From: Gemmatimonadota bacterium
Lineage (GTDB): Bacteria > Gemmatimonadota > Gemmatimonadetes > Longimicrobiales > Gaopeijiaceae
DNA length: 64,000 nt
Direction of reading: 5' to 3'
NCBI GenBank assembly: GCA_009692205.1
Contig: SHZR01000011.1
Coordinates: forward strand, 1-64,000
Part shown: piece after piece, positions 1 to 64,000 of the stretch
Numbering within the stretch: position 1 is the first letter of the stretch
Layout: each line of letters opens with the position of its first letter
The notes under the pieces: generated by a model
What the model was told of the DNA's origin: nothing
The model's input: only the letters and a program-made list of their open reading frames with translations
Databases searched by the model: none
Translations under genes and position numbers: made by a program

Positions 1-1
1 G

Positions 2-100
2 GAGATCTGGGAGCGCGCGCACGACGTGGGGCCTGCGGTCTGGAACATCCTCTCGAAGACGCGCTCGCGGGCGCGCACCGCAGCGGGCTCCGGCGGTTGA
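2..100 (+). CDS. 3' end of an unidentified gene (partial)
   Basis: An open frame enters from the left edge and ends at TGA 98-100, giving the last 32 residues of a protein (begins EIWERAHDVGPAVWNILSK and ends in a basic, Gly-rich tail). Codon choice is strongly GC3 as in the neighbouring genes, which favours a real coding end. Too little is present to name a family. The TTGACA of the putative tRNA promoter overlaps its stop codon. Confidence 0.4.
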   Translation, partial: EIWERAHDVGPAVWNILSKTRSRARTAAGSGG

Positions 101-125
101 CACCCCGGCAGGGGCCCCTTTGATT
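97..125 (+). promoter_or_regulatory. Putative sigma-70 promoter of tRNA-Asn
   Basis: A perfect -35 box TTGACA at 97-102 is followed after 17 bp by TTGATT at 120-125, a weak -10 match. It lies about 30 bp upstream of the tRNA and has no other gene to serve. The call rests on the -35 box and spacing only. Confidence 0.4.
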
Positions 126-155
126 GAGCCCCGCTCGCGCCCCGCGCGGGCCCAG

Positions 156-228
156 TCCGGCGTAGCTCAGTTGGTAGAGCAGGCGACTGTTAATCGCCGG
201 GTCGCAGGTTCGAGTCCTGCCGCCGGAG
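156..228 (+). tRNA. tRNA-Asn (anticodon GTT)
   Basis: A 73-nt cloverleaf can be folded by eye. The acceptor stem TCCGGCG (156-162) pairs with CGCCGGA (221-227), with discriminator G228. The D arm contains AGTTGGTAGA. The anticodon stem GGCGA/TCGCC encloses loop CTGTTAA, with anticodon GTT at 189-191. The T arm is GCAGG-TTCGAGT-CCTGC. The 3' CCA is not encoded. The GTT anticodon reads AAC/AAU, hence asparagine. Confidence 0.97.
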
Positions 229-253
229 TCCTCAGCGCCTCGTCCGTCGCGCC

Positions 254-817
254 TCACTTCGCCCGGTCGAGATACTCCCCGGTGTTGGGGTTCACGCGCA
301 CCTTCTCGCCCGACTGGATGAACTCGGGCACGTTCACCGTGGCTCCGTTGGAGAGCTTCGCCGGCTTGAACGACGCGGTCTTGGTCGCGGACTTCATCAC
401 CGGCGCGGTCTCCACGATCTCGAGCACGAGCGAGTTCGGCAACTCCACGCTGATCGGCCGGCCATCGAAGTACTCCGCGGTGACCTTCATCCCGTCCGCC
501 ATCCACTGGGCGTGGTCGCCGAGCGCCTCCTCGTCCAACTCGTACTGGTCGTAGGTCTCGGTGTTCATGAAGTGGAACGAGGTCGCGTCGCGATACATGT
601 ACTGGAGCTCGTGCGTTTCCATGTGCGCCTGATCGATCGAGTCGCTCGCGCGGAAGCGGTGCTCCACGGTCGCCCCCGTCTTGAGCTTTCGCATCTTGGC
701 GTGCACCATCGCGCGCAGGTTGCCCGGCGTGTGGTGTTGGAACTCGATGACGCGGCACGGCTCGCCGTTGAACATGATGGACATGCCGCGACGAAGGCTG
801 GTGGCGGGGATCGACAT
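254..817 (-). CDS. efp: Elongation factor P
   Basis: EF-P binds the ribosome between P and E sites and relieves stalling at polyproline stretches. The 187-residue product has the family length, the N-terminal KOW-like barrel (start SIPATSLRRGM, then FNGEPCRVIEF and KMRKLKTG) and the C-terminal OB domains ending GEYLDRAK. The frame is open further upstream to 979, but the ATG at 817 gives the usual N-terminus and is preferred. The tip loop normally carrying modified Lys34 reads TPGNLR, so the residue after PG is Asn33, not Lys or Arg. No modification enzyme (EpmA, EarP, YmfI) is nearby. The gene is monocistronic and faces the tRNA. Confidence 0.95.
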   Translation of the reverse strand: MSIPATSLRRGMSIMFNGEPCRVIEFQHHTPGNLRAMVHAKMRKLKTGATVEHRFRASDSIDQAHMETHELQYMYRDATSFHFMNTETYDQYELDEEALGDHAQWMADGMKVTAEYFDGRPISVELPNSLVLEIVETAPVMKSATKTASFKPAKLSNGATVNVPEFIQSGEKVRVNPNTGEYLDRAK

Positions 818-970
818 GGCGTGAAGTCCGGGATGACGGGTGGCTGCACGAGGGGGCTCCATGCTCCCGCGCGGCCGACAATCTAGGGTGGCGCGAGGCG
901 CCTGCCGAGGCGCGCGCTGTGCTGCCCCGCGCCGGCAGGCTTGGCAACGATGCGTCAAGACGATACTACT

Positions 971-989
971 TAATGTCATGTTGACATTA
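971..989. promoter_or_regulatory. Palindromic operator upstream of the modABC regulator
   Basis: TAATGTCA (971-978) and TGACATTA (982-989) form a perfect 8-bp inverted repeat with a 3-bp centre. It is AT-rich in a GC-rich background and lies 30 bp upstream of the regulator gene starting at 1020, and between that gene and the divergent efp. The symmetry and position suggest the binding site of the adjacent HTH regulator, probably for autoregulation of the mod operon. The assignment of binder is inference. Confidence 0.55.
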
Positions 990-1019
990 CAGATGGCCGA
1001 AAGGCCGCGCCGTTAGGCC

Positions 1020-2141
1020 ATGACGGAGCCCCGCCTCGACAACTCGGTCCGGCGACGCCGCGAGGAGCTGAGCCTGTCGCAGCAGGCACTCGCCGAGCTC
1101 GTGGGAGTGAGCAGGCAGGCCGTCATCGCCATCGAGCAGGGGCGGCAGGTGCCCTCGACGGCGCTCGGCCTGCGGCTGGCGCAGGCCCTGCGCTCGAGCG
1201 TGGAGAGGCTCTTCAGCCTGGCCGGCTCGGAAGGCGTGATGGCGCGCCTCGCTCCCGCCCCCGAGCCTGCGGGCTTGCAGGTGCGTGGCGACCGGGTCGC
1301 GCTCGGAGAGATCGATGGCAGGTGGTCGGCGCATCGCCTCCCGCCGGACGCGCCCGTCGCCGCCGATGGCATCGTCGCTGGCGGGGCGGGCAGCCGAACC
1401 GCCCTGATACGGCCGCTCGCCGATGCGAGCTATCTGCGGAGGAACGTCCTCGTCGCCGGCTGCGCGCCCCTCCTCGGCACCCTCGCGCAGCGCGTCGGCA
1501 CGCGATTCGGCGACGCCCGAGCCACCTGGCTGGCTTCGAACAGCCGCCGCTCGCTCGATCTCCTCCACGCGCGGCTCGTGCACGTCGCCGGGGTTCACCT
1601 CTCGGAGGCCGGCTCGGGCGTGGACCACGCCGCCGTGGTCCGCGAGCGGTTCCCGGGGGAGCGTATGCTGATCGTGAACCTCACGCGGTGGCGTCAGGGT
1701 CTCGTCGTGCCCCCGGGCAATCCACTCGCCCTGCGCTCCGCGGCCGACCTATTGCGGCCGGGACTCCGGCTCGCTCGCCGCGAGGCGGGCGCCGGTGCGT
1801 ACAAGCTGCTCCGTAGGCTCCTCGAGCACGAGGGAGCGGACGAGGCGCCGCTGTTCGGGCCGTCCGCTTCGGGGCACGCCGAGGTCGCGCAACTGGTCCG
1901 CTGCGGTGCCGCGGACGTGGGCGTCGCGATCGAGAGCGTCGCGCTGGCAGCCGGCCTCGGGTTCGTGCCGCTCGCCGAGGAGCGCTTCGACCTCGTCGTG
2001 CCGGCCGCGCTCGCCGAGACCGCCCCGGTCGCCCGGCTGCTCGAGGCGCTCGACGACCCGGGGTTCCGTACGGAAGCGGCCCATCTTCCGGGCTACGACG
2101 TCGCGCTCGCCGGCCACGTCACGACGCTCGACGCCGCATGA
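1020..2141 (+). CDS. XRE-family regulator fused to a molybdate-binding-like (PBP) domain
   Basis: The 373-residue protein has an N-terminal XRE helix-turn-helix at about residues 8-62 (SLSQQALAELVGVSRQAVI) and a C-terminal periplasmic-binding-protein-like domain at about 130-360, of the kind grouped as COG1910. Such proteins bind oxyanion or cofactor ligand in the cytoplasm and control transport genes. Its stop overlaps the modA start (ATGA), so it is the first gene of a regulator-modABC operon. It likely replaces ModE as molybdate sensor here. A perfect palindrome 30 bp upstream is a candidate operator. The ligand is inferred from the neighbours and could also be tungstate. Confidence 0.82.
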   Translation: MTEPRLDNSVRRRREELSLSQQALAELVGVSRQAVIAIEQGRQVPSTALGLRLAQALRSSVERLFSLAGSEGVMARLAPAPEPAGLQVRGDRVALGEIDGRWSAHRLPPDAPVAADGIVAGGAGSRTALIRPLADASYLRRNVLVAGCAPLLGTLAQRVGTRFGDARATWLASNSRRSLDLLHARLVHVAGVHLSEAGSGVDHAAVVRERFPGERMLIVNLTRWRQGLVVPPGNPLALRSAADLLRPGLRLARREAGAGAYKLLRRLLEHEGADEAPLFGPSASGHAEVAQLVRCGAADVGVAIESVALAAGLGFVPLAEERFDLVVPAALAETAPVARLLEALDDPGFRTEAAHLPGYDVALAGHVTTLDAA

Positions 2142-2899
2142 GACGTACGTCCGTTGCCACGGTGCTCGCCGTCGTGTTCGCCGCGTGCGAGGCGCCCCCC
2201 GAGTCCGGGACGCTCAGCGTCTACGCCGCGTCGTCGCTCACGGACGCGTTCAGCGAGCTCGAAACGACATTCGAAGCGGCGCATCCGGACATCGATGTCT
2301 CGGTGACCTACGCCGGAAGCCAGATCCTCCGGCTCCAGATCGAGCAGGGCGCGCCAGCAGACGTGTTCGCCTCGGCGAACCCCGAGCACATGGAGGCGCT
2401 CGTGGACTCCGGCCTCGTGGCCGAGAGCCGCGTCTTCGTGCAGAACGAGCTGGTGATCATCGTGCCGTTGGATAACCCGGCGGGGATCGAGTCCCTGGAG
2501 GACCTCCCCGAGGCGAGCCGCCTCGTCATCGGCACGGCCAACGTTCCGGTCGGTCGGTACACGCGCGACGTGTTGCGGCTGGCAGCCCCATCGTTGGGTG
2601 AGGGCTTCGAGGCCATCGTCTTGTCCCGGGTCGCGTCGGAGGAGAGCAACGTCCGGCTCGCGCGGGCGAAGGTGGAGCTCGGAGAGGCCGACGCGGCCAT
2701 CGTCTATCGCTCCGATGCAGGCTCGTCGGATCGGGTGCGCGTCATTGCGATCCCCTCCGAGTTCAATGTGATCGCCGACTACCCGATCGGCGTGCTTCGG
2801 CGCACCACCGTTCCCGCCACGGCCGGGGCGTGGGTGGACCTTCTCATGTCCCCAGAGGGTCGGGCGGTTCTGGCGCGGCACGGGTTCATCGTCGAGTGA
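2138..2899 (+). CDS. modA: Molybdate ABC transporter, substrate-binding lipoprotein
   Basis: This is the extracytoplasmic binding protein that captures molybdate and delivers it to ModB. Its 253 residues start with a lipoprotein signal whose lipobox ends at Cys17 (VVFAAC), followed by the ModA hallmark [13 protein letters not shown], where the first Ser pair contacts oxyanion. Later segments [15 protein letters not shown] and [10 protein letters not shown] also fit ModA. Start ATG overlaps the regulator stop by 4 bp and its stop overlaps the modB GTG, so translation is coupled across the operon. A lipid anchor instead of a free periplasmic form is unusual for diderm ModA but common in lipoprotein-rich phyla. 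Confidence 0.92.
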
Positions 2900-3720
2900 G
2901 CGCCGCGGGCGCGGCGCGACGGGATCCCTCGGGCCGGTGGCTGCTCGCGCTCGCCGCCGCGCCCATCCTGCTGCTGCTCGTCGTTCCGCTGATCGGGCTC
3001 GCGCTCGCCTCCTCGCCCGCAGACCTGGCGGTCGGGGTGCGTAGCCCGCTCTTCGCGCCGGCGCTTTGGCTGAGCGCACGCACGACGGTCGTGAGCCTCG
3101 CGCTGGTGGTCGCGACCGGGACTCCGCTCGCGTGGTGGATGGCCACCGGCTCGGGGCGGGGGACCCGCGTGGTCGAAGCGCTGGTGGACCTGCCGATCGT
3201 CGTCCCTCCCGCCGTCGTCGGCATCGCGCTCCTCGAGACGTTCGGGCGGAGCGGCCTTTTCGGGGTGCAGCTCGGCGCGCTCGGCATCCAGGTGCCGTTC
3301 ACGACGCTGGCCGTCGTGCTCGCCCAGGTCGTGGTCTCCGCCCCGTTCTACGTGCAGGCAGCCGCGGCGGCGTTCCGTCGCGTCGAGCCCGACCTGCTGA
3401 TCGTGGCGCGCACGCTCGGGCAGTCGCAGCGCGGCGCGTTCCTGCGGGTGGCGGTGCCGATCGCGCTCCCGGGGCTCGTCGGCGGTGCTGCGCTCGCCTG
3501 GGCCCGCGCGCTCGGGGAGTTCGGCGCGACGCTGCTGTTCGCGGGCAACCTTCCCGGCACGACGCAGACGATGCCGCTCGCGATCTACATGGCGCTCGAA
3601 TCCGACGTGCGCGTCGCGGTCGCGATCTCGCTCGTTCTGGCAGCCGTCGCGATGCTGCTCCTGTTCGCCCTGCGCGCGGCGCCCAGTGTGTGGGCGAGCA
3701 TCACGCGAGGTGAGCGGTGA
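2896..3720 (+). CDS. modB: Molybdate ABC transporter permease
   Basis: This is the integral membrane subunit of the molybdate importer. The 274-residue product has about five hydrophobic helices and the permease EAA-type loop with the ModB signature near the C-terminus: [14 protein letters not shown], then the threonine-rich [10 protein letters not shown]. The GTG at 2896 is chosen as start because it overlaps the modA stop in a GTGA arrangement like the other joints of this operon. The frame is also open upstream to 2830 but that part has no membrane character. The next gene, modC, begins inside its stop codon. Confidence 0.92.
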
Positions 3721-4430
3721 GCTGGCACGTGGCCGTCCGCATGCGCCTCGGGTCACTCGACCTCGACGTCGACATCCAGGGCGGCGACGCGCCCGTCGCG
3801 CTCATCGGACCGAACGGCTCGGGCAAGACGACGCTGCTGCGCACGATCGCCGGCGCGCACCGGCCCGACTCCGGGTTCATTCGGGTCGGCGCCGAGCGCG
3901 TGTTCGACGCGGAAGCCGGCGTCGATCTGGCGCCCGAGCGGCGACACGTGGGCTACGTGCCGCAGGGCTACGGACTGTTCCCGCACCTCAGCGCGCTCGA
4001 CAACGTCGCGTTCTCGTGGCTCGCGCGCGGGGTTTCGCGCGCGGAGCGGCGCCGCGCCGGCCTTGGGCTCATGGAGCGCATGGGGTGTGCACATCTGGCC
4101 GACCGGACGCCGTGGGGTCTCTCGGGCGGGGAGCAGCAGCGGGTGGCGCTCGCCCGGGCGCTCACCGTCGATCCGAGGATCCTGCTACTCGACGAGCCTC
4201 TGGCCGCGCTCGACGCCCAGGCTCGACGCGCGGTTCGGGGCCATCTGGCCGAGCACCTCGCCGCGCGGCCCGGCCCGGCGATCGTCGTGTCCCACGAGGC
4301 GCGCGACGTGTGGGCACTAGGCGCCGACGTGCACGCGATCGAGGCCGGGCGCATCGTCCAGAGCGGCTCCGCCGAGGCGCTCGCGAAGTCGCCCGCGACG
4401 GAGTTCGTGGCGGCGTTCTTCGAGGCGTAG
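3717..4430 (+). CDS. modC: Molybdate ABC transporter ATP-binding protein, short form
   Basis: This ATPase drives ModB. The 237-residue product shows Walker A GPNGSGKT (31-38), the signature [15 protein letters not shown] (about 135), Walker B ILLLDEP with D-loop, and the H-loop VVSHEARDV. It ends soon after the nucleotide-binding domain, so the C-terminal TOBE (MOP) regulatory domain found in ModC of about 350 residues is missing. Molybdate feedback may therefore come only from the upstream regulator. Start GTG overlaps the modB stop. It is the last gene of the regulator-modABC unit. Confidence 0.9.
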
Positions 4431-4438
4431 GCGCACTC

Positions 4439-4508
4439 CTAAGCCCTTAGTTGACAGGTTTCGCACGGCGCGATACTCTACCCCTAAGTTCTTAGTTTAG
4501 GAGGTCGG
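4439..4508 (+). promoter_or_regulatory. blaI-type promoter flanked by two identical operators, plus RBS
   Basis: A near-consensus promoter, TTGACA at 4451-4456 and TACTCT at 4474-4479 with 17-bp spacing, is bracketed by two copies of CTAAG-N2-CTTAG: 4439-4450 directly upstream of the -35 and 4484-4495 just after the -10. A ribosome site AGGAGG (4499-4504) precedes ATG 4509. Twin dyads around the promoter are the classical layout for dimeric BlaI/MecI repressors. The operator spacing is 45 bp centre to centre, about four helical turns, allowing same-face binding. Confidence 0.8.
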
Positions 4509-4886
4509 ATGGAGATACGGTTCACGCCGCGCGAACTGGACATCATGGGCGTGCTGTGGAGTCGCGGGCCGTCCACCGTGGCCGAGGTTCGCGAGGCCAT
4601 CGAGGACGACCTCGCCTACAACACCGTCCTCACGATGCTCAAGATCCTCGAGGGCAAGGGATGGGTGTCCCGCACGCCCGAGGGGCGCGCGCATCGATAC
4701 GCCGCCAAGGTGGAGCGGGACGCCGCGGGCGAGAGCGCCCTGGCCCGCGTGAGGAAGCGCCTCTTCGAGGACTCTCCCAGGGAGATGCTCCTTCACCTGG
4801 TCGATTCCGAGCTGGACGCCGACGAGCTCCGCGGCATGCGGGATCTATTGGACCGACGAATCCGTGACATGGAGGAGGACGCATGA
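4509..4886 (+). CDS. BlaI/MecI/CopY-family transcriptional repressor
   Basis: The 125-residue winged-helix protein has the family pattern: FTPRELDIMGVLWSRGPSTVAEV at the N-terminus, the recognition helix YNTVLTMLKILEGKGWV, and a C-terminal dimerisation helix region with REMLLHLVDSE. Members repress their own operon and are inactivated by cleavage when a partner M56 (BlaR1-like) sensor is activated. The two dyads around its promoter are the likely targets. It overlaps the M56 gene by 4 bp. Because that partner appears truncated, the induction route may be lost. No beta-lactamase gene is in the window, so the true stimulus is unknown. Confidence 0.9.
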   Translation: MEIRFTPRELDIMGVLWSRGPSTVAEVREAIEDDLAYNTVLTMLKILEGKGWVSRTPEGRAHRYAAKVERDAAGESALARVRKRLFEDSPREMLLHLVDSELDADELRGMRDLLDRRIRDMEEDA

Positions 4887-5851
4887 TCGCGTACGTGATG
4901 CTGTACACGGTTGCCGCAGGGCTGCCCATCCTGCTCGCGGCGCTGGCGGTGTCGTCCGTCCTCCGGCGATACGGAAGGTCGGAGAGAGGCGTTTGGCTGG
5001 CGGCGCTCGTGCTCGCGTTCGCGCTTCCGCTCGTCTCCCTGGTTCGACTCGGAGCCGGAAGCGCCGCCGCCTCAGGAGCTCTGCCCTCGACCGGCGTGAT
5101 CGGGCTGCCCGAAGTCGTGGCGATCCCCATCGAGCCGTCGGGTCTCGGGCTCGGCCTCGACGAGATCCTGCTCCTCGGCTGGCTCGCGGTCTCGGCGTTT
5201 CTCGTGCTTCGGTGGGCCGTCGGCTCGTTCCGACTCATGCGGGCACGGAGAGGATGGCACACGACGATGCTCGACGGAGTCTCCGTGTGGCTGACCGAGA
5301 ATCTCGGCCCGGCCGTCTCGGGAGTCATCCGGCCGCGGCTCCTCGTGCCATCGTGGATGCTCTCCATGCCCTGGGCACAACGTTCGCTCGTCCTGCTGCA
5401 TGAACAGGAGCATATCCGCGCTTGGGATCCGAGGTCATGCGGGGAATCTCTCCCTCGCCCCGGGCCTCAGCCATGTCCGAATGCGCCTCCCCGCGCGAAC
5501 GGCTCGGCGGGGTCGATCCTCAGTTCTCCACCGTCGCCGGATCCACCCGCGTCGGCGTCGCCGCCCCCGACACGATCGTCTCGGCCGCGCGCGCGATCGC
5601 ACGGATCGTGCTCACGAGGTGCGCCATGTCGAGCGTCGCGACCTCGTCGCTCACGCGGTGGTAGTCCGGGTCCGTGTCGATGGGGGTCGTCGAGATGGAG
5701 TGCGCCGGCACGCCGAGACGCGCGAGCGTCACGTTGTCGGAGCGCGAGAACAGCCGGTAGCTGGGATACGGGTCCGCCACGAATCGGTAGCCGGTCCCGT
5801 TGGCGGCCTGCTGCACGATCTGCCCGAAGGTGGACTGATCGAAGCCGGTGA
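4883..5851 (+). CDS. BlaR1-like M56 metallopeptidase, C-terminally lost (probable pseudogene)
   Basis: The first about 184 residues look like a BlaR1/M56 sensor protease: three hydrophobic segments (about 3-25, 37-57, 93-113), a juxtamembrane loop, and the zinc motif HEQEH followed by IRAWDPR. Normally a further membrane helix and the catalytic-domain remainder follow. Here similarity stops near 5435, and the still-open frame runs as Pro/Arg/Ser-rich nonsense into the 3' end of the oppositely oriented M28 gene (overlap 5520-5851). This looks like a deletion that removed the rest of the gene. Start ATG overlaps the blaI stop. Function as an inducible sensor is unlikely. Confidence 0.6.
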   Translation: MIAYVMLYTVAAGLPILLAALAVSSVLRRYGRSERGVWLAALVLAFALPLVSLVRLGAGSAAASGALPSTGVIGLPEVVAIPIEPSGLGLGLDEILLLGWLAVSAFLVLRWAVGSFRLMRARRGWHTTMLDGVSVWLTENLGPAVSGVIRPRLLVPSWMLSMPWAQRSLVLLHEQEHIRAWDPRSCGESLPRPGPQPCPNAPPRANGSAGSILSSPPSPDPPASASPPPTRSSRPRARSHGSCSRGAPCRASRPRRSRGGSPGPCRWGSSRWSAPARRDARASRCRSARTAGSWDTGPPRIGSRSRWRPAARSARRWTDRSR

Positions 5852-6863
5852 TCCACGCCGTGTTGGGCCCTGACGCGGCGGGCTTGCCGATCATCTCGAT
5901 GTTGAACATCGCGACGATCTGGTCGGCATCGAGCTGCCTGGAGTAGTGGCGCGAGCCGAAGCCGCCGGCCTCCTCGGCAGTGAAAGCCGCGAACAAGAGC
6001 GTGCGCTCGGGCGTGCCGCGCGCGGCGAAGTGCTTCGCGAGCGCCACCACCGCGGCCGTTCCCGAAGCGTCGTCGTTCGCACCATTGCCGATCGAATCTC
6101 CGAAGAGCGGTCGCTCGAAGCCGATGTGGTCGTAGTGCGAGGAGAAGAGCACGAACTCGTCGGTCCTGCGGCCGGGTAGCACGCCGACGACGTTGGCGAT
6201 CGGCTCCATGACGTCGCTGGCCGTGTGCGAGACCTGATAGGTGGCGTCGGGTCCCGCGGTGACCAGCCCCAGCACCACGGCGGCGCCTACGGCATCGGAC
6301 AACACGCGCACCGGTCGTCGGAAGATCTGCACGAGCGAGCCGAACCCCTCACGATGCGCCTCGTCGATGAGCACCAAGGCGTCGAACCCCGCGTTCGCCA
6401 CGCTCGTGACGGTCGTGAGAACGTCGTCGTCGGGACCGACGATGATCACGGGCACGTCCCCGGTGCGCCAATTGATGGAGCCGCCCCCGAGACGCATCGC
6501 GATCTGGTTCGGGAAGAGCGGACGTCCGTTCACGATCACGCGTCCCTCACCAGCCGTCAGCGTGCGGGTGCTGAAGCGCTGGAGATAGTTCTCGGCGCCC
6601 GCGGGGCTCTGGAGCCCGGCCGCGGCGAACTCGCGGGCGAGAAATTCGGCGGCGCGGACCGCATAGGGTGAGTATGCATCGCGGCCGCCCATGTCGTCGC
6701 TCGCCAGCGTGTTGATCACGCGCTCCACCAGTGCGCGATCGACATCGGGTGTTTGCTGCGCCACGGAGGCTGCCGCCGGTGCACAGCTGGCTGCCAGGAA
6801 CACCAGGGCGCCCACCGTCGGATGAAGCCCACGCACGCGCGTCGGTCTGACGAACATGTCCAT
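5520..6863 (-). CDS. Secreted M28-family zinc aminopeptidase
   Basis: The 447-residue exported peptidase has an N-terminal signal region with hydrophobic core GALVFLAASCAPAAA, then an M28 domain. Metal and catalytic motifs are in order: SSHYDHIG (about 240), NGANDDASG, the catalytic pair in FTAEEAGG, NIEMIGK (Glu in the place of the more usual Asp) and YHRVSDEV near the C-terminus. Such enzymes release amino acids from peptides in the periplasm or outside. The Cys in SCAPAA could be a lipidation site. It follows the phospholipid operon on the same strand after a 41-bp gap with a small tandem repeat, so read-through is possible. Confidence 0.9.
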   Translation of the reverse strand: MDMFVRPTRVRGLHPTVGALVFLAASCAPAAASVAQQTPDVDRALVERVINTLASDDMGGRDAYSPYAVRAAEFLAREFAAAGLQSPAGAENYLQRFSTRTLTAGEGRVIVNGRPLFPNQIAMRLGGGSINWRTGDVPVIIVGPDDDVLTTVTSVANAGFDALVLIDEAHREGFGSLVQIFRRPVRVLSDAVGAAVVLGLVTAGPDATYQVSHTASDVMEPIANVVGVLPGRRTDEFVLFSSHYDHIGFERPLFGDSIGNGANDDASGTAAVVALAKHFAARGTPERTLLFAAFTAEEAGGFGSRHYSRQLDADQIVAMFNIEMIGKPAASGPNTAWITGFDQSTFGQIVQQAANGTGYRFVADPYPSYRLFSRSDNVTLARLGVPAHSISTTPIDTDPDYHRVSDEVATLDMAHLVSTIRAIARAAETIVSGAATPTRVDPATVEN

Positions 6864-6876
6864 CCCTCGTGTTGAA

Positions 6877-6904
6877 TTACTTCAGTTGCGTTACTTCGGT
6901 TGCG
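6877..6904. repeat. Two-copy 14-bp tandem repeat
   Basis: TTACTTCAGTTGCG (6877-6890) is followed at once by TTACTTCGGTTGCG (6891-6904), with a third degraded copy running into the end of the next gene. It sits in the 41-bp gap between the CDP-alcohol transferase and the M28 peptidase genes. Only replication slippage needs to be invoked. Confidence 0.6.
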
Positions 6905-7636
6905 TCACTGCAGCCGCTTCGCGATCCAGACGGTGCGATACGCCGCCGTGCCGATGGTTCCCACTGCCACGAGCGTCATCAGCACCAAGAGAAGCGCGCC
7001 CTGCGACCAGCCCGACCCGGCCGCCACGATCGGATCGAGAATCCCTCCGAACCCAATGAGAAGCAAGCGCTCGGCCCTCTGCATGACACCGACCTTACAG
7101 ACCACACCCACGCTCTCGCCGCGCGCGCGTGCGTAGCTCACGAGCAGCGAGCCGCCGAGTCCGGCCGTCACCACCGCGAGCGCGGGCGTCGACGCTTGGA
7201 AGTACACCGCGAGCCCGACGAAGGCCCCCACCTCGGCGAAGCGATCGAGCGTCGAGTCCAGGAACGCGCCGCGCGGGCCCTCGACGCCCTGCGCACGTGC
7301 GATGCGGCCATCGAGGACGTCCGCGCCGCCGCCGAGCAGCACGGCCCACCCCCCCAGGCCGAGCCTCCCCGTCGCGAACGCCACGCCGGCAGCGACGCCG
7401 AACGCCACCCCCAAGAGGTTGAACGCTGTCGGCGAAAGCCGGAGACTCAACGCGAGGCGCTCGACGGGGCCGGCGAACCAGTAGAACCAGTTCCGCACGA
7501 AGCCCCCGAGCACGAAGGACCCCCGTTGCGCGATCTCGAGGGGATCGCGGCGGCCCGCGGCGCGCGCGGCGTAGATAGGCATCGATGCCAGCGCGCCCCC
7601 AAAGAACCCCAGCAGGATCGCCAGGTCGGTCCTCAC
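6905..7636 (-). CDS. CDP-alcohol phosphatidyltransferase family membrane enzyme
   Basis: The 243-residue multi-helix protein carries the family signature D-G-x2-A-R-x8-G-x3-D-x3-D as DGRIAR (109-114) to GAFLDSTLD (123-131), which binds the metal ions and the CDP moiety. Family members transfer a phosphatidyl group from CDP-diacylglycerol to an alcohol such as glycerol-3-phosphate or inositol phosphate; the acceptor cannot be read from the sequence. GTG 7636 is chosen as start: it has AAAGGAGAT upstream and overlaps the stop of the preceding CDP-DAG-synthase-like gene (GTGA). The operon PlsC-like, Tam41-like, CDP-alcohol transferase gives three consecutive steps of phospholipid synthesis. Confidence 0.88.
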   Translation of the reverse strand: MRTDLAILLGFFGGALASMPIYAARAAGRRDPLEIAQRGSFVLGGFVRNWFYWFAGPVERLALSLRLSPTAFNLLGVAFGVAAGVAFATGRLGLGGWAVLLGGGADVLDGRIARAQGVEGPRGAFLDSTLDRFAEVGAFVGLAVYFQASTPALAVVTAGLGGSLLVSYARARGESVGVVCKVGVMQRAERLLLIGFGGILDPIVAAGSGWSQGALLLVLMTLVAVGTIGTAAYRTVWIAKRLQ

Positions 7637-8571
7637 GAGCGGATCTCCTTTCGGGGCCGCGTGAGTAGAACGTGGATCACCCTCGGCCAGAGGAAGATGA
7701 GCGGCAGCGTCCTCTCGAGGCGCGTGAGGACGATGGTCCGGCCGGTATGGCGCTCGACCTTCTGCACCAAGTACGGCAGCCAATTCGCGAAAGTGACCAT
7801 GTGCTTGAACCAGCGCAGCGTGGCCCTCGTCTTCGAGCGCAGGAAATAGTGCCGCCAACGGCGACGCTCGGCATTCGACGCCGGAGTGGCGGGGCGGTAG
7901 CTATCTCCTTGGCGCGCCAGCGCTCCGGACGCCACACCGCGCTCGAGCACCCCCTGGAAGGTGTCGCGAAAGTGGTCGACTTGGGTGTCGAAGATGCGGT
8001 GCGCCCGATCCTGGGCCTCGGGACGGAACTCACCGCGATAGCACACCTCGAGCAGCCGCCGACCGAGTCCCGCCGCGTCTACAGCTTCATCCAGATAGGG
8101 GATCATCCACGTGAGGACGTCGGCCCGCGCGGCGGCGAGTTGGCTTGCGACCCAGGCCGCGTCGGCCTCGCTCCAGGCCCATAACGTATGCACCCGCTGC
8201 ACGAGCCGCCCCAGCAGGAAGTGGTCGGGCGGGCGGGGCCCGAGCGCACGCTCGAAGTGCCTCGCGCTCACAATCAGGCACTTGGCGATGCCGGCCTGCC
8301 CGCCCTCCGGTGCGAACGCGATCGTGGTCGGCGGCAGCACCCGCGCGAGCCACGTCATGAGCCAAACCGGCCGGTGCATCTCGCCCGCGGCCGCCTGGGC
8401 GCTGTAGAACGCTCGGTAGTCATCCACGAGGACGGCGAAATCGAAGGCGCTGTGCCGGCCGGGCCGCGCCCCGTGGAGCTGCGAGCCATAGAGCAGCACG
8501 GCGCGGACGCTGCCTCCGGCGGCGACGACGAGCCGTCCGGCGAGCACCTCAGCGGGTGAGCTCTCGGTCAC
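7633..8571 (-). CDS. Tam41-like phosphatidate cytidylyltransferase (CDP-DAG synthase)
   Basis: The 312-residue protein resembles mitochondrial Tam41/Mmp37, the nucleotidyltransferase-fold enzyme making CDP-diacylglycerol from phosphatidic acid and CTP. Matching blocks are VLLYGS (25-30), FDFAVLVDD (43-51; Tam41 has a similar YGSG...DF.F.VDD), the GRLxxxV block (121-127), and the segment YRGEFR (178-183) followed by about 25 residues and DHFRDTFQGVL (199-209), which parallels Tam41 SGDFRM...HFRELYGSIL. It is soluble by eye, unlike CdsA. GTG start overlaps the plsC-like stop and its end overlaps the CDP-alcohol transferase start, so substrate and product enzymes flank it. Family assignment is by recalled motif comparison. 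Confidence 0.72.
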   Translation of the reverse strand: MTESSPAEVLAGRLVVAAGGSVRAVLLYGSQLHGARPGRHSAFDFAVLVDDYRAFYSAQAAAGEMHRPVWLMTWLARVLPPTTIAFAPEGGQAGIAKCLIVSARHFERALGPRPPDHFLLGRLVQRVHTLWAWSEADAAWVASQLAAARADVLTWMIPYLDEAVDAAGLGRRLLEVCYRGEFRPEAQDRAHRIFDTQVDHFRDTFQGVLERGVASGALARQGDSYRPATPASNAERRRWRHYFLRSKTRATLRWFKHMVTFANWLPYLVQKVERHTGRTIVLTRLERTLPLIFLWPRVIHVLLTRPRKEIRS

Positions 8572-9398
8572 GCGGCCGCGGGCCCCCGACGCATCGACGC
8601 GAGGCTCTGCACCATCATCTCATGAATGTGCTCGATGAACGCGTCTGGGTTGGCCGTCGGGTCGGTCCACTGCAGGACTCCTGCGTGCTCGATCTTCCCT
8701 CGCACTTCGCTCACGTGGTGAATGAAGTCCTTGATCTTCGCGGCCCGCCAGAACCCGTCAGCAACGTACACGTACACGGTCCAGGAACGCGCGGCGAGGA
8801 GGTGCGAGAGCGCCCCGCGCTTGAAGCGACCGATCTCCCCGTCTTTGGTGCGGGTCCCTTCCGGGAAAACGGCGAGGGGCACCTGGCTCTCCCGCGCGGC
8901 GGTAGCCAACTCCTCCAGGGAGACACGGATGACCTCCGCCTTTGCCCCCGGGTTGACCACCGGGTATTGATACAGCCTGATCATGTGCGAGATGAGAGGG
9001 ATCCGGCGGCTGTAGCGCGCCCGGGTGACGATGCGGGGATATCCCCCATCGGCGACCGTCTGGACCACCAGGGGAATATCGATGAGGGATTGGTGGTTCA
9101 TGACCACGAGGACACCCGGCCGGCACGGAACGATCCTCAGAGGCCGCGGGATGACGCTTCCTGAGAGGAAGGCCAAGGGCCGAGTCATGAGCCAAGCCAT
9201 TATCTTGATCCACCCTCCGAGGACACGGAAGCGGGCCGACGGCCGGAGCTTCACCCACGGTGCGATGACGAAGCGCTGCACGACGTCACCCAGCGCGACC
9301 GTCAGGGATATGAAGGCCACCGTGAGCCATCCTCGGACCATCGAATGCAGCCTTCCGCTTGCGCGGCTCGAAGGGGCGCGAAGGCTAATCGTCGCCAC
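8568..9398 (-). CDS. 1-acyl-sn-glycerol-3-phosphate acyltransferase family protein (PlsC-like)
   Basis: The 276-residue membrane-associated acyltransferase has the catalytic motif NHQSLID (H102, D107), the glycerol-phosphate binding motif FPEGTRTKDG at about 177 and a hydrophobic N-terminal segment. The family acylates lysophosphatidic acid to phosphatidic acid. It is the first gene of an overlapping three-gene operon whose next enzymes would convert phosphatidate to CDP-DAG and then to phospholipid. Start may be GTG 9398 or ATG 9341 (residue 20); no clear ribosome site decides. The divergent gene at 9425 lies 26 bp away, so promoters must be inside or overlapping. Confidence 0.9.
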   Translation of the reverse strand: MATISLRAPSSRASGRLHSMVRGWLTVAFISLTVALGDVVQRFVIAPWVKLRPSARFRVLGGWIKIMAWLMTRPLAFLSGSVIPRPLRIVPCRPGVLVVMNHQSLIDIPLVVQTVADGGYPRIVTRARYSRRIPLISHMIRLYQYPVVNPGAKAEVIRVSLEELATAARESQVPLAVFPEGTRTKDGEIGRFKRGALSHLLAARSWTVYVYVADGFWRAAKIKDFIHHVSEVRGKIEHAGVLQWTDPTANPDAFIEHIHEMMVQSLASMRRGPAAA

Positions 9399-9424
9399 TA
9401 GCCACCATCAAGACAAATGCTGAC

Positions 9425-10096
9425 ATGAGCCCCAACGAGTACACCTACTACCGCTATCGGGTGTGCGTGGGCGCCTATTTCGAGATGCCCACTGCCGATG
9501 CGAGGAACCTCATCCCCAATCATCTCGAGCCGCTCGAGGTGCTGCACGAGCGCAGCATCCTGGCGGTGACCGCGTTCGACTTCACCGAGAGTCTGGTCGG
9601 CCCGTACCAGGAGGTGGTGCTCGCAGTCGTCGTGCCACCGATGGTCCAGCCGGGCAAGCCGCTTCCGAAGGCTGCGTTTTCCCCGTTCATGGTGGGTACG
9701 TCGACGGAGGCCTCGAGGGAGCACGCAAGGGAGCGGTGGCACCTGCCCCACTACATGAGGAATCTCGACATCTCGTTCGACGAGACGCCCGGCGAGGTGA
9801 GCGTGCACGTGCAGGACGCGGGGTCGCCGGTCTTGGACCTCACGGTGACTGATTTCGAGTTCGAGGAGACTCGAAACGTCTACAGCTGCTTCACCGTGGA
9901 TGATGGCCACCGCTTCAAGGTCAACATCTACATGGAGGCGCCGCACACGGAGCACGAGGAGGAAAGGGGCTCGGTCCAACTGTACGAGCACCCCATCACC
10001 GCAGGCCTCTCGATCGCCGAGGTCAACGCCTACCCATTCCGGGAGGAGTGGTACAGGGCGGGCCTGCAGACGTTCGAGCGCCTGGAGAGCTTCTGA
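9425..10096 (+). CDS. Protein of unknown function, acetoacetate-decarboxylase-like fold possible
   Basis: The 223-residue soluble protein has no signal or membrane segment. Its start, YRYRVCVGAYFEMPTADAR, and the later pattern of beta-strand-like segments with LPHYMRNLDISFDETPGEV loosely recall acetoacetate-decarboxylase-superfamily proteins. No catalytic lysine context could be recognised, so this is only a suggestion. It is divergent from the phospholipid operon, and its 3' end overlaps the lipid-kinase-like gene by 49 bp if GTG 10048 is used. That placement hints at a role in lipid metabolism. Confidence 0.6.
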   Translation: MSPNEYTYYRYRVCVGAYFEMPTADARNLIPNHLEPLEVLHERSILAVTAFDFTESLVGPYQEVVLAVVVPPMVQPGKPLPKAAFSPFMVGTSTEASREHARERWHLPHYMRNLDISFDETPGEVSVHVQDAGSPVLDLTVTDFEFEETRNVYSCFTVDDGHRFKVNIYMEAPHTEHEEERGSVQLYEHPITAGLSIAEVNAYPFREEWYRAGLQTFERLESF

Positions 10097-11082
10097 CGGC
10101 GGGCCGTCGGCACTTCGTGATCTTCAACCCCGCGTCGGGGCGAGGACGCGGCCGGCGGCGAATCGACACCTATCGGCGCCTGCTCGAGGATGCCTTGGAC
10201 CGGGTGGACTTTGCGACGACGGCCGGGCCCGGCCACGAGCGGGACCTCGCCCGCCGAGCGGCCGACGACGGCTACGACGTGGTGGTCGGGGTCGGTGGCG
10301 ACGGTACTTGGAGCAATGTCGCAGACGGACTCGTCGCCAGCGGCAGGGTGGACGTTGTCCTCGGGGTGCTCCCGAACGGAACCGGCAACGATTTCGGCAG
10401 GAATCTCGGGTTCGACCCTCGCAACGCCGCGGACGCGGTCGCAGTGCTCGCCAAGGGTGAGGTTCGCCGGGTTGACGTGGGCCGCGTGGAGTCCGCGAGC
10501 GCGGCGGACCGCTCGCCCGACCTCTGGGAGTCGAGGCATTTCCTCAACCTCGTGGGGTTCGGGTTCGACGTCGCGGTCATCGATGCGGCAGCGGGGGCGC
10601 GCTTCCTGAAGGGGGAAGTGCTCTACAAGGTGACCGCGCTCCAGCAGCTTTTCCGCTTCGAGGGCTTCCGCTGCGAGGTCGAAGCGGTCGGGGGCGTTCG
10701 CCGGGAGGGACGCCACCTGATGCTGACCGTCTCGAACGGCCGCTACTTCGGCGGTGGCTTTCCCATCGCTCCCGCCGCGGATGTCAGTGACGGCCGGCTG
10801 CACGCCTGCAGGATCTCGGACGCCGGGCCGTTCACGCGGTTGCGCCTGTTCAACCTCGCTGAGAGGGGCCGCCACGTCGGCTCGGAGCGCGTGGAGATCG
10901 TCGACGCACCCCACCTGCGCCTGCGCTTCGACGCGCCGCCGCGCTTCGAGCTCGACGGCGACGTGCGCCACGCCCGCGAGGCCGAGGTCGAGGTACGAGT
11001 CCTCCCGGGCGCACTCGGCGTGGTGGCGCCCGCGTTGGAAGCCGGGTCGACAGCCGCGCACTCTGCACCACAAAGTACTTGA
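10048..11082 (+). CDS. Diacylglycerol kinase-family lipid kinase
   Basis: The product carries the DAGK catalytic (YegS/DgkB-type) motifs: FNPASGRGRG near the N-terminus, the nucleotide loop GVGGDGTWSNVADGL (about 81-95) and the conserved PNGTGNDFGRNLG (about 110-122). These enzymes phosphorylate diacylglycerol or related lipids, here plausibly supplying phosphatidate to the neighbouring CDP-DAG pathway. Start is uncertain. GTG 10048 overlaps the previous gene by 49 bp, with GGGAGGA immediately before it; a start nearer the first motif would need CTG 10093. The C-terminal half contains the usual beta-rich domain, with GGGFPIAPAADVSDG. Confidence 0.85.
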   Translation: MVQGGPADVRAPGELLTAGRRHFVIFNPASGRGRGRRRIDTYRRLLEDALDRVDFATTAGPGHERDLARRAADDGYDVVVGVGGDGTWSNVADGLVASGRVDVVLGVLPNGTGNDFGRNLGFDPRNAADAVAVLAKGEVRRVDVGRVESASAADRSPDLWESRHFLNLVGFGFDVAVIDAAAGARFLKGEVLYKVTALQQLFRFEGFRCEVEAVGGVRREGRHLMLTVSNGRYFGGGFPIAPAADVSDGRLHACRISDAGPFTRLRLFNLAERGRHVGSERVEIVDAPHLRLRFDAPPRFELDGDVRHAREAEVEVRVLPGALGVVAPALEAGSTAAHSAPQST

Positions 11083-11113
11083 CGGCGATCGCTGCGGGAC
11101 GCACCGTGCTCGT

Positions 11114-11731
11114 ATGACGTCTCCCGCGCGCCGGCTCGAGAAGGTGGAGCGGCCCCCGGTCGCTCTCCGCGACCGCGCCATGGACAACCTCCGGTTCATC
11201 CGTGAGACGATGGAGCGCTCGGCGTCGTTCACGCACGTATCGGGGCTCGGCGGGATGGCGATGGGAGTCGTCGCGCTGGTGGCCGCAGTCCTGGCAGCCG
11301 GAATGACGGCGCCGCTGGCCTGGCTGGCCACGTGGCTCGGCGCGGCGGCGGTATCCTTCGCCGTGTCGGCGCTCATGATGGCGCGGAAGTCGCGCGCCGA
11401 AGGCGTGCCGCTCCTCTCCGGACCCGGTAGGCGGTTCGCGTGGAGCATGACGCCGCCCCTCGCGGCCGGGGCGGTGCTCACGGCGGCGCTCGCCCGGGCG
11501 GGGCTCTACGGGCTGTTACCGGGCACCTGGCTGCTCCTGTACGGAGCCAGCATTGTCACCGGCGGCTCCTACTCCGTTCGCCCAGTTCCGGTGATGGGCG
11601 TCGCGTTCATGCTGGCCGGCGGCGCGGCGCTCGCGTCCCCCACGAACTGGGGGGACGCATACATGGCCGCCGCGTTCGGCGGACTCCACATCGTCTTCGG
11701 ACTCGTCATCTGGAGGAAGCATGGCGGCTGA
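11114..11731 (+). CDS. Hypothetical multi-pass membrane protein paired with a winged-helix regulator
   Basis: The 205-residue product has a charged N-terminal tail of about 40 residues (contains ALRDRAMDNLRFIRETMERS) followed by about five to six hydrophobic segments: VVALVAAVLAA, WLATWLGAAAVSFAVSAL, AGAVLTAALA, LLPGTWLLLYGASI, PVMGVAFMLAGGAAL and AAFGGLHIVFGLVI. No catalytic motif is seen. The next gene, a winged-helix DNA-binding protein, overlaps its end by 11 bp. This membrane protein/regulator pairing suggests the regulator controls or is controlled by it. ATG 11114 is the natural start, 31 bp after the lipid kinase stop. Confidence 0.75.
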   Translation: MTSPARRLEKVERPPVALRDRAMDNLRFIRETMERSASFTHVSGLGGMAMGVVALVAAVLAAGMTAPLAWLATWLGAAAVSFAVSALMMARKSRAEGVPLLSGPGRRFAWSMTPPLAAGAVLTAALARAGLYGLLPGTWLLLYGASIVTGGSYSVRPVPVMGVAFMLAGGAALASPTNWGDAYMAAAFGGLHIVFGLVIWRKHGG

Positions 11732-12110
11732 CAGCAGCGCGGCGCGGCGCCGTTCCGTGCAGTCCTCGACCACCCCGGAGCGTGCGGGTGCGGTCGCCGG
11801 TCGGTCCCAAGAGGCCGGTCCCCTCGAGCTCGACCGACTCATCCACGAGCGGGTGCGGCTAGGCATCGTGAGCTCGCTCGCCGTGAACGGATCGCTCACG
11901 TTCACGGACCTGCGCGACCTGCTCGGGACGACCGATGGGAACCTGAGTGCCCACGCGCGGCGACTCGAGGACGCTGGGTACGTGGTTTGTAGGAAGTCGT
12001 TCGAGGGGCGCACCCCGAGGACCGAGTACGGGCTCACCAAGGTGGGAAGGCGGGAGCTGAACGCCTACCTGAACCACATGGAAGCCATCATCGACGCGAC
12101 GCGGGACTAG
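11721..12110 (+). CDS. Winged-helix DNA-binding protein (transcriptional regulator)
   Basis: The 129-residue protein is a single winged helix of the HTH_34/PadR-like type. Helices [42 protein letters not shown] and the wing [22 protein letters not shown] match one-domain regulators that commonly partner a membrane protein. The first 35 residues are low-complexity and may be disordered; a later start is possible. It overlaps the membrane protein gene at 11114 by 11 bp, so the two are co-expressed. Target and effector are unknown. Confidence 0.85.
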
Positions 12111-12135
12111 CTCTCTTTTTTTAGGATCGGTCTTC

Positions 12136-12846
<711 letters not shown>

Positions 12847-12863
12847 GTCGCAGTCGGACTGCA

Positions 12864-12927
12864 GGTTATGCTCGTGCGCTGTCCAATAGAGCACGTCCAT
12901 CGGTTGCGCCCCCATAACGGCATAACC
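12864..12927. repeat. Long-range inverted repeat between uppS and ada
   Basis: GGTTATGC (12864-12871) and GCATAACC (12920-12927) are perfect inverted copies 48 bp apart, with an inner CGTGC/GCACG pair and a further CCATAAC near the right arm. The element fills the gap between two convergent genes, so it may act as a transcription barrier or be a small structured element. There is no T-tract. Confidence 0.35.
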
Positions 12928-12944
12928 CATGGTCGGACCGCCAC

Positions 12945-14003
12945 TTACATGCTTCGCTCACCGGCTAGCAGCCGCTCTTTGCGCCACAGCCCACCGCCAT
13001 AGCCGACCAGACGCCCGTCCGCACCGACCACGCGGTGGCACGGAACCACGATCGCCAGCGCGTTCATGCCATTGGCCCACCCCACGGCCCTGAACGCCGA
13101 AGGCCGGCCCACTCGCCGCGCGACATCCGCGTAGCTCCGAGTCTCTCCGAAGGGGATTTTGCAGAGCACGTCCCACATCGCCCGCTCGAAGTCCGAGCCG
13201 AGGGGCAGGAGAGGAAGCGTGAACTCCCGGCGGGTGCCCCCGAAGTACTCCCCGAGCTGCGTGGCCGCTTGCTCCACGACACGACTCGGTCCCGGTACCC
13301 AGACGGCACCGAGGCGCCTCGAGATCCGGCGGACCTGGCTCGCGAGCTGTCGGCGGTCGGCGAACTCTAGCAGGGCGAGCGCGCCGTTGGTGGCACCGGC
13401 GAGCATCGGCCCGAGGGGCGTCACGACGCGGGTGACCTTCACCACCACGGCTCCGTCCAAGTTCGTCGGGCTCGAGCCGAAGTACTGGCGGAATGCCTCC
13501 TGGAATCCGGACAGGGAGTCGTAGCCGGCGTCGAGCGCGGCCCGCCCCACGGAGTTTCCCTCTTTGACTCGGCCGAGGGCCGAGCCGAGGCGGCGCGCCC
13601 GGTGGTACGCCTGGAAGGTCATGCCTTGGTTGCGCTTGAACCACCGGCGCACCCGCTCGGGGCTCATCCCCTCCCCGCGTAGATCCTCGTCACTCCAGCG
13701 GCGCGCCGGCTCCGCCTCCACCGCGGCCAAGAGCGGCCGGCGCCACGCCGGGGCAGCGCCCGCAGGCTCGACCGGCCGACACCGGAGGCACGGGCGGTAG
13801 CCCGCGATCAGCGCCTCGCCGGGGGTCGCATAGAAGAAATAGAAGAAAAGGTGCTCGGGAAGGGGTCGGTGGGCCGAGCACGTCGGGCGGCAGAAGATCC
13901 CGGTGGTGCTCACCGCGGTGACGAACAGGCCGTCGAAGCCGGCGTCGCGCCGGAGGAAGGCGTCGAGCATCACGCCAGGCGGGGGCAGAGTGTGTGTGGT
14001 CAT
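12945..14003 (-). CDS. ada: Bifunctional Ada: DNA-methyl-accepting regulator and O6-methylguanine-DNA methyltransferase
   Basis: The 352-residue protein repairs alkylated DNA and activates the adaptive response. The N-terminal zinc/phosphotriester domain has Cys38, Cys42, Cys72 and Cys75 (FCRPTC...CLRC). An AraC-type helix-turn-helix region follows (about 90-190, GRAALDAGYDSLSGFQEAF). The C-terminal methyltransferase has the acceptor motif VVPCHRVV (Cys322) and GYGGGLWRK. ATG 14003 is chosen since it gives the canonical Ada N-terminus; the frame is open another 108 bp upstream without conserved sequence. It is monocistronic, and the spacer upstream should hold its own Ada-controlled promoter. 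Confidence 0.95.
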   Translation of the reverse strand: MTTHTLPPPGVMLDAFLRRDAGFDGLFVTAVSTTGIFCRPTCSAHRPLPEHLFFYFFYATPGEALIAGYRPCLRCRPVEPAGAAPAWRRPLLAAVEAEPARRWSDEDLRGEGMSPERVRRWFKRNQGMTFQAYHRARRLGSALGRVKEGNSVGRAALDAGYDSLSGFQEAFRQYFGSSPTNLDGAVVVKVTRVVTPLGPMLAGATNGALALLEFADRRQLASQVRRISRRLGAVWVPGPSRVVEQAATQLGEYFGGTRREFTLPLLPLGSDFERAMWDVLCKIPFGETRSYADVARRVGRPSAFRAVGWANGMNALAIVVPCHRVVGADGRLVGYGGGLWRKERLLAGERSM

Positions 14004-14298
14004 GCGGCCAATCTGCGTTCCCGGGTCGGATCGCTCCACCGAATTTCGGACATCGAATCTCCGGCTACTCCGGGAGCTCGCAATGCCCCGCGCGGCTGGC
14101 TGGAACCGCACCTAGGTCACCGCCACCCTCGAGCTACGTCGGATGACGGAGACCGCGCCCCGGGCACTTCCCGCACATTGATTGCGTGTACGTCTACAAA
14201 AGGCACCCGTGTCCAGCAGCTTCTCCGCGCTTGTTGGCGGACCATCAGGCTCCTTACCTTGGCCCGACGACGTACGAGCCCCGCGAGGTGCATTCTCC
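14004..14298. other. Divergent intergenic region between ada and the LuxR-type regulator
   Basis: About 295 bp without a convincing gene. It should contain both divergent promoters. A CTCCTTACCTT stretch lies about 40 bp before the regulator ATG and resembles the sequence before lpdA (GGCCTACCTTCG near 58127). No strong -35/-10 pair, repeat or RNA structure stood out. Confidence 0.4.
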
Positions 14299-17254
14299 AT
14301 GAGTCACTCCGGGCCCCCACAGGGCCACTCGCCCGCCAACGGGCGCTTGCGGGGCCCCCTACCACTGGTGGGGAGGACGCGCGAGCTCGCGGCGCTCGAG
14401 TCCCTCCTCGAAGTTGGGCGGGACGACGGGACTTCTGTCGTCATCGTGTCGGGCGAGGGTGGCGTAGGAAAGTCGCGGCTGGCGCAGGAACTCGGCGCGC
14501 GGGCCGCGCGGCGGGGCTGGAAAGTCGCCTACGGCCGCGCGTTCCCTGTCGAGACCGGTGTGCCGTACGCGCTCTTCGCGGATGCGTTCCTCCCGATCCT
14601 TCGCGAGCTGGACCCGGCCACCCTCACGCTCCTGACGCGCGGAGGTGCGGACGAGTTACGCTACCTGTTCCCCGCACTTGGACAGCGAGGGCTCGAAGCC
14701 GAAGCTCCTTCGGGCGAGCCTGACGAGGTGCGCACGCGCCTCATGTGGGACTTCGCCGAGTTCCTCAAGAGCTACGCCGCGCGCTCCCCCCTGCTGTGCA
14801 TCCTCGAGGATCTCCAGTGGGCGGACGAGTCCTCGCTCCACCTGCTCCACTTCCTCGCGCGGCAGGGCCAGCGTCAGCCGATCCTGATCCTCGGCACGTA
14901 CAACGACACGCAAAGGGACCGAAGCCTCCAGCTCGTCCAGACCGAGCGTTCCCTCGTGTCGCTCGGGGTCGGCGAGCTGCGCCGACTCGAGTCGCTGACG
15001 CTGGATCAGGTAAACGAGTTGGTGTGCGTCGCGTTCGGCGTGGATGCCGACGTGGTTCGCGAGTTCAGCGCGCTTCTCTTCGGGTGGACGCGCGGCAACC
15101 CCTTCTTCCTCGAGGAGATCCTCAAGGCGCTCGTCGAGAGTGGACGTCTGACCTCGGCCTCGGGCGTTTGGGTCGGATGGGACGCCCACGAGTTTCGCCT
15201 CCCGGGCTCGATCCGCGACGCGGTCCTCGCTCGCGTCGGTGGCCTGTCGGAGAACTCACGCAGTATCGCCGATGTTGCCGCAATCATCGGGGGGCGCGCG
15301 AGGTACGCGCTGCTGGCGTCCATTAGCGGACTTGCCGAGTCCGAGCTGCTCGAGGCGCTCGAGGAGCTGTGCGCGCACCGGATTCTCGACGAGCGCGCCG
15401 AGGCCGAAACGGTCGTGTACGACTTCACGCACCCGCTGGTGCGCCAGACGCTTTACGACGAGTTCGGCCTGCAGCACGCACGCGCATCCTCCACGGGCGG
15501 GTCGCCGAGGCCATGGAGCGCTTCTACGCGGACCGCGCCCTCGAGCACGCGGACGAGCTCGCCTTCCACTTCGCGCGCACGGACGCGCCCGAGTTGCGTG
15601 CCAAGGCGGCGGTCTACATGGCGGCCGCGGGGCGCTCCGCCCTGGCTCGGCGGGCCGACCACGAGGCCGTCAGCTATTTGCGGGCCGCGCTGGAGCGCAC
15701 GGAGGAGCGCGACGGTGACGCGGCGCGGCTGCGGGGAGAGTTGGTGCCACAGCTCGCCCGCGCGCATCAGCACCTCGGGGACTTCGAGGCCGCGAGCGCG
15801 CTTTGGTCGTCGGGGCTCGAGAACGCCTCACCTGACGGTCCTGGACAGGCCGATCTCCGCAGGGCCCGCGGGATGTGCCACTTCTGGTGCGGACGCCACG
15901 CCGAGGCGCAGAAGGAGCTGGACGAGGGCCTCGCCACGGCGGAGCGCAGCGGGGACCGCGCCGCGGCGGTGCGCTTGCGGATCTCCAAGGCTCACTGCCT
16001 GCAGGAGCTCGGTCGCGGAAAGGAGGCGCTGGAGACGCTTTCGCTAGCGCTACCGGTCGCGGAGGCGCTCGGCGAACCGGGCCTGCTCGCGCGCGTACAC
16101 CGCGCGCTCGCGTTGCTGTGCGTGTGGATCGGGCCGCCTGCCGAGTCGCGAGCCCACGCCGAGCGATCGCGCCAGGTCGGCGACGTGTCGATCGAGTTCT
16201 GGGCCCGATGGGGGCTCGCGGTGCTCGACGGCATGCGCGGCGACACCGCGCGCATGGCTACCTCCGTCGAGGAGGTGAACGACCTCGCCGAGAGAGCTCG
16301 CGTACTTCCGTGGCGAGTGGGACAAGGGGATCGCGATCGGGACGAAGGCCATCGCCCTCGCACGCAGCCTCAACCAGCGCACTCTGCTGCCGCGGCTACT
16401 CGTGTGGACCTCGCAGATCCACCTCGGACGAGGACAGCTCGACGAGGCGGTCTCCGTCGCGGGGCTCGACCAGCCTGGCTCCACGGTGGACGTCCATCAG
16501 GTCGTGCCGGTTTACATCGGGCTCGCATACTACCACGTGGCGTTGGGTGACTTCCGCGACGCGATCGCCGCGGCGGAGAAGGGGCTCGAGATCGCGGAAG
16601 GAACCGGGTACGTCCTCTGGGCGATGCACCGCCTGCTCCCCATCCTCGGCGAGGCCTGTCTGTGGGCGGGTGAGATCGAGCGCGCCGAGCAGATCGGCAA
16701 GCAGATGCGCGAGCACTCGCGCAGGGTGGATCACAAGGCGGGGGCACGCGTGGGCCGATGCGTCCGATGCGCTCATCATGTGGAAGCGCGGGGACCCGGA
16801 AGGATCGGTCGCGCTCATGAGGAAGGCCGCCGCCGCGCTCGAGGAGATCCCAATGATGTGGGACGCGGCTCGCCTGAGACGCCAGCTGGCCGGCCGTCTC
16901 GCGGAGGTCGGCGAGGTCGAGGAGGCTCTCGTGGAGCTTCGGCAAGTGCATGCTGTCTTCGCTGGCCTGGGCGCCGCGCTCGAGTTCGAGAAGGCCCGCA
17001 TGCAGTTCCGCGAGATCGGGCGGCGCCCGCCGCCGAAGGCCGTCGGCGAGGGCGTGGCCGGCCTCACCGGTAGGGAACTCGAGGTCGCCCGGCTCGTGGT
17101 GAGACACCGGTCCAACAAGGCGATCGGAAAGGAACTCGACATGGCGCCGCGCACGGCGAGCACCCACCTGTCGAACATGTACCAGAAGCTCGGCATCAGC
17201 ACTCGCGGCGAGCTGGCGGATCTGATCCGAGAGCACGACGCCAAGGTGCGCTGA
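14299..17254 (+). pseudogene. LuxR-family ATP-binding (LAL/MalT-like) regulator broken by three frameshifts
   Basis: Read across frames this is one protein of about 984 residues. It has an N-terminal AAA ATPase with Walker A GEGGVGKSR (52-60) and Walker B LLCILEDLQWAD, a long TPR-like middle, and a C-terminal LuxR helix-turn-helix (LTGRELEVARLVV, NKAIGKELDM, ASTHLSNMYQKLGI). The frame changes three times: near 15471-15487, near 16289-16296 (a GAGAGAG run) and at 16740-16744 (a run of five G). Net change is +1 base, matching one loss and two gains. No single frame makes the whole protein. Both slippage-prone sites allow sequencing or assembly error as an alternative to true decay. Confidence 0.85.
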
Positions 17255-17311
17255 TAGCAGATCATCCCGGTGCGGCTTGCCGCGGACCCTACGTCGGCCA
17301 TCTTTCGGGCC

Positions 17312-17752
17312 ATGCGCACCCCCGCCGCGCTCGACGTCCCAGTGGCCGAGACCACCATCACGGTGCGCAGCCCCGAGATCGACTCGTTCGGGCACGTGAA
17401 CCACGCGGTGTTCCTGCACTATTTCGAGCACGCCCGCTTCGAGGCTCTCGAGGCCGCGGGGTTCGCCTGGCCGCTCCTCCAGAAGAACGACTGGCAGATC
17501 TATGTCGTGCGCATCGAGGTCGACTATGTGGCCCAGGCCAGGCGCGGCGATACGCTCCGCATCCGCACCTGGGCCGACTCGTTCCGCAGGACCGCGATGG
17601 TGCTGGCCCAGGAGATCGTTCGCGACAACGGCCTGGAAGGTCCCACGGTGGTCGCCCGAGCCCGCGTGCACGCGGTCTGGATCGGACCCGATCGCAAGCC
17701 GATGCGCGTGCCTGAGTTCGTGCGTGCGGGGCTGACGGGCGGAGCGCCGTAA
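17312..17752 (+). CDS. Acyl-CoA thioesterase, 4HBT hot-dog fold
   Basis: The 146-residue protein has the 4-hydroxybenzoyl-CoA thioesterase/YbgC pattern: FGHVNHAVFLHYFEHARFEALE holds the active-site region (Asp in the usual D-x2-G-H-V-N is replaced by Ser-Phe before GHVNH), followed by the beta strands VRIEVDYVAQARRGDTLRI and VARARVHAVWI. It hydrolyses an acyl-CoA or acyl carrier thioester. ATG 17312 gives normal family length; a GTG at 17270 is also in frame. It lies 2 bp upstream of the phosphopantetheinyl transferase gene, a logical partner in acyl-carrier chemistry. Confidence 0.85.
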   Translation: MRTPAALDVPVAETTITVRSPEIDSFGHVNHAVFLHYFEHARFEALEAAGFAWPLLQKNDWQIYVVRIEVDYVAQARRGDTLRIRTWADSFRRTAMVLAQEIVRDNGLEGPTVVARARVHAVWIGPDRKPMRVPEFVRAGLTGGAP

Positions 17753-17754
17753 GC

Positions 17755-18486
17755 ATGGTCTTCGTCGGCAACGACGTCGTCGATCTGACCAACCCCCGCA
17801 CCGAGGGTCGTGCGACCGACGATCGGTTCGTCGGACGCGTGTTCGACCCCGAGGAGCAAGAGTCCATTCGGGCAGCCGGCGGCTCGGACATGGAGATCTG
17901 GAGCCGGTGGGCCGCCAAGGAGGCCGGGTTCAAGGCGATCTCCAAGGCCCTCGAGTCCACGCCCCCCTTCGTGCATCGCGCGTTCAAGGTCGCCTGGTCC
18001 GGCGGGGACTCGCCCGAAGCGACGGCGCAGGAATCGGGTGAGTTGGTGGTACGCGAGGGAGCGGTGGAGTATCTCGGCCGGCGGGCCCGCGTCACCGTCG
18101 CATGGCGCGACGGGGCCGTGCACGCAGTCGCCTACTTGAGCGACGACAGCGCAACGGAGACCGTCCGGATCCAACCCCGTGTGGTCATGATCGAGAGCCC
18201 TGGTAGCCGCTGGGCGGGATCGCTCGCGGATCTCAGGCAGAGCCTGTCCGAGCGCGAGGCCGACGCGGTGCACTCGCGCGAGTCGGCGGCGGTGCGCATT
18301 GGTGCCCGCGAAGAGATCGCCGGGCTTCTCGGAGTGACCGAGAGCCGCCTCGAGATCGTGTGTGCGCCGGGCCCCTGGGGTCGCCGTCCGCCCTGCGTTC
18401 TGCTCGACGGGCAAGCGACGCGTACCGACATATCCCTATCGCACGACGGCCGGTGGATCGCGTGGGCGATCCGGGTGGGAGCGTGA
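17755..18486 (+). CDS. 4'-phosphopantetheinyl transferase superfamily protein, two-module form
   Basis: PPTases transfer 4'-phosphopantetheine from CoA to a serine of carrier proteins. The 243-residue product carries the metal motif VGNDVVDL (4-11) and RWAAKEAGFKA (51-61) in its N-terminal half, and GRRPPCVLLDG and ISLSHDGRWIAWA (226-238) in its C-terminal half. This is twice the size of AcpS. The middle looks like the end of one AcpS-like module (GRRARVTVAWRDGAVHAVAYL) and the start of a second. In Sfp the SLSH part comes first and KEA second; here the order is reversed. It lies between a thioesterase and pyrE. No other holo-ACP synthase is in the window. Confidence 0.78.
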   Translation: MVFVGNDVVDLTNPRTEGRATDDRFVGRVFDPEEQESIRAAGGSDMEIWSRWAAKEAGFKAISKALESTPPFVHRAFKVAWSGGDSPEATAQESGELVVREGAVEYLGRRARVTVAWRDGAVHAVAYLSDDSATETVRIQPRVVMIESPGSRWAGSLADLRQSLSEREADAVHSRESAAVRIGAREEIAGLLGVTESRLEIVCAPGPWGRRPPCVLLDGQATRTDISLSHDGRWIAWAIRVGA

Positions 18487-18499
18487 AGGACGCGAGCGA

Positions 18500-19054
18500 G
18501 TGAACGACCATGAACGCCTAAGGGCGCTCCTCATCGCCCGGTCCGTCCGGCTCGGCGACTTCACGCTCGCAAGCGGGGCGAAGTCCGACTACTACATCGA
18601 CGTCCGCGCCACCAGCATGAGCGCGGACGGCCAGGTGCTGGTGGGTCGGGTCGGGTACCAACTCGTCCGCGAGAGCGGACTCGAGCCGACGCACATCGGC
18701 GGGCTCACGATGGGGGCCGATCCGGTTGCCTACGCGATCGCGCACCAGAGCGGTATCGACGGCCGTCCGATCGATGGCTTCTCGGTGCGAAAGCGCCCCA
18801 AAGAGCATGGCACCGGGCAACGCGTGGAAGGCGGTGTGCCGGTCGGCGCACGGTGCCTGGTGGTCGAGGACACCATGACGACCGGCAAGAGCAGCCTGGA
18901 GGCCGTGGAGGCCGTACGAGCGCATGGCGCGCTCGTCGTCGGTGTGCTCACGCTCGTGAACCGGTCGGTCGAGCCTGCGATCTTCGAGCGGGAGGGGCTT
19001 CCGCTCCTCTGGGTGTTCACGGGAGCAGAGCTCCTCCGCGCGGCGCGCGGCTGA
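18500..19054 (+). CDS. pyrE: Orotate phosphoribosyltransferase
   Basis: PyrE joins orotate to PRPP, giving OMP in pyrimidine synthesis. The 184-residue product has the PRPP-binding signature VVEDTMTTGKSS, the flexible catalytic loop region VRKRPKEHGTG, and the opening LASGAKSDYYIDVRA typical of PyrE. GTG 18500 is the start supported by length; the frame is open upstream into the previous gene but without homology. It follows the PPTase by 13 bp and converges on dnaN with only 13 bp between the stops. Confidence 0.94.
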   Translation: MNDHERLRALLIARSVRLGDFTLASGAKSDYYIDVRATSMSADGQVLVGRVGYQLVRESGLEPTHIGGLTMGADPVAYAIAHQSGIDGRPIDGFSVRKRPKEHGTGQRVEGGVPVGARCLVVEDTMTTGKSSLEAVEAVRAHGALVVGVLTLVNRSVEPAIFEREGLPLLWVFTGAELLRAARG

Positions 19055-19067
19055 GCCCAGCTCCGCG

Positions 19068-20174
19068 TCAGTCGAGAAGCCTGAGCGGCATCACGAGGCA
19101 GAGGTAGTCCGGCGCGTTCTCACCGATCGGCTCCATCGTGGCCGCCCGCTCCGGAGCCTTGAACGAGAACTTCACCTCGTCGGAAGGCATGTACCGCAGC
19201 ACCTCGAGGAGATAGTTCGCATTGAAGCCGATCTCGACCTCGGCGCCCTCGTAGCCCACTTCGAGCTCGTCGTGGCCTTCACCCAGATCGGGCGTGAGCA
19301 CGTTCAGGTGCACGCGCCCGGGCTCGAACTTCATCCGGATCCGGTGCGTCTGGTCCGAGGCCACCACGGCCATGCGACGTACTGCCGACTCCAGAGCCTT
19401 CTTATCGATGCTTGCGCTCTTGTCGTTGTCGCGAGGGATGACCTGCTCGTAGTTGGGGTACGTGCCCTCGATGAGGCGGGTGTAGACCTCGGTCGAAGCC
19501 GCGCGGAATCCGAGGTGATTCTCGCTGCGAGCTACCTCGATGGAGTCCCCGTCCTTGAATAGCCGCTGCACTTGGCTGAGCGCTGCCGGTGGCACGATGA
19601 AGTCCGCGGAGCGCGTGCCCGTGGATGCGACCCGCACCGACATCCTCGCCAGGCGATGTCCGTTGGTGGCCACCATCTTCATTTCGCCGTCACGGAGTTC
19701 CCAGAGGACGCCGTTCAGGATCGGTCGGCTCTCCTCGGTCGATACCGCAAAAACCGTGCGATGGATCAGTCCGTTCAGAGTTCCGCCTGTGACGGTCAGA
19801 CCACCGGAGAAGTCCACCTCGGTGAGCATCGGGAACTCGTCGGCGGGCAGACCATTCAGCTTGAAATGACTCCTGCCGCACTTGAGCTCGATCTGCTCAC
19901 CGCGTGTCGTGACTTCGACGGGAGAATCCGGCAGCTCCCTTACGATTTCCTGAAGCTTCTTTCCCGGCGCTGTCAGGCTTCCCGCTTGCTTCACATCCGC
20001 CGGAACCCTGACGCGTACCGCGACGTCGAGGTCCGTGCCGCTCATCCGTACCTCTCCGTCTCTCGCTTCGAAGAGGATATTCGACAGCACCGGGAGCGTA
20101 GTCTTCGACGGAATGCTCGCCGACACAGCAGCAAGCGCGGTGTGGAGGTTCTGACGGGTGATGGTGAAGTTCAT
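19068..20174 (-). CDS. dnaN: DNA polymerase III sliding clamp (beta subunit)
   Basis: The ring-shaped clamp tethers DNA polymerase III to DNA. The 368-residue product spans three similar domains, with MNFTITRQNLHTALAAVSAS at the start, LPVLSNILFEA, TNGHRLARM in domain 2 and the C-terminal peptide-binding end YLCLVMPLRL. The Met at 20174 gives the canonical N-terminus, so the ten-residue upstream extension is rejected. It lies downstream of dnaA on the same strand with a 237-bp spacer that may hold the origin. Confidence 0.97.
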   Translation of the reverse strand: MNFTITRQNLHTALAAVSASIPSKTTLPVLSNILFEARDGEVRMSGTDLDVAVRVRVPADVKQAGSLTAPGKKLQEIVRELPDSPVEVTTRGEQIELKCGRSHFKLNGLPADEFPMLTEVDFSGGLTVTGGTLNGLIHRTVFAVSTEESRPILNGVLWELRDGEMKMVATNGHRLARMSVRVASTGTRSADFIVPPAALSQVQRLFKDGDSIEVARSENHLGFRAASTEVYTRLIEGTYPNYEQVIPRDNDKSASIDKKALESAVRRMAVVASDQTHRIRMKFEPGRVHLNVLTPDLGEGHDELEVGYEGAEVEIGFNANYLLEVLRYMPSDEVKFSFKAPERAATMEPIGENAPDYLCLVMPLRLLD

Positions 20175-20420
20175 CGAACCATGGCTCCTGGCGATCGTCC
20201 ACAAGCCGAGATACTAGCTCTCTTACCCATAGAAAAACATAGCAGTAGTAGGGCGTGTGGATTCGGGGAAACGAGAGGCGTCGCGATGCCCGCGAGCGAG
20301 GCCCCATCAGGATAATCGGGAGTGGGTGCCCGACTGTATAGCGGTGTGGAAAAAGAGGCTTGATTGTGGGGATCGAGGAAACGGTCGGAGGGGACCGTGG
20401 AGTACGGAGGCTTATCCACC
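20175..20420. other. Candidate oriC: dnaA-dnaN spacer with degenerate DnaA boxes
   Basis: The spacer holds four sequences close to the DnaA box TTATNCACA on either strand: TCGTCCACA (20195-20203), TGTGGATTC (20256-20264), TGTGGAAAA (20345-20353, one mismatch) and TTATCCACC (20412-20420, one mismatch, at the dnaA stop). The stretch around 20220-20245 (CCCATAGAAAAACATAGCAG) is AT-richer than its surroundings and could melt. The gene context is that of a bacterial origin. None of the boxes is a perfect match, so the call is moderate. Confidence 0.5.
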
Positions 20421-21839
20421 CCTTCCCCACTCCTGTTCGGGAGAAGCGCCGTCGGGTCCACGGACCTCCGCGAGTGCGGCCTCGACCTGGCTACGGAAGT
20501 CCGCGTCGTGCTGCATCTGCTCCTCGACCTTACGGATCGAATGGATCACGGTCGAATGGTCGCGGCCCCCGAAATGCTCGCCGATGCGCGCCAGGGACAT
20601 TCCCAGCGTTTCCTTCATGATGTACATCGCCACCTGGCGCGGGACGGTGATGTCCTTCGTGCGTCGTTTGGACGCGAGGGCTTCGGCGCGTACGCGCCAG
20701 CGCCGGGCGATGAGCTCCCGAATCCGCTCGGGAGCGAGCACCGGACCTCCATCAGCTCCGCGTCGCCCGAGCACGCCACGCAACGCGCTGCGCGCGAGCG
20801 CCAGCGTGATCTCCTGATTCGTGAGCGAGGAGTAGGCGAGTAGCTTGATCACGGCGCCTTCGAGCTCGCGTACGGATGCGGTGCACGAGCGCGCGATGAA
20901 ATCGATCACCTCGTCGTCGATCCGAAGCCCGTCGTCGTCGGCCTTCTTCCGCAGGATTGCCATCCGCGTTTCGAAGTCCGGTGGCCGAATGTCGACCACG
21001 AGCCCCCATTCGAAGCGCGACACGAGTCGCTCCTCGAGTCGCGGCATGTCCTTCGGGGGCCGATCGCTGGTGAGAACGATCTGGCGCTGGGCGTCGTAGA
21101 GGGCATTGAAGGTGTGGAAGAACTCTTCCTGCGTGCTCTCTTTGCCCTCGAGGAAATGGGTGTCGTCGACGAGCAACAGATCCATCTCGCGGTAGCGGCT
21201 GCGGAACGCTGACATCGCGCCCTCGCGGATCGACATCACCAACTCGTTGGTGAACTGCTCCGAGGAGATGTAGGAGACCTTGCGGCTGGGATCGTGGGCC
21301 AAGAGCTGCTGCCCGATCGCGTGCATGAGATGTGTCTTGCCGAGGCCGACGCCGCCGTACAGGAAGAGCGGGTTGTACATCTTCGCCGGCTTGTCGGCGA
21401 CCGCACGGGAGGCGGCGACCGCGAGCTGGTTGTTGGTCCCGGTCACGAACCGATCGAAGGTGTAGCGCTCGTTGAGCGGTGGCCGCGGCGCCGCGGCCGG
21501 CACCCACGCGGTGGCTGCGGGGGCCGACTTGTGGGGTCGGGGCGCGGACGACGGGATGTTGATCGAGGGGAGCGCCGACGGGGAAAGCTCCGCCGCGCAG
21601 CGGACGGTGATGTGCATCGGGCGACCCAGTACCCGCTCGCCTGCGGAACGCAGGAGCGGACCGAACTTGTCCTCGAGCCACTCGACGTGGAACGGGTTCT
21701 GTGCTTCGATGATCAGTTCGTCGGAGCTCGACGCGATCGCCTTCGCGCTCGCGATCCACGTGTGGAAGGCGTGGTCGGGGACCGAGGCGCGAGCTACCTC
21801 CTGAATGCGGGTCCAGAGCTCCGTGGCTGTTACTTCCAT
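20412..21839 (-). CDS. dnaA: Chromosomal replication initiator DnaA
   Basis: DnaA binds oriC boxes, melts the origin and loads DnaB helicase. The 475-residue product has domain I (LWTRIQEVA..., FHTWI), a Pro/Ala-rich linker (about 95-125), the AAA+ domain with Walker A GGVGLGKTH and Walker B LLLVDDTHF, sensor motifs, and domain IV ending in the box-binding signature GGRDHSTVIHSIRK. The Walker B reads DDTHF rather than the usual DDIQF. A good promoter (TTGACT-17-TAGCTT) lies 62-90 bp upstream. It is first of a dnaA-dnaN unit and divergent from rpmH/rnpA. Confidence 0.97.
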   Translation of the reverse strand: MEVTATELWTRIQEVARASVPDHAFHTWIASAKAIASSSDELIIEAQNPFHVEWLEDKFGPLLRSAGERVLGRPMHITVRCAAELSPSALPSINIPSSAPRPHKSAPAATAWVPAAAPRPPLNERYTFDRFVTGTNNQLAVAASRAVADKPAKMYNPLFLYGGVGLGKTHLMHAIGQQLLAHDPSRKVSYISSEQFTNELVMSIREGAMSAFRSRYREMDLLLVDDTHFLEGKESTQEEFFHTFNALYDAQRQIVLTSDRPPKDMPRLEERLVSRFEWGLVVDIRPPDFETRMAILRKKADDDGLRIDDEVIDFIARSCTASVRELEGAVIKLLAYSSLTNQEITLALARSALRGVLGRRGADGGPVLAPERIRELIARRWRVRAEALASKRRTKDITVPRQVAMYIMKETLGMSLARIGEHFGGRDHSTVIHSIRKVEEQMQHDADFRSQVEAALAEVRGPDGASPEQEWGRGG

Positions 21840-21900
21840 CTAGTCGCTTTCGGAGGTCGGATGCGTATACGATGCGAGCTTCCCGCGCATGCGGGCGCCG

Positions 21901-21929
21901 AAGCTAAAGAGCGTATTTTGAAAAGTCAA
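21901..21929 (-). promoter_or_regulatory. dnaA promoter
   Basis: On the minus strand TTGACT (21924-21929) is followed after exactly 17 bp by TAGCTT (21901-21906), directed to dnaA at 21839. The leader then carries a hairpin (CCCGC-GCAT-GCGGG at 21882-21895, with flanking AGCTTC/GAAGCT arms). The region is AT-rich relative to the genome. No perfect DnaA box was seen close to it. Confidence 0.7.
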
Positions 21930-21986
21930 ACGGGTTTTTGCCGTGCACTCGACGAGCACGGGGACGTCCCGTCGGGGGGTGTGCCG

Positions 21987-22016
21987 TTGACCCCCTCGGA
22001 GGCCTCAACCTATCTT
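21987..22016 (+). promoter_or_regulatory. rpmH/rnpA promoter
   Basis: TTGACC (21987-21992), an 18-bp spacer and TATCTT (22011-22016) form a plausible sigma-70 promoter. The predicted start near 22023 leaves a short leader of about 33 nt before ATG 22056 and 52 nt before the rpmH ATG 22075. This excludes more distant upstream start codons for rnpA. Confidence 0.65.
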
Positions 22017-22055
22017 CCCCAGCTCTTCTTTGGCCTCGCAGGGCCGAGCACTTCC

Positions 22056-22604
22056 ATGAACCGGGCTGCCGGAAATGAAGCCAACATACAGGCCCCGCAA
22101 CCGCAAGCGGGTGAACAAGCACGGGTTTCGCGCCCGCATGGCCACGAAGGGCGGTCGCGCAACGCTCAACCGTCGCAGACGGCACGGGCGCGCGCGGATC
22201 GCGGTGAAGATCGCCGGGAAACCGTAGGCGCCGAGTCCCACCGACCGGAGCGCCTGCCCCGCGGGGCCAGGATCCACAGCAGCTCCGAGATTCGTCGATT
22301 GCTCGCGAAGGGGAAGCGACAGCGCACGACGAGCCTCGATGTGTACGTGGCGGCCTCGGGGGCCACGCGGTCCCGACTCGGAGTAATCGTGCCGAAGCAT
22401 GGCCGCCGGATCGTCGACCGTAATGTGCTGAAGCGGCGGCTCCGCGAGATCGGCAGGCGTCAAATTCTTCCCGCGCTCGATGCGCGGGGCGCGCGGAGGG
22501 ACATCTTGATACGAGCGCGCGTGGCGGCGTATGGCGCGGAGTTCGAGACTTTGGCTCGTGAGATCAGCGAGGCGGTGGAGGGCCTGTGCTCGGACGTATC
22601 CTGA
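22056..22604 (+). CDS. rnpA: Ribonuclease P protein component, apparently enclosing rpmH
   Basis: RnpA assists the RNase P ribozyme in tRNA 5' maturation. The conserved part, [17 protein letters not shown] to the RNR motif [15 protein letters not shown] and beyond, is coded from about 22254 to 22604. Searching back in frame, no ATG, GTG or TTG occurs between this conserved start and ATG 22056, and the frame stays open through the whole of rpmH (22075-22227) in another frame. The simplest reading is a 182-residue RnpA with a basic N-terminal extension, overlapping rpmH as reported for Thermus. A CTG at 22254 is the alternative start. Its 3' end overlaps yidD. Confidence 0.72.
22075..22227 (+). 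CDS. rpmH: 50S ribosomal protein L34
   Basis: The 50-residue basic protein begins [18 protein letters not shown] and continues [20 protein letters not shown], an unmistakable L34 of normal length. The ending [12 protein letters not shown] is slightly longer than the usual KGR(K/A)RLTA tail. It is the first gene after the promoter at 21987-22016 and lies wholly inside the longer rnpA frame, so translation of the two must be coordinated. The ribosome site is weak (GCCGGAA just before ATG). Confidence 0.96.
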
Positions 22605-22849
22605 TCGGGCTGGTGCGGTTCTACCAGGCGGCGATCTCGTCGTGGACGCCCGCGTCCTGCCGTTTCACGCCCACGTGCTCGACGTACGCCATCGAGGCGC
22701 TGCGTGAGCACGGGGCGGTGCGTGGCGCGTGGCTTTCGATGCGTCGGATCGCGCGCTGCCACCCGTGGGGTGGCTTCGGCTTCGACCCGGTGCCGCCGCG
22801 CACGTCCGCTGGCGGGGACGCAGCGCCGGGCGAGATGACCGCGCGATGA
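22586..22849 (+). CDS. yidD: Membrane protein insertion efficiency factor YidD
   Basis: The 87-residue protein has the YidD/UPF0161 pattern: [37 protein letters not shown] followed by [19 protein letters not shown], with the three conserved Cys of the [10 protein letters not shown] and RCHPW blocks (shown here only as short motifs). It is thought to aid YidC-dependent insertion at the membrane. Start GTG 22586 lies inside the end of rnpA and its stop overlaps yidC, so the whole cluster is translationally linked. Confidence 0.94.
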
Positions 22850-24546
22850 GGACCGAGCTGCGGTTCCTGCTCGCCATCGGGATGATGTTCATCGTCCTTG
22901 TGGGCACGAACATGCTCTTCCCGCCGATCGTGCCTGAGCCGGGCATCGTGCCCGACAGCTTGGGTTCGACCGCCCCGACCGGTAGTGTCGGATCTCCGCC
23001 GTCTTCGACGGTGACCGGGGCCCCGCCCGCCGCGGTGGTCGCGGGCGCTCAGGTCGTGCCAGCACCCGAGGTGCTCGCGGAGACCCGCGTGACTGTGGAG
23101 AGCCCGCTCTACCGTCTCGAGTTCTCGAGCTACGGCGCGCGCCTCGTGTCTGCGGAGCTCCCGCGGTTCCGTGCGCTCAACCAGGAAGGTGTCGTTGACC
23201 TCGTACCGGCGGCGACGCCCGGGTACTTCGGTCAAGCTCTGGTCGTCGGTAACGACACATTGGACCTCGCTCGGGCGCCCTTCACGGTCGAGCCCGCCGG
23301 AGGCCTCTCGCTCGCGGAGGGGGGGAGCGGAGGGACGCTGCGGTTCACCTACGAGGACCCGGAGAGAGCGCTCCGCTTCGAGATCTCCTACACGTTCGAC
23401 CCGGGCCTCTACGTGATGAGCGTCGAGGGGCGAGTGGAGGGTGTGGCTCGGCCGCTGTTGCTGACGGATCTCGGCGAAGGGATCGCGTTCGCCGAAGCGG
23501 ACTCGGCGGGCGAGGCGCGCATGATGGCGTACGCCTACAACCACCTCGACCGAGGCATCGAGTCCACCGCGCTCGCGCGCGCGGAGCCCCAGATCGTTCA
23601 GGGCCCACTCCTGTGGGCCGCGTTCAGGAGCAAGTTCTTCGTCACGGTGCTGCTCGCGGGCGAGAGCGACGCGACGACGGAGGGCGCCGACTACCTGGGC
23701 GGCCTCATCCTGCGACCGGGCACGATCCCGGATCACGTAGGCATCGCGACGGCCCAAGGTGTGGGGACGGATGGACGCTTCGCGTACCGACTGTTCCTGG
23801 GACCCCAGGAGTACGCGAGCCTCTCGTCTCTCGGCCAGGACTTGGAGGAGGTCAACCCGTACGGTTGGCGGTTCCTGCGCCCGGTCCTCCGCCCGATCGT
23901 GTCCGTCATCCTCACGATCCTGACGTTCCTGCACACCAATCTGACCATTGGGTACGGCTGGGTGCTCGTCGTCTTCGGCGTGGCCATGCGGATCGTGCTC
24001 TTCCCGCTGAACCACAAGGCGATGAAGGCGCAGATGCGCAACATGGAGGTCCAGCCGCTCCTCCAGGAGATCCAGAAGAAATACAAGGACCAGCCGGAGA
24101 AGCTGCAGAAGGAGATGCTGCGGCTGTACAAGGAGCACGGCTTCAACCCGCTCGCCGGGTGCCTGCCCCTCCTGCTTCCCTGGCCGATTCTGATCGCGCT
24201 CTTCTTCGTCTTCCAGAACACGATCGAACTGAGGGGAGTCGCATTCCTTTGGTTGCCGGATCTGTCGACGAAGGACCCGCTCTACATCCTGCCGATGATT
24301 CTGGCCGGATCGATGTTCCTCATGCAGTGGCTGAGCATGAAGTCGATCGAGGCGCCGAACCCGCAGATGAAGATGATGATGTGGATGATGCCGCCCATGA
24401 TGCTGCTCATCTTCCTGAACCTCGCGAGCGGCCTGAACCTCTATTACGTCGTGTCGAACATCGCGACGATTCCGCAGCAGATGTGGATCTCCAACGAGCG
24501 CAAGAAGATGAAGGGCAGGCCGCCCCTCAAGCTCAAGGACGACTGA
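22846..24546 (+). CDS. yidC: Membrane protein insertase YidC
   Basis: YidC inserts proteins into the inner membrane alone or with Sec. The 566-residue product has the diderm layout: one N-terminal membrane segment ([19 protein letters not shown]), a Pro/Ala/Gly-rich linker, a large periplasmic P1 beta domain (about 75-340) and a C-terminal five-helix core with the cytoplasmic hairpin [20 protein letters not shown] and [16 protein letters not shown]. The periplasmic domain implies an outer-membrane-bearing cell. The ATG overlaps the yidD stop (ATGA). mnmE follows after 16 bp. Confidence 0.96.
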
Positions 24547-24562
24547 GCCGGTCGGGGGTGAC

Positions 24563-25942
24563 ATGGAAGTCGACACGATCGCTGCGGTGTCGACCGCGCC
24601 TGGCCCGGGAGCTGTGGCGTTGGTCCGGATGTCCGGCCCGGAGTGCGGGCGAATCCTGCGGTTGCTCGCCCCTGGCCTGTCGGCGCTGCCCGAGCCGCGC
24701 CGCGTGACGCTGGTGGACCTGCGGGATCCGGAGGACGGGGAGTTGCTGGACCGGGCGCTCGCCACGTTCTATGCCGGCCCGGCAAGCTATACCGGCGAGG
24801 ATGTCGTCGAGATCTCCTGTCACGGCGGCGCGCTGGTGCCCGAGCTGATCCTCGAGACGTGCGTGCGCGCCGGAGCGCGGCGCGCGGATCCCGGCGAGTT
24901 CACCCGTAGGGCCTACCTCCGGGGCAAGGTCGACCTCCTCCAAGCAGAAGCGGTGGCGGACCTCGTGCACGCGCGAAGCCGGGCGCTGCATAGGGCTGCC
25001 CTCACGCAGCTCGAGCACGGCCTGTCCGCGCGGGTGGCTGCCCTGAGGGAAGCGCTGGTGCACGTGGAGGCCTTGCTCGTGCATCACATCGACTTCCCGG
25101 AGGAGGACGAGCCACCCGTCCCGATCGAGCGCATCGTGAAGGAGGCGGAGGCCGTGTTGCGCGACATCGACGTGCTGTTGGCGACGGCGCCCGAGGGCGA
25201 GCTGCTCCGGGAGGGGGCGCTCGCGGTGCTTGCGGGAAGGCCGAACGCCGGGAAGTCGTCGCTGTACAACGCACTGCTGGGGGAGGAGCGCGCGATCGTC
25301 ACCGAGGAGCCGGGCACGACACGGGACGCGTTGGTGGCGAGCATCGAGCTCGGAGGCTTTCCCTTTCGACTCGTGGACACGGCGGGGCTGCGGGAGGCCG
25401 GCGAGCGGGTGGAGCGGATCGGGATCGAGGTCACGAGACGGTATCTGGAGCGGGCGGACGTGGTGCTGCTTTGTTGTCCGTGTGACGTGGAGGTATCGGA
25501 GGCGGAGCGGGCGTTCCTGCGCGAGGCGGGGGGTGTGCCGATCGTATGGGTGAGAACGAAGGCGGACCTCGTGCCGGCTGCGGGTGGTGACGACGTGGTC
25601 GCAGATGATCTGGCTGGCGTGGCGAGTACAGTGCGCGTGTCGGTAGAGACCGGCGAGGGGCTAGATGGGATCCGGCGCGTGCTGCCGGGGCTGGTCTATG
25701 CTGGGGTGGTCACCGCGAGCCCCGACGCACCAGTGCTGACCCGGAGCCGCCACCGTCGTGGCCTCGAGATCGCGCGTGCCGAGATTGAAGCGTTCCGCGT
25801 CGCGTTGGGGGATGGGCTCCCCGCGGAGGTGGCGGCGAGCCATCTTCGTCCTGCGGAGACCGCTCTGGAGGAGGTCCTGGGCACGATCTCCACGGAGGCC
25901 GTATTGGATGCCGTGTTCGCCGAGTTCTGCGTCGGAAAGTGA
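24563..25942 (+). CDS. mnmE: tRNA modification GTPase MnmE
   Basis: With MnmG it installs the cmnm5 group at U34 of tRNAs reading two-codon sets. The 459-residue protein has the folate-binding N-terminal domain (start DTIAAVSTAPGPGAVALVR; SYTGEDVVEISCHGG), a helical domain, and the inserted GTPase with G1 GRPNAGKSS, G2/G3 EPGTTRD and DTAGLRE, and G4 as RTKAD rather than the usual NKxD. It ends with the catalytic FCVGK. The next gene starts within its last codons. Confidence 0.95.
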   Translation: MEVDTIAAVSTAPGPGAVALVRMSGPECGRILRLLAPGLSALPEPRRVTLVDLRDPEDGELLDRALATFYAGPASYTGEDVVEISCHGGALVPELILETCVRAGARRADPGEFTRRAYLRGKVDLLQAEAVADLVHARSRALHRAALTQLEHGLSARVAALREALVHVEALLVHHIDFPEEDEPPVPIERIVKEAEAVLRDIDVLLATAPEGELLREGALAVLAGRPNAGKSSLYNALLGEERAIVTEEPGTTRDALVASIELGGFPFRLVDTAGLREAGERVERIGIEVTRRYLERADVVLLCCPCDVEVSEAERAFLREAGGVPIVWVRTKADLVPAAGGDDVVADDLAGVASTVRVSVETGEGLDGIRRVLPGLVYAGVVTASPDAPVLTRSRHRRGLEIARAEIEAFRVALGDGLPAEVAASHLRPAETALEEVLGTISTEAVLDAVFAEFCVGK

Positions 25943-26216
25943 TGTCGGGCTACGGGGCTACCGCGTGGTGGGCTTGGTGCAGGGCGTGGGATTCCGACAT
26001 TGGACGCGCAGGACCGCGGAGCGCCTCGGGCTCTCGGGAACCGTGCGCAATCTCCCGGACGGATCGGTGGAGGTCCACGCTGCGGGCATCGAGGAGAGCC
26101 TGCGTCGGTTCGAGGAGGCTCTACGGGACGGGCCACCCGCGGCGCGTGTGGAACGCGTCGAGGCTCTGACGCCGAGAGCAGATACGCCGCGCTCAGGGTT
26201 TAGCCTCAAGCATTGA
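25908..26216 (+). CDS. acyP: Acylphosphatase
   Basis: This small enzyme hydrolyses acyl phosphates. The product has both hallmarks: VVGLVQGVGFRHWTRR (the catalytic Arg) and SGTVRNLPDGSVEVHA (the catalytic Asn). ATG 25908 gives 102 residues and overlaps mnmE by 35 bp. GTG 25965 would give 83 residues, nearer the family core. It sits between mnmE and mnmG, an unusual insertion into this cluster, and is probably co-transcribed with them. Confidence 0.85.
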   Translation: MPCSPSSASESDVGLRGYRVVGLVQGVGFRHWTRRTAERLGLSGTVRNLPDGSVEVHAAGIEESLRRFEEALRDGPPAARVERVEALTPRADTPRSGFSLKH

Positions 26217-26240
26217 AGGCGGCTAAGGCGCGAGGAATCC

Positions 26241-28124
26241 ATGCGTAGTGCGTACGATGTGATCGTCGTTGGCGGAGGACACGCCGGCGTGGAGGCCGCG
26301 GCGGCGGCGGCCCGTGCGGGCGTGCGCACGCTTCTGTTGTCACCCGACCTGTCGAGACTCGGGCAGATGAGTTGCAACCCGGCGATCGGCGGTGTGGCGA
26401 AGGGTGTGGTGGTGCGCGAGGTGGACGCGCTGGGCGGCGTGATGGGCCGCGCGACGGATGCTTCGCGGATTCAGTTCCGGATGCTCAATCGTTCGAAGGG
26501 CCCGGCGGTGTGGGGACCGCGCGCGCAGTGTGACCGGGCGCTCTATCCCCAGGCCGTGCGACGGGTGCTCGAGGAGCTGCCCGGGCTGGATCTGTTCCAG
26601 GAGATGGTGGCCGGACTCGACGTGGTGGACGGACATGTACGCGGGGTCCGCACGCGCGGGGGCGTCTCGTTCTCGGCCGGGGCGGTCGTCGTGACCGCGG
26701 GCACCTTCCTGCGCGGGCGCATCCATGTGGGAGGGCACCCTGGGGTGGGCGCGGGGCGGTCCGGCGAGGCGCCCTCGATCGAGCTGGCCGTGGGCCTCGA
26801 GGAACTCGGACTCGAAGTGGCGCGGTTCAAGACCGGCACGCCCCCACGGATCGACGGTCGCACCGTGGACTTCTCGCGGGTGGAGCGTCAGGACGGGGAC
26901 CTGGCCGGATACCGCTTCTCGAGCTACACGGAGGAGACGGTTCCGGAGCAGAGGCCGTGCTGGATCACGTGGACAGGACCTGCGCTCAAGTCCTTGGTGG
27001 AAAACAATTTAGCCAGAAGCGCGCTGTTCGGGGGCGCGATCTCGGGGCGAGGACCACGGTACTGCCCGTCGATCGAAGACAAAGTACTGCGCTTCCCACA
27101 GGCGAGTCGCCACCAGGTGTTCCTGGAGCCCGAGGGCCTCGACACGAGCGAGCTCTACGTGAACGGGCTGTCGACGTCGCTTCCGGCCGAGGTGCAGCTC
27201 GAGTTCCTCCGGACGGTCCCGGGACTCGAGGACGTCGTCATGACGAAGGTGGGCTACGCGATCGAGTACGACTACTTCCCGCCCTGCCAGCTTCGGCACA
27301 CCCTGGAGGTGAAGGCGGTGGGCGGGCTGTACTTCGCCGGCCAGATCAACGGAACGACCGGCTACGAGGAGGCGGCGGGCCAGGGTGTGATGGCCGGCAT
27401 CAACGCCGCATTGCGCGTGAAGGGCGAGGAACCGTTCATCTTGGAGCGAGATGAGGCGTACATCGGGGTGCTGATCGACGACCTGGTGACACGGGGGGTG
27501 GACGAGCCCTATAGGCTGTTCACATCGCGGGCCGAATTCCGGCTTCTGCTGCGGCAGGACAATGCGGTGCGTCGTCTGGGCCCGCTCGCCAGGGCGCGTG
27601 GCCTGCTGACTCCGGCGCAGGAGGGTGCCCTGGACTCGCGCCTGGGGGAGGAGGAGCGTGTTCGGGCATGGTTCCGGGACACGATGCTTCAGGTCGGCGA
27701 CTTGGTTCCGGGACAACGGTTTTCGCCTGGGGTCTCAGGCCGAGTGCGCGCTGCGGACGCGGTGAAGCGTCAGGGCGTGAGCGCGCGTGACGTGCTCAGC
27801 GCTGCGGGGAGCGAGCGGGAGGTGGGGGCCTCCGACGAGACCTTGCTGGCGGTGGAAGTCGACCTCAAGTACGAAGGGTATGTACGCCGGGAGCGCCAGC
27901 GGGCCGATCGCCTCCGGGCCCAGGCGGCTTTCCGCCTTCGGGAAGACCTACCCTACGGGGAGTTCGTCACGCTCTCCCACGAGGCGCGGGAGAAGCTGGC
28001 GCGAGTTCGTCCGGACACCCTCGCCCAGGCCGCGCGCATTCCTGGCGTATCGCCGGCGGATCTCCAGAATCTGGTGCTGGAGGTTCGGCGCCGCGCGCCC
28101 GTGGCGCGGGGGTCCAAGGGCTAA
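26241..28124 (+). CDS. mnmG: tRNA uridine-5-carboxymethylaminomethyl modification enzyme MnmG
   Basis: MnmG is the FAD-dependent partner of MnmE. The 627-residue product has the FAD-binding motif [17 protein letters not shown] (9-25), [19 protein letters not shown], the conserved [21 protein letters not shown] with its catalytic Cys, and the C-terminal helical domain. Length is standard. It is the last core gene before the parS sites. rsmG, which commonly follows mnmG, is absent. Confidence 0.96.
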
Positions 28125-28151
28125 GGCCGAAGCGGTTGGGCCGTTCGGGGG

Positions 28152-28167
28152 TGTTTCACGTGAAACG
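28152..28167. promoter_or_regulatory. parS centromere site 1
   Basis: TGTTTCACGTGAAACG matches the bacterial parS consensus TGTTTCACGTGAAACA in 15 of 16 positions. It lies 28 bp after the mnmG stop. ParB, coded at 29642-30520, is expected to bind here and spread. Confidence 0.93.
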
Positions 28168-28198
28168 CCGCCTGAGCCCCTCGTCCACCGCGGCATCC

Positions 28199-28214
28199 TG
28201 TTTCACGTGAAACA
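28199..28214. promoter_or_regulatory. parS centromere site 2
   Basis: TGTTTCACGTGAAACA is a perfect 16-bp parS palindrome, 47 bp from site 1. Two parS sites within a few kilobases of dnaA and beside parAB support this being the origin-proximal segregation locus. Confidence 0.97.
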
Positions 28215-28225
28215 GGCCCTTCGCT

Positions 28226-28677
28226 TCACGGCCGGCGAACCAGCTCGAAGTGCGCCTGGCCGGGCTCCGAGACGAAATCGGGATTGAAGTCGAACTCGGT
28301 GGCCCCATCGAGGATGAGCGAGTCCGGCCTCGCGAAGACGTAGGCCGAGGGCGCGGGAGTGCCGCCCAGGGGGTTGAGCGTGAACTGAGACGAGCTCTGG
28401 ACCGTCAAATCTCCTAGCTCCACGTGAGGTCCTGCGAACTCGAGCGTCGCCGTGTACTGCCCGCTCGGCTCCACGCTGATCCAGAAAGATCCTCCGGTCG
28501 CCAGGACATCCACGACGACGGACGACGGGGCTCGGCACTGACCGTCAGGACGACGGCGTCCCAGGTCCCGACGAACGGCGCCACGGCCGCATCGACGGCG
28601 ACGCCGTCCGAGCCGCACGCGGCGATCCCTACGACGAGCCAAGAGAGCCCCGCACACTTGTTTACCCAGTGTCGCAT
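28226..28677 (-). pseudogene. Small lipoprotein gene with a frameshift
   Basis: Read in two frames this codes for a lipoprotein of about 150 residues. The first part starts MRHWVNKCAG and has a signal with lipobox GIAAC, then APFVGTWDAVVLTVSA. The second part continues VVVDVLATGGSFWISVEPSGQYTATLEFAG and ends PGQAHFELVRRP, a beta-rich lipocalin-like pattern. The frame changes near 28530 in a repeated CGTCGTCCGTCGTC stretch, consistent with loss of one base. The span is 452 bp, one short of a multiple of three. It may be decayed or a read error. It sits between parS and parA, divergent from parA. Confidence 0.6.
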
Positions 28678-28841
28678 CTCAATCCCCCCGCCGATTTGGC
28701 CCCCGTAGCCCTGCCTTGGCCAAAGCTCCACGCCGCCCGGGGCCTGGTCAAGCGTGCCGTGCGAATGCTTTCCCGCTCCCTGACGCCGCCCCTATATTGT
28801 CGGCCGGTCCCTCGTATGGCCGGATCCGGCCGGCACACCGT

Positions 28842-29645
28842 ATGTCTCACGTCATTGCGATCGCGAACCAAAAGGGCGGGGTGGGGAAGACGACCACCGC
28901 GATCAACCTCGGCGCGGCCCTAGCGGTCGCCGAGAAGCGTACCCTTGTGGTCGACATCGACCCCCAGGGAAACGCGACGAGCGGCCTGGGTGTGAGCTCA
29001 CGGGTCGCGAGACCGACGATCTATGATGTCCTCATCGGGAATAGCTCGATCGCGTCGGCCGTGATCAAGGGCGTGCACTTCCCCCATCTGGACGTGGTTC
29101 CGTCGACACGTGACCTGGTCGGGGCCGAGATCGAGCTAGTGACCGCGATGGGGCGCGAATCGATCCTGCGGGCAGCCCTGACGAGCATCCGCGAGACGTA
29201 CGACTTCATTCTGATCGACTGCCCTCCCTCGCTCGGCCTGCTGACGCTCAACACGCTCACCGCCGCAGATTCGGTGTTGATTCCCATCCAGTGCGAGTTC
29301 TACGCCTTGGAGGGCCTGAGCCAGCTCCTCAACACGGTGCGCCTCGTCCAGCGGTCCTTGAACCGAGGGCTGGAGATCGAGGGCGTCCTCCTCACCATGT
29401 TCGATCGCCGGCTCCACCTGTCGAGGCAGGTCGCCGCGGAGGCACGCGAGTACTTCGGCCCTAAGGTCTACCGCGCCGCGATCCCCCGGAACGTGCGGCT
29501 CGCGGAGGCCCCGAGCTTCGGCCAACCCATTGTCCTCTATGACGTGCTCTCGAGGGGCTCGAAGGCGTATCTCGCTATGGCACATGAAGTTATAGACAGG
29601 AGCTCGAAACGGGACGGCTCGATCGTCCTAGGAGCCGCGGGATGA
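28842..29645 (+). CDS. parA: Chromosome-partitioning ATPase ParA (Soj)
   Basis: ParA moves ParB-parS complexes along the nucleoid. The 267-residue product has the deviant Walker A KGGVGKTT (11-18), DIDPQGNATSGLG, Walker A' region LIDCPPSLGLLTLNTL and the conserved EAPSFGQP. ATG 28842 gives the canonical start IAIANQKGG; an earlier in-frame ATG adds 42 residues of no homology. A TATATT hexamer at 28793-28798 may be the -10 box. The stop overlaps parB (ATGA). Confidence 0.96.
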   Translation: MSHVIAIANQKGGVGKTTTAINLGAALAVAEKRTLVVDIDPQGNATSGLGVSSRVARPTIYDVLIGNSSIASAVIKGVHFPHLDVVPSTRDLVGAEIELVTAMGRESILRAALTSIRETYDFILIDCPPSLGLLTLNTLTAADSVLIPIQCEFYALEGLSQLLNTVRLVQRSLNRGLEIEGVLLTMFDRRLHLSRQVAAEAREYFGPKVYRAAIPRNVRLAEAPSFGQPIVLYDVLSRGSKAYLAMAHEVIDRSSKRDGSIVLGAAG

Positions 29646-30520
29646 CGCGAGAGCGTCTCGGCCGGGGGCTCGGGGCTCTCCTCGGGGAGTACCTGGACCC
29701 GCCTGCCGCGGCCGCGGAGACGCGTCGCGTCCCGCTGAGCGCCATCGTCCCGAATCCCGTTCAGCCGCGGCGTGTGTTCAGCGACGCCGAACTGGCGGAG
29801 CTCGCGGCGTCGATTCGGGAGAACGGACTCCTTCAGCCGCTGGTGGTGCGCCCAGCTCAGGGGTCGCCCGGCCGCTTCGAGCTCATCGTCGGAGAGCGCC
29901 GCTTTCGGGCGGTGTCGAGCCTCGGGTGGGAGGACGTACCCGTCGTGGTACGCGAGGCAACCGACGAGACGGTGCTGGTGCTCGCGCTCGTGGAGAACCT
30001 GCAACGCGAGGCCCTCAACCCGCTCGAGGAGGCCGAGGGCTACGTCGCGTTGAGCGAGAAGTTCGAGCTCAGCCACGCGGACATCGCCAAGGCGGTCGGC
30101 AAGGACCGCTCGACCGTGGCCAACGTCGTCCGCCTGCTCAAGCTGCCGCCCTCGGTGCGGAAGCTCGTGGAGGAGGGCTCGCTGTCTCAGGGACACGCGC
30201 GCGCGCTGCTTTCCCTAGAGGACGACGTCATGGCCGGCGAGTTCGCCCGGCGCGCCGCGAGCGAGGGCTGGTCCGTCCGCGAGATCGAGCGCCGCGTCGG
30301 CCAGGACGAGCGGAAGCCACGGCTGAGGAAGGCCAAGGCGAAGACCCCGGTGATCCGCGCGCTGGAGGAGGCGCTCGAGGACCATCTGATGACGCGCGTC
30401 GAGGTCCGAGACGGTCGCGGTGGTAAGGGTTCGATCGAGATCCGCTTCCACGGGCCGGAAGATCTCGAGCGCGTGTTCGAGTTGATCACGGGACGTCCGC
30501 TCGGCGAAATCGTCGGATGA
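29642..30520 (+). CDS. parB: Chromosome-partitioning protein ParB (Spo0J)
   Basis: ParB is the CTPase clamp that loads on parS. The 292-residue product begins with the basic RERLGRGLGALLGE tail, then the ParB/Srx CTP-binding domain with PNPVQPRR, LAASIRENGLLQPL and IVGERRFRA, a helix-turn-helix (LSHADIAKAVGKDRSTVANV) that reads parS, and a C-terminal dimer domain. Its cognate parS sites are at 28152 and 28199. It overlaps both parA and the following peptidase gene by 4 bp. Confidence 0.96.
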   Translation: MTRERLGRGLGALLGEYLDPPAAAAETRRVPLSAIVPNPVQPRRVFSDAELAELAASIRENGLLQPLVVRPAQGSPGRFELIVGERRFRAVSSLGWEDVPVVVREATDETVLVLALVENLQREALNPLEEAEGYVALSEKFELSHADIAKAVGKDRSTVANVVRLLKLPPSVRKLVEEGSLSQGHARALLSLEDDVMAGEFARRAASEGWSVREIERRVGQDERKPRLRKAKAKTPVIRALEEALEDHLMTRVEVRDGRGGKGSIEIRFHGPEDLERVFELITGRPLGEIVG

Positions 30521-31299
30521 AGCGCCCTCGCCGCGATCGCAAGCTGACGATCATGCTCGTGCCAGACGGCGCGAGAGAGAGCACGACCTTCCACCTTTCT
30601 TACTTCGCCCTACGCGGCGTAGCCGCGCTCGGCGCATTGATCGCGCTCGGTCTGACGGTCATGGCGGGTAGTTGGTGGTATTTGGCGGCGCGTGCTTCTC
30701 GCGCGTCGGACCTCCAGGCCGAGGTCGAGGTCATGACCCGCGATCGAGCCCGCGTCACGGCGCTCGTCCAGCGGCTCGAGACGATCGAGACGCAGTACAC
30801 GAAGATCCGCGATCTCTTCGGGCGCGCCGAGGACGGTGCACTCTCCGACGTGTGGCTTCCGCCCGCGACCACTCCGCGGAGAGGTGCGGGCTCGGCGCAA
30901 GCTCAAGACGGCCCGAGCTTGCCCAATGTTTGGCCACTGACCGAACGAGGTTTCGTAACGCGCGGCGTGCACGAGGGCCTCGAGGGAGGGCATCCTGGCC
31001 TCGACATCGCAGTGGCCACCGACTCGTACATCCGAGCGGCGGGTGGCGGGACCGTGGTCGACCTGGGCGACGACGCGGTGTACGGACGCTTCGTCGTCAT
31101 CGATCACGGGAGCGGCTACACGACGCTCTACGGTCACGCGTCCCTGCACTTGGTCACGCTCGGACAGGAGGTCCGCGCGAGGCAGGTGGTCGCCCTGAGC
31201 GGTTCCACAGGGCGGTCCACGGGCCCACATCTGCATTTCGAGGTGCTCGTAGACGGAGAGCACGTGGATCCGTTGACGGTCGTGAAACAGCCGACCTAG
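30517..31299 (+). CDS. M23-family peptidoglycan endopeptidase, membrane-anchored
   Basis: The 260-residue protein has a short basic cytoplasmic tail, one membrane segment (about 35-53, ALIALGLTVMAGSWWYL), a coiled-coil-like stretch (about 58-92) and a LytM/M23 domain. The zinc ligands are present: HPGLD (about 161) and the HLHFEV motif near 240, with YGHAS between. Such proteins cut or regulate cutting of peptidoglycan crosslinks. The gene overlaps parB and is followed by a bactofilin, a pairing known to shape the cell wall. It is thus the wall-remodelling arm of this par operon. Confidence 0.92.
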   Translation: MKRPRRDRKLTIMLVPDGARESTTFHLSYFALRGVAALGALIALGLTVMAGSWWYLAARASRASDLQAEVEVMTRDRARVTALVQRLETIETQYTKIRDLFGRAEDGALSDVWLPPATTPRRGAGSAQAQDGPSLPNVWPLTERGFVTRGVHEGLEGGHPGLDIAVATDSYIRAAGGGTVVDLGDDAVYGRFVVIDHGSGYTTLYGHASLHLVTLGQEVRARQVVALSGSTGRSTGPHLHFEVLVDGEHVDPLTVVKQPT

Positions 31300-31366
31300 G
31301 ATCGGGGTCCCTTCGGCGCTGCAACCGTCCGTGGCGCCTTCCAAGCACGACTTGAGGAGACGGCGT

Positions 31367-31819
31367 ATGGCCCGCGACAGCGCAGGAACAGCACCCGAGG
31401 CCGTGATCTCGATCATCGGCCCGGGCATGAAAGTGATCGGCGATTGCCATACCGACGGGACCGTGCGGGTCGAAGGCACTGTCGAAGGGTCGATCAAGGC
31501 GGGGAAGGCCGTGGTGATCGGGAGGCAGGGCGTCGTCATCGGGGACATCCAGACCCAGGACGCTGTCGTTTCGGGTCGCGTCACCGGAACCCTGGTAGCC
31601 GAGTCGCGACTCGAGCTCCAGGCCACGTGCCAGATCGACGGCGACGTCCGGACCCGAAGGATGCAGCTGGAGGAGGGGGCCATCCTCAATGGCAGCGTCC
31701 ATATGAGCGATGGGAAGCGGCCTGGCCAGGGTGGCATGGCGGGCGGGGGCGGGGCGGAGACCACGCCGGACGCCGTGCGGGCGCGGCACCCCGCCGAGGC
31801 AGCGGGTCCCGGGAGTTGA
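31367..31819 (+). CDS. Bactofilin cytoskeletal protein
   Basis: Bactofilins are beta-helical proteins that polymerise without nucleotide and localise wall enzymes or ParAB. The 150-residue product has the DUF583 pattern: SIIGPGMKVIGDCHTDGTVRV-type repeats of about 10-12 residues (for example GTVEGSIKAGKAVVIG and GDIQTQDAVVSGRVTGTL), then a Gly-rich C-terminal tail. ATG 31367 has GAGGAGA 6-13 bp upstream and is preferred over GTG 31331. Adjacent parAB and M23 genes match the bactofilin-par arrangement described in myxobacteria. Confidence 0.92.
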   Translation: MARDSAGTAPEAVISIIGPGMKVIGDCHTDGTVRVEGTVEGSIKAGKAVVIGRQGVVIGDIQTQDAVVSGRVTGTLVAESRLELQATCQIDGDVRTRRMQLEEGAILNGSVHMSDGKRPGQGGMAGGGGAETTPDAVRARHPAEAAGPGS

Positions 31820-32008
31820 TTCACATGTTTCCCACGCCGGAGCGCTGGACGAAGCGTACCGCGCGCGGCGACGCCTGGGCCCGTAACTCCTTGTTCCCGT
31901 TGGCTTTGTAAGCTGCGCTTTCCGTTTGTCACAACCGCCGATACACAGCGGGCCCCGTTTTCCACACAATGTCCACGGGGTGCTCGGACGCGGCGTTAGG
32001 GGGTGGCC

Positions 32009-32767
32009 ATGAAACTAGAATCCTTGCTCCAATACATCGATAAGTACATGGCTGTGGAGGGACATCCGGACAACCCTCGCGCCATGAACGGCCTGCAGGT
32101 GGAGGGTCGGGGGGAGGTCGGCCACGTGGTTGCCGCGGTGGACGCCTCCGAGGCCTCGATCCAGGATGCGGTCGCGCGCGGGGCCGACCTCCTCATTGTC
32201 CATCACGGACTCTTCTGGGGTGGGTCCGCTCCGCTGACGGGGCGACTCCTGCGCCGTGTGAAGCCCTTGGTCGGGGGCGGCGTGTCGCTCTACAGCTGCC
32301 ACCTGCCGCTCGACAGTCATGCCGAGATTGGAAACTCCGCGCTCCTCGGGCGGGCGCTCGGACTCTCCCTGGAAGGAAGGTTCGGGCGCTTCGACGGCAT
32401 CGACGTCGGATGGCAGGGGCGCCTCGACCAACCCGTCGACTCCACCACTCTGACGGCGCGCACGGAGGTAGCGGTGGGCGGATCGGTCCGACTCATCGCG
32501 GGCGGAGGGCCGCGTATCGAGCGCGTCGGCGTGGTGACCGGCGCGGGTGCGGGTGCGTTGGCGGAGGCTGCGCAATTGGGCCTCGACGCGCTGGTCACCG
32601 GCGAGTGCAGCCACCATCACTACTTCGACGCGATGGAACTCGGCGTACACCTGCTTCTCGCCGGGCACTACGCGACGGAGACGTTCGGCGTGAGGGCCCT
32701 CGCCGCGCACGTGGCGGAGCGCTTCGGACTGACGTGGGAGTTCGTCGACCGAGCGACCGGGCTCTAG
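32009..32767 (+). CDS. Nif3-like dinuclear metal-centre protein (YbgI/DUF34)
   Basis: The product of about 252 residues has the Nif3/DUF34 metal motifs: LIVHHGLFWG in the N-terminal half, SCHLPLDSH, and GECSHHHYFDA with GHYATE in the C-terminal half. These ligate two metal ions at the centre of a ring-shaped hexamer. Annotations as GTP cyclohydrolase 1 type 2 are not firmly established. ATG 32009 with AGGGGG about 8 bp upstream is preferred to GTG 32003. It follows the bactofilin after a 189-bp spacer, so it likely has its own promoter. Confidence 0.9.
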   Translation: MKLESLLQYIDKYMAVEGHPDNPRAMNGLQVEGRGEVGHVVAAVDASEASIQDAVARGADLLIVHHGLFWGGSAPLTGRLLRRVKPLVGGGVSLYSCHLPLDSHAEIGNSALLGRALGLSLEGRFGRFDGIDVGWQGRLDQPVDSTTLTARTEVAVGGSVRLIAGGGPRIERVGVVTGAGAGALAEAAQLGLDALVTGECSHHHYFDAMELGVHLLLAGHYATETFGVRALAAHVAERFGLTWEFVDRATGL

Positions 32768-32774
32768 AGCCGGC

Positions 32775-34409
32775 TTACCTGCTTCCCATCATCGCGTCGC
32801 GCGCGGCCTTGAACTCCTGACCCTCCGGCCAGTTCGGCCAGCTGTCGGTCGCGGCGAGGTCGAGGAGGGTCCTCAACGCGAGCGCACCCTGCTGGACGGC
32901 GCCGGCGTAGTCGAAGTCGGCCCCGACCTCGTCCGACGGAGCATGGTAGTGGTCCGCGTTGTACGCTGCGCGAATCGAGTCACCCCAGCCCGCGGGACGC
33001 CCGACGTAGTTCCAACCGTGCCGCACGTACAACGAGGGGACGCCCGCCCGCGCGAACGGAAAGTGGTCCGAGCGAAAGTAGCTGCCCACCTGCGGCTCGG
33101 CGTCGGGTGTGAGCGTGAGGCCGAGCTCAGCCGCGCGCGCCCGAACGTACACCCCGAGCTCGCTCCGCTCCTCACCCATGACCGAGATGTCGGTCGTCTC
33201 GCCCCACACGTTCGCCTCGTCGAAGTTGACGACCGCCACGGTACGATCGAGCGGATAGAGCGGAGCCTGCACGTATCCCTCGGCTCCCAGGAGTCCCCGC
33301 TCTTCGGCGCCGGTCGCGATGAAGAGGATGGAGCGCGCGGGCGCGGGATCCAGACCCGAGAGCGAGTGGGCCATGGCGAGGATCAGTGCGGTGCCCGACG
33401 CGTTGTCGTAGGCGCCGTTGTAGATCGAGTCGCCGTCGACGAGCTCGCCGACGCCGAAGTGATCGTAGTGCGACGTGACCAGGAGGTACTCGTCCGGGCG
33501 CTCCGAGCCTCGGAGAAGACCGACGACGTTGGCCGTGTCGACCCGTCGTACCGCTGAGCGCACGCCCCCGCGCACCGTGATCCCTGTCTCGATGGCGACG
33601 AAGCCGCGCGCGCCGGCGCGCGCCTTCAGCTCGTCGTAGTCGAGGCCGCCCGTCGCCAGCGCTGCGCGCGCGAGGTCCCGGGTCACCCACCCGATGAGGC
33701 CAGCGGGCCGTGGCGCAGCCGGAGCCAACGGCAGTGCGAACTGATCACCGGAGAAGCCTCCCCGAACGACGCTCCAGGGGTAACCTGCGGGCTCCGTCTC
33801 GTGCACGATGAGCGCGCCGAGGGCTCCTTGGCGCGCCGCCTCCTCGTACTTGTACGTCCACCGGCCGTAGTACGTCATGGCGACGCCGCCGAAGAGATCG
33901 GGCTCGCTCGCCGGGGCCGGCGGGTCGTTCACGAGGACGAGGACGTACTTCCCGGCTACGTCCACGCCGGCGAAGTCATCCCAGCCGCTCTCGGGCGCGT
34001 CGATTCCGTACCCGACGAAGACGAGCTCGGCCTCACCCCCGACCTCCGTGGCCTCCCTGTCCCCCGGGTTCAACACGAAGTCATCGAGATAGACGGGCTG
34101 GATCCTGCCGGCCGGACCTCTGATCGCCAACGTCACGCCCCCAGGGTCGGGTGTGTTGCCGACCATCGGGACCGGCTGGACATAGGAGCCACCCGGCGCC
34201 TCCAGTCCGTACTCCTCGAAGCGCGCGGCGATGTAGTCCACCGCGAGGTCGCCGCCGGGCTGGCCGGGTCCCCGGCCGAGGTACTCGTCGGAAGCCAAGA
34301 CGCGCGTGTGCTCCGCGATCTCGTCGGCGGAGACGGCGGGAATCTCCCCGTCCCGGGCGCAGGCCCCTCCCGCGATGACGGCCATCAACCATGCCAGGCG
34401 TCGATTCAA
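32775..34409 (-). CDS. Secreted M28-family peptidase with PA-type insert
   Basis: The product of about 544 residues starts with a lipoprotein-like or cleavable signal (LAWLMAVIAGGACARDG), then a protease-associated-like region (about 80-290) and the M28 catalytic domain. Metal and catalytic motifs: TSHYDHFG, YNGAYDNASG, GAEERGLLG, VNFDEANVWG and YHAPSDEV. TTG 34409 is chosen because GGGAGA lies 9 bp upstream; an ATG at 34385 is the other choice, and the longer open frame to 34637 lacks signal character. It degrades peptides outside the inner membrane. It is divergent from the M14 peptidase gene. Confidence 0.88.
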   Translation of the reverse strand: MNRRLAWLMAVIAGGACARDGEIPAVSADEIAEHTRVLASDEYLGRGPGQPGGDLAVDYIAARFEEYGLEAPGGSYVQPVPMVGNTPDPGGVTLAIRGPAGRIQPVYLDDFVLNPGDREATEVGGEAELVFVGYGIDAPESGWDDFAGVDVAGKYVLVLVNDPPAPASEPDLFGGVAMTYYGRWTYKYEEAARQGALGALIVHETEPAGYPWSVVRGGFSGDQFALPLAPAAPRPAGLIGWVTRDLARAALATGGLDYDELKARAGARGFVAIETGITVRGGVRSAVRRVDTANVVGLLRGSERPDEYLLVTSHYDHFGVGELVDGDSIYNGAYDNASGTALILAMAHSLSGLDPAPARSILFIATGAEERGLLGAEGYVQAPLYPLDRTVAVVNFDEANVWGETTDISVMGEERSELGVYVRARAAELGLTLTPDAEPQVGSYFRSDHFPFARAGVPSLYVRHGWNYVGRPAGWGDSIRAAYNADHYHAPSDEVGADFDYAGAVQQGALALRTLLDLAATDSWPNWPEGQEFKAARDAMMGSR

Positions 34410-34597
34410 CTGCCATCTCCCAGGGGGGTCATGCACGATAGGGTAGGTCTTCCTGCCCCTTGGGCCAAGCGCGCCCGACCCCCCCTGACGCGCGTCCGTT
34501 GCCGCCTCCGGGGCGCTTGAATACCATCCTCCAGCACCCGGATGGACGGCGGCAGGGGCGCGTCCGTCCCGCCCGGGGCCCACGACTAAGGATCTCG

Positions 34598-36892
34598 ATG
34601 CCTCGACGGCTGCTGGCCGCTCTCGCGGCCTTCGCATTCGTCACGCCGTCTTTGGCCGCGCAGGCGGTCCCGACGCCGCAGGAGCACTTCGGCTTCGACG
34701 TCGGCGCGGACCGCGAGCTCGCGAACTGGGACGCGCTCACCGCGTACTTCGAGCGGCTCGCGCAGACGAGCCCCCGGTTGACCGTGGACACGCTCGGGCT
34801 TGCGACCGCGGGCAGCCCCTTCGTCATGCTCACGATCACGAGCCCGGCAAATCACGCGCGGATCGAGGAACTCAGGGAGATCCAGCGGAGGCTAGCCGAC
34901 CCTCGCCTGGTGAGCGACGAGTCCGAACTGGAGCGGTTGCTCGACGAGGGCCGGACGATTGTGCTGATCACGCACGGCATCCACGCGACCGAGGTCGGCG
35001 CGAGCCAGATGTCGGCGAGCCTCGCCTACGAGCTCGCGACCTCGAACGAGGAGCGCATCCTCGAGATCTTGGACAACGTGGTCGTCCTGCAGATCCCGTC
35101 CCTGAACCCCGACGGCCTGCAGTGGGTGGCTGACTGGTACAACGAGCACGTGGGCACGGAGTTCGAGGCCTCACCCCTCCCGTGGCTCTACCACTTCTAT
35201 ACCGGTCACGACAACAACCGGGACTGGTACGCGTTCACGCAGGCCGAGACGGTCCTCACCGTCCAGGGTGCGCACAACGCGTGGCACCCCCAAATCGTCC
35301 ACGACGTGCACCAGATGGGCGCCACGGGAGCGCGGATCTTCTTCCCGCCGTACATCGAGCCGTGGGAGCCGAACGTCGACCCGGCGCTGACCACTGCGGT
35401 GAACCAGCTCGGCTCGTATATGGCGGCCGAGCTGACCGCGCAGGGCAAGAAGGGAGTCGTCATCAACGGGGTGTACGACGCCTACAGTCCGAGCCGGGCC
35501 TACATGCACTACCACGGCGGCGCGCGCATCCTGTCCGAGACCGCGTCGGCTGATCTCGCGACCCCAGTGAACATCCCGGCGCGGCGGCTCGGCCCCGGCC
35601 TGAACTACGACGCCCGCCAGAGGTCCTGGAACTTTCCGGAGCCGTGGGAGGGGGGGGCGTGGGGGTTGCCCGACATCGTGGCGTACCAGAAGGCGGGTGC
35701 GCTCGCGCTCCTCACGAATGCCGCGAGGAACCGACGCTACTGGCTCGAGAATTTCTACGGCATCAACCGCCGCGCCGTGGAGAAGTGGGACTCGTGGCCG
35801 GACGCCTGGATCATCCCAGCGGACGAGGAGAACGAAGCGGGGGTGCGGTACGCGCTGCGGAGCCTCGTGATGGCGGATGTGGAGGTGCACCGCGCCGAGG
35901 TCCCGTTCACCGCCGACGGGCTCGACTTCCCTGCGGGTAGCTACGTCATCCCGATGAACCAGCCCTACGCGAGCTTCGCGAACACCATGCTCGAGGTGCA
36001 GCACTACCCCGACCTGCGCGAGTACCCCGGGGGCCCGCCGCTCCGCCCCTACGACGTGACCGCGCACACGCTCGGGTACCTACTCGACTTCGAGGCGATC
36101 GCCGTGGACGGGCCGATCGACGCGAGCCTCTCTCCCCCTATCTCTGTTCCCGACTTCGACTTCCGGCTCCCAGCGCATCTCGTTGGACCGGCCGCTCCCA
36201 GGGTGGCACTCTACAAGTCCTGGCAGGAGCCGATGACCGCGGGCTGGCAGAGATGGGTCTTCGATCAGCACGCGATGCCCTACGACACGCTGCACGACGC
36301 CGACATCCGCGCGGGCGCCCTGGCCAGTTACGACGTGCTCATCTTCCAGTCTCAGGAGCCCAGCTCGATTCGGGACGGGTTCGGACCGGGCGAGGTGCCG
36401 GCTCCGTACGTCGGGGGACTCGCCGGTCAGGGTTCCGACGAAGTAAGGGCCTTCGTGCGCAACGGCGGGCGGGTCGTCGCGGTCGAGGGCGCCACCGAGT
36501 ACGTCGCCGAGCTCTTCGGTCTCGCGGTACGGGACGCGACCTCTCGGCTCTCTGGCAGTGAGTTCTACATCCCGGGCTCCCTCCTGCGGTTGGAGCTGGA
36601 GGCGGGCTCCGAGCTCACCGAAGGCATGCGGTCGGAGGTGGCGGCCTGGTTCTGGGAAGGGAGTCGCGCCTTCGAGGTGAGCGACCCTCGCGTGCGGGTG
36701 GCTGCCCGCTACGGCTCGGGCGACCCGCTGCTCTCCGGCTGGGCGATCGGGGGCCAGCACCTCGAGGGTGAGCCGGCGATCTTGGAGGCCGACCTGGGCC
36801 CCGGCTCCGTTGTTCTCTTCGGGTTCCAACCGAACTACCGGGGCCAGTCGATGGCGACGTGGCCGCTCCTCTTCAACGCGATTCGCAAATGA
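34598..36892 (+). CDS. Secreted M14-family zinc carboxypeptidase, large form
   Basis: The 764-residue product has a clear signal peptide (MPRRLLAALAAFAFVTPSLAAQ, cleaved after AAQ or AQA). The M14 zinc motif HGIHATE (about 126-132), the LNPDG segment, NRDWY (about 207) and HDVHQMG (about 234) follow. The remaining 400 residues include a region resembling class-I amidotransferase-like domains seen in long M14 proteins of environmental bacteria. It trims peptides from the C-terminus outside the cell membrane. Start ATG 34598 is set by the signal peptide. It overlaps the next gene by 4 bp. Confidence 0.9.
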   Translation: MPRRLLAALAAFAFVTPSLAAQAVPTPQEHFGFDVGADRELANWDALTAYFERLAQTSPRLTVDTLGLATAGSPFVMLTITSPANHARIEELREIQRRLADPRLVSDESELERLLDEGRTIVLITHGIHATEVGASQMSASLAYELATSNEERILEILDNVVVLQIPSLNPDGLQWVADWYNEHVGTEFEASPLPWLYHFYTGHDNNRDWYAFTQAETVLTVQGAHNAWHPQIVHDVHQMGATGARIFFPPYIEPWEPNVDPALTTAVNQLGSYMAAELTAQGKKGVVINGVYDAYSPSRAYMHYHGGARILSETASADLATPVNIPARRLGPGLNYDARQRSWNFPEPWEGGAWGLPDIVAYQKAGALALLTNAARNRRYWLENFYGINRRAVEKWDSWPDAWIIPADEENEAGVRYALRSLVMADVEVHRAEVPFTADGLDFPAGSYVIPMNQPYASFANTMLEVQHYPDLREYPGGPPLRPYDVTAHTLGYLLDFEAIAVDGPIDASLSPPISVPDFDFRLPAHLVGPAAPRVALYKSWQEPMTAGWQRWVFDQHAMPYDTLHDADIRAGALASYDVLIFQSQEPSSIRDGFGPGEVPAPYVGGLAGQGSDEVRAFVRNGGRVVAVEGATEYVAELFGLAVRDATSRLSGSEFYIPGSLLRLELEAGSELTEGMRSEVAAWFWEGSRAFEVSDPRVRVAARYGSGDPLLSGWAIGGQHLEGEPAILEADLGPGSVVLFGFQPNYRGQSMATWPLLFNAIRK

Positions 36893-37686
36893 GCGCTGGC
36901 GCAAAACCCTATTGTCCCGACTGCGGTCGCGCTGCGACCGGGAACTTCTGTCAACATTGCGGGGCGAAGCTCGGCGGTCGCTTCTGCAATCAGTGCGGCG
37001 CCAAGGCAGGTCCCGCGGCGGCGTTCTGCAACCAGTGCGGCGCAACGGTCGACGGGGCCGCGGGGGGGCGTAAGGCGGCTGCGGCAGCGGTCGTGGGCGG
37101 CCAGAACCTGCCCTGGTGGATCGCGGGCGTCGCGATGTTCGTGCTGATCGTGGTATTGGGCGTTCGCATGGTGCAGCCGGGCGGACCGTCGGCGCCTGCC
37201 GCTGCCACCGCCCCGGGGGGAGTGCCGGCTGGAACCGGCCAGCCGCCCGACCTCTCGTCGATGACACCGCGAGAAGCGGCGGATAGGCTCTTCGACCGCG
37301 TGATGCGGTCGGTATCCGCAGGCGACTCCACGGCGGCGCAGCAGTTCCTTCCGATGGCGCTCTCAGCCTACGACCGCGCCCAGCCCCTCGACCACGACGG
37401 GCTCTTCCACTTGTCCTTGCTCAACCGGGAGGCAAACAACTTGGACGCCGCGCTCGCCGGAGCGGAGGAGGTCCTCGCCGCCGAGCCGAACCACCTGCTG
37501 GCACTCAGCGCGGCCGCGGAAGCAGCTATCGATCTCGGCCGTCTCGATGACGCCGCAGGGTATTTCGGAAGGCTCGTCGAAGTGTATCCGCAGGAGTCCA
37601 CTCGCGCCCTGCCCGAGTACGAGGGGCACGCGAACCTGATGGAGTCCGCACGCGTCGCCGCGGAAGCGTTCCTGGCGGCTCGCTGA
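36889..37686 (+). CDS. Zinc-ribbon membrane protein with TPR-like C-terminus
   Basis: The 265-residue protein opens with four CxxC pairs (Cys9/12, 21/24, 33/36, 47/50), two double zinc ribbons, then a membrane segment (WWIAGVAMFVLIVVLGV), a Pro/Ala/Gly-rich linker and a C-terminal domain with TPR-like helices (LFHLSLLNREANNLDAALAGAEEVL, ALSAAAEAAIDLGRLDDAAGYFGRLVEV). The ribbons would be cytoplasmic and the TPR part periplasmic. It overlaps the M14 gene (ATGA), which suggests a linked role, perhaps in export or quality control. No enzymatic motif is seen. Confidence 0.82.
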   Translation: MSAGAKPYCPDCGRAATGNFCQHCGAKLGGRFCNQCGAKAGPAAAFCNQCGATVDGAAGGRKAAAAAVVGGQNLPWWIAGVAMFVLIVVLGVRMVQPGGPSAPAAATAPGGVPAGTGQPPDLSSMTPREAADRLFDRVMRSVSAGDSTAAQQFLPMALSAYDRAQPLDHDGLFHLSLLNREANNLDAALAGAEEVLAAEPNHLLALSAAAEAAIDLGRLDDAAGYFGRLVEVYPQESTRALPEYEGHANLMESARVAAEAFLAAR

Positions 37687-37709
37687 GGGCGAGCGACGCA
37701 CGCACACGC

Positions 37710-38714
37710 ATGCGTGTATTCCTGACCGGTGGCACGGGCCTCTTAGGGTCCCATCTCGCGCATGAGCTGCGCGCGCACGGCCACGAAGTGGTCGCCTTGC
37801 ACCGCAGGACGGCGGACACAGTCATCCTCGAGGAGTGCGAGTGCGAGCTCGTGGAGGGCGACATCAGAGACGAGGCCGAAGCGCTCACGCCGCTGATGGA
37901 GGGGTGCTCGCACGTCCTGCACGGGGGCGCGCTCGTGTACGGCGGCGGCTCGTGGCCACGGGTGCGTGCCGTGAACGTCGACGGAACCAGAAACGTCCTC
38001 ACGGCGGCGCGCAGGGCGGGCATCGGCCACGCGGTGCACGTCTCGTCGGTGGCCGTGTACGGCAGCGCCCCTGGGCCGGTGGACGAGTCGACTCCGACCG
38101 ACTCCGACCTCGCGCCGGGCGACCTCTACGCGCGCTCGAAGCGAGAAGCGGAGGAGGTCGCTCGCGGCATCGAGGAAAAGCGAGGACTCCCGGTCACCAT
38201 CGTCCGTCCGGCCGCGGTATACGGCGAGCGCGATCGACTGATGGCGCCCGCCATTCGCGATCTCTTGCGCCTCCCCGTGGTGCCGCTCTTCGGACCCGCG
38301 ACGAACGCGCTGCCCGTGGTATACGCCGGCAACGTGGCGGTGGCGATTCGCCTGGCGCTGGAGAAGGGCAGCGGTGGCGCGACGTACGATATCGGACTCG
38401 ATCACCCGTTGAATCAGCGCGAGCTCATGGAGTGGCTTGCCGCCGGTCTTGGGAGGACGCCCCGGTTCGTGACGCTGCCGGGGCCGCTGGTGCGCAGGTC
38501 GGGTGAGCTGCTCGCGGGGCTCGGACTCCGCACGCCAGGCGCCAAGCACCTGCCGATCAACCGGCTCACCCAGCTCGCGCTCAGCGAGAACCCCTACCTG
38601 TCGAACCGCATCCGGTCGGAGCTTGGTTGGGACCCGCCTCACACGCACCGCCAGGCGTTGGAGCGGACGGGGCGATGGCTCGCCCATCGCGGGCGAAGGC
38701 CGAAGAGTCCATGA
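37710..38714 (+). CDS. NAD-dependent epimerase/dehydratase family protein
   Basis: The 334-residue extended short-chain dehydrogenase has the nucleotide motif TGGTGLLGSHLAHEL (6-20), the catalytic Ser in VSSVAVYG and YARSKREAEE with the YxxxK pair, plus the PAAVYGERDR substrate loop. Substrate may be a nucleotide sugar or a sterol/flavonoid-type carbonyl; the sequence does not decide. It follows the zinc-ribbon gene by 23 bp and overlaps the LOG gene (ATGA). Confidence 0.88.
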   Translation: MRVFLTGGTGLLGSHLAHELRAHGHEVVALHRRTADTVILEECECELVEGDIRDEAEALTPLMEGCSHVLHGGALVYGGGSWPRVRAVNVDGTRNVLTAARRAGIGHAVHVSSVAVYGSAPGPVDESTPTDSDLAPGDLYARSKREAEEVARGIEEKRGLPVTIVRPAAVYGERDRLMAPAIRDLLRLPVVPLFGPATNALPVVYAGNVAVAIRLALEKGSGGATYDIGLDHPLNQRELMEWLAAGLGRTPRFVTLPGPLVRRSGELLAGLGLRTPGAKHLPINRLTQLALSENPYLSNRIRSELGWDPPHTHRQALERTGRWLAHRGRRPKSP

Positions 38715-39466
38715 GAGATCCCCAGGCCCCGAAGCCGGAGTCTTCGCATGCGCCCCATACGCCGCACGCGCGTCCGACGGAGGACGAGCGGCTTCTCGAG
38801 AGCGTGGAGGACATCCGCACGATCGGGAAGGACGCGTGGCGCGTCTTCCGGATCATGGGCGAGTTCGTCGAGGGCTTCGAGGAGATGTCCCAGATCGGGC
38901 ACGCGGTGGCGGTGTTCGGCTCCGCGCGGACGGGTCCGGACGACCCGATCTATGGTGCGTGCGTGGAGACGACGCGCCGCTTGGGCAAGGCGGGCTTCTC
39001 CATCATCACGGGTGGTGGGCCCGGCATCATGGAGGCGGCCAACCAGGGCGCGAGGTTGGCCGGAGTGAAGTCGGTCGGATGCAACATCGAGCTTCCGTTC
39101 GAGCAGCGGACCAACGACTTCCTCGACGTGTCGATCGACTTCCGGTACTTCTTCGTCCGCAAGACGATGTTCGTGAAATACGCCGAGGCGTTCGTGATCT
39201 TCCCAGGGGGATTCGGCACCCTGGATGAGCTCTTCGAGGCGCTGACCCTCATCCAAACCAACAAAGTCCACGACTTCCCGGTCATTCTTTTCGGCTCGAG
39301 CTACTGGTCGGGCCTGCTGGAGTGGATCGAGGGGACGATGGTGGCCGAGGGGAAGATCGACCGGAGGGATCTTGCCCTCCTGCATGTTACGGATGACCCG
39401 GCCGAGGCCACAGACCACATTGTCCGGCGCCACCGCGAGCGGCAGGAGCGAGTGCACCGCCCGTGA
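38711..39466 (+). CDS. LOG-family protein (nucleoside 5'-monophosphate phosphoribohydrolase)
   Basis: The 251-residue product has the LOG motif PGGFGTLDE and the Rossmann loop TGGGPGIMEAANQGA. The family releases a free base from nucleoside monophosphates; in plants this makes cytokinins, in bacteria it serves nucleotide turnover. The N-terminal 45 residues are a polar extension rich in Pro and His. ATG 38711 overlaps the epimerase stop. A terminator-like hairpin lies 28 bp downstream. Confidence 0.9.
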   Translation: MRDPQAPKPESSHAPHTPHARPTEDERLLESVEDIRTIGKDAWRVFRIMGEFVEGFEEMSQIGHAVAVFGSARTGPDDPIYGACVETTRRLGKAGFSIITGGGPGIMEAANQGARLAGVKSVGCNIELPFEQRTNDFLDVSIDFRYFFVRKTMFVKYAEAFVIFPGGFGTLDELFEALTLIQTNKVHDFPVILFGSSYWSGLLEWIEGTMVAEGKIDRRDLALLHVTDDPAEATDHIVRRHRERQERVHRP

Positions 39467-39494
39467 CGAGGAGGGCCCGTGGGGTTGTGAGGCT

Positions 39495-39513
39495 CCCTCT
39501 GGAGGGTTTTTTT
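39495..39513 (+). terminator. Rho-independent terminator-like element after the LOG gene
   Basis: A short hairpin CCCT-CTGG-AGGG (39495-39506) is followed directly by seven T (39507-39513). The stem is short, but the uninterrupted T-run is striking in this GC-rich sequence. It separates the peptidase/epimerase/LOG unit from lipA-pdh. Confidence 0.6.
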
Positions 39514-39520
39514 CCTAGCC

Positions 39521-39542
39521 CTCGGCCCCGAAACGGGCCGGG
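39521..39542 (+). other. GC-rich hairpin in the lipA leader
   Basis: CTCGGCCC (39521-39528) pairs with GGGCCGGG (39535-39542), with one T-G pair, around the loop CGAAAC. It lies right after the T-run terminator and 30 bp before the lipA start. It may strengthen the terminator or shape the lipA leader. Confidence 0.5.
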
Positions 39543-39572
39543 GACCGACGCGACGAACGAGGTGAGACGTAC

Positions 39573-40673
39573 TTGGACATAGAGCTACTGCCACCCGGAG
39601 GGTACGCTCCAGCCGGAAAGGACACCGGCCTGGTGACACCCAAAGGGAGCTCGAGAATCCGGGCGCACGAGGGGCTCGCGACCCTGGAGTTGCGCGCGCG
39701 TAAGCCCGAGTGGCTGAAGGTGCGCTCGCCCGGCGGGGCCAACTATCTACGGCTCCAGCGGATGATGAGGGACGGCGGGCTCCACACGGTGTGCGAGGAG
39801 GCCGGCTGCCCCAACATCGGCGAGTGTTGGGAGGCCGGCACGGCCACGTTCATGATCTTGGGCGACGTGTGCACGCGCGCCTGCAAGTACTGCGGCGTGG
39901 CGCACGGGCTCCCGACGGAGCTCGATCTCGACGAGCCCCGCCGCGTGGCCGAGGCCGTCGCCCGGCTGGAGCTCGAGCACGTCGTGATCACGAGCGTGAA
40001 TCGGGACGAGCTGGCCGATGGGGGCGCGGCGATCTACGCCGAGACGATCACCCGCATCCGGAGCGCGTTGCCGGGCTGCTCGGTCGAGGTCCTGGTGCCG
40101 GATTTCAAGGGGAGCGAGGAAGCCCTGGCCACGGTCGTCCGGGCCAAGCCGGCGATCCTCGGCCACAATCTGGAGACGGTCGAGCGGCTGCACCCGGAGG
40201 TGCGGCCCGGCGGCCGCTACTGGCGCTCGATCTCGTATCTCGGCGCTGTGAAGCGCCTCGACCCCGGCATGCTCACCAAGACGGGTATCATCCTGGGGAT
40301 GGGCGAGCAGCCCGAGGAGATCCGCCAGGCGATGAGCGACCTGCGCGAGGCCGCTGTGGACATTTTGACGCTCGGACAGTACCTGAGGCCGTCAGCGCAG
40401 CACATTCCCGTGGCCCGCTGGGTCACGCCCGACGAGTTCGCGACGTGGAAGCGCGTCGGTGAGGAAGAGTTGGGATTCAAGCACGTGGAGTCAGGACCGT
40501 TGGTGAGATCTAGCTATCATGCCAAGGAGCAGGCGCGCGAGGTGGAGGCCGGTGGGCCGGGGCGCGTCCAGGAGATCCTGGAGGCCGACCTGCGGGCCCC
40601 CGGAGAGTTGCCACCAACGGAGCTCGTGCAGATCGAGCTCCAGCGCGCCGTGCACGTACGAGGGAGAGCCTGA
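39573..40673 (+). CDS. lipA: Lipoyl synthase
   Basis: LipA is the radical-SAM enzyme that inserts two sulfurs into protein-bound octanoate. The 366-residue product has the auxiliary cluster cysteines C74, C79, C85 (CEEAGCPNIGEC) and the radical-SAM CTRACKYC (C100, C104, C107). The C-terminus has the conserved GPLVRSSYHA with its Ser ligand, then an extension of about 45 residues beyond the usual end. Start is TTG 39573, the first in-frame start after the leader hairpin. It is placed directly ahead of pdhA (1 bp gap), so the enzyme is made together with the E2 substrate it matures. Confidence 0.94.
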   Translation: MDIELLPPGGYAPAGKDTGLVTPKGSSRIRAHEGLATLELRARKPEWLKVRSPGGANYLRLQRMMRDGGLHTVCEEAGCPNIGECWEAGTATFMILGDVCTRACKYCGVAHGLPTELDLDEPRRVAEAVARLELEHVVITSVNRDELADGGAAIYAETITRIRSALPGCSVEVLVPDFKGSEEALATVVRAKPAILGHNLETVERLHPEVRPGGRYWRSISYLGAVKRLDPGMLTKTGIILGMGEQPEEIRQAMSDLREAAVDILTLGQYLRPSAQHIPVARWVTPDEFATWKRVGEEELGFKHVESGPLVRSSYHAKEQAREVEAGGPGRVQEILEADLRAPGELPPTELVQIELQRAVHVRGRA

Positions 40674-40674
40674 C

Positions 40675-41742
40675 GTGACCGATACGAAGACCAGGAAGGG
40701 CACCGGAAAGCCGGAGGTGCTGAAGCCCTACGGCGTGAGCGCGGAGCTGGCTCTGGAGCTGATGCAGGAGATGCTCCTCTACCGCCGCTTCGAAGAGAAG
40801 GCCGAGGAGGCCTACGCGATCGGGAAGATCGGCGGCTTCTGCCACCTTCACATCGGGCAGGAGGGCGCGTGCGCGGGGACCCTCAAGGCGCTGCGGGAGG
40901 ACGACTACGTCATCAGCGCCTATCGGGAGCACACGCTTGCGATCGCGAAGGGCGTGACGCCCAACGCGGTCATGGCAGAGCTCTACGGACGCATTGGCGG
41001 CGCGTCGGGCGGCAAGGGCGGCTCGATGCACATCTTCGGCACACACGTGCGGTTCATGGGTGGCCACGGCATCGTAGGCGCACAGGTGCCGCTCGCCACC
41101 GGTTTCGCGTGGAAGATCAAATATCGCGCGGAGGATAGCGTCGCCGTCTGCTTCATGGGTGACGCGGCCGTGAACCAAGGCGCGTTCCACGAGTCGCTGA
41201 ACATGGCCTCGGTGTGGGAGTTGCCCGTCATCTTCGTGGTCGAGAACAACCAGTACGGCATGGGCACGGCGTTCGACCGAGTCTCGACGACAGACATGCA
41301 GCAGAAGTCGGCTGCGCACGGCGTCCCGGCGACGTCGGTGGATGGCCAGGACGTCCTCGCAACGTATGCGCTCTTCCGCGAGCTCGTGCAGGAAGTACGC
41401 GACGGGGCCGGGCCGAAATTCGTCAACCTCGAGACGTATCGGTTCCGCGGTCACTCGATGTCCGACCCCGTGTCGGGCACGTATCGCCCCACCGAAGAGG
41501 TCGAGCGTCGCAAGAAGGAGGACGATCCGATCGTGGTGCTCCGTGACAAGCTGTTCGCGGGGGGCCTGCTCGATCAGGCCGGACTCCAGGAGATGGACGC
41601 AACGGCACGCAAGATCGCGAGCGAGGCAGCCGATTTCGCCGAGAACTCGCCGGTTCCCGGACCGGAGAACCTGTACCGCAACGTGTGGGCCGAAGTGAAC
41701 CCGCACGGACGCCTGTTCTTCGACGGACGTAGGCGCGACTGA
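40675..41742 (+). CDS. pdhA: Pyruvate dehydrogenase E1 component, alpha subunit
   Basis: With E1 beta it decarboxylates pyruvate using thiamine diphosphate. The 355-residue product has the substrate loop GGSMHIF, the ThDP motif GDAAVNQGAFHESLN...ENNQYGMGT, and the phosphorylation-loop-like YRFRGHSMSDP. GTG 40675 is 1 bp after the lipA stop and has AGGGAGAG upstream. Similar alpha subunits serve branched-chain or acetoin dehydrogenases, but the HIFGTHV and YRFRGHSMSD blocks fit PdhA best. Confidence 0.93.
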   Translation: MTDTKTRKGTGKPEVLKPYGVSAELALELMQEMLLYRRFEEKAEEAYAIGKIGGFCHLHIGQEGACAGTLKALREDDYVISAYREHTLAIAKGVTPNAVMAELYGRIGGASGGKGGSMHIFGTHVRFMGGHGIVGAQVPLATGFAWKIKYRAEDSVAVCFMGDAAVNQGAFHESLNMASVWELPVIFVVENNQYGMGTAFDRVSTTDMQQKSAAHGVPATSVDGQDVLATYALFRELVQEVRDGAGPKFVNLETYRFRGHSMSDPVSGTYRPTEEVERRKKEDDPIVVLRDKLFAGGLLDQAGLQEMDATARKIASEAADFAENSPVPGPENLYRNVWAEVNPHGRLFFDGRRRD

Positions 41743-42722
41743 TGGCCGTTATGACCTACCGGGAGGCGCTCAATCAGGCGCTGCGCGAAGAGATGCGGCG
41801 GGACCCGGACGTCTTCCTCATGGGCGAGGAGGTCGCCGAATACGACGGCGCTTACAAGGTGAGCAAGGGACTGCTCGGCGAGTTCGGACCGCAACGCGTG
41901 GTCGACTCCCCGATCAGCGAGCTCGGGTTCGCCGGCCTCGGCGTCGGAGCTGCGATGGTCGGCCTCAGGCCGGTCATCGAGTTCATGACGTTCAACTTCG
42001 CTCACCTCGCGCTCGACCAGATCCTCAACAACGCAACGAAGCTGCACTACATGTCGGATGGGCAGTTCGACATTCCGATCGTCTTCCGTGGGCCCACCGG
42101 AGCCGCGCTCCAGTTGGCCGCCCAGCACTCGCAGGCGTGCGAGACGTACTACTCCCACGCGCCCGGCTGCAAAGTGGTCACGCCGGGCACGCCCGCGGAT
42201 GCGAAGGGCCTGCTCAAGGCGGCGATCCGGGACGACGACCCGGTGATCTTCATGGAGGGCGAACTCCTCTACAACATGAAGGGTGAGGTGCCGGACGACG
42301 AGGACTTCGTCATTCCGCTCGGCGTGGCGGACCTCAAGCGCGAGGGCTCGGACGTCTCGATCATCACGCACGGCAAGATGATCCACGTGGCGCTGGCTGC
42401 GGCTTCCAAGCTCCAAAAGGACGGCGTGGAGGCAGACGTGCTCGACCTGCGGACCATCCGGCCTCTCGACATGGACGCCATCCTCGCTACGGTCGCGAAG
42501 ACCAACCGGGTAGTGTACCTCGAAGAGGGATGGCCGTACGCGGGCACCGGAGCCCAGATCGTCTCGATGATCCAGGAGGAGGCTTTCGACCACCTGGATG
42601 CGCCTATATTGCGGGTGACGCAAGCCGACATTCCCATGCCGTACGCCAAGAACCTCGAGATGCTGGCCAAGCCGTCGGCTGAGCTCGTCGTCGAGGCGTG
42701 CAACAAGGTGCTCTACAGATGA
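41742..42722 (+). CDS. pdhB: Pyruvate dehydrogenase E1 component, beta subunit
   Basis: The 326-residue E1 beta has MTYREALNQALREEM, LMGEEVAEYDGAYKVSKGL, VDSPISELGFAGLGVGAA and the conserved HSQACE and LEEGWPYAGTGAQI. It forms the heterotetramer with E1 alpha. The start codon shares one base with the pdhA stop (TGATG), so translation is coupled. E2 follows after 21 bp. Confidence 0.95.
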   Translation: MAVMTYREALNQALREEMRRDPDVFLMGEEVAEYDGAYKVSKGLLGEFGPQRVVDSPISELGFAGLGVGAAMVGLRPVIEFMTFNFAHLALDQILNNATKLHYMSDGQFDIPIVFRGPTGAALQLAAQHSQACETYYSHAPGCKVVTPGTPADAKGLLKAAIRDDDPVIFMEGELLYNMKGEVPDDEDFVIPLGVADLKREGSDVSIITHGKMIHVALAAASKLQKDGVEADVLDLRTIRPLDMDAILATVAKTNRVVYLEEGWPYAGTGAQIVSMIQEEAFDHLDAPILRVTQADIPMPYAKNLEMLAKPSAELVVEACNKVLYR

Positions 42723-42743
42723 CGCAGCTCGGGGTGGCCTGAC

Positions 42744-44003
42744 GTGGCGACCAAGGTCCACATGGAGGCGCTCTCTCCGACCATGGATGAGGGCCAACTC
42801 GTGCAGTGGCTCCGGTCGGAGGGCGACCAGGTGGCGAGCGGGGACGTGCTCGCCGAAATCGAGACCGACAAGGCCACCATGGAGCTCGTCGCCCGTGGCG
42901 ACGGCATCCTGCGGAAGATCTTCGTGGGCGCGGGCGGCGTGGCGCCGGTCGGCTCCGTCATCGCGGTGATCGCGGGCAAGGACGAAGACATCTCCTCGAT
43001 CCAGGGCCCCGCGGGCGGCGCGGGGGGCGCTGTCGTCGCCAAGCCGGCGCAGGAGGCGGTCCGCGTGGAAGGCGCGCCGGTCCGTGCACCCGCAGCGCGC
43101 ACCGCTCCCGCGCCTGCCGCCGTGGAAGCCATCGGGAACGGAGGCCGCGTGAAGGCATCACCGCTCGCACGCCGGCTGGCCGAGGACATGGGGGTGGACA
43201 TCTCCCGCGTGCAGGGGTCTGGGCCGGGTGGGCGCGTGGTGAAGCGCGACATCGAGGCCGCGAAGACTGCGGGAGTACCCGCTCCGTCCGTGACGGTGTG
43301 GATTCCGGACGAGGCCGAGTACCAGGACGTGCCCACGTCGCAGATGCGCAAGACGATAGCCAAGCGTCTCGCTACGTCGATCGGGCCGGTCCCGACGTTC
43401 TACCTCACAGTGGACGTGGACATGTCGCGGGTGATCGAGGCTCGCGCGAGCATCAACGCGATGCTCGAGGCCGAAGGGCTGAAGGTCTCGATCAACGACA
43501 TCGTGCTGAAGGCAGTCGCCGCGGCGCTCCGTCGTCACCCCGAGTGCAACGCGCAGTGGCACGACGGCTTCGTGCGCCGCTTCAACTCGGTACACCTGGG
43601 CGTAGCGGTCGCGATCGACGACGGGCTGATCACCCCGGTGGTGAAGAACGCGCACGCCAAGGGCATCGCGCAGATGAGCGCAGAAGTGCGCGAACTCGCG
43701 GGTCGCGCTCGCGAGCGGAAGCTCGTGCCCGAGGAGTACACGGGCTCTACCTTCTCGGTCTCGAATCTCGGGATGCTCGGCATCCACGAGTTCACCGCGA
43801 TCATCAACCCGCCGGAGGCCGGCATCCTGGCGATCGGGGCGATGGAAGAAACGCCTGTGGTCATCGACGGCGCCGTCACCGTGCGACCGCGCATGCGCAT
43901 CACGATGAGTTGCGACCACCGCGTGATCGACGGCGCGCTGGGCGCGCGTTACCTACAGACGCTCCGCGCGATGCTCGAGGAGCCGACCGCGATCCTGCTG
44001 TAG
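42744..44003 (+). CDS. pdhC: Pyruvate dehydrogenase E2 (dihydrolipoyl acetyltransferase)
   Basis: E2 passes the acetyl group to CoA. The 419-residue product has one lipoyl domain (1-80; lipoyl Lys43 in ETDKATME), an Ala/Pro linker, an E3/E1-binding domain (KASPLARRLAEDMGVD...GPGGRVVKRDI) and the catalytic domain with DHRVIDGALGARYL holding the active His and Asp. Start GTG 42744. It completes lipA-pdhA-pdhB-pdhC. The E3 gene, lpdA, is 14 kb away at 58199. Confidence 0.95.
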   Translation: MATKVHMEALSPTMDEGQLVQWLRSEGDQVASGDVLAEIETDKATMELVARGDGILRKIFVGAGGVAPVGSVIAVIAGKDEDISSIQGPAGGAGGAVVAKPAQEAVRVEGAPVRAPAARTAPAPAAVEAIGNGGRVKASPLARRLAEDMGVDISRVQGSGPGGRVVKRDIEAAKTAGVPAPSVTVWIPDEAEYQDVPTSQMRKTIAKRLATSIGPVPTFYLTVDVDMSRVIEARASINAMLEAEGLKVSINDIVLKAVAAALRRHPECNAQWHDGFVRRFNSVHLGVAVAIDDGLITPVVKNAHAKGIAQMSAEVRELAGRARERKLVPEEYTGSTFSVSNLGMLGIHEFTAIINPPEAGILAIGAMEETPVVIDGAVTVRPRMRITMSCDHRVIDGALGARYLQTLRAMLEEPTAILL

Positions 44004-44015
44004 GGTCGGGAGCGG

Positions 44016-44654
44016 TTACCTACTCCAGGGTGGCACCACACTGTTGGCGCGCGCGTAGGAGATGAGCTGCCCGAGGTGCTCGTGCAGATCTGCCATCGCC
44101 GTGGCGATGTTGGCGTGCACCGGCATCTGCCGGCCGAAGTAGCTCGACGATTCGTTGCGCTTGGCCTCGTCCATGCCCCGGACGACGCCGATCAGGTGGT
44201 CGAACGCCGTGTTGAGCTCCCGGATCATCGCGGTCTTCGCGAAGCTGCCGACACGCTGGTTCTCAGGGCCGAAGCCGGTAGCTGCTCCCGCCGGCGGTGC
44301 AGAGCCCCACGCGGTCGGGAAGATATGCGCCTCGACGACCGCGAGCGCGAGCACGTCGCGCACGGACCGGACGCCTTCCATCGAGCGATAGTCGTACTGG
44401 GACTCGGTGAACGCCTCGGCGAGACCGATGAACTTGTCCTTCATCGTCTCGATGTCGGCGACTTGCACGTCCTTCCAAGACTGCATCTGAGCGGCTGAGA
44501 GCGTGGGCAGGCAGAGTGCCAACCACGCCAGCGCCGCGATCCGATGGAATGCCTCGGCATGTGCGTTCTCACGTTCGAAGACTTGGTGACGACACGGCAA
44601 TATCCGCTGCCGCCGGCCCCGTCGCCACCAGGAGCGGCTACGCGGCCGGCGCAC
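44016..44654 (-). CDS. Secreted DinB-like four-helix protein
   Basis: The mature part (about 150 residues) fits the DinB superfamily four-helix bundle: ETMKDKFIGLAEAFTESQYDYRSMEGVRSVRDVLALAVVEAHIF is typical of the first two helices (given here as flanking blocks), and DLHEHLGQLISYAR of the last with a potential metal His. A signal peptide (RIAALAWLALCLPTLSAAQ) precedes it, so it acts outside the cytoplasm. The start is unclear: GTG 44654 and TTG 44600 are in frame, while the nearest ATG lies in another frame, so a small frameshift before the signal is possible. Confidence 0.7.
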   Translation of the reverse strand: MRRPRSRSWWRRGRRQRILPCRHQVFERENAHAEAFHRIAALAWLALCLPTLSAAQMQSWKDVQVADIETMKDKFIGLAEAFTESQYDYRSMEGVRSVRDVLALAVVEAHIFPTAWGSAPPAGAATGFGPENQRVGSFAKTAMIRELNTAFDHLIGVVRGMDEAKRNESSSYFGRQMPVHANIATAMADLHEHLGQLISYARANSVVPPWSR

Positions 44655-44734
44655 TCGCGCTCGAACAGAGCGTGGCGCGAGCGCCTGGGCACGAGTAGGA
44701 TCGGGCGCCCAGAAACTGAAGAGATGCGGGATTC

Positions 44735-46654
44735 ATGATCGTCGCGCTCAAATCGTTGGCGCCTCCATCGCAGATCGAGTCCAGCCAGGCGAAGCACATT
44801 TCGTGGCTGGCGTCTCTCGATGCGCGGTGCCCGCATTCCCTGGGAACGGACGAGGAGTCTGCGGACGCGATCCTGTTGACCGACGCCGTCGGCGGTCCTC
44901 GGTTGGCGGGTGCACTGCGGAGGGACCCGTCCATCAAGGCGCACTGGGACAAGGTGTTCATACACTCCGAGGAAGCGAGACCCTTCCGGCTCGTTCCCGG
45001 GCTCTACACGTCGCTGGCCCGCCGAGCGGGGGACGAGGAGTTCGCGAGGGCCATCGGCTATCCGTGCTGGACGCCCAACGCGATGAACCTGTGCATCGAC
45101 CAGAACGCGGGGGTGCCTCCAGAGCGCGAGCCGGAACTGCTGTACTCGTTCATCGGGCGCAGAAGCCATCCGGTGCGTGATCGGCTCTTCCGGGCATCAC
45201 ACCCATCGGGCGTCACACTCGTGGTCGACTCGACCGACATCTACCGTCACTTCGTCGGCGGAGCCGGTTCGCACGAGGATGCGCAGCGGCGCTACGTGGA
45301 GATCGCGCTTCGCTCGCGCTTCGCGCTGTGTCCGCGGGGGTGGGCGACGTCGACGCTTCGGCTCTACGAAATGATGGCGTTGGGGGTCGCGCCCGTGATT
45401 CTGGCTGACGAGTGGGTGGCACCTCGTGGGCCCGACTGGGACCGGTTCGCGGTGTTCGTGCCCGAGCGGCTTGCGGCGGACCTTCCTGGGATCCTGAAAG
45501 AGCGCGAAGACGAGTGGCGCACGCTCGGCGCCGCGGCGTTCGAGGCTTTCCGGGAGTATTTCTCGCCCCAGCGACAATTTCGCACGATGACCACTGCGTT
45601 GGCCGACCTGCTGCCCGGCGCGGCGGGCGGGCGTCGGCGCCTTCGCCGCCGGTGGCCGTTGACGCTCCCCGCGGTCGCCGCGCGCCCGCACATCCGCGGC
45701 GTCGCTCGAAAACGAGCGGCCTCCGCTGCCCCGCGCGGGAGTCGTGACCCGGCCGGCACGGTCGCCCCGAGCGCGGCCAAGCGTGGCTACCTGACGATGG
45801 CCGTCGGCTCCGACCACTACTTGGAGATGGCGGTCGACATGGCGCTCTCCCTGAGGGAGCACACGCGACTCCCGGTAGCGATCGCGGTGGATGACCGGCT
45901 GGGCGCTCTGGTCCGGGATCGGTACGCTGGCGTGTTCGACTTCGTGGTTTCGGTGCCGCCACGCTTCCTCAAGGGTCGTGCGCTCAAGTACGGATGCGCG
46001 GAGGCGAGCCCGTTCGAAGAGACGATCTTCGTCGATGCGGACTGCGTCGTGCTGGGGAGCCTGGATGGAATGGCCGAAGCGCTCGCGCACGTCGATATGG
46101 CGATGGTGGGAGAGCTGCTCACGGTGGACGAAGACCAAATGCATCACGGCTTCTCCACGCGCGCATTGATGGGCCGTTTCGGGCTGGACCGCTACTTGAA
46201 GACCAACAGCGGGTTCTTCTGTTTCCGGAAGTCCGCCGCGATCGAGATCATGGACGAGTGCCTCGCGTGCTATCTCACCGAGGCCCGCCCGGCGCTACGA
46301 GGATCGATCCTGATCGGCCGTTGGCTGGGTGACGAGATCGCCTTCGGCATCGTCGGTGGCCGCAGGCGCCTGGGCACGCTGCCAGAGCCGGCCCCGATGT
46401 ACTGGCCGCGGGAGATCGAGCAGCTGGATCTCAGGAACCCGACCAAGCCGCTCTTGCACATGCTCTGGCCACTGCCGGAGTCAGCGTTGGAAGGGTTGGT
46501 GCAGGGGACGATCGAGCGGCGCCGTCGAGCGGGCGTGCCAGGAGACGCCGAGCGCCACTGGCGGCGCGAAGCCCGCAGCCTGCAATGGATGGCTCGGCGC
46601 CGTCGGTTGCGCGATCAACTGGCTCGTTCCCTGGGCGGTGCCCATATTGCCTAA
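44735..46654 (+). CDS. Two-module glycosyltransferase: exostosin-like (GT47) plus GT-A DxD domain
   Basis: The 639-residue protein joins two transferase modules. Residues about 30-285 match exostosin-type GT-B enzymes: FALCPRGWATSTLRLYEMMA then LGVAPVILADEWVAP is the hallmark. After a basic linker (about 290-345), residues about 350-560 look like a GT-A enzyme with GYLTMAVGSDHYLEMAVDMA, LKYGCAEASPFEETIFVDAD and the DAD metal motif at about 433-436. No signal or membrane segment. Neighbours give no sugar substrate. The fusion suggests sequential addition of two sugars to one acceptor. Confidence 0.8.
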   Translation: MIVALKSLAPPSQIESSQAKHISWLASLDARCPHSLGTDEESADAILLTDAVGGPRLAGALRRDPSIKAHWDKVFIHSEEARPFRLVPGLYTSLARRAGDEEFARAIGYPCWTPNAMNLCIDQNAGVPPEREPELLYSFIGRRSHPVRDRLFRASHPSGVTLVVDSTDIYRHFVGGAGSHEDAQRRYVEIALRSRFALCPRGWATSTLRLYEMMALGVAPVILADEWVAPRGPDWDRFAVFVPERLAADLPGILKEREDEWRTLGAAAFEAFREYFSPQRQFRTMTTALADLLPGAAGGRRRLRRRWPLTLPAVAARPHIRGVARKRAASAAPRGSRDPAGTVAPSAAKRGYLTMAVGSDHYLEMAVDMALSLREHTRLPVAIAVDDRLGALVRDRYAGVFDFVVSVPPRFLKGRALKYGCAEASPFEETIFVDADCVVLGSLDGMAEALAHVDMAMVGELLTVDEDQMHHGFSTRALMGRFGLDRYLKTNSGFFCFRKSAAIEIMDECLACYLTEARPALRGSILIGRWLGDEIAFGIVGGRRRLGTLPEPAPMYWPREIEQLDLRNPTKPLLHMLWPLPESALEGLVQGTIERRRRAGVPGDAERHWRREARSLQWMARRRRLRDQLARSLGGAHIA

Positions 46655-46676
46655 TCCACTCGACCGGGAGGGCTCC

Positions 46677-47762
46677 ATGGACGCGAGACACTCGACCTCG
46701 CTTTCACCGAGACGCCATGCACTCGCGCTGGCGCTCCTTACATCCAGCGTGCTCGCGGGCGCCCTCGAGGCGCAGTCGCGTCCCGGCGGGGCCGGCGGTG
46801 GATGGCATGCTCCTACTAACTCGTGGGGGCACCCGGACCTACAGGGCAATTGGACCAATGCCACGCTGACGCCGCTCACGCGATCCCCGGGCGTGGGGCC
46901 GACGCTCACGGTCGAAGAAGTGGACCGGATCGAGTCCGGTCAGGCGCAGCTGGTCGAGGACCGGGCGGCTCCGACCGACCCGAACAGGGCGCTGCCACCG
47001 GGCGGCGACAACCCCGTCTGCATCGACTCGGGCACGACGTGCTACAACGAGGTCTATCGCGACCCGGGCGAGCGCGTGGCGGTCGTGAACGGGGAGGCGC
47101 GGAGCTCCCTGGTCACGTTCCCAGCGGACGGGCGCGTACCGACGTTCACGCCGCAGGCGCAGGGGCTCATCGCCGAGATGCGCGTGCGCTCGCGTCAGTT
47201 CAGTGAGTACGACCACCCGGAACTACGTCCGCTGGCCGAGCGGTGCATCGTCTCGTTCGGCTCGAGCGCCGGCCCGCCGATGCTGCCGAACTACTGGTAC
47301 AACAACAACTACACGATCGTACAGAACGCCGATCATGTGATGATCATGGCGGAGATGGTGCACGACGTGCGCATCATCCGTCTCGGCGAGCCCCGGCCGC
47401 TCCCGGCCGACGTGCGCCCCTGGTTCGGTGACTCGTGGGGCCGCTGGGAGGGGAACACCCTCGTGGTCGAGACCACGAACATCAACCCAGAGCACGCGTT
47501 CCGCGGCGTTCCCTTTTCGCAGAGCGGCAAGGTGATCGAGCGCTTCACGCGCGCGGACTCGGAGACGATCCTCTACGAGTTCACGATCGACGACCCTGAG
47601 GTCTACACCAGCGCCTGGGGTGGCGAGATTCCGTTCCGGGCTCTCCACGACCTGGTCTACGAGTATTCGTGCCACGAGGGCAACTACGCTCTAGAAGGCG
47701 TGCTCCGCGGCGCTCGCTTCCAGGAGAGCTCGGAGAGCGTGGAGCCCGCGCGGGGCAACTGA
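46677..47762 (+). CDS. Secreted protein of unknown function
   Basis: The 361-residue product starts with a signal peptide (LALALLTSSVLAGALEAQS) and then a family common in environmental Acidobacteria- and Gemmatimonadota-like genomes, with HPDLQGNWTNATLTPL at the start of the mature protein, WFGDSWGRWEGNTLVVETTN, and IDDPEVYTSAW near the end. The WEGNTLVVET and Y-S-C-H-E-G-N pieces are the most conserved-looking. No known catalytic motif was found. ATG 46677 is set by the signal peptide. It follows the glycosyltransferase by 22 bp. Confidence 0.8.
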   Translation: MDARHSTSLSPRRHALALALLTSSVLAGALEAQSRPGGAGGGWHAPTNSWGHPDLQGNWTNATLTPLTRSPGVGPTLTVEEVDRIESGQAQLVEDRAAPTDPNRALPPGGDNPVCIDSGTTCYNEVYRDPGERVAVVNGEARSSLVTFPADGRVPTFTPQAQGLIAEMRVRSRQFSEYDHPELRPLAERCIVSFGSSAGPPMLPNYWYNNNYTIVQNADHVMIMAEMVHDVRIIRLGEPRPLPADVRPWFGDSWGRWEGNTLVVETTNINPEHAFRGVPFSQSGKVIERFTRADSETILYEFTIDDPEVYTSAWGGEIPFRALHDLVYEYSCHEGNYALEGVLRGARFQESSESVEPARGN

Positions 47763-47781
47763 GCTCAGCGGGGGCGAAGGT

Positions 47782-48015
47782 CTACTTCGCGCCGTGGTGC
47801 GCCGCGTTGGCGCCCGCGGGAGCGGGAGGCGTCTCGTCCAACAGCACCCACGCGCGTGCCGCGGCCTCGCGGAACGTCGAGACGACGTTGTCGACACCGA
47901 ACCGCTCATGGGCGCCCGACCGCACCAGGACCGACATCGGCTGAGCGTGCACGCCCGAGAGAATCACGAGCGTCCCGTGCTTGCGGAGTCGCGCGTGAAC
48001 CTGCTCGAGTGCGTA
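47782..48015 (-). pseudogene. C-terminal STAS remnant of a SulP-type sulfate transporter
   Basis: About 75 codons ending in TAG read LEQVHARLRKHGTLVILSG then VHAQPMSVLVRSGAHERFG and DNVVSTFREAAARAWVLLDE. This is the end of the STAS domain found at the C-terminus of SulP anion transporters. The membrane part of the gene is missing: upstream sequence is instead the CADD-like gene in a different frame. The remnant has no start of its own. Confidence 0.65.
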
Positions 48016-48476
48016 CGGAGTCCGTGTGTCTTCGTGCGCGAGACATCGGGTTGCTGAGACTCGTAGGCGTAGAGCGCCGCGACGCCGGTGGCGAGGCTCG
48101 CCTGCGCCAACTCCTGGAACGTGGACACCATGGCGGTGGCGGCTGCGTGCGGAGTCGCGGTCTTCACTTCGTCGCGATTGGCACCCACGCCCGCAGCGAA
48201 GTCGAGCCAGAGCTCGTCGTGCGGCGCGGGGTTGCCGAGCTCGTCGGCGAGGTTGTCCTGGAGCTCCGTGCGCACATGCGGATCCTCGGCGTGCGTGATC
48301 GCAGCCTCGAGATAGCGCGGGAAGGCCTCCACGTGCGCGTAGTAGACGCGCGCGTATGTGGCCAGCTGGCTCTTGGTCAGCAAGCCCTTCTCCCAGGCCT
48401 GTTAGAAGGGATGCTCGAGAATCGATCGCTCGCGGATGATCTCATCCAACCGGCGCAGCGCTTCGGAGGGTGCCAT
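48016..48476 (-). pseudogene. CADD/PqqC-like (heme-oxygenase-fold) gene with a nonsense codon and lost 3' end
   Basis: From ATG 48476 the frame reads APSEALRRLDEIIRERSILEHPF, then TAA (48402-48404), then QAWEKGLLTKSQLATYARVYYAHV. The family normally has HPFYQAW here, so a Tyr codon has become stop. The following helices (AFPRYLEAAITH, DELWLDFAAGVG, VAALYAYESQQPDVSRTK) are the usual CADD-like di-iron scaffold. Similarity ends at THGLRT near 48016, where the SulP tail begins in another frame. Two independent lesions, one a substitution, argue for a true pseudogene. Confidence 0.8.
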
Positions 48477-48545
48477 GCGGATCGTGCTTCCTTTCGTCGA
48501 TGGATCGGGGATCATGGATGCGTGCAAAATAACAGCTATGGCAGG

Positions 48546-50792
48546 TCACCGATTCAGGTTCGCGGGGGTGCAGCTCGCGGCCACGTGCTCGCACAAGGCG
48601 TTCGTGTAGACCTCGTGCATGGTGACGTAGCTCGCGAAGTCGAACGCGGCCCCGTGCGCGCCCGGCGGGAAGAAGCGGAGTTCCGCGTCTTTGCCGGCGC
48701 TCGCCAGCGCCGTGAGGAGCTGCATGGTGTTCTGCGGGTGCACGTTCTCGTCCATACCGGAATGGATGAGGAGGAGCTGGTCTTCGAGCGCGTCCACCTT
48801 GGCGAGCACGGAGCTAGCCTCGTAGCCGGGGTCTCCCTCGGGGAGCAAGCCGAGGTACCGCTCGGAGTAGATCGTGTCGTAGAGTCGCCAGTCGGCGAGG
48901 GGTGAGTTGGCGATCCCGAGGCGGAAGACTCCGGGGTGTCGCAGAAGCGTGGTGATGGCCATGTAGCCGCCGTAACTCGTGCCGAGGATCGCCATGCGCT
49001 CGCCGTCGACCCCGGGCTGCGTGGCCAGCCAGCGGGCGAGCTCCGCGAAGTCGTTGGCCTCCCATCGGCCGAGCTCGCCGTAGACGATCTCCATGAAGTC
49101 GCGGCCGTAGTTCCCAGAGCCACGATTGTTGAGGCCCACGACGATGTATCCCTGTTGGGCCAAGTATTGGCTCCAACCGTCGTTGGCCCATTCGTTGTAA
49201 ACCTGCTGCGATCCCGGGCCGCCGTAAATCGATATCACGACCGGATGCCGCTGCGAGGGGTCGAAGTTCGGCGGCCTGACCATCGAGCCGTCGAGCTCCA
49301 CGCCGTCCGTGGTCGTGAAGCTGAACAACTCGGTGGGCGAGTACGCACGAGCCCGCACGAACTCCTGCACCTGCGCGTTCGCCTCCAGCGTGGCGATCCG
49401 CGATCCGTTCCCCTCCGTGCTCCAGAGCTCGGCCTGCCGCGGCCGGCTCGCGCTCGACCAGGTATCGACGTAGTACTCCGCGCTCGGAGACAAGTCGATC
49501 GAGTGGTTTCCCGCTTCCGGAGTGAGCCGCCGCTTGCCGCGGCCGTCGAAGCCGACCGCGTACAGGTGCCGCTCGAGCGGGCTCTCTTCGGTGCCCGTGT
49601 AGTAGATCGTGCGGGACTCAGGATCGATGCCCTCGACGCGCGTCACGACCCACTCGCCGGCGGTCACCTGGTTCAGGAGCTCGCCGTCGTACGAGTAGCG
49701 GTAGAGGTGGTTGTAGCCGTCCTGGTCGTCGATCCAGAAGAACTCGCGCACGCCCTCGGGGAAGTAGAAGTAGTGCAGGATGTTGGCGAAGAAGTCGAAC
49801 ACGTCGATCCAGGCCTCGCTCCGCTCTTCCATCACGAGGCGGCGCTCACCCGAGCGCACGTCGAAGAAGAACAGCTGCATGTGGTTCTGCAGGCGGTTCA
49901 GCGTCACCACCGCCAGCGTGTTCGGGTCGCTGGTCCAGTAGATGCGCGGCACGTAGTGCTCGTCCGCGATGCCGACGTCCATCCAGCGCGTCTCGCCGGA
50001 GGCCACATCCACGACCCCGATCCGCACGTCGGAGTTGGGCTGCCCGACCTTGGGGTAGGGCATGACCGTCCAGCGTGGATACTGGCCTTCCCAGTCCGTG
50101 ATCTGGATGGTCGGCGTGTTCGCGACATGGGTCTGCCAGTAGGCGATGCGACTGCCGTCCGGGCTCCAGTCCCACCCCTGCGTGAGGCCGAACTCCTCCT
50201 CGTAGACCCAGTCGAATACGCCATTCCAGACGGTCTCGCTCCCGGTCGTGGTGAGCCGGCGCTCGCGCTCGGCATCCGTGTCGTAGACGAACAGGTCCCC
50301 TCCGCGCTCGTACGCGAAGAGCGATCCGTTCGGGGAGAGCTCGGCCGTGCGGGCGTCGTCGGCGGCCAGCACGAGCGTGCGATCCTCGACCCCGTAGATG
50401 TAGAAGTCGGCGATGCCCGAGTAGCGGTAGATCGGCCGGAAGTCCGCCTGGAAGACGATGTGGCGGGAGTCGCTCGACCAGTCGAAGGACTCGTACGCGA
50501 GCGGCCGGGCGGTGCCCGGGACCTGAAGCGTGGACGGATCGAACAGGATCTCATCCCGCCGGGTCGCCGGGTCGTATCCTCGCACCTGGGGCCGGCGCGA
50601 CTGCGGATCGACGGCCGTATACGAGAAGCGGCGGCCTTGGTCGATCCAGTTCAGACTCGCGGGACCCGCGCGACCAGACAGCTGGCCCGACACGCCGAGG
50701 GACTCCTCGACGCTGCTGATCCGCTGCTGCGCGGTGAGCGTCGACGCGCCGACCAACGCGATCGTCAGCGCGAAACCCAGTTGTGCTCTCAT
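48546..50792 (-). CDS. Secreted dipeptidyl-peptidase IV-type serine peptidase (S9B)
   Basis: The 748-residue product has a signal peptide (LGFALTIALVGASTLTAQQ), an eight-bladed beta-propeller (about 35-500) with the double-Glu motif DWVYEEEFG (about 194-202) that grips the substrate N-terminus, and an alpha/beta-hydrolase domain. The catalytic triad is visible: Ser in GTSYGGYMA (about 605), Asp in HSGMDENVHPQN and His in GAHGAAF near the C-terminus. It removes Xaa-Pro type dipeptides. The motifs and length are intact although both flanking genes are broken. Confidence 0.95.
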   Translation of the reverse strand: MRAQLGFALTIALVGASTLTAQQRISSVEESLGVSGQLSGRAGPASLNWIDQGRRFSYTAVDPQSRRPQVRGYDPATRRDEILFDPSTLQVPGTARPLAYESFDWSSDSRHIVFQADFRPIYRYSGIADFYIYGVEDRTLVLAADDARTAELSPNGSLFAYERGGDLFVYDTDAERERRLTTTGSETVWNGVFDWVYEEEFGLTQGWDWSPDGSRIAYWQTHVANTPTIQITDWEGQYPRWTVMPYPKVGQPNSDVRIGVVDVASGETRWMDVGIADEHYVPRIYWTSDPNTLAVVTLNRLQNHMQLFFFDVRSGERRLVMEERSEAWIDVFDFFANILHYFYFPEGVREFFWIDDQDGYNHLYRYSYDGELLNQVTAGEWVVTRVEGIDPESRTIYYTGTEESPLERHLYAVGFDGRGKRRLTPEAGNHSIDLSPSAEYYVDTWSSASRPRQAELWSTEGNGSRIATLEANAQVQEFVRARAYSPTELFSFTTTDGVELDGSMVRPPNFDPSQRHPVVISIYGGPGSQQVYNEWANDGWSQYLAQQGYIVVGLNNRGSGNYGRDFMEIVYGELGRWEANDFAELARWLATQPGVDGERMAILGTSYGGYMAITTLLRHPGVFRLGIANSPLADWRLYDTIYSERYLGLLPEGDPGYEASSVLAKVDALEDQLLLIHSGMDENVHPQNTMQLLTALASAGKDAELRFFPPGAHGAAFDFASYVTMHEVYTNALCEHVAASCTPANLNR

Positions 50793-50897
50793 CCGTCCCC
50801 CCCCTCGTTCGTCCGGTCGAAGCCATCTGCGTGATGGTTACGCCGGCAAGGTAGAAGGGGGTCCGCGGGGCTGCGAGAACGTCGCGCCGGAGAATGG

Positions 50898-51294
50898 CTA
50901 GCGTGCGGGCAAGCGAACGCGGAACCCGAAGTCCTGAGCGGAGGCAACGGGGACGATCTCCCAGCGCTCCGACGACGAGGCTGCACCGAGCAGCGCCCCC
51001 AAAAGGCCGACCGGCAGGGCTCCAACCGCGCCGCCGACGATGACGCTCGAAACCATATTGGGGCAATCCTGACTAGAGCAGATGCCGTTCATCAGGACGC
51101 CTCCGGCGACCAACCCCAACCCGAATCCGACGCCTGCTCCCCAAAGGAACCCTTTCCTTGAATTGTTCATCCTGCCGAGGCTGCGCTCGAGGCGGTCGAC
51201 CTCGTCGTACGCGAACGTCCGCGAGGCGCCGAGGGAGTCCGCCAACTGAGAGCGCCGCGGCCAGCATGCCGATTCCAAGCAGGCGGGTCTTCAT
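50898..51294 (-). pseudogene. Small exported/membrane protein with a frameshift
   Basis: A signal peptide starts at ATG 51294 (MKTRLLGIGMLAAALSVGG), but the rest of the protein is in another frame: TFAYDEVDRLERSLGRMNN, then glycine-rich hydrophobic stretches (GFLWGAGVGFGLGLVAGGVLM, VIVGGAVGALPVGLLGALLGA) and a C-terminal SSERWEIVP. The pattern is that of a glycine-zipper membrane protein often seen in this kind of genome, but the SH3-like portion usually between signal and helix is missing. The span of 397 bp is not a multiple of three. Likely an internal deletion. Confidence 0.6.
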
Positions 51295-51442
51295 GCCTGG
51301 AGAACGCCTCCATGACTGGATGGATCGAAGAGAAGTTGTCCACCGCGGACTGCCAGCCTAACGTACGCGGCTTCTTCAACGGGGCAAGCGAGTTAACTGC
51401 AATGCGACGTAGGGCGGAGAGGTTCGCGCCGGTGGTCGACCG

Positions 51443-52831
51443 TTGACCCCGGTCGTCTGGGGGATCCTGGTCTACATCCTGGGGCAGCTCGCCATCGGGG
51501 TGGCGGTCTCCCGCCACATCGAGACCGAGGCGGACTACCTGGTGGCGGGCCGCTCGTTCGGACCCGTGCTCGCGGGGTTCAGCGTCTTCGCCACATGGTT
51601 CGGCGCCGAGACGTGCATCGGCGCCGCAGGAGCGGTCTACGAGAGAGGCCTCGCCGGCGGGTCATCCGACCCGTTCGGGTACGCGCTCTGCGTCATCATC
51701 ACGGGGCTCGTGTTCGCGGTGCCCCTCTGGCGGCTGAAGCTCACCACGCTGGCCGACCTCTTCCGACTGCGCTTCGACGCGTCGGTCGAGCGACTCGCCG
51801 TGCTCCTGATCGTGCCGACTTCCCTTTTCTGGGCGGCGGCACAGATTCGCGCGTTCGGCCAGGTCCTCTCATCGGCGTCAGGCTTCGAGATCGACGCCAT
51901 GCTCACGTTCGCCGCCGCCGTGGTCATCGCCTATACGATGTTCGGAGGCATACTGGCGGATGCATGGACCGACGTGGTGCAGGGCATCTCCCTGATCATC
52001 GGTCTCGTCGTGTTGTCGTGGATGGTGATTCGCGCCGAGGGCCTCGCGCCTCTGACATCGCTCGCTCCTGGCAGCCTCAACCCGTTCGGCGCCGAACCGC
52101 GCCCCCTGCTGGCCATCGTCGAGGAGTGGGCGGTGCCCGTGGTCGGATCGATGGTCGCGGCCGAGCTCGTCGCGCGTATGCTGGCGAGCAGGTCCGCCGC
52201 CGTGGCGCGCAACGCCACGGTTGTCGGCGGTATCGCCTACCTCTTCATCGGGCTGATGCCCGTTGCGCTGGGGTTGGTGGGGGCGTCCCTGCTGCCGGGC
52301 TTGGCCGAGCCCGAGCAGATCCTACCCGCACTCGCCGAGCGGTATCTGCCCACAGCGCTGTACGTGATTTTCGCAGGAGGGTTGGTATCGGCGATTCTCT
52401 CGACGGTGGACAGCGCGCTGTTGATGGCGTCTGGGCTCGTCTCGCACAACATCATCGTGCAGCTTCGCCCGGGCCTAAGCGAGCGCATGAAGGTGCGGAT
52501 CGCGAGGGTGGGCGTGGGCGTGTTCGGCGTGGTCGCCTATTTGATGGCCATTCGCGCCGAACGCGTGTACGAGCTCGTCGAGGAGGCGTCGTCGTTCGGC
52601 AGCGCCGGAATCGTCACCGTCGTGGTCTTCGGCCTATTCACGAGGATCGGGGGCACGGGCAGCGCGATCGCCGCGCTCGTGGTGGGTGTGAGCACGTGGA
52701 TCGTGGGCGCGTACGTGGCGGGCTTCCCGTATCCGTACGTGACTTCCCTCGCCGCGGCGATAACCGCCTACCTGGTGGCGGCCGTGGCGGGCTCGAAGGC
52801 GACGCGCACACTCGAGCCGCAGAGCGCGTAG
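51443..52831 (+). CDS. Sodium:solute symporter family (SSS) transporter
   Basis: The 462-residue membrane protein has about 12-13 hydrophobic segments and SSS features: TEADYLVAGRSFGPVLAGFSVFATWFGAE at the N-terminal half (the ATWFG region near the Na site), WAAAQIRAFGQV and SAILSTVDSALLMASGLVSHN, where Ser residues coordinate sodium. The substrate is unknown. The downstream amidohydrolase starts 1 bp after its stop, so the pair may take up and cleave the same compound. Start TTG 51443 is the only one giving a full first helix. Confidence 0.92.
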   Translation: MTPVVWGILVYILGQLAIGVAVSRHIETEADYLVAGRSFGPVLAGFSVFATWFGAETCIGAAGAVYERGLAGGSSDPFGYALCVIITGLVFAVPLWRLKLTTLADLFRLRFDASVERLAVLLIVPTSLFWAAAQIRAFGQVLSSASGFEIDAMLTFAAAVVIAYTMFGGILADAWTDVVQGISLIIGLVVLSWMVIRAEGLAPLTSLAPGSLNPFGAEPRPLLAIVEEWAVPVVGSMVAAELVARMLASRSAAVARNATVVGGIAYLFIGLMPVALGLVGASLLPGLAEPEQILPALAERYLPTALYVIFAGGLVSAILSTVDSALLMASGLVSHNIIVQLRPGLSERMKVRIARVGVGVFGVVAYLMAIRAERVYELVEEASSFGSAGIVTVVVFGLFTRIGGTGSAIAALVVGVSTWIVGAYVAGFPYPYVTSLAAAITAYLVAAVAGSKATRTLEPQSA

Positions 52832-52832
52832 A

Positions 52833-54512
52833 ATGCGGCGCACGGCCCTACTATGGCTGGCCGGGGCAGTTACCGGATGCACGGGTGACTCCGCGTCGGT
52901 GGCCGCCGACCTCGTCTTCCGCGGCGGCACCGTGCGGACGATGGACCCCTCGGCGCCGGTCGCGTCGGCGGCTGCGGTGCGAGAGGGTCGTATCGTCTAC
53001 GTAGGCGACGACGCGGGGGCGGCCGCCCTCGTCGGCCCGCGCACCGAGGTCGTCGAGCTGCGCGGACGCCTGCTGTTACCTGGCTTTCACGACACCCACG
53101 TGCATCCGCTCAGCGGAGGCCTCGAGCAGGGCGACTGCGATCTGAACGCGGCCGAGTCGGCGAGCGACGTCGCGCGCCTGCTGAGCGATTGCGCGACGCG
53201 CGCGCCCGAGGGGGCTTGGGTGCGGGGCGGCGGATACCAAATGACGTTCTTCCGGGGCGGCGAGCCGACGAAGGAACTGCTCGACAGCCTCGTGCCCGAT
53301 CGGCCCGCCTACCTCACCGACGCGACCGGGCACTCGGCCTGGGTGAACAGCCGGGCAGTCGCGCTCGCCGGTATCGGCGCGCAGACGTCCGACCCTGCGC
53401 CGGACGGGGTCATCGTGCGAGCGGCCGACGGGTCTCCTCAGGGAACACTTCGTGAAGCCGCCATGGAGCTGGTCAGCCGTCACGTGCCTCCGCACACGGA
53501 CGCCGAGATGCGCGCGGGGCTCGCGCGAGCGCTCGAGCTGGCCGCGTCGCTCGGTATCACAACGCTGCACGAGGCGAGCGCCGACGAAAGGACACTGGGC
53601 GAGTACGCGGACGCGGAGCGCGAGGGACGGCTCACGGCTCGCGTGCTGGTGGCCCTAGCCGTCGATGCGGCCGGTGGACCCGGCCAGGTCGGGGAACTCA
53701 CCCGGCTGCGGTCGCAGTACGAGGGCGCCCTGCTCCGACCCGTGGCGGCCAAGATTCTTCTCGACGGCGTGATCGAGGGCGGGACGGCCGCGCTGCTCGA
53801 GCCTTACCTCGACCGGGCGGGTTGGCGCGGCGAGCTCAGGCTGGAGGTGGGGCCACTCGCCGAGCTCGTCGCGGCTCTGGACTCCACGGGCTTCAAGGTG
53901 CACATGCACGCGATCGGTGACCGCGCGGTTCGCACCGCACTCGATGCGTTGGAACGACAGCATGAACGCGACGGCGGCTCGGGCCCGAGGCACGTGCTGG
54001 CCCACCTCCAGCTCATCGATCCGGCCGACGTGCGGCGCCTCGCGGAGCTCGGAGTGGTCGCGAGTTTCCAGCCGCTCTGGGCGCAGCGGGACGCCTACAT
54101 CATCGACCTGACCGAGCCGCGACTCGGTCAGGAGCGCTCGACTCGGCTGTACCCGATGGAGAGCGTGCGCGCGACGGGCGCCATCCTGGCCGCAGGAAGC
54201 GACTGGCCAGTGACATCGATGGATCCGCTCGACGCGATCGAAGTCGCGGTCACGCGGCGAAGTCCGGATGCCGCCGCTGGCGATGGGTGGATACCCGAGG
54301 AGCGGGTGAGCCTCGAAGACATCCTCCGCGCGTACACGATGGGCGGGGCGCTCGCCGCCGACCTAGAGCACGAGACCGGCTCGATCGCCGTGGGAAAGAG
54401 CGCCGACCTCGTGGTGCTCGAACGAGACCTTTACGCGATCCCGGCCGAGGAAATCTCCGAGGTGCGTGTGGACCTCACCGTGCTGGAAGGTCGCGTCGTC
54501 TTCCGGCGCTAG
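52833..54512 (+). CDS. Amidohydrolase family 3 (YtcJ-like) lipoprotein
   Basis: The 559-residue metal-dependent hydrolase has a lipoprotein signal (LLWLAGAVTGC, Cys16), the metal motif GFHDTHVHP at about 88-96, HSAWVNS, LDGVIEGGTA, HMHAIGDRA and the AAGSDWPV aspartate site. YtcJ-like enzymes act on N-substituted formamides, aryl amides and related compounds; the substrate here is unknown. It is coupled to the SSS transporter gene (1 bp gap), which suggests cell-surface cleavage followed by uptake. Confidence 0.9.
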   Translation: MRRTALLWLAGAVTGCTGDSASVAADLVFRGGTVRTMDPSAPVASAAAVREGRIVYVGDDAGAAALVGPRTEVVELRGRLLLPGFHDTHVHPLSGGLEQGDCDLNAAESASDVARLLSDCATRAPEGAWVRGGGYQMTFFRGGEPTKELLDSLVPDRPAYLTDATGHSAWVNSRAVALAGIGAQTSDPAPDGVIVRAADGSPQGTLREAAMELVSRHVPPHTDAEMRAGLARALELAASLGITTLHEASADERTLGEYADAEREGRLTARVLVALAVDAAGGPGQVGELTRLRSQYEGALLRPVAAKILLDGVIEGGTAALLEPYLDRAGWRGELRLEVGPLAELVAALDSTGFKVHMHAIGDRAVRTALDALERQHERDGGSGPRHVLAHLQLIDPADVRRLAELGVVASFQPLWAQRDAYIIDLTEPRLGQERSTRLYPMESVRATGAILAAGSDWPVTSMDPLDAIEVAVTRRSPDAAAGDGWIPEERVSLEDILRAYTMGGALAADLEHETGSIAVGKSADLVVLERDLYAIPAEEISEVRVDLTVLEGRVVFRR

Positions 54513-54591
54513 TAGCGCCGGCGCAGGCCGACGTAGGGCGAGCACTAGAAGACGGTCACGAAAAGGCCAAGTCGATGGAGTCGAGGGAGCG

Positions 54592-55509
54592 TCATTCAGC
54601 CACCCACACGAACGTCCCTGCACGATTCTCGAACCTGCCAAGGCCGGGGAATGGGAAGTGCACCGCGTAGACGCGCTGGCCAGAGGCGGCGGACGATGAA
54701 AGCAGGGCCTTGCGGCTCTCCTGCGCCAGCGGAGCGTTGCCATCGAAGGCGATGGTCCAGTCTGGTCGCTGCACCGAAATTACCGAATGGTGCATCGTGT
54801 CACCTATGTAGAGAAGCGATGCCTGGCCCGACGTGATGAGGTAGCCAGAGTGACCGGGCGTATGCCCCTGGATGTCGACCGCCCTGACGCCGGGCGTGAG
54901 TTCCGCTCCCGGCTCGAAGGTCGCCACTCTCGTGGTAACGGTCGTCACAAGCGAAGCGAGTTGGGCGTTCGCCTGCATCGCTGCCCATTCATTTGCAGAG
55001 ATGTGGATCGCTGCGTTGGGGAATGCCAGCCCCCCGTTCGCACCCACCAGGCCCCCGACGTGGTCGCCGTGGCTGTGGCTGATGAAGATATCCGTCACCG
55101 CTCCGGCCTCGACGCCCGCGGTCGCCATCGAAGCGGACAGCATTCCGGACGGGCCGTTGCCGGTGTCGAACAGCAACACGCGGTCGGCTGTGCGGACGAT
55201 CAACGGCTGGACACTGAGCTCGAGAACATCAGTGGCGAGGCCCTCCGCCGTCAGCAGGGCATCCACGTCGGCCTTCGACTGGTTGGTGGCGAGCGTCCGG
55301 TTGTCGTTGGCTGGTGAAAAGACGGCGTCCTTCAGTGCGGCCGCGTGGAGCGAACCGATGGCGAAGGGCGACACGTTCTCGCCCGCGTTGAAGGGGACCA
55401 TGGGCGTCGCGGCTCCGCCAGCTTCAGCGGGGGGAGCTTCCTCACTGGCCTGCGAGCAGGCAGCGAGGCTTGCTGCGAGCATGATCACGAAGGCGGTGTC
55501 GCTTCTCAT
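54592..55509 (-). CDS. Metallo-beta-lactamase-fold lipoprotein hydrolase
   Basis: The 305-residue product has a lipobox (AASLAAC, Cys18) followed by a low-complexity Ala/Pro/Glu spacer and an MBL domain: the zinc motif SHSHGDHVGG, GHTPGHSG with the third His, YIGDTMHH with the bridging Asp and a C-terminal AVHFPFPGLG His. Such exported MBL proteins can be lactonases or unspecific hydrolases; beta-lactamase activity cannot be deduced. A TACAAT (-10-like) hexamer is at 55585-55590 on the minus strand, about 75 bp upstream. It converges on the amidohydrolase. Confidence 0.9.
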   Translation of the reverse strand: MRSDTAFVIMLAASLAACSQASEEAPPAEAGGAATPMVPFNAGENVSPFAIGSLHAAALKDAVFSPANDNRTLATNQSKADVDALLTAEGLATDVLELSVQPLIVRTADRVLLFDTGNGPSGMLSASMATAGVEAGAVTDIFISHSHGDHVGGLVGANGGLAFPNAAIHISANEWAAMQANAQLASLVTTVTTRVATFEPGAELTPGVRAVDIQGHTPGHSGYLITSGQASLLYIGDTMHHSVISVQRPDWTIAFDGNAPLAQESRKALLSSSAASGQRVYAVHFPFPGLGRFENRAGTFVWVAE

Positions 55510-55809
55510 AACGGCGGTCTCCAGCCAAGAGCGCTGAGGCGCTGGTGAATGTTGGTGGGGCAGAGGTCGTGTATCGGTCCCTAGATTGTATCACCGGCTG
55601 TTGGGCCACACACGCCGGTCGACACAGCTGGCACCTTCCTCCCCCAGAACCTCGAGGGTAGCGGCGTCCAGATAATTGGTTTGGTTGGAAAGCCCCTGGC
55701 GGTGGTCCTCGGCGATGATGAAACGGCTTACGTCGGCGCAGGGTGATCGGCCACCCGACCTGCAAAATGTTGCCGGCCGTCGCCCTCCCATTGGGCTTCC
55801 CTGGCCGAG
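55510..55809. other. 300-bp spacer with a possible gene remnant
   Basis: The spacer between the MBL-fold gene and the GNAT gene holds the presumed MBL promoter (TACAAT on the minus strand at 55585-55590). A 66-codon minus-strand frame at 55591-55791 contains SRFIIAEDHRQGLSNQTNYL and EEGASCVDRRVWP, which has ordinary amino-acid composition, unlike shadow frames. It lacks a ribosome site. It could be a fragment of a lost gene. No family was recognised. Confidence 0.35.
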
Positions 55810-56931
55810 TTACTTCTCGTAGATGCGCCAGCGCTTGTACGCTGCGAGGCCCATCGCCTCGAGAGGTGCGACGAGCGCCGCGTTGTCGTCCAGGATCCAC
55901 GACGCCTCCGCGCCCTCGGCGTGGATCTCGAGCGCGCGCCGGGCGGCCTCGTACGCGAACAGCGGAAAGAGGCCGCGGTTCCGATACTCCGTCTTGAGCC
56001 CCAGCAGCACCACGCGCCCGCTCATGATCCTCGGCGTTCCCCGGAGGAGGCGCACGATGTTCGAGGGCCAGAGACGCCCGGAGGGCATGTCCTTGAGCAA
56101 GCGGTTGATGTCGCGCGCGATCAGCATGAACCCGACGATCTCGTCGTCGACCTCGGCCACGAAGGAGAAGTCGGGGGCCAACACCGACTTCAGGTCCTTG
56201 GCCGTATGCCAGAACTCATCCCAGGACGGAGGCACGAAGCCCCAGTTACCCGCCCAAGCCGCGTTGTAGAGTTCGAGCACTTTGCGGGCTTCCTGCTGGA
56301 GCGTTGCGACGTCGAGCGTGCGGAACGTGACGCGGGTCTGCCGCAGCGCACGCTCGGCCAGTCGCCGAACGCGGTCGGGCACGGCGAGCTTGTCCCCCGC
56401 CGGGATGTAATAGCCGAGTAAGTCTTGGACCTTCTCATACCCAGCGCCCTCGATCAGCGCGCCGTAGTACGGGGGGTTCCACGGCGTCATCAGCACCGGG
56501 GGCGTCTCGAAGCCGTCCACGAGAAGGCCGCACTCGTGGTTCATCGACGGGCTCATCGGGCCGCGCACCGTCGTGAGGCCACGACCGGTGAGCCAGGCCT
56601 CGGCGGCGGCCAGGAGTCCACGGGCGGCCTCTCGGTCGTCGAGGCAGTCGAAGAAGCCGAAGAAGCCCACCCTGTCGCCGTGATGCCGGTTGTGCCAGCG
56701 GTTCTCGACGGCCGCGACCCGGCCGACGACCGCGCCGCCGCGCCGAGCGACGAAGAGCGCGCGGTCGGCTTCTCGATAGAACGGATTGCCTCGCCGATCC
56801 AAGGCATCGCGAACCATCGCGCGCAGGGGCGGGACCCAGAGCGTAGAACGACCGGCATGGACCCTCCACGCCGCATCGACGAAGGAGGCGACCCCACGTC
56901 GCCCGTCCACCTGTTCGACGCGAAGGGTCAT
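55810..56931 (-). CDS. GNAT-fold acetyltransferase-like protein (YghO-type)
   Basis: The 373-residue protein has the layout of the YghO/GNAT-like family: ADRALFVARRGGAVVGRVAAVENRWHNRHHGDRVGFFGFFDC in the N-terminal half (quoted as separate blocks ADRALFVARR and GFFGFFDCLDD), the signature GPMSPSMNHECGLLVDGF, PWNPPYYGALIEGAGY, and a second GNAT-like half with DEIVGFMLIARDIN and LLGLKTEYRNRGLF. Its biochemical role is unknown. It overlaps the preceding glycosyltransferase gene by 4 bp, so both may work on the same cell-envelope product. Confidence 0.85.
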   Translation of the reverse strand: MTLRVEQVDGRRGVASFVDAAWRVHAGRSTLWVPPLRAMVRDALDRRGNPFYREADRALFVARRGGAVVGRVAAVENRWHNRHHGDRVGFFGFFDCLDDREAARGLLAAAEAWLTGRGLTTVRGPMSPSMNHECGLLVDGFETPPVLMTPWNPPYYGALIEGAGYEKVQDLLGYYIPAGDKLAVPDRVRRLAERALRQTRVTFRTLDVATLQQEARKVLELYNAAWAGNWGFVPPSWDEFWHTAKDLKSVLAPDFSFVAEVDDEIVGFMLIARDINRLLKDMPSGRLWPSNIVRLLRGTPRIMSGRVVLLGLKTEYRNRGLFPLFAYEAARRALEIHAEGAEASWILDDNAALVAPLEAMGLAAYKRWRIYEK

Positions 56932-58037
56932 GCCAGCGCTCCGCGCGCCCGAGCCGCGCGCTCGACGATTCCCACCAGCATCTCCGGTGCCCTCCTCACC
57001 CAGTCACGGAACTCGTCCACGGCCATCCTCGGCGGGACTGGCGGTGCGGCCCAGAAAGCATCCAGGTCGTCATAGGTCCCCACGACTGCCGCCCCTGCGC
57101 GCTCGGCATCCCACGCGTTGAGCGTCTGCTCATGCTGGCCGGCGGTCGGCACCAGCAACGCGGGCTTGCCGAGATACAGCGCCTCGCAAACGGACTCGAA
57201 GCCCGCCGTGCCCACGTACGCACGGCAGCCCTCGAGGTGACGTAGGAAGCCCTCGGCGCTCAATGCGTGCGCGTGGAACCCCTCGGCGGGCGCGGCCCTC
57301 AGCGACTCCCGGCCACCCTCCACGTAGCAGTGTACCGTGACGCCCTGCTGACGGCGATGCCATTCCGCGACCACGGCCGCGTAGCCGGGATTGAGCGAGT
57401 ACGTGAGCAGGTGGCCGTCGTCGCGTGGGCTCATGCGCTCGAGGCCCGGTCGAAGGAGGGGTGGCGCCACGACGAGACGCGCGGGGTGATGGGGCGGCAG
57501 GGGGCCGAACGAGAGCGCGACCTTGGTGCTCGTCCCACCCGCGGTGAGTCGCGCATACGCCATGACCAGGCCCCGGGCGAGCGGGCTGCCGGGAGCCGCG
57601 CCGAGCGCGGGGTGCAGGAACACGTAGTTGTGCGCGATCGCTACCCCGGGCGCGCGAGCGCGGAAGACCATGCGCGAGAGCCCGCCCACGAGGTCGAGGA
57701 AGTTGACGACCACGTCGGCGCGCTTGGTCGCGCGGTGGATCTGCCAGCCGGACCGGACGAAGCGCGGCAGACGGCGGAGCGCGTCCGCCGCGGTGCGAGC
57801 GACCGACAACCCACGCGCGTCGCGGTCGGGCACCTGCGTGGGCGCCGCGAAGGTCTCAACCTGTGCTTGGATCTCGTGGGCGAAGTAGTCCGGCACCGAG
57901 CGGAAGGGGCTCACGCCCACGAGCACCCGCGTGATCTCGTGACCCGCGTCCCTGAGAAATCGGGCGAGCGCGAGGGCCTGCGTCATGTGGCCGCGCCCCT
58001 CACCCTGCACGACGAAGGCCACCGAAAGTCGGGTCAT
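56928..58037 (-). CDS. GT-B glycosyltransferase (MurG/UGT-like)
   Basis: The 369-residue enzyme has an N-terminal GEGRGHMTQALALARFL motif, like the GHG-x motif of MurG and processive lipid glycosyltransferases, and a C-terminal donor-binding region with YVGTAGFESVCEALYLGKPALLVPTAGQHEQTLNA (given as YVGTAGFESVCEALY and PTAGQHEQ). The donor is probably a UDP-sugar and the acceptor a lipid. ATG 58037 is preferred as the motif-proximal start; the frame is open 45 bp further. Coupled with the GNAT-like gene. Confidence 0.85.
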   Translation of the reverse strand: MTRLSVAFVVQGEGRGHMTQALALARFLRDAGHEITRVLVGVSPFRSVPDYFAHEIQAQVETFAAPTQVPDRDARGLSVARTAADALRRLPRFVRSGWQIHRATKRADVVVNFLDLVGGLSRMVFRARAPGVAIAHNYVFLHPALGAAPGSPLARGLVMAYARLTAGGTSTKVALSFGPLPPHHPARLVVAPPLLRPGLERMSPRDDGHLLTYSLNPGYAAVVAEWHRRQQGVTVHCYVEGGRESLRAAPAEGFHAHALSAEGFLRHLEGCRAYVGTAGFESVCEALYLGKPALLVPTAGQHEQTLNAWDAERAGAAVVGTYDDLDAFWAAPPVPPRMAVDEFRDWVRRAPEMLVGIVERAARARGALA

Positions 58038-58198
58038 CTCACGGACCCGCGCGAGCCCGAACGGACGTCCGCGAAAAGCCACCTGTTGCCCGTCCGGTCA
58101 ACCTTTACCCCCCTGGGCCCCCGGCCTACCTTCGTACCTCCCATTTCTTGGCGCGCACCCTGGGCCGCTCGGCCTTCGGTCCTAAAGCGAGGAACCCC

Positions 58199-59596
58199 GT
58201 GGCAGGCTTCGACTTGGTCGTCATCGGCAGCGGACCCGGGGGCTACGTAGGGGCGATCCGCGCCGCTCAGCTCGGTCTCCGCGTGGCGGTTGTCGAAGCC
58301 GAGCACTTGGGTGGCGTCTGTCTCAACATCGGGTGCATCCCGACGAAGGCGCTGCTCACGAGCGCGTCCTTGGTGAACGAAATGCGGGACGGGGAGAAGC
58401 ACGGGATCATCGCGAAGGAGGTGGCGTTCGACCTCGGTCCGGCCCAGGCGCGGAGCCGTCGGGTCGCCGACCAGATGCGGAAAGGCGTCGGTCACCTCTT
58501 CAAGAAGAACAAGATCACTCACCTCGAAGGCTTCGGGCGTCTCAAGGGCAAGGGAAAGGTCGAAGTCGAGGCGGTGGGCGGCAACAAGTCCGTCTACGAC
58601 GCCGCGCACGTCATCATCGCGACCGGCTCCCGCCCTCGCGACCTGCCGACCCTGAAGATCGACGAAGACCGCATCTGGTCCTCGACGGGCGCCCTGATGC
58701 AGGAGAAGGCGCCGAAGTCGCTGTTCATCGTGGGTGCGGGGGCCATCGGCATGGAGTTCGCCGACATCTACGGCTCGTTCGGCACCCAGGTGACGATCGT
58801 CGAGGCGCTCGACCGGATCTTGCCCCTCGAGGACGCCGAGATCTCGAAGTTCATGGAACGCACGTACGCCAAGCGCGGCATGGAAATCCACACGGGTGCG
58901 CGCTTCCAGAGCGCGAAGGTCGGCGAGAGCGGCGTAACCGTAACCTTCACGGACCGGCAGGGTGCGTCCCACAGCAAGGACGTGGACTATGTCCTCTCGG
59001 CGGTAGGTCGCGTGCCGAACTCGAGCGGCATCGGGCTCGAGTCGGTCGGAGTGAAGGTGAGCGACCATGGCTTCATCGTCGTCGACGAGCTGATGCGGAC
59101 CAACGTTCCGGGCGTCTACGCCATCGGAGACGTAGCCGGCAATCAGCTGCTCGCGCACAAGGCCAGCCACGAGGGCATCGTCTGTGTGGAGCACATGGCC
59201 GGCAAGGGGCACGGCACCGTGGACTACGCCAATGTGCCCAACTGCACCTACTGCAGCCCCGAGGTCGCCTCGGTGGGTCTGACCGAGGAGCAGGCGAAGG
59301 CGAAGGGCTACGACGTCGAGGTGGGCAAGTTCCCGTGGGCGGGGGTCGGCCGCGCGGTGGCCGCCGGTCACACCGACGGCTTCGTGAAGATCATCCGCGA
59401 CAAGCAGTATTCGGAGATTCTCGGCGCGCACATCGTGGGCGCGCACGCGACCGAGCTGATCGCGGAGTTCGTCCTGGGCAGACACCTGGAGTCCACGGTC
59501 GAGGAGATGGAGAGAGCCATCCACCCGCATCCGACGCTCTCCGAAGGTGTCTCCGAAGCCGCACTCGCGGCGCTCGGTCGACCCATCCACATCTAG
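58199..59596 (+). CDS. lpdA: Dihydrolipoyl dehydrogenase (E3)
   Basis: E3 re-oxidises the dihydrolipoyl group of 2-oxoacid dehydrogenase complexes. The 465-residue product has the FAD motif VVIGSGPGGYVGAIRAAQLG, the redox-active disulfide GGVCLNIGCIPTKA (C41, C46), the NAD motif VGAGAIGMEFADIYGSFG and the C-terminal active-site HPHPTLSE. GTG 58199 is the start that matches family length. It likely serves the pdhABC complex coded at 40675-44003. A MarR-type gene follows after 18 bp. Confidence 0.96.
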   Translation: MAGFDLVVIGSGPGGYVGAIRAAQLGLRVAVVEAEHLGGVCLNIGCIPTKALLTSASLVNEMRDGEKHGIIAKEVAFDLGPAQARSRRVADQMRKGVGHLFKKNKITHLEGFGRLKGKGKVEVEAVGGNKSVYDAAHVIIATGSRPRDLPTLKIDEDRIWSSTGALMQEKAPKSLFIVGAGAIGMEFADIYGSFGTQVTIVEALDRILPLEDAEISKFMERTYAKRGMEIHTGARFQSAKVGESGVTVTFTDRQGASHSKDVDYVLSAVGRVPNSSGIGLESVGVKVSDHGFIVVDELMRTNVPGVYAIGDVAGNQLLAHKASHEGIVCVEHMAGKGHGTVDYANVPNCTYCSPEVASVGLTEEQAKAKGYDVEVGKFPWAGVGRAVAAGHTDGFVKIIRDKQYSEILGAHIVGAHATELIAEFVLGRHLESTVEEMERAIHPHPTLSEGVSEAALAALGRPIHI

Positions 59597-59614
59597 AGAG
59601 TCAGGCGCCACGCG

Positions 59615-60109
59615 ATGAGCGACGCCGAGCCTAGCGACGCTGAGCGAGCGCCCAAGCAGTGGACCGAACCGCAGGGCGTCGCGCTCGGACTCTGGGTCGC
59701 TCTCGCGCGATGCTACGCGAGGTACACCAAGGCCGTTGCGTACAAGGTGCAAGAGTACGATCTGACCGTGCCGCAGTTCGGCGCGCTGGAGGCGCTGTAC
59801 CACCTCGGGCCGCTGTCGCTGGGCGAGCTCGCCGAGAAACTCCTCGTGACGGGCGGGAACGTCACCTACGTCATGGACAGGTTGGAGGCACAGGGCCTCG
59901 TGTCGCGGTACCGCTCCGAGAGCGATCGGCGCGTCGTGCACGGCAAGCTGACCGAAAGGGGGCGTGACCTCGTGGCGCGTGTCTTCCCCGAGCACGCCGC
60001 GTTCATCGAGCATCTTTGTCGCCATCTCGATCCCGCGGAGCAGCAGGAGCTGAGGGGTCTGCTCAAGCAGCTCGGCAAGGGCATCGCGGCGACCGACCTG
60101 CGGAAGTAG
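59615..60109 (+). CDS. MarR-family transcriptional regulator
   Basis: The 164-residue winged-helix protein has the MarR core: YDLTVPQFGALEALYHLGPLSLGELAEKL, the recognition helix GGNVTYVMDRLEAQGLVSR and the wing RSESDRRVVHGKLTERG (quoted as short blocks). The N-terminal dimer helix includes LGLWVALARCYARYT. It lies 18 bp behind lpdA and probably shares its transcript. Ligand and targets are unknown. Confidence 0.92.
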   Translation: MSDAEPSDAERAPKQWTEPQGVALGLWVALARCYARYTKAVAYKVQEYDLTVPQFGALEALYHLGPLSLGELAEKLLVTGGNVTYVMDRLEAQGLVSRYRSESDRRVVHGKLTERGRDLVARVFPEHAAFIEHLCRHLDPAEQQELRGLLKQLGKGIAATDLRK

Positions 60110-60124
60110 GTCGAGGGACAGCAC

Positions 60125-60144
60125 GGCCGTCGGCGTCGACGGCC
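60125..60144. terminator. Bidirectional hairpin between marR and ispH
   Basis: GGCCGTCG (60125-60132), loop GCGT and CGACGGCC (60137-60144) form a perfect 8-bp stem in the 42-bp gap between two convergent genes. There is no T-tract on either side, so it is at best a pause or rho-assisted terminator. Confidence 0.5.
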
Positions 60145-60151
60145 GACGAAC

Positions 60152-61387
60152 TCAGGCCGGGATGCCTTCCCGGCCCGCGAGCTCGGACGCGATGCCGCGA
60201 ATACTGAGGATGCGGATGAGCGCCTCGCCGATCTTGTTGTTCGGTGTCGACGCTCCCGCGGTGATGCCGAGCTCGAAGGGGCCTTTGGGCAACCAGTCGG
60301 ACTCGAGGACTTCGGCGCCGGCGGGGTCGAGCACGGGCTTGTGGCGGACGCTGCCCGTGTCGACGTCGATGCAGTTCGCGTCCTCGACGTGATACGTGCG
60401 CGTGTACTGTCTGCAGAGGTGGGCGAGGTGGTTCGTGTTCGACGAGTTGTAGCCACCGATCACGAGCATCACGTCGGGCGGACTCTGCATCATCGCGGCG
60501 ACTGCATCTTGTCGCTCCTGCGTCGCGGAGCAGATGGTGCCGAAGGAACGGTAGTGGCTCGTAGCCTGCTCTGCGCCGAATCTTTCGGCCATGGCTTCGT
60601 GCACCTTCAGGCCGATGGCCACCGACTCGGTGGCGAGCATGGTCGTCTGGTTCGCGACGCCCACGAAGTCGAGGTGCTTGTCGGGATCGAAGCCCGGTGA
60701 CGCCTTGGCCTCGAAGCGCGCGCCGATCTCGTCGCGAGTGAGGTGGCCGGGGCGCCTCGCGATGTAGTCGCAGAGTAGCTTCGACTCCTCCATGTCGCGC
60801 ACGATGACGTACTTACCGCCCTCGTGCTTGCGGACCTGGGAGGCCGTGGCCCGCGACTCTTCGTGCGTGTACTTGCCGTGGATCAGGGCGGTGAAGCCGT
60901 CACGCGCGTAACTCTCGACGCGCTTCCACACGTGGAGCACCGACCCGCAGGTGGTGTCGACAAGAATGCACCCGACGCCCTGCAACGTATCGAAGTCTTG
61001 GGTGGTCACGCCGAACGCCGGCATGATCACCACGTCCTCGGCGGTCAGGCTGGAAAAATCGAAGCAGCCCTCGGCATCGGCATAGATGAACGAGATCCCC
61101 ATCTCCTTCATCCGCCTGTTCACGTGCGGATTGTGGATGATCTCGCCGACAAGGTAGATGCGCTTGTTCGGGAAATTGTGGACCGTCTCGTAGGCGTAGT
61201 CGACCGCGCGGTCCACGCCGTAGCAGAAGCCGAACTCCTGGGCGAGCCGGACGCGCACGTCGCCGAATGTGTCTGTGTACCCCCGCGCGCGGATACGCTC
61301 GACGAGCGCCGACTGGTACTCGGCGTCGATGAGGGGCTTCAGGTCCTTCTTGAGCCCGAAGCCTTTGCGGAAGTACGTCTGCTCCAC
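60152..61387 (-). CDS. ispH: 4-hydroxy-3-methylbut-2-enyl diphosphate reductase, long form
   Basis: IspH makes IPP and DMAPP in the last step of the MEP pathway, using a [4Fe-4S] cluster. The three ligand cysteines are visible: EFGFCYGVDRA (Cys55), VDTTCGSV (Cys147) and GTICSATQ (Cys286). At 411 residues with a 50-residue N-terminal extension and an insert near 215-240 it is the long form, like those of cyanobacteria and plants, rather than the about 315-residue enteric form. IPP from here feeds UppS. It is divergent from fxsA. Confidence 0.95.
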   Translation of the reverse strand: MEQTYFRKGFGLKKDLKPLIDAEYQSALVERIRARGYTDTFGDVRVRLAQEFGFCYGVDRAVDYAYETVHNFPNKRIYLVGEIIHNPHVNRRMKEMGISFIYADAEGCFDFSSLTAEDVVIMPAFGVTTQDFDTLQGVGCILVDTTCGSVLHVWKRVESYARDGFTALIHGKYTHEESRATASQVRKHEGGKYVIVRDMEESKLLCDYIARRPGHLTRDEIGARFEAKASPGFDPDKHLDFVGVANQTTMLATESVAIGLKVHEAMAERFGAEQATSHYRSFGTICSATQERQDAVAAMMQSPPDVMLVIGGYNSSNTNHLAHLCRQYTRTYHVEDANCIDVDTGSVRHKPVLDPAGAEVLESDWLPKGPFELGITAGASTPNNKIGEALIRILSIRGIASELAGREGIPA

Positions 61388-61456
61388 GATGCGCCGCTTG
61401 GGCAGGAGGGGATACGATCCGTAAGGTATGGCGCCCGTGAGGAGGCAGGAACCCTG

Positions 61457-61990
61457 ATGGCCCGAACGCGGGTAGAGCGCGGCATGAACGTGATCGGAAG
61501 CCTGGCGCTGCTCTTCGTGTTGGTGCCCATCCTCGAGCTGGTGATCCTGATCCGGCTCGGGCAGTTCGTGGGGCTCTGGCCGACGGTCGCGATCGTGCTG
61601 CTGACCGGCGCCATTGGGGCGGCGCTCGCTCGCCTGGAGGGGATGCGCGTCTTCCTACAGTTCCAGCGGGAAGTCGCGGCGGGTCGCATACCGGGTCAGG
61701 CGATGCTCGACGGCATCTCGGTGATGCTCGGCGGCGTGCTCCTGCTCACGCCGGGCTTCCTTACCGACATCGCCGGCCTCTCGCTGCTCTTCCCTCCCAC
61801 GCGACGTTGGATCCAGAGATTCGTGCGGAAGCGGCTCGAGAAGGGTGTCGCGGAGGGGTCCATCCACATCGTGGGCATGGGAGGGACGGCTGGGTTCGGG
61901 ACGTGGGGAGTCGGCGAGCAGCGCGGCCCGGGCGGACCGCCGGGGCTCGATCCCTCCAAAGGGATCGTGATCGAGCCGGAAGACCGCTGA
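61457..61990 (+). CDS. fxsA: FxsA family membrane protein
   Basis: The 177-residue protein has the FxsA pattern: LFVLVPILELVILIRLGQFVGLWPTVAIV with the following GAIGAALARLEG, the block MLDGISVMLGGVLLLTPGFLTDIAGLSLLFPPTRR (as short pieces) and a Gly-rich cytoplasmic tail. In E. coli FxsA overproduction relieves exclusion of phage T7 by F; its normal job is unknown. ATG 61457 with AGGAGG 11 bp upstream is used; ATG 61484 is the alternative. It converges on the amidase. Confidence 0.9.
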   Translation: MARTRVERGMNVIGSLALLFVLVPILELVILIRLGQFVGLWPTVAIVLLTGAIGAALARLEGMRVFLQFQREVAAGRIPGQAMLDGISVMLGGVLLLTPGFLTDIAGLSLLFPPTRRWIQRFVRKRLEKGVAEGSIHIVGMGGTAGFGTWGVGEQRGPGGPPGLDPSKGIVIEPEDR

Positions 61991-62004
61991 GGGCCCCGGG
62001 GCCC
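61991..62004. terminator. Perfect GC palindrome between convergent fxsA and amidase genes
   Basis: GGGCCCCGGGGCCC is a 14-bp perfect palindrome right after the fxsA stop and 4 bp before the amidase stop. As RNA it could form a stem from either side, though the fully paired centre leaves little loop and no T-tract follows. Terminator role is inferred from position only. Confidence 0.3.
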
Positions 62005-62008
62005 GAGG

Positions 62009-63682
62009 TTACGCGCCCCTCGGGTCCATCGTCGGCGCCAGCCGCGCCGGGCGCCGGTGCTGACTCGCTTGCTCGTAGCCGTACGCGAGCCGGAGCAGCG
62101 TGCCCTCGCTCCACGCGCTTCCGAAGAACAGGATCCCGACCGGAAGGCCGGACACATAGCCGTTCGGCACCGTGATGCTCGGGTAGCCGGCGATCGCGGC
62201 GGGTCCGGACGATCCGGCGCTGCCGACGCTGCCGTTGAGGAGGTCGGTCTTCCAAGCGTGGCGCGCCGCGGGCGAGACGATCGCGTCGAGTTGGTGCCGC
62301 TCCATGAGCGCGTCGATGCCCTCGTCCCGCGAGAGGCGGCGCGCGGTCTCTTTGGCTTCGAGATACTCGGGCGAGTCGAGCCCGCCGAGCTCGACGCACT
62401 CCTCGAAGATCTCCTGACCGAAGTAGGGCATCTCGCGGTCCGCGTTGGCGGCGTTGAAGGCGATGAGGTCGGCGAGCGTCGCCATTCCGTTCGGCCGACC
62501 TGCGGCTTCCAGGTAGGCCGCGATGTCGGCCTTGAACTCGTAGCGGAGCACGCGGCCCGCTGGCAGTCCGATGCGCGTCCGCGTGGTGAGTAGGGCCTCG
62601 TCGACGATGGTAGCGCCGGCCGAGGCCATGATGCCGATCGCTTCCTCCATCAGCCCGTCCACCGTCGGGTCCGCTCCGAAGAAGCTGCGCTCGACTCCGA
62701 TGCGTGCCCCGCGCAGCCCGTCGGCGTCGAGGAACGACGTATAGTCGATGCCCGCGACGCCGGCCGCCGGCGCGGTCATCGCATCTCGCGGGTCGGCCCC
62801 GGCGAGTACCGTCAGCAGCAGCGCGGCGTCCGCGACGCTGCGCGTCACGGGTCCCGCGGTGTCCTGCGTATGCGCGATGGGGATGATGCCCGCTCGGCTG
62901 ACGAGTCCCACGGTCGGCTTGAGGCCCACGACCCCGTTGAGCGAGGCCGGACAGATGATCGAGCCGTTGGTCTCGGTCCCGATCGCCGCCGCGCAGAAGT
63001 TGGCCGACGTCGCCGCGGCCGATCCCGAGGAGGAGCCGCACGGGTTCCGGTCGATCGCGAACGCATTGCCGCACTGTCCGCCGCGTCCGCTCCACCCGGA
63101 GCTCGAACGCGTGGACCGGAAGTTCGCCCACTCCGACAAGTTGGCTTTCGCGAGGATGATCGCGCCGGCTGCGCGCAGTTTCTCCGCCACGGAGCTGTCG
63201 CGGGCCGCGATGTGTCCCTCGAGCGCGTAGGAGCCCGCGGTGGTCGTCATGCCGTCTGCGGTGTCGATGTTGTCCTTCACCACGATCGGCACGCCGTGGA
63301 GGGGGCCGCGGACGGAGCCTCGCGCGCGTTCCCGGTCGAGCCCCTCGGCGATCTCCAGCGCGTCCGGATTGATGTCGATCAAGGAGTGGAGCCCTGGCCC
63401 GGCCCGGTCGAGCGCCTGGATGCGCTCCAGGTAGAGTCGGATGATCTCCGCGGAGGTCCGTTGTCCGCCAGCCACGGTTCCGACGAGCTGGGCGATCGAC
63501 ATCTCTTCGAGCTCGAAGGAGGCGCCCACCCACCAGGCGTCGCCAGGGGCTGCTGCGTCGCGCACGGCGGGCGTGCAGGACGTCCCAGCGACGGCGGCGG
63601 TCGCCAGGCCGGCTCCCCCGAGCTTCAGGAAGTCTCGGCGCGGCAGCCCGCCGTCCGATCCAAGTTCTCCGTTCGCATCCAT
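62009..63682 (-). CDS. Tat-exported amidase-signature hydrolase
   Basis: The 557-residue enzyme has a twin-arginine signal (LPRRDFLKLGGAGLATAA) and the amidase-signature Ser-cisSer-Lys triad: Lys in IVVKDNIDTA, the cis-Ser in the Gly/Ser-rich PCGSSSGSAAATSAN and the nucleophile in GTETNGSI (normally GTETGGSI). It hydrolyses an amide outside the cytoplasm; GatA and cytosolic indoleacetamide hydrolase are excluded by the Tat signal. ATG 63682 has GGGAGGT about 10 bp upstream; the frame is open to 63724. Confidence 0.92.
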   Translation of the reverse strand: MDANGELGSDGGLPRRDFLKLGGAGLATAAVAGTSCTPAVRDAAAPGDAWWVGASFELEEMSIAQLVGTVAGGQRTSAEIIRLYLERIQALDRAGPGLHSLIDINPDALEIAEGLDRERARGSVRGPLHGVPIVVKDNIDTADGMTTTAGSYALEGHIAARDSSVAEKLRAAGAIILAKANLSEWANFRSTRSSSGWSGRGGQCGNAFAIDRNPCGSSSGSAAATSANFCAAAIGTETNGSIICPASLNGVVGLKPTVGLVSRAGIIPIAHTQDTAGPVTRSVADAALLLTVLAGADPRDAMTAPAAGVAGIDYTSFLDADGLRGARIGVERSFFGADPTVDGLMEEAIGIMASAGATIVDEALLTTRTRIGLPAGRVLRYEFKADIAAYLEAAGRPNGMATLADLIAFNAANADREMPYFGQEIFEECVELGGLDSPEYLEAKETARRLSRDEGIDALMERHQLDAIVSPAARHAWKTDLLNGSVGSAGSSGPAAIAGYPSITVPNGYVSGLPVGILFFGSAWSEGTLLRLAYGYEQASQHRRPARLAPTMDPRGA

Positions 63683-63803
63683 AAGGACGTGACCTCCCGT
63701 GTGCGCGTCCAACGGGGAAGCCATACCTCACGGGTCGCCCTGGAGCAAGCGGACGTCCCAAAACCGAATGGCCCCAGGTCCGGGCTTGAAATAGCTTGTC
63801 CGC

Positions 63804-64000
63804 ATGAGCCAAGACATCGCATTCCTGGAGCGTCTCCTCGACGCCGCGGGACCCTCTGGGTTCGAGGTGCGCGCGGCGCGCGTCTGGAGGGAGGAGGCCG
63901 AGAGATTCGCCGCCGACGTGCGCGTCGACGTGAACGGCAACTCGTACGCGTCCGTGAATCCCGCCGGATCCCCGCGGGTCATGCTCGCCGGGCACATCGA
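63804..64000 (+). CDS. M42-family aminopeptidase (5' part, cut by window end)
   Basis: The first 65 residues are in the window: MSQDIAFLERLLDAAGPSGF, then a polar stretch (RVWREEAERFAADVRVDVNG) and VMLAGHI at the edge, where the family continues D-E-I-G. This is the N-terminus of M42 glutamyl/leucyl aminopeptidases, cobalt- or zinc-dependent cytosolic enzymes that form tetrahedral dodecamers. ATG 63804 is the natural start. It is divergent from the amidase gene with a 121-bp gap. Confidence 0.85.
   Translation, partial: MSQDIAFLERLLDAAGPSGFEVRAARVWREEAERFAADVRVDVNGNSYASVNPAGSPRVMLAGHI

Follow-up and report, generated by a model that had tools for sequence, protein, structure and literature searches.

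A conserved lipid operon of Gemmatimonadota links a Tam41-type nucleotidyltransferase, related to proteins in the CpgC position, to a transferase resembling phosphatidylinositol-phosphate synthase

The window, i.e. the whole stretch of 64,000 nucleotides analyzed here (contig SHZR01000011.1 of the Gemmatimonadota assembly GCA_009692205.1), harbors the following lipid-related genes:

8568..9398, minus strand: PlsC-like acyltransferase of 276 aa, encoded at the start of the operon (Pfam Acyltransferase, 4e-16)
7633..8571, minus strand: CpgC/Tam41-like nucleotidyltransferase (NTase), 312 aa, predicted CTP:lipid-phosphate cytidylyltransferase
6905..7636, minus strand: inositol-phosphate-type (PIPS/AIPS) CDP-alcohol phosphotransferase of 243 aa, with a GTG start at 7636
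9425..10096, plus strand: acetoacetate-decarboxylase (ADC)-like protein, 223 aa, divergent from PlsC (PF06314, 2e-5, below cut-off)
10048..11082, plus strand: lipid kinase of the DAGK_cat/YegS type with an uncertain start codon, which may supply the lipid phosphate

The three-gene lipid operon is real and its gene set is conserved across Gemmatimonadota. At the PlsC/NTase as well as at the NTase/CDP-alcohol transferase junction a 4-bp GTGA overlap is present, in agreement with the sequence-only reading, which had described the three genes as overlapping by 4 bp each. Conservation was investigated in 34 loci around the NTase gene, which derive from 33 of the 98 genomes searched and one further MAG; one of the 33 NTase-positive genomes contributes two loci or partial loci. 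The CDP-alcohol transferase gene was located near the NTase gene in 32 and the plsC-like gene in 28 of these 34 loci, several of which stop at contig ends, while the ADC-like gene was found near the operon in 30 and the lipid kinase gene in 27. Order and strand of the operon were kept across the loci far above chance, and a family-profile search of a phylum sample detected the NTase in 49 of 298 genomes. A gene for an M28-family peptidase (5520-6863) lies 3' of the operon on the same strand, a linkage limited to the same genus (3/34 loci).

The PlsC-like protein carries the motifs NHQSLID and FPEGTR and matched TIGR00530 (9e-14) under the cut-off of that model; two more acyltransferase-family genes are present elsewhere in the genome. 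The lipid kinase matched DAGK_cat (2e-31) and YegS_C (5e-26) and scored over the cut-off of TIGR00147. A paralogue of the ADC-like protein (42% identity) is encoded elsewhere in the genome next to an SPT-like gene (G000:C32; L219 4565-5227).

The NTase had been described as the Tam41-like enzyme of a lipid operon. Fold, pocket motifs and operon context support this description, whereas the protein's own score against Pfam Tam41 (PF09139) stayed below the cut-off (0.08, 12.7 bits; cut-off 24). Within the family a single orthologue (L030, one of 35 members) exceeded it with 34 vs 24 bits (2.6e-8). The Pfam Tam41 HMM is too narrow here, because it matched 3 of the 298 genomes of the phylum sample, all under the cut-off, and none of the proteins of the window's own genome. 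The best PDB match of the family profile was SpTam41, which was not significant (E 0.14, 14.7 bits); a profile comparison of the NTase family with two Tam41 sequences gave P 3.9e-5 over 182 columns. An AlphaFold model was built from an input alignment of five rows (window and related-locus sequences), which limits its quality; its pLDDT was moderate (72.5), with low values in two loops close to the pocket (31-41 and 181-187). When this model was subjected to Foldseek, ranks 1-3 were all Tam41 structures (7ecd, 6ig4 from yeast and 6ig2; probability 1.00, TM 0.51-0.60; E 2.9e-5 for 7ecd and 7.2e-5 for 6ig4). These were its only significant PDB matches, so that the structural comparison bears out the proposed relationship, and the next NTase family, AadA, reached a TM of about 0.25. 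As modelled, the NTase adopts the fold of Tam41, in which an NTase domain is combined with a winged-helix domain.

Invariant in the NTase family are G29, S30, D44, K97, R122, E181 and R183. With the exception of E181, which corresponds to Asp, both Tam41 structures have the same residues at the aligned positions. Almost all family members carry a hydrophobic residue at +2 of D44, and only one of the three acids of the NTase fold is evident; Tam41 likewise retains a single one of the three canonical acids (PMC11646218). The NTase has in common with Tam41/TAMM41 (SpTam41 6ig2/6ig4; Firmicutes 7ecd) the NTase plus C-terminal helical fold, the single-acid signature and the motifs GYGS, ID, KYG, GRFQKP and Y.GD.R, whereas the likeness in sequence is remote. 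As regards a basic amphipathic segment for membrane binding, as in Tam41, the C-terminus, WPRVIHVLLTRPRKE, is basic/hydrophobic and conserved, has a hydrophobic moment of 0.6 and lies in a poorly modelled region. Weak Pfam matches to Polbeta and Adenyl_transf and an NCBIfam MntA match (0.035) would fit a non-lipid nucleotidyltransferase of the aminoglycoside or MntA type that is in the operon by chance. This is very improbable given the specific likeness to Tam41, with other NTase families at a TM of about 0.25, the preservation of the operon across many genera, the occurrence in 49/298 genomes and a homology to CpgC-type proteins that extends over the full length. Fold and context also speak against a toxin-antitoxin or aminoglycoside enzyme.

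The sequence-only reading had placed the NTase in the role of CdsA. However, a canonical cdsA gene was found in the same genome (G000:C56:154983-155831, E 1.5e-48) within the neighborhood frr-cdsA-dxr-rseP, and since it encodes the full CDS signature, the operon is no substitute for CdsA. The gene was detected in 94 of the 98 genomes searched, including all 70 good-quality relatives, which rules out its loss or replacement. A bacterial Tam41 is also no novelty as such, since 7ecd is a Firmicutes Tam41, for which formation of CDP-DAG was reported (Kimura 2022, cited in PMC11646218). The uppS gene of the window (12136-12846) lies near the ADC-like and lipid-kinase genes with an HTH gene between, as found in 11/34 loci. 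As had been noted, it has no adjoining cdsA, yet cdsA sits elsewhere in the genome; uppS appears to have been relocated, while cdsA remains in frr-cdsA-dxr-rseP on another contig.

With CdsA and the NTase coexisting, the pathway proposed before could persist as an extra route, in which the NTase would be a second CDP-DAG synthase that turns phosphatidate, supplied by the PlsC-like enzyme or the DAG kinase, into CDP-DAG for the synthesis of phosphatidylinositol by the PIPS-like enzyme. The activity cited for the characterized bacterial Tam41 and the position of PlsC at the start of the operon are in line with this, but CdsA already supplies CDP-DAG. Phosphatidate is the main rival backbone to the one favored below, although we regard this route as unlikely.

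The relatives of the NTase point in another direction. By tblastn of a plasmid collection, homologues from Roseomonas and Pseudomonas were obtained (2e-12 and 3e-11). The Gemmatimonadota NTase profile matched these proteins over positions 2-299 of 303 with best domains of 90.9-113.7 bits (E 3e-31 to 2e-36 in a small test set), far over its Tam41 score. In Roseomonas, the genes are ordered CDP-alcohol transferase - lipid kinase - NTase, followed on the opposite strand by genes for an SPT-type aminotransferase and for an acyl carrier protein, with LptF/LptG and a metallophosphoesterase nearby; the Pseudomonas plasmid carries a kinase-NTase pair with LptF/LptG. The Roseomonas order cpgA-cpgB-cpgC|spt-acp agrees with the published Caulobacter orders cpgA-cpgB-cpgC and spt-acpR (PMC11324152), and it is by this gene order, not by Caulobacter sequence, that the Roseomonas protein is called CpgC here. 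CpgB is a ceramide kinase. CpgC (Caulobacter CC_1161 / CCNA_01219) is needed genetically for ceramide-phosphoglycerate and has no assigned activity (PMC12275187). Its need in the conversion of ceramide-1-phosphate to the head-group product is known from genetic evidence in Caulobacter only (PMC11324152, PMC12275187), and one group proposed that it forms NDP-activated ceramide.

By sequence comparison, the closest relatives of the NTase that were found are thus proteobacterial proteins in the CpgC position, nearer than Tam41, and the suggestion that the operon might shed light on where the mitochondrial enzyme came from loses its footing. Identity to these CpgC-position proteins is 25-33%, with homology over the full length, with the motifs YGS, D, K, R and Y..E.R in common. 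In both types of cluster the gene adjoins a lipid kinase, a CDP-alcohol transferase is present in the cluster, and an SPT-type gene is linked in Roseomonas as well as in several Gemmatimonadota clusters. In contrast to the CpgC clusters, the Gemmatimonadota partner is a transferase of the inositol-phosphate type instead of CpgA, the NTase gene comes after a PlsC-like one, and LptF/LptG and the metallophosphoesterase were not seen beside the operon. The window kinase gave no BLAST match to the Roseomonas and Pseudomonas kinases in the CpgB position. No phage homologues of the NTase were found. The plasmids (L186, L187 and L188; Roseomonas, Pseudomonas) carry sets of the ceramide-phosphoglycerate type, consisting of kinase, CpgC-type NTase, LptF/LptG, metallophosphoesterase and CDP-alcohol transferase.

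The CDP-alcohol transferase of the operon looks, in sequence, like a phosphatidylinositol-phosphate synthase. It matched CDP-OH_P_transf (3e-10), carries the signature D..DG..AR...G...D...D, and its best solved relatives are the mycobacterial and Renibacterium PIP synthases (E 7e-23). Conserved are D108, D111, G112, R116, D129, D133, S169, R192 and R236 (A3 numbering), and the residues aligned with S132, R155 and R195 of MtPIPS, whose roles toward inositol phosphate were described in PMC4634129, are kept. Its scores lie below the NCBIfam equivalog cut-offs (PIPSynth, 96 vs 170; archaetidylinositol phosphate synthase, 124 vs 180), and it is 38% identical to the MIPS-linked PIPS paralogue. With the PIP synthases (6h53, 5d92) and archaetidylinositol-phosphate synthase it has in common the CDP-alcohol signature, the equivalents of S132/R155/R195 and a MIPS in the genome, whereas an extra N-terminal segment of ~45 residues and the coupling to the NTase set it apart from PIP synthases.

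MIPS was detected in 94/98 genomes. A PIPS gene adjoins it in 58 of 65 NTase-negative genomes vs 9 of 33 NTase-positive genomes, and in 23 NTase-positive genomes examined the gap between prmC and MIPS no longer contains canonical PIPS. Where PIPS was lost, this gap usually measures about 430-550 bp, vs about 1050-1300 bp. In one genome with the NTase operon (G032), a 43-residue C-terminal PIPS remnant is left just upstream of MIPS (L159 (G032:C11), about 1219-1443). The gap shrinkage, the remnant and the PIPS counts suggest that inositol-1-phosphate is now consumed by the operon enzyme instead. The association of canonical-PIPS loss with the NTase (Fisher p 9e-10) overstates the evidence, because on the MIPS tree the loss happened only about twice; in phylogeny-aware tests the independent events were too few for significance, and the co-occurrence statistics are supportive only. 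A close paralogue of canonical PIPS, which normally uses CDP-DAG, that seems to replace it would also suit a CDP-DAG-forming NTase; that the nearest relatives of the NTase lie in sphingolipid clusters argues against such an activity.

An SPT-like partner (alpha-oxoamine synthase) was found by searching with the Roseomonas SPT. In six genomes (G008, G015, G033, G048, G067 and G069) its gene is part of the cluster, flanked by the ADC-like gene on one side and by PlsC (or the NTase) on the other; two of these, G067 and G069, represent another family of the order. In four others (G006, G010, G018 and G023), SPT-like, ADC and kinase genes form a run at a separate locus. In the genome of the window the gene lies on another contig (C32:94217-95566) and adjoins the second ADC-like gene, and in close relatives, too, it is found apart from the operon, together with a second ADC-like gene. 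Among solved structures, the best relative of the SPT-like protein is the serine palmitoyltransferase 3a2b (E 5e-79). The PLP motifs of the SPT-like protein are intact (TFSKS, DEAHS, HAS), but its scores stayed under every NCBIfam equivalog cut-off (SPT, 346 bits with a cut-off of 640; bioF slightly higher, also below cut-off). The gene was detected in 29/33 NTase-positive vs 7/65 NTase-negative genomes and, among good-quality members of the same family, in 23/24 vs 1/15; phylogeny-aware, this corresponds to 4 independent pairs, too few for significance. Four NTase-positive genomes have no SPT-like gene, including the near-complete G043, in which the cluster lies on a 4.1-Mb contig. In G006, which carries the SPT-like gene and was counted as NTase-negative, the CDP-alcohol transferase of the operon lies at a contig end, and the NTase may be absent from the assembly rather than the genome. 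Three genomes of family f3 (G071, G073 and G083) have an SPT-like gene with 55% identity and gave no match to the NTase over its full length.

That divergent members, among them ones from another family of the order, have the SPT-like gene within the cluster further disfavors CDP-DAG as the product. Phosphatidate, the substrate assumed by the sequence-only reading, is accordingly not the most likely one on these sequence grounds, as the SPT-like, lipid-kinase and CpgC-type context makes another substrate likelier. The NTase might also activate a different lipid phosphate for the PIPS-like enzyme, such as one with a long-chain base derived from cysteate or another amino acid, or a lyso- or ether-lipid. 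This would be compatible with a synthase that falls clearly in no NCBIfam equivalog and with the uncharacterized ADC-like protein and PlsC-like acceptor. As there is no positive sign of another backbone and the synthase has a serine palmitoyltransferase as its best solved relative, we consider it quite improbable.

We propose, with about even confidence, that the operon is the head-group half of a six-gene cluster that would yield a phosphoinositol(-phosphate) sphingolipid through a CDP-lipid. In this cluster, the genes for the SPT-family alpha-oxoamine synthase, the ADC-like protein and the YegS-type kinase are divergent from those for the PlsC-like protein, the NTase and the CDP-alcohol transferase. 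From the homology, synteny and co-occurrence observed, we infer all substrates and products of the pathway as follows. The SPT-like enzyme would form a long-chain base, which would be acylated by an acyltransferase, possibly the PlsC-like protein, and the lipid kinase would generate a lipid phosphate. The links to an SPT-like enzyme and to CpgC-type proteins make a sphingoid/ceramide backbone probable. From CTP and this lipid phosphate the NTase would produce a CDP-lipid (CDP-ceramide or similar) and pyrophosphate, and the PIPS-like enzyme would let L-myo-inositol-1-phosphate, provided by MIPS, displace CMP to give a phosphoinositol-phosphate lipid.

CpgC represents a genetically required, biochemically undefined step of bacterial phosphosphingolipid synthesis. 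An independently arranged second cluster now brings the CpgC family together with a lipid kinase and a transferase of the inositol-phosphate type. It predicts one reaction family-wide, CTP + lipid phosphate -> CDP-lipid, and also inositol (sphingo)lipids in Gemmatimonadota; neither was found reported in the literature searched, which covered few subscription journals.

In the Bacteroides cluster BT_1522-1526, inositol lipids, including an inositol sphingolipid, are likewise based on MIPS/PIPS (PMC9246714). There, however, the AUR1-like BT_1522 is linked to phosphoinositol on ceramide, and no Tam41/CpgC-like enzyme is described in the cluster (PMC9246714). It is conceivable, though we hold this more tentatively than the six-gene pathway, that Gemmatimonadota make inositol sphingolipids via a direct CDP-ceramide route rather than by AUR1-type transfer from PI, and that CpgC proteins are the missing CDP-ceramide synthases. 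Such a route would comprise a ceramide kinase, a CTP:ceramide-phosphate cytidylyltransferase and an inositol-1-phosphate transferase. A CDP-inositol route, with the NTase forming CDP-inositol as proposed for some Bacteroidetes (PMC9246714), is less likely for the operon, in which the lipid-phosphate NTase fold and the inositol-phosphate-binding arginines of PIPS are kept.

Follow-up and report, generated by a model that had tools for sequence, protein, structure and literature searches.

The window, a stretch of 64,000 nucleotides from a Gemmatimonadota genome of 2.72 Mb that is 97.9% complete, contains a fused glycosyltransferase gene that lies downstream of a gene for a dihydrolipoamide acyltransferase (E2) and of a small gene on the opposite strand (Table 1). 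The fused gene is a single uninterrupted open reading frame with an ATG start, 639 codons and no internal stop. It encodes an N-terminal GT47 (exostosin-type) module and a C-terminal GT8-like GT-A module, joined by a linker of 54 residues. Lys and Arg make up 26% of this linker, in keeping with the initial annotation, which had described it as basic; its GC content is 81.5%, and residues 292–350 carry 15 positive charges and 1 negative charge. In the model of the full protein, residues 277–346 have a pLDDT below 50. No membrane span was predicted in the protein (best 19-residue hydropathy 1.29), and its strongly basic linker and tail fit a membrane contact, although they do not show one.

The same fusion is present in a sister species, and comparison of the two proteins gave dN/dS values of 0.14 and 0.16 for the GT47 and C modules, respectively, against 0.46 for the linker; these values are rough, as dS between the two species exceeds 1. 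The linker is 48% identical between both proteins. Purifying selection on the GT47 and C modules indicates that both modules are maintained.

Table 1. Features of the fused gene and its neighbors in the window, with the comparable viral reading frames in the coordinates of their own loci.
Feature	Position	Strand	Basis or remark
Dihydrolipoamide acyltransferase (E2), upstream neighbor	42744..44003	+	Named by eye from sequence
Small gene between E2 and fusion, DinB-like by eye	44016..44654	-	Also in sister genome, 72%
GT47 :: GT8-like GT-A fused gene	44735..46654	+	ORF, Pfam, sister comparison, fold matches
GT47 (exostosin-type) module, residues 1–295	44735..45619	+	PF03016, profile, model
Pfam core of GT47 module	45062–45499	+	PF03016
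CPRG motif, residues 199–202	45329..45340	+	Invariant, 42-row GT47 alignment
Glu212	45368..45370	+	Invariant in 42 rows of GT47 alignment
Linker, residues 296–349, basic, GC-rich, presumably disordered	45620..45781	+	Composition, pLDDT
GT8-like GT-A module, residues 350–615	45782..46579	+	Model pLDDT, glycogenin match, A1 profile
DAD (DxD) motif, residues 434–436	46034..46042	+	Invariant 15/15; aligns with WaaJ/WaaO DxD
His575	46457..46459	+	Kept in 14/15 rows; aligns with WaaJ/WaaO HxxGxxKPW-type His
Basic C-terminal helix, residues 605–632	46547..46630	+	Model, charge
Downstream neighbor	46680..47762	+	Adjoins E2 across genus
Viral GT47 :: Gly_transf_sug ORFs	L095, L096, L098: 2132–3745; L127: 2120–3757		Pfam

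The assignment of the first module to the exostosin/GT47 type, which had been made by inspection, agrees with a match of residues 110–255 to Exostosin_GT47 (PF03016) at 5.5e-14 and 52.6 bits (cut-off 33.4); the sister protein reaches 54.8 bits. A profile of the module (A3) was built from six sequences, namely the modules of the window and the sister species together with stand-alone relatives from phage S-SKS1, genome G290, Gloeothece, and a plasmid of a Comamonadaceae. This profile found EXT1 first at 1.3e-18, with EXT2 and EXTL3 next. The nearest full-length relatives found are stand-alone bacterial proteins of 330–358 residues with 29–35% identity, from Gloeothece, Comamonadaceae, and the Gemmatimonadota genome G290. 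These “exostosin family” proteins resemble the N-terminal module over its full length but consist of a single module.

A second alignment (A4) holds 42 rows, in which 40 phage ORFs drawn from 67 viral loci replace the stand-alone relatives of A3. The model of the GT47 module based on it has a mean pLDDT of 62, being poor for residues 1–107 (pLDDT below 50) and mostly good from about residue 121. Its closest structure is EXT1 (Z 15.0 over 217 residues, rmsd 4.5), followed by EXTL3 (14.7) and EXT2 (14.5), and Foldseek agrees with these exostosin-type matches. Other GT-B enzymes score Z values of about 10–12, including the viral GT47 enzyme AO75L at 10.7, where the rows near 10 mean little because fusion-tagged receptor chains score there too. 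In the model, the C-terminal subdomain displays a clear GT-B fold of the exostosin type; the acceptor-side subdomain is tentative, as the first third is poorly modeled. All residues that are invariant in the 42-row alignment are present (S138, F139, G141, R148, S194, F196, C199, P200, R201, G202, R209, E212, P220, and P230). In GT-B enzymes, as described in PMC9178029, an Asp or Glu contacts the nucleotide ribose and a conserved acidic residue sits on the C-alpha-4 helix. Glu212 is a candidate for this residue.

Beyond residue 346, no Pfam family matched the protein up to an E value of 10, and NCBIfam returned a weak match to Npun_R2823_gen; the second module belongs to a small family that is unnamed in Pfam. 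Its model is confident, with pLDDT mostly above 85 at residues 350–615. Among the 50 fold matches listed, glycogenin is the best (Z 16.8), and UGGT, LARGE1, LgtC (15.3), and WbbM (15.2) are also found, all with Z values of 15–17 over 204–239 residues. The initial annotation had proposed a GT-A module with a DAD motif and had named a non-transferase nucleotide-sugar fold as the finding that would speak against it. The motif (FVDADC) indeed lies inside the high-confidence GT-A model, and the fold is that of transferases such as glycogenin, LgtC, and WbbM. No EXT entry is among the 50 matches listed for the full-length model, a list that excludes no unlisted family. A profile of the C module (A1) reached glycogenin-2 at 2.9e-4 among PDB sequences, and the 22 PDB sequences it matched up to E 10 included no EXT or EXTL chain. 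GT64 is likewise absent from the Pfam matches of all 15 C-module members up to E 10.

The C module shares its GT-A fold and the positions of the DxD motif and the metal-site His with the GT8 retaining transferases glycogenin, LgtC, and WaaJ/WaaO, but no GT8 Pfam model matches any member; the only hit is PF11051 at E 0.018 in one of the 15. For this reason, we call the module GT8-like and do not assign it to GT8 itself. Residues D434, D436, and H575 align with D130, D132, and H264 of Escherichia coli WaaJ in three of three MAFFT modes, while the hhalign comparison of the C module with WaaJ/WaaO is weak (E 0.012, probability 3.6). Common to the 15 relatives are G351, YLEMAVDMALS (362–372), F432, D434-A435-D436, G532, and E534, among others. 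Judged by eye, an invariant GDE-type motif may correspond to the DQ region of GT8, with which it did not align.

Searches in 98 related genomes with the fusion protein gave matches in eight, of which two, the window genome (G000) and the sister species (G003), were full length. A scan of genome contigs returned 13 loci with one full-length match, L003, which is the same genome as G003. The C-module profile matched 16 of the 395 genomes of the phylum and PF03016 matched four. The three that exceed its cut-off are the two fusion genomes and G290 with its stand-alone protein; GT47 is thus very rare in Gemmatimonadota. Genomes beyond this phylum were sampled thinly. In the class of G414, PF03016 matched 7 of 385 genomes, three over the cut-off, and the longer GT47 ORFs found there (L143, L144, L146) carry GT47 at the C-terminus with no second transferase domain by Pfam. 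A plasmid search with the C module gave no match.

To describe the surroundings of the C module, 32 loci were merged manually into 19 distinct ones that lack GT47 plus the two GT47 fusions; the fragments L022/L038, L039, and L040 were excluded from these counts and from the tree. A GT2 gene (Glyco_tranf_2_3) lies directly upstream on the same strand in 15 of the 19 stand-alone loci, and anywhere in the stretch examined in 17. An ABC exporter gene adjoins the module on the opposite strand in 12 of the 19. These neighbors suggest a place for the C-module family in exporter-linked glycan synthesis. The window genome itself keeps a stand-alone copy (G000:C48), which is 63% identical. The fusion copies lack these GT2 and exporter neighbors in the stretches examined, and the 13.9 kb around the sister copy gave no homologue of either gene.

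Several stand-alone loci show features of their own. At L018:1474–1481, the ORFs of the GT2 and the C module have a few bases in common, which suggests translational coupling. The C-module relatives at L012 (2247–6885) and L021 adjoin Stealth_CR2 genes, and L012 additionally has an MGDG-synthase-like gene and a GT2 gene; these clusters possibly serve a glycolipid or phosphoglycan. In a Rhodobacteraceae genome (L014:5944–8223), the C-module relative is followed by about 480 residues without a Pfam match, which presumably start with a sulfotransferase-like motif as judged by eye. L014, with its extension, is counted among the 19 loci without GT47.

As families, GT47 is inverting and the GT8 type is retaining; the fusion chain would thus combine an inverting site with a retaining one, as in exostosins. 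For GT64, the corresponding exostosin module, a retaining mechanism is described (PMC9178029). There is direct support for two intact modules, for their folds (weakly in the first third of GT47), for their conservation, and for an empty site in related genomes. On balance, we think that the fusion probably is a bifunctional two-sugar transferase, with an inverting GT47 and a retaining GT8-like half, acting on a surface glycan in the manner of exostosins or WbbM. The initial annotation had suggested a repeating or two-sugar unit, of which the two-sugar enzyme is the natural reading. Such an enzyme, which has no membrane spans, would perhaps be held at the inner membrane face via the basic linker and the basic C-terminal helix. 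Its GT47 domain (GT-B fold, presumably inverting) and its GT8-like domain (GT-A fold, DxD and His metal site, presumably retaining) would take turns in adding one sugar each to a glycan acceptor, probably one carried on a lipid. The C-terminal half would come from a Gemmatimonadota family whose members normally act right behind a GT2 enzyme in glycan clusters linked to an exporter; one branch of the genus would have joined such a module to a rare GT47 at a variable site beside E2. Counting against the bifunctional reading, no glycan genes lie beside the fusion gene, only two genomes carry it, the first third of the GT47 module is poorly modeled, and the C-module members do not match Pfam GT8.

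The two sites might also work in repeated alternation to produce a long chain of beta/alpha disaccharide repeats, as do EXT1–EXT2 and WbbM, which would be a special form of the bifunctional reading. By analogy, this is a tentative and less likely option: exostosins likewise unite an inverting GT-B site and a retaining GT-A site in a single chain, and WbbM, a two-domain disaccharide-repeat synthase with a C-terminal GT8 domain (PMC12269835), is among the fold matches of the C module (Z 15.2). However, no genes for polymer export, chain length, or a lipid carrier were recognized beside the fusion, and a single two-sugar addition would be served by the same layout. WbbM, the Klebsiella O2a galactan synthase, is the nearest bacterial precedent, a single chain of GT111 and GT8 that synthesizes a disaccharide repeat (PMC12269835). 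Like the fusion, it is a bacterial two-domain protein with a C-terminal GT8-type module; unlike the fusion, it has GT111 (DUF4422) as its N-terminal domain (PMC12269835) instead of GT47, and no O-antigen cluster was recognized at the fusion. A bacterial polymerase, with an origin separate from that of the exostosins, that makes an alternating beta/alpha polymer resembling glycosaminoglycans seems to us a rather unlikely reading.

It is improbable, though worth weighing, that one module alone is catalytic and its partner serves for scaffolding or targeting. Loss of activity does occur among GT47 domains according to a proposal for EXTL3 (PMC9178029), which offers a precedent, and in the present GT47 module the N-terminal third is modeled at low confidence. 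The motif residues are, however, kept in both modules, and the constraint on both is equally strong.

The initial annotation had likened the architecture to eukaryotic exostosins. This holds for the layout, as EXT1, EXT2, and EXTL3 (GT47 and GT64) also have an N-terminal GT47 module of GT-B fold followed by a C-terminal GT-A module with a DxD motif, and for the ancestry of the GT47 module, which is related to theirs in sequence (1.3e-18) and in fold (Z 15.0). It does not extend to the second module, which has GT8-type structures as its best folds among the matches listed and is not recognizably GT64. The fusion also lacks the N-terminal membrane helix of the exostosins (PMC9178029). A homologous GT47–GT64 exostosin was rejected on sequence, with no GT64 match by Pfam or by the PDB-chain profile search. 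The acquisition of an exostosin-family member from a eukaryote is accordingly very improbable even though EXT1, EXT2, and EXTL3 are the closest folds to the GT47 module, as the C module also falls among bacterial stand-alone modules in the tree and the nearest full-length GT47 relatives found (29–35% identity) are bacterial and stand-alone. The missing GT64 match together with the GT8-type folds means that exostosin ancestry is shared for GT47 only and that the architecture as a whole is convergent. A double enzyme of exostosin-like layout thus appears to have been made more than once in nature.

The fusion of the sister species is 74% identical to that of the window, and both have 639 residues that align without a gap, at the same locus and with the same neighbors. 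That two genes were falsely joined in assembly, which the initial annotation had raised against itself, or in annotation is ruled out by this gap-free chain in another species' assembly and by the uninterrupted frame in the window; nothing was found in favor of such a join, although the linker is of low complexity and GC-rich, and we give it next to no weight. The second genome with the full-length architecture likewise rules out chance. Between E2 and the gene downstream of the fusion (window 44003–46680; L064, L065, L066, L067) lies a variable site of the genus, either empty or differently filled. It is empty in the congeners G002 and G004, where the matched E2 and downstream-gene stretches are only about 230 to 245 bases apart; these genomes are 80% and 89% complete, and their junctions were read directly. 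Other genes occupy it in G001, and in the window genome and the sister species, it holds the fusion and the small gene, with one gene more in the latter. These empty and differing junctions across the genus imply that the fusion was gained there or lost more than once, of which the gain is simpler. In the tree, both fusions' C modules group together in a clade (99/99); the rows at the shortest path from it (0.70 to 0.94) are stand-alone C modules from within the genus, in a part of the tree where the branch order is not resolved. The downstream gene itself has many family matches per genome of the genus (8 in the window genome, 14 in G002).

In viral contigs, the N-terminal module alone found no relative, the GT47 profile found the 67 loci mentioned above, and the C-module profile found two weak partial loci. 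A phage search with the full protein matched the GT47 part only, in four records. Four of the 67 viral loci (L095, L096, L098, and L127) contain one ORF of 537–545 residues with an N-terminal GT47 and a C-terminal Gly_transf_sug domain (PF04488), which we take to be GT32-like. As in the bacterial fusion, a GT47 module and a DXD-type GT-A module share one ORF, but the second module is PF04488 and not of the GT8-like family. These phage-like ORFs are an independent GT47–GT-A fusion; together with the Gemmatimonadota fusion and the exostosins, they bring the number of distinct GT-A partners fused with GT47 to at least three.

Glycosyltransferases with two domains are known, but none that joins GT47 to a GT8-like module of an unnamed bacterial family turned up in the literature searched, which yielded neither a bacterial GT47–GT8 fusion nor any pairing of an exostosin with a Gemmatimonad. 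If GT47 and GT-A modules were indeed joined at least three times (with GT64 in animals, a GT8-like module in Gemmatimonadota, and a GT32-like module in phages), this would point to a predisposition of GT47 for pairing with a retaining GT-A enzyme to make two-sugar repeats, and the recurrence would make the pairing a testable evolutionary question. A bacterial GT47–GT-A protein without membrane spans could be handled more easily than the membrane-anchored exostosins, and it could serve to test how an inverting GT-B and a retaining GT-A in one chain share an acceptor. By eye, the four viral ORFs sit amid other sugar-related genes.
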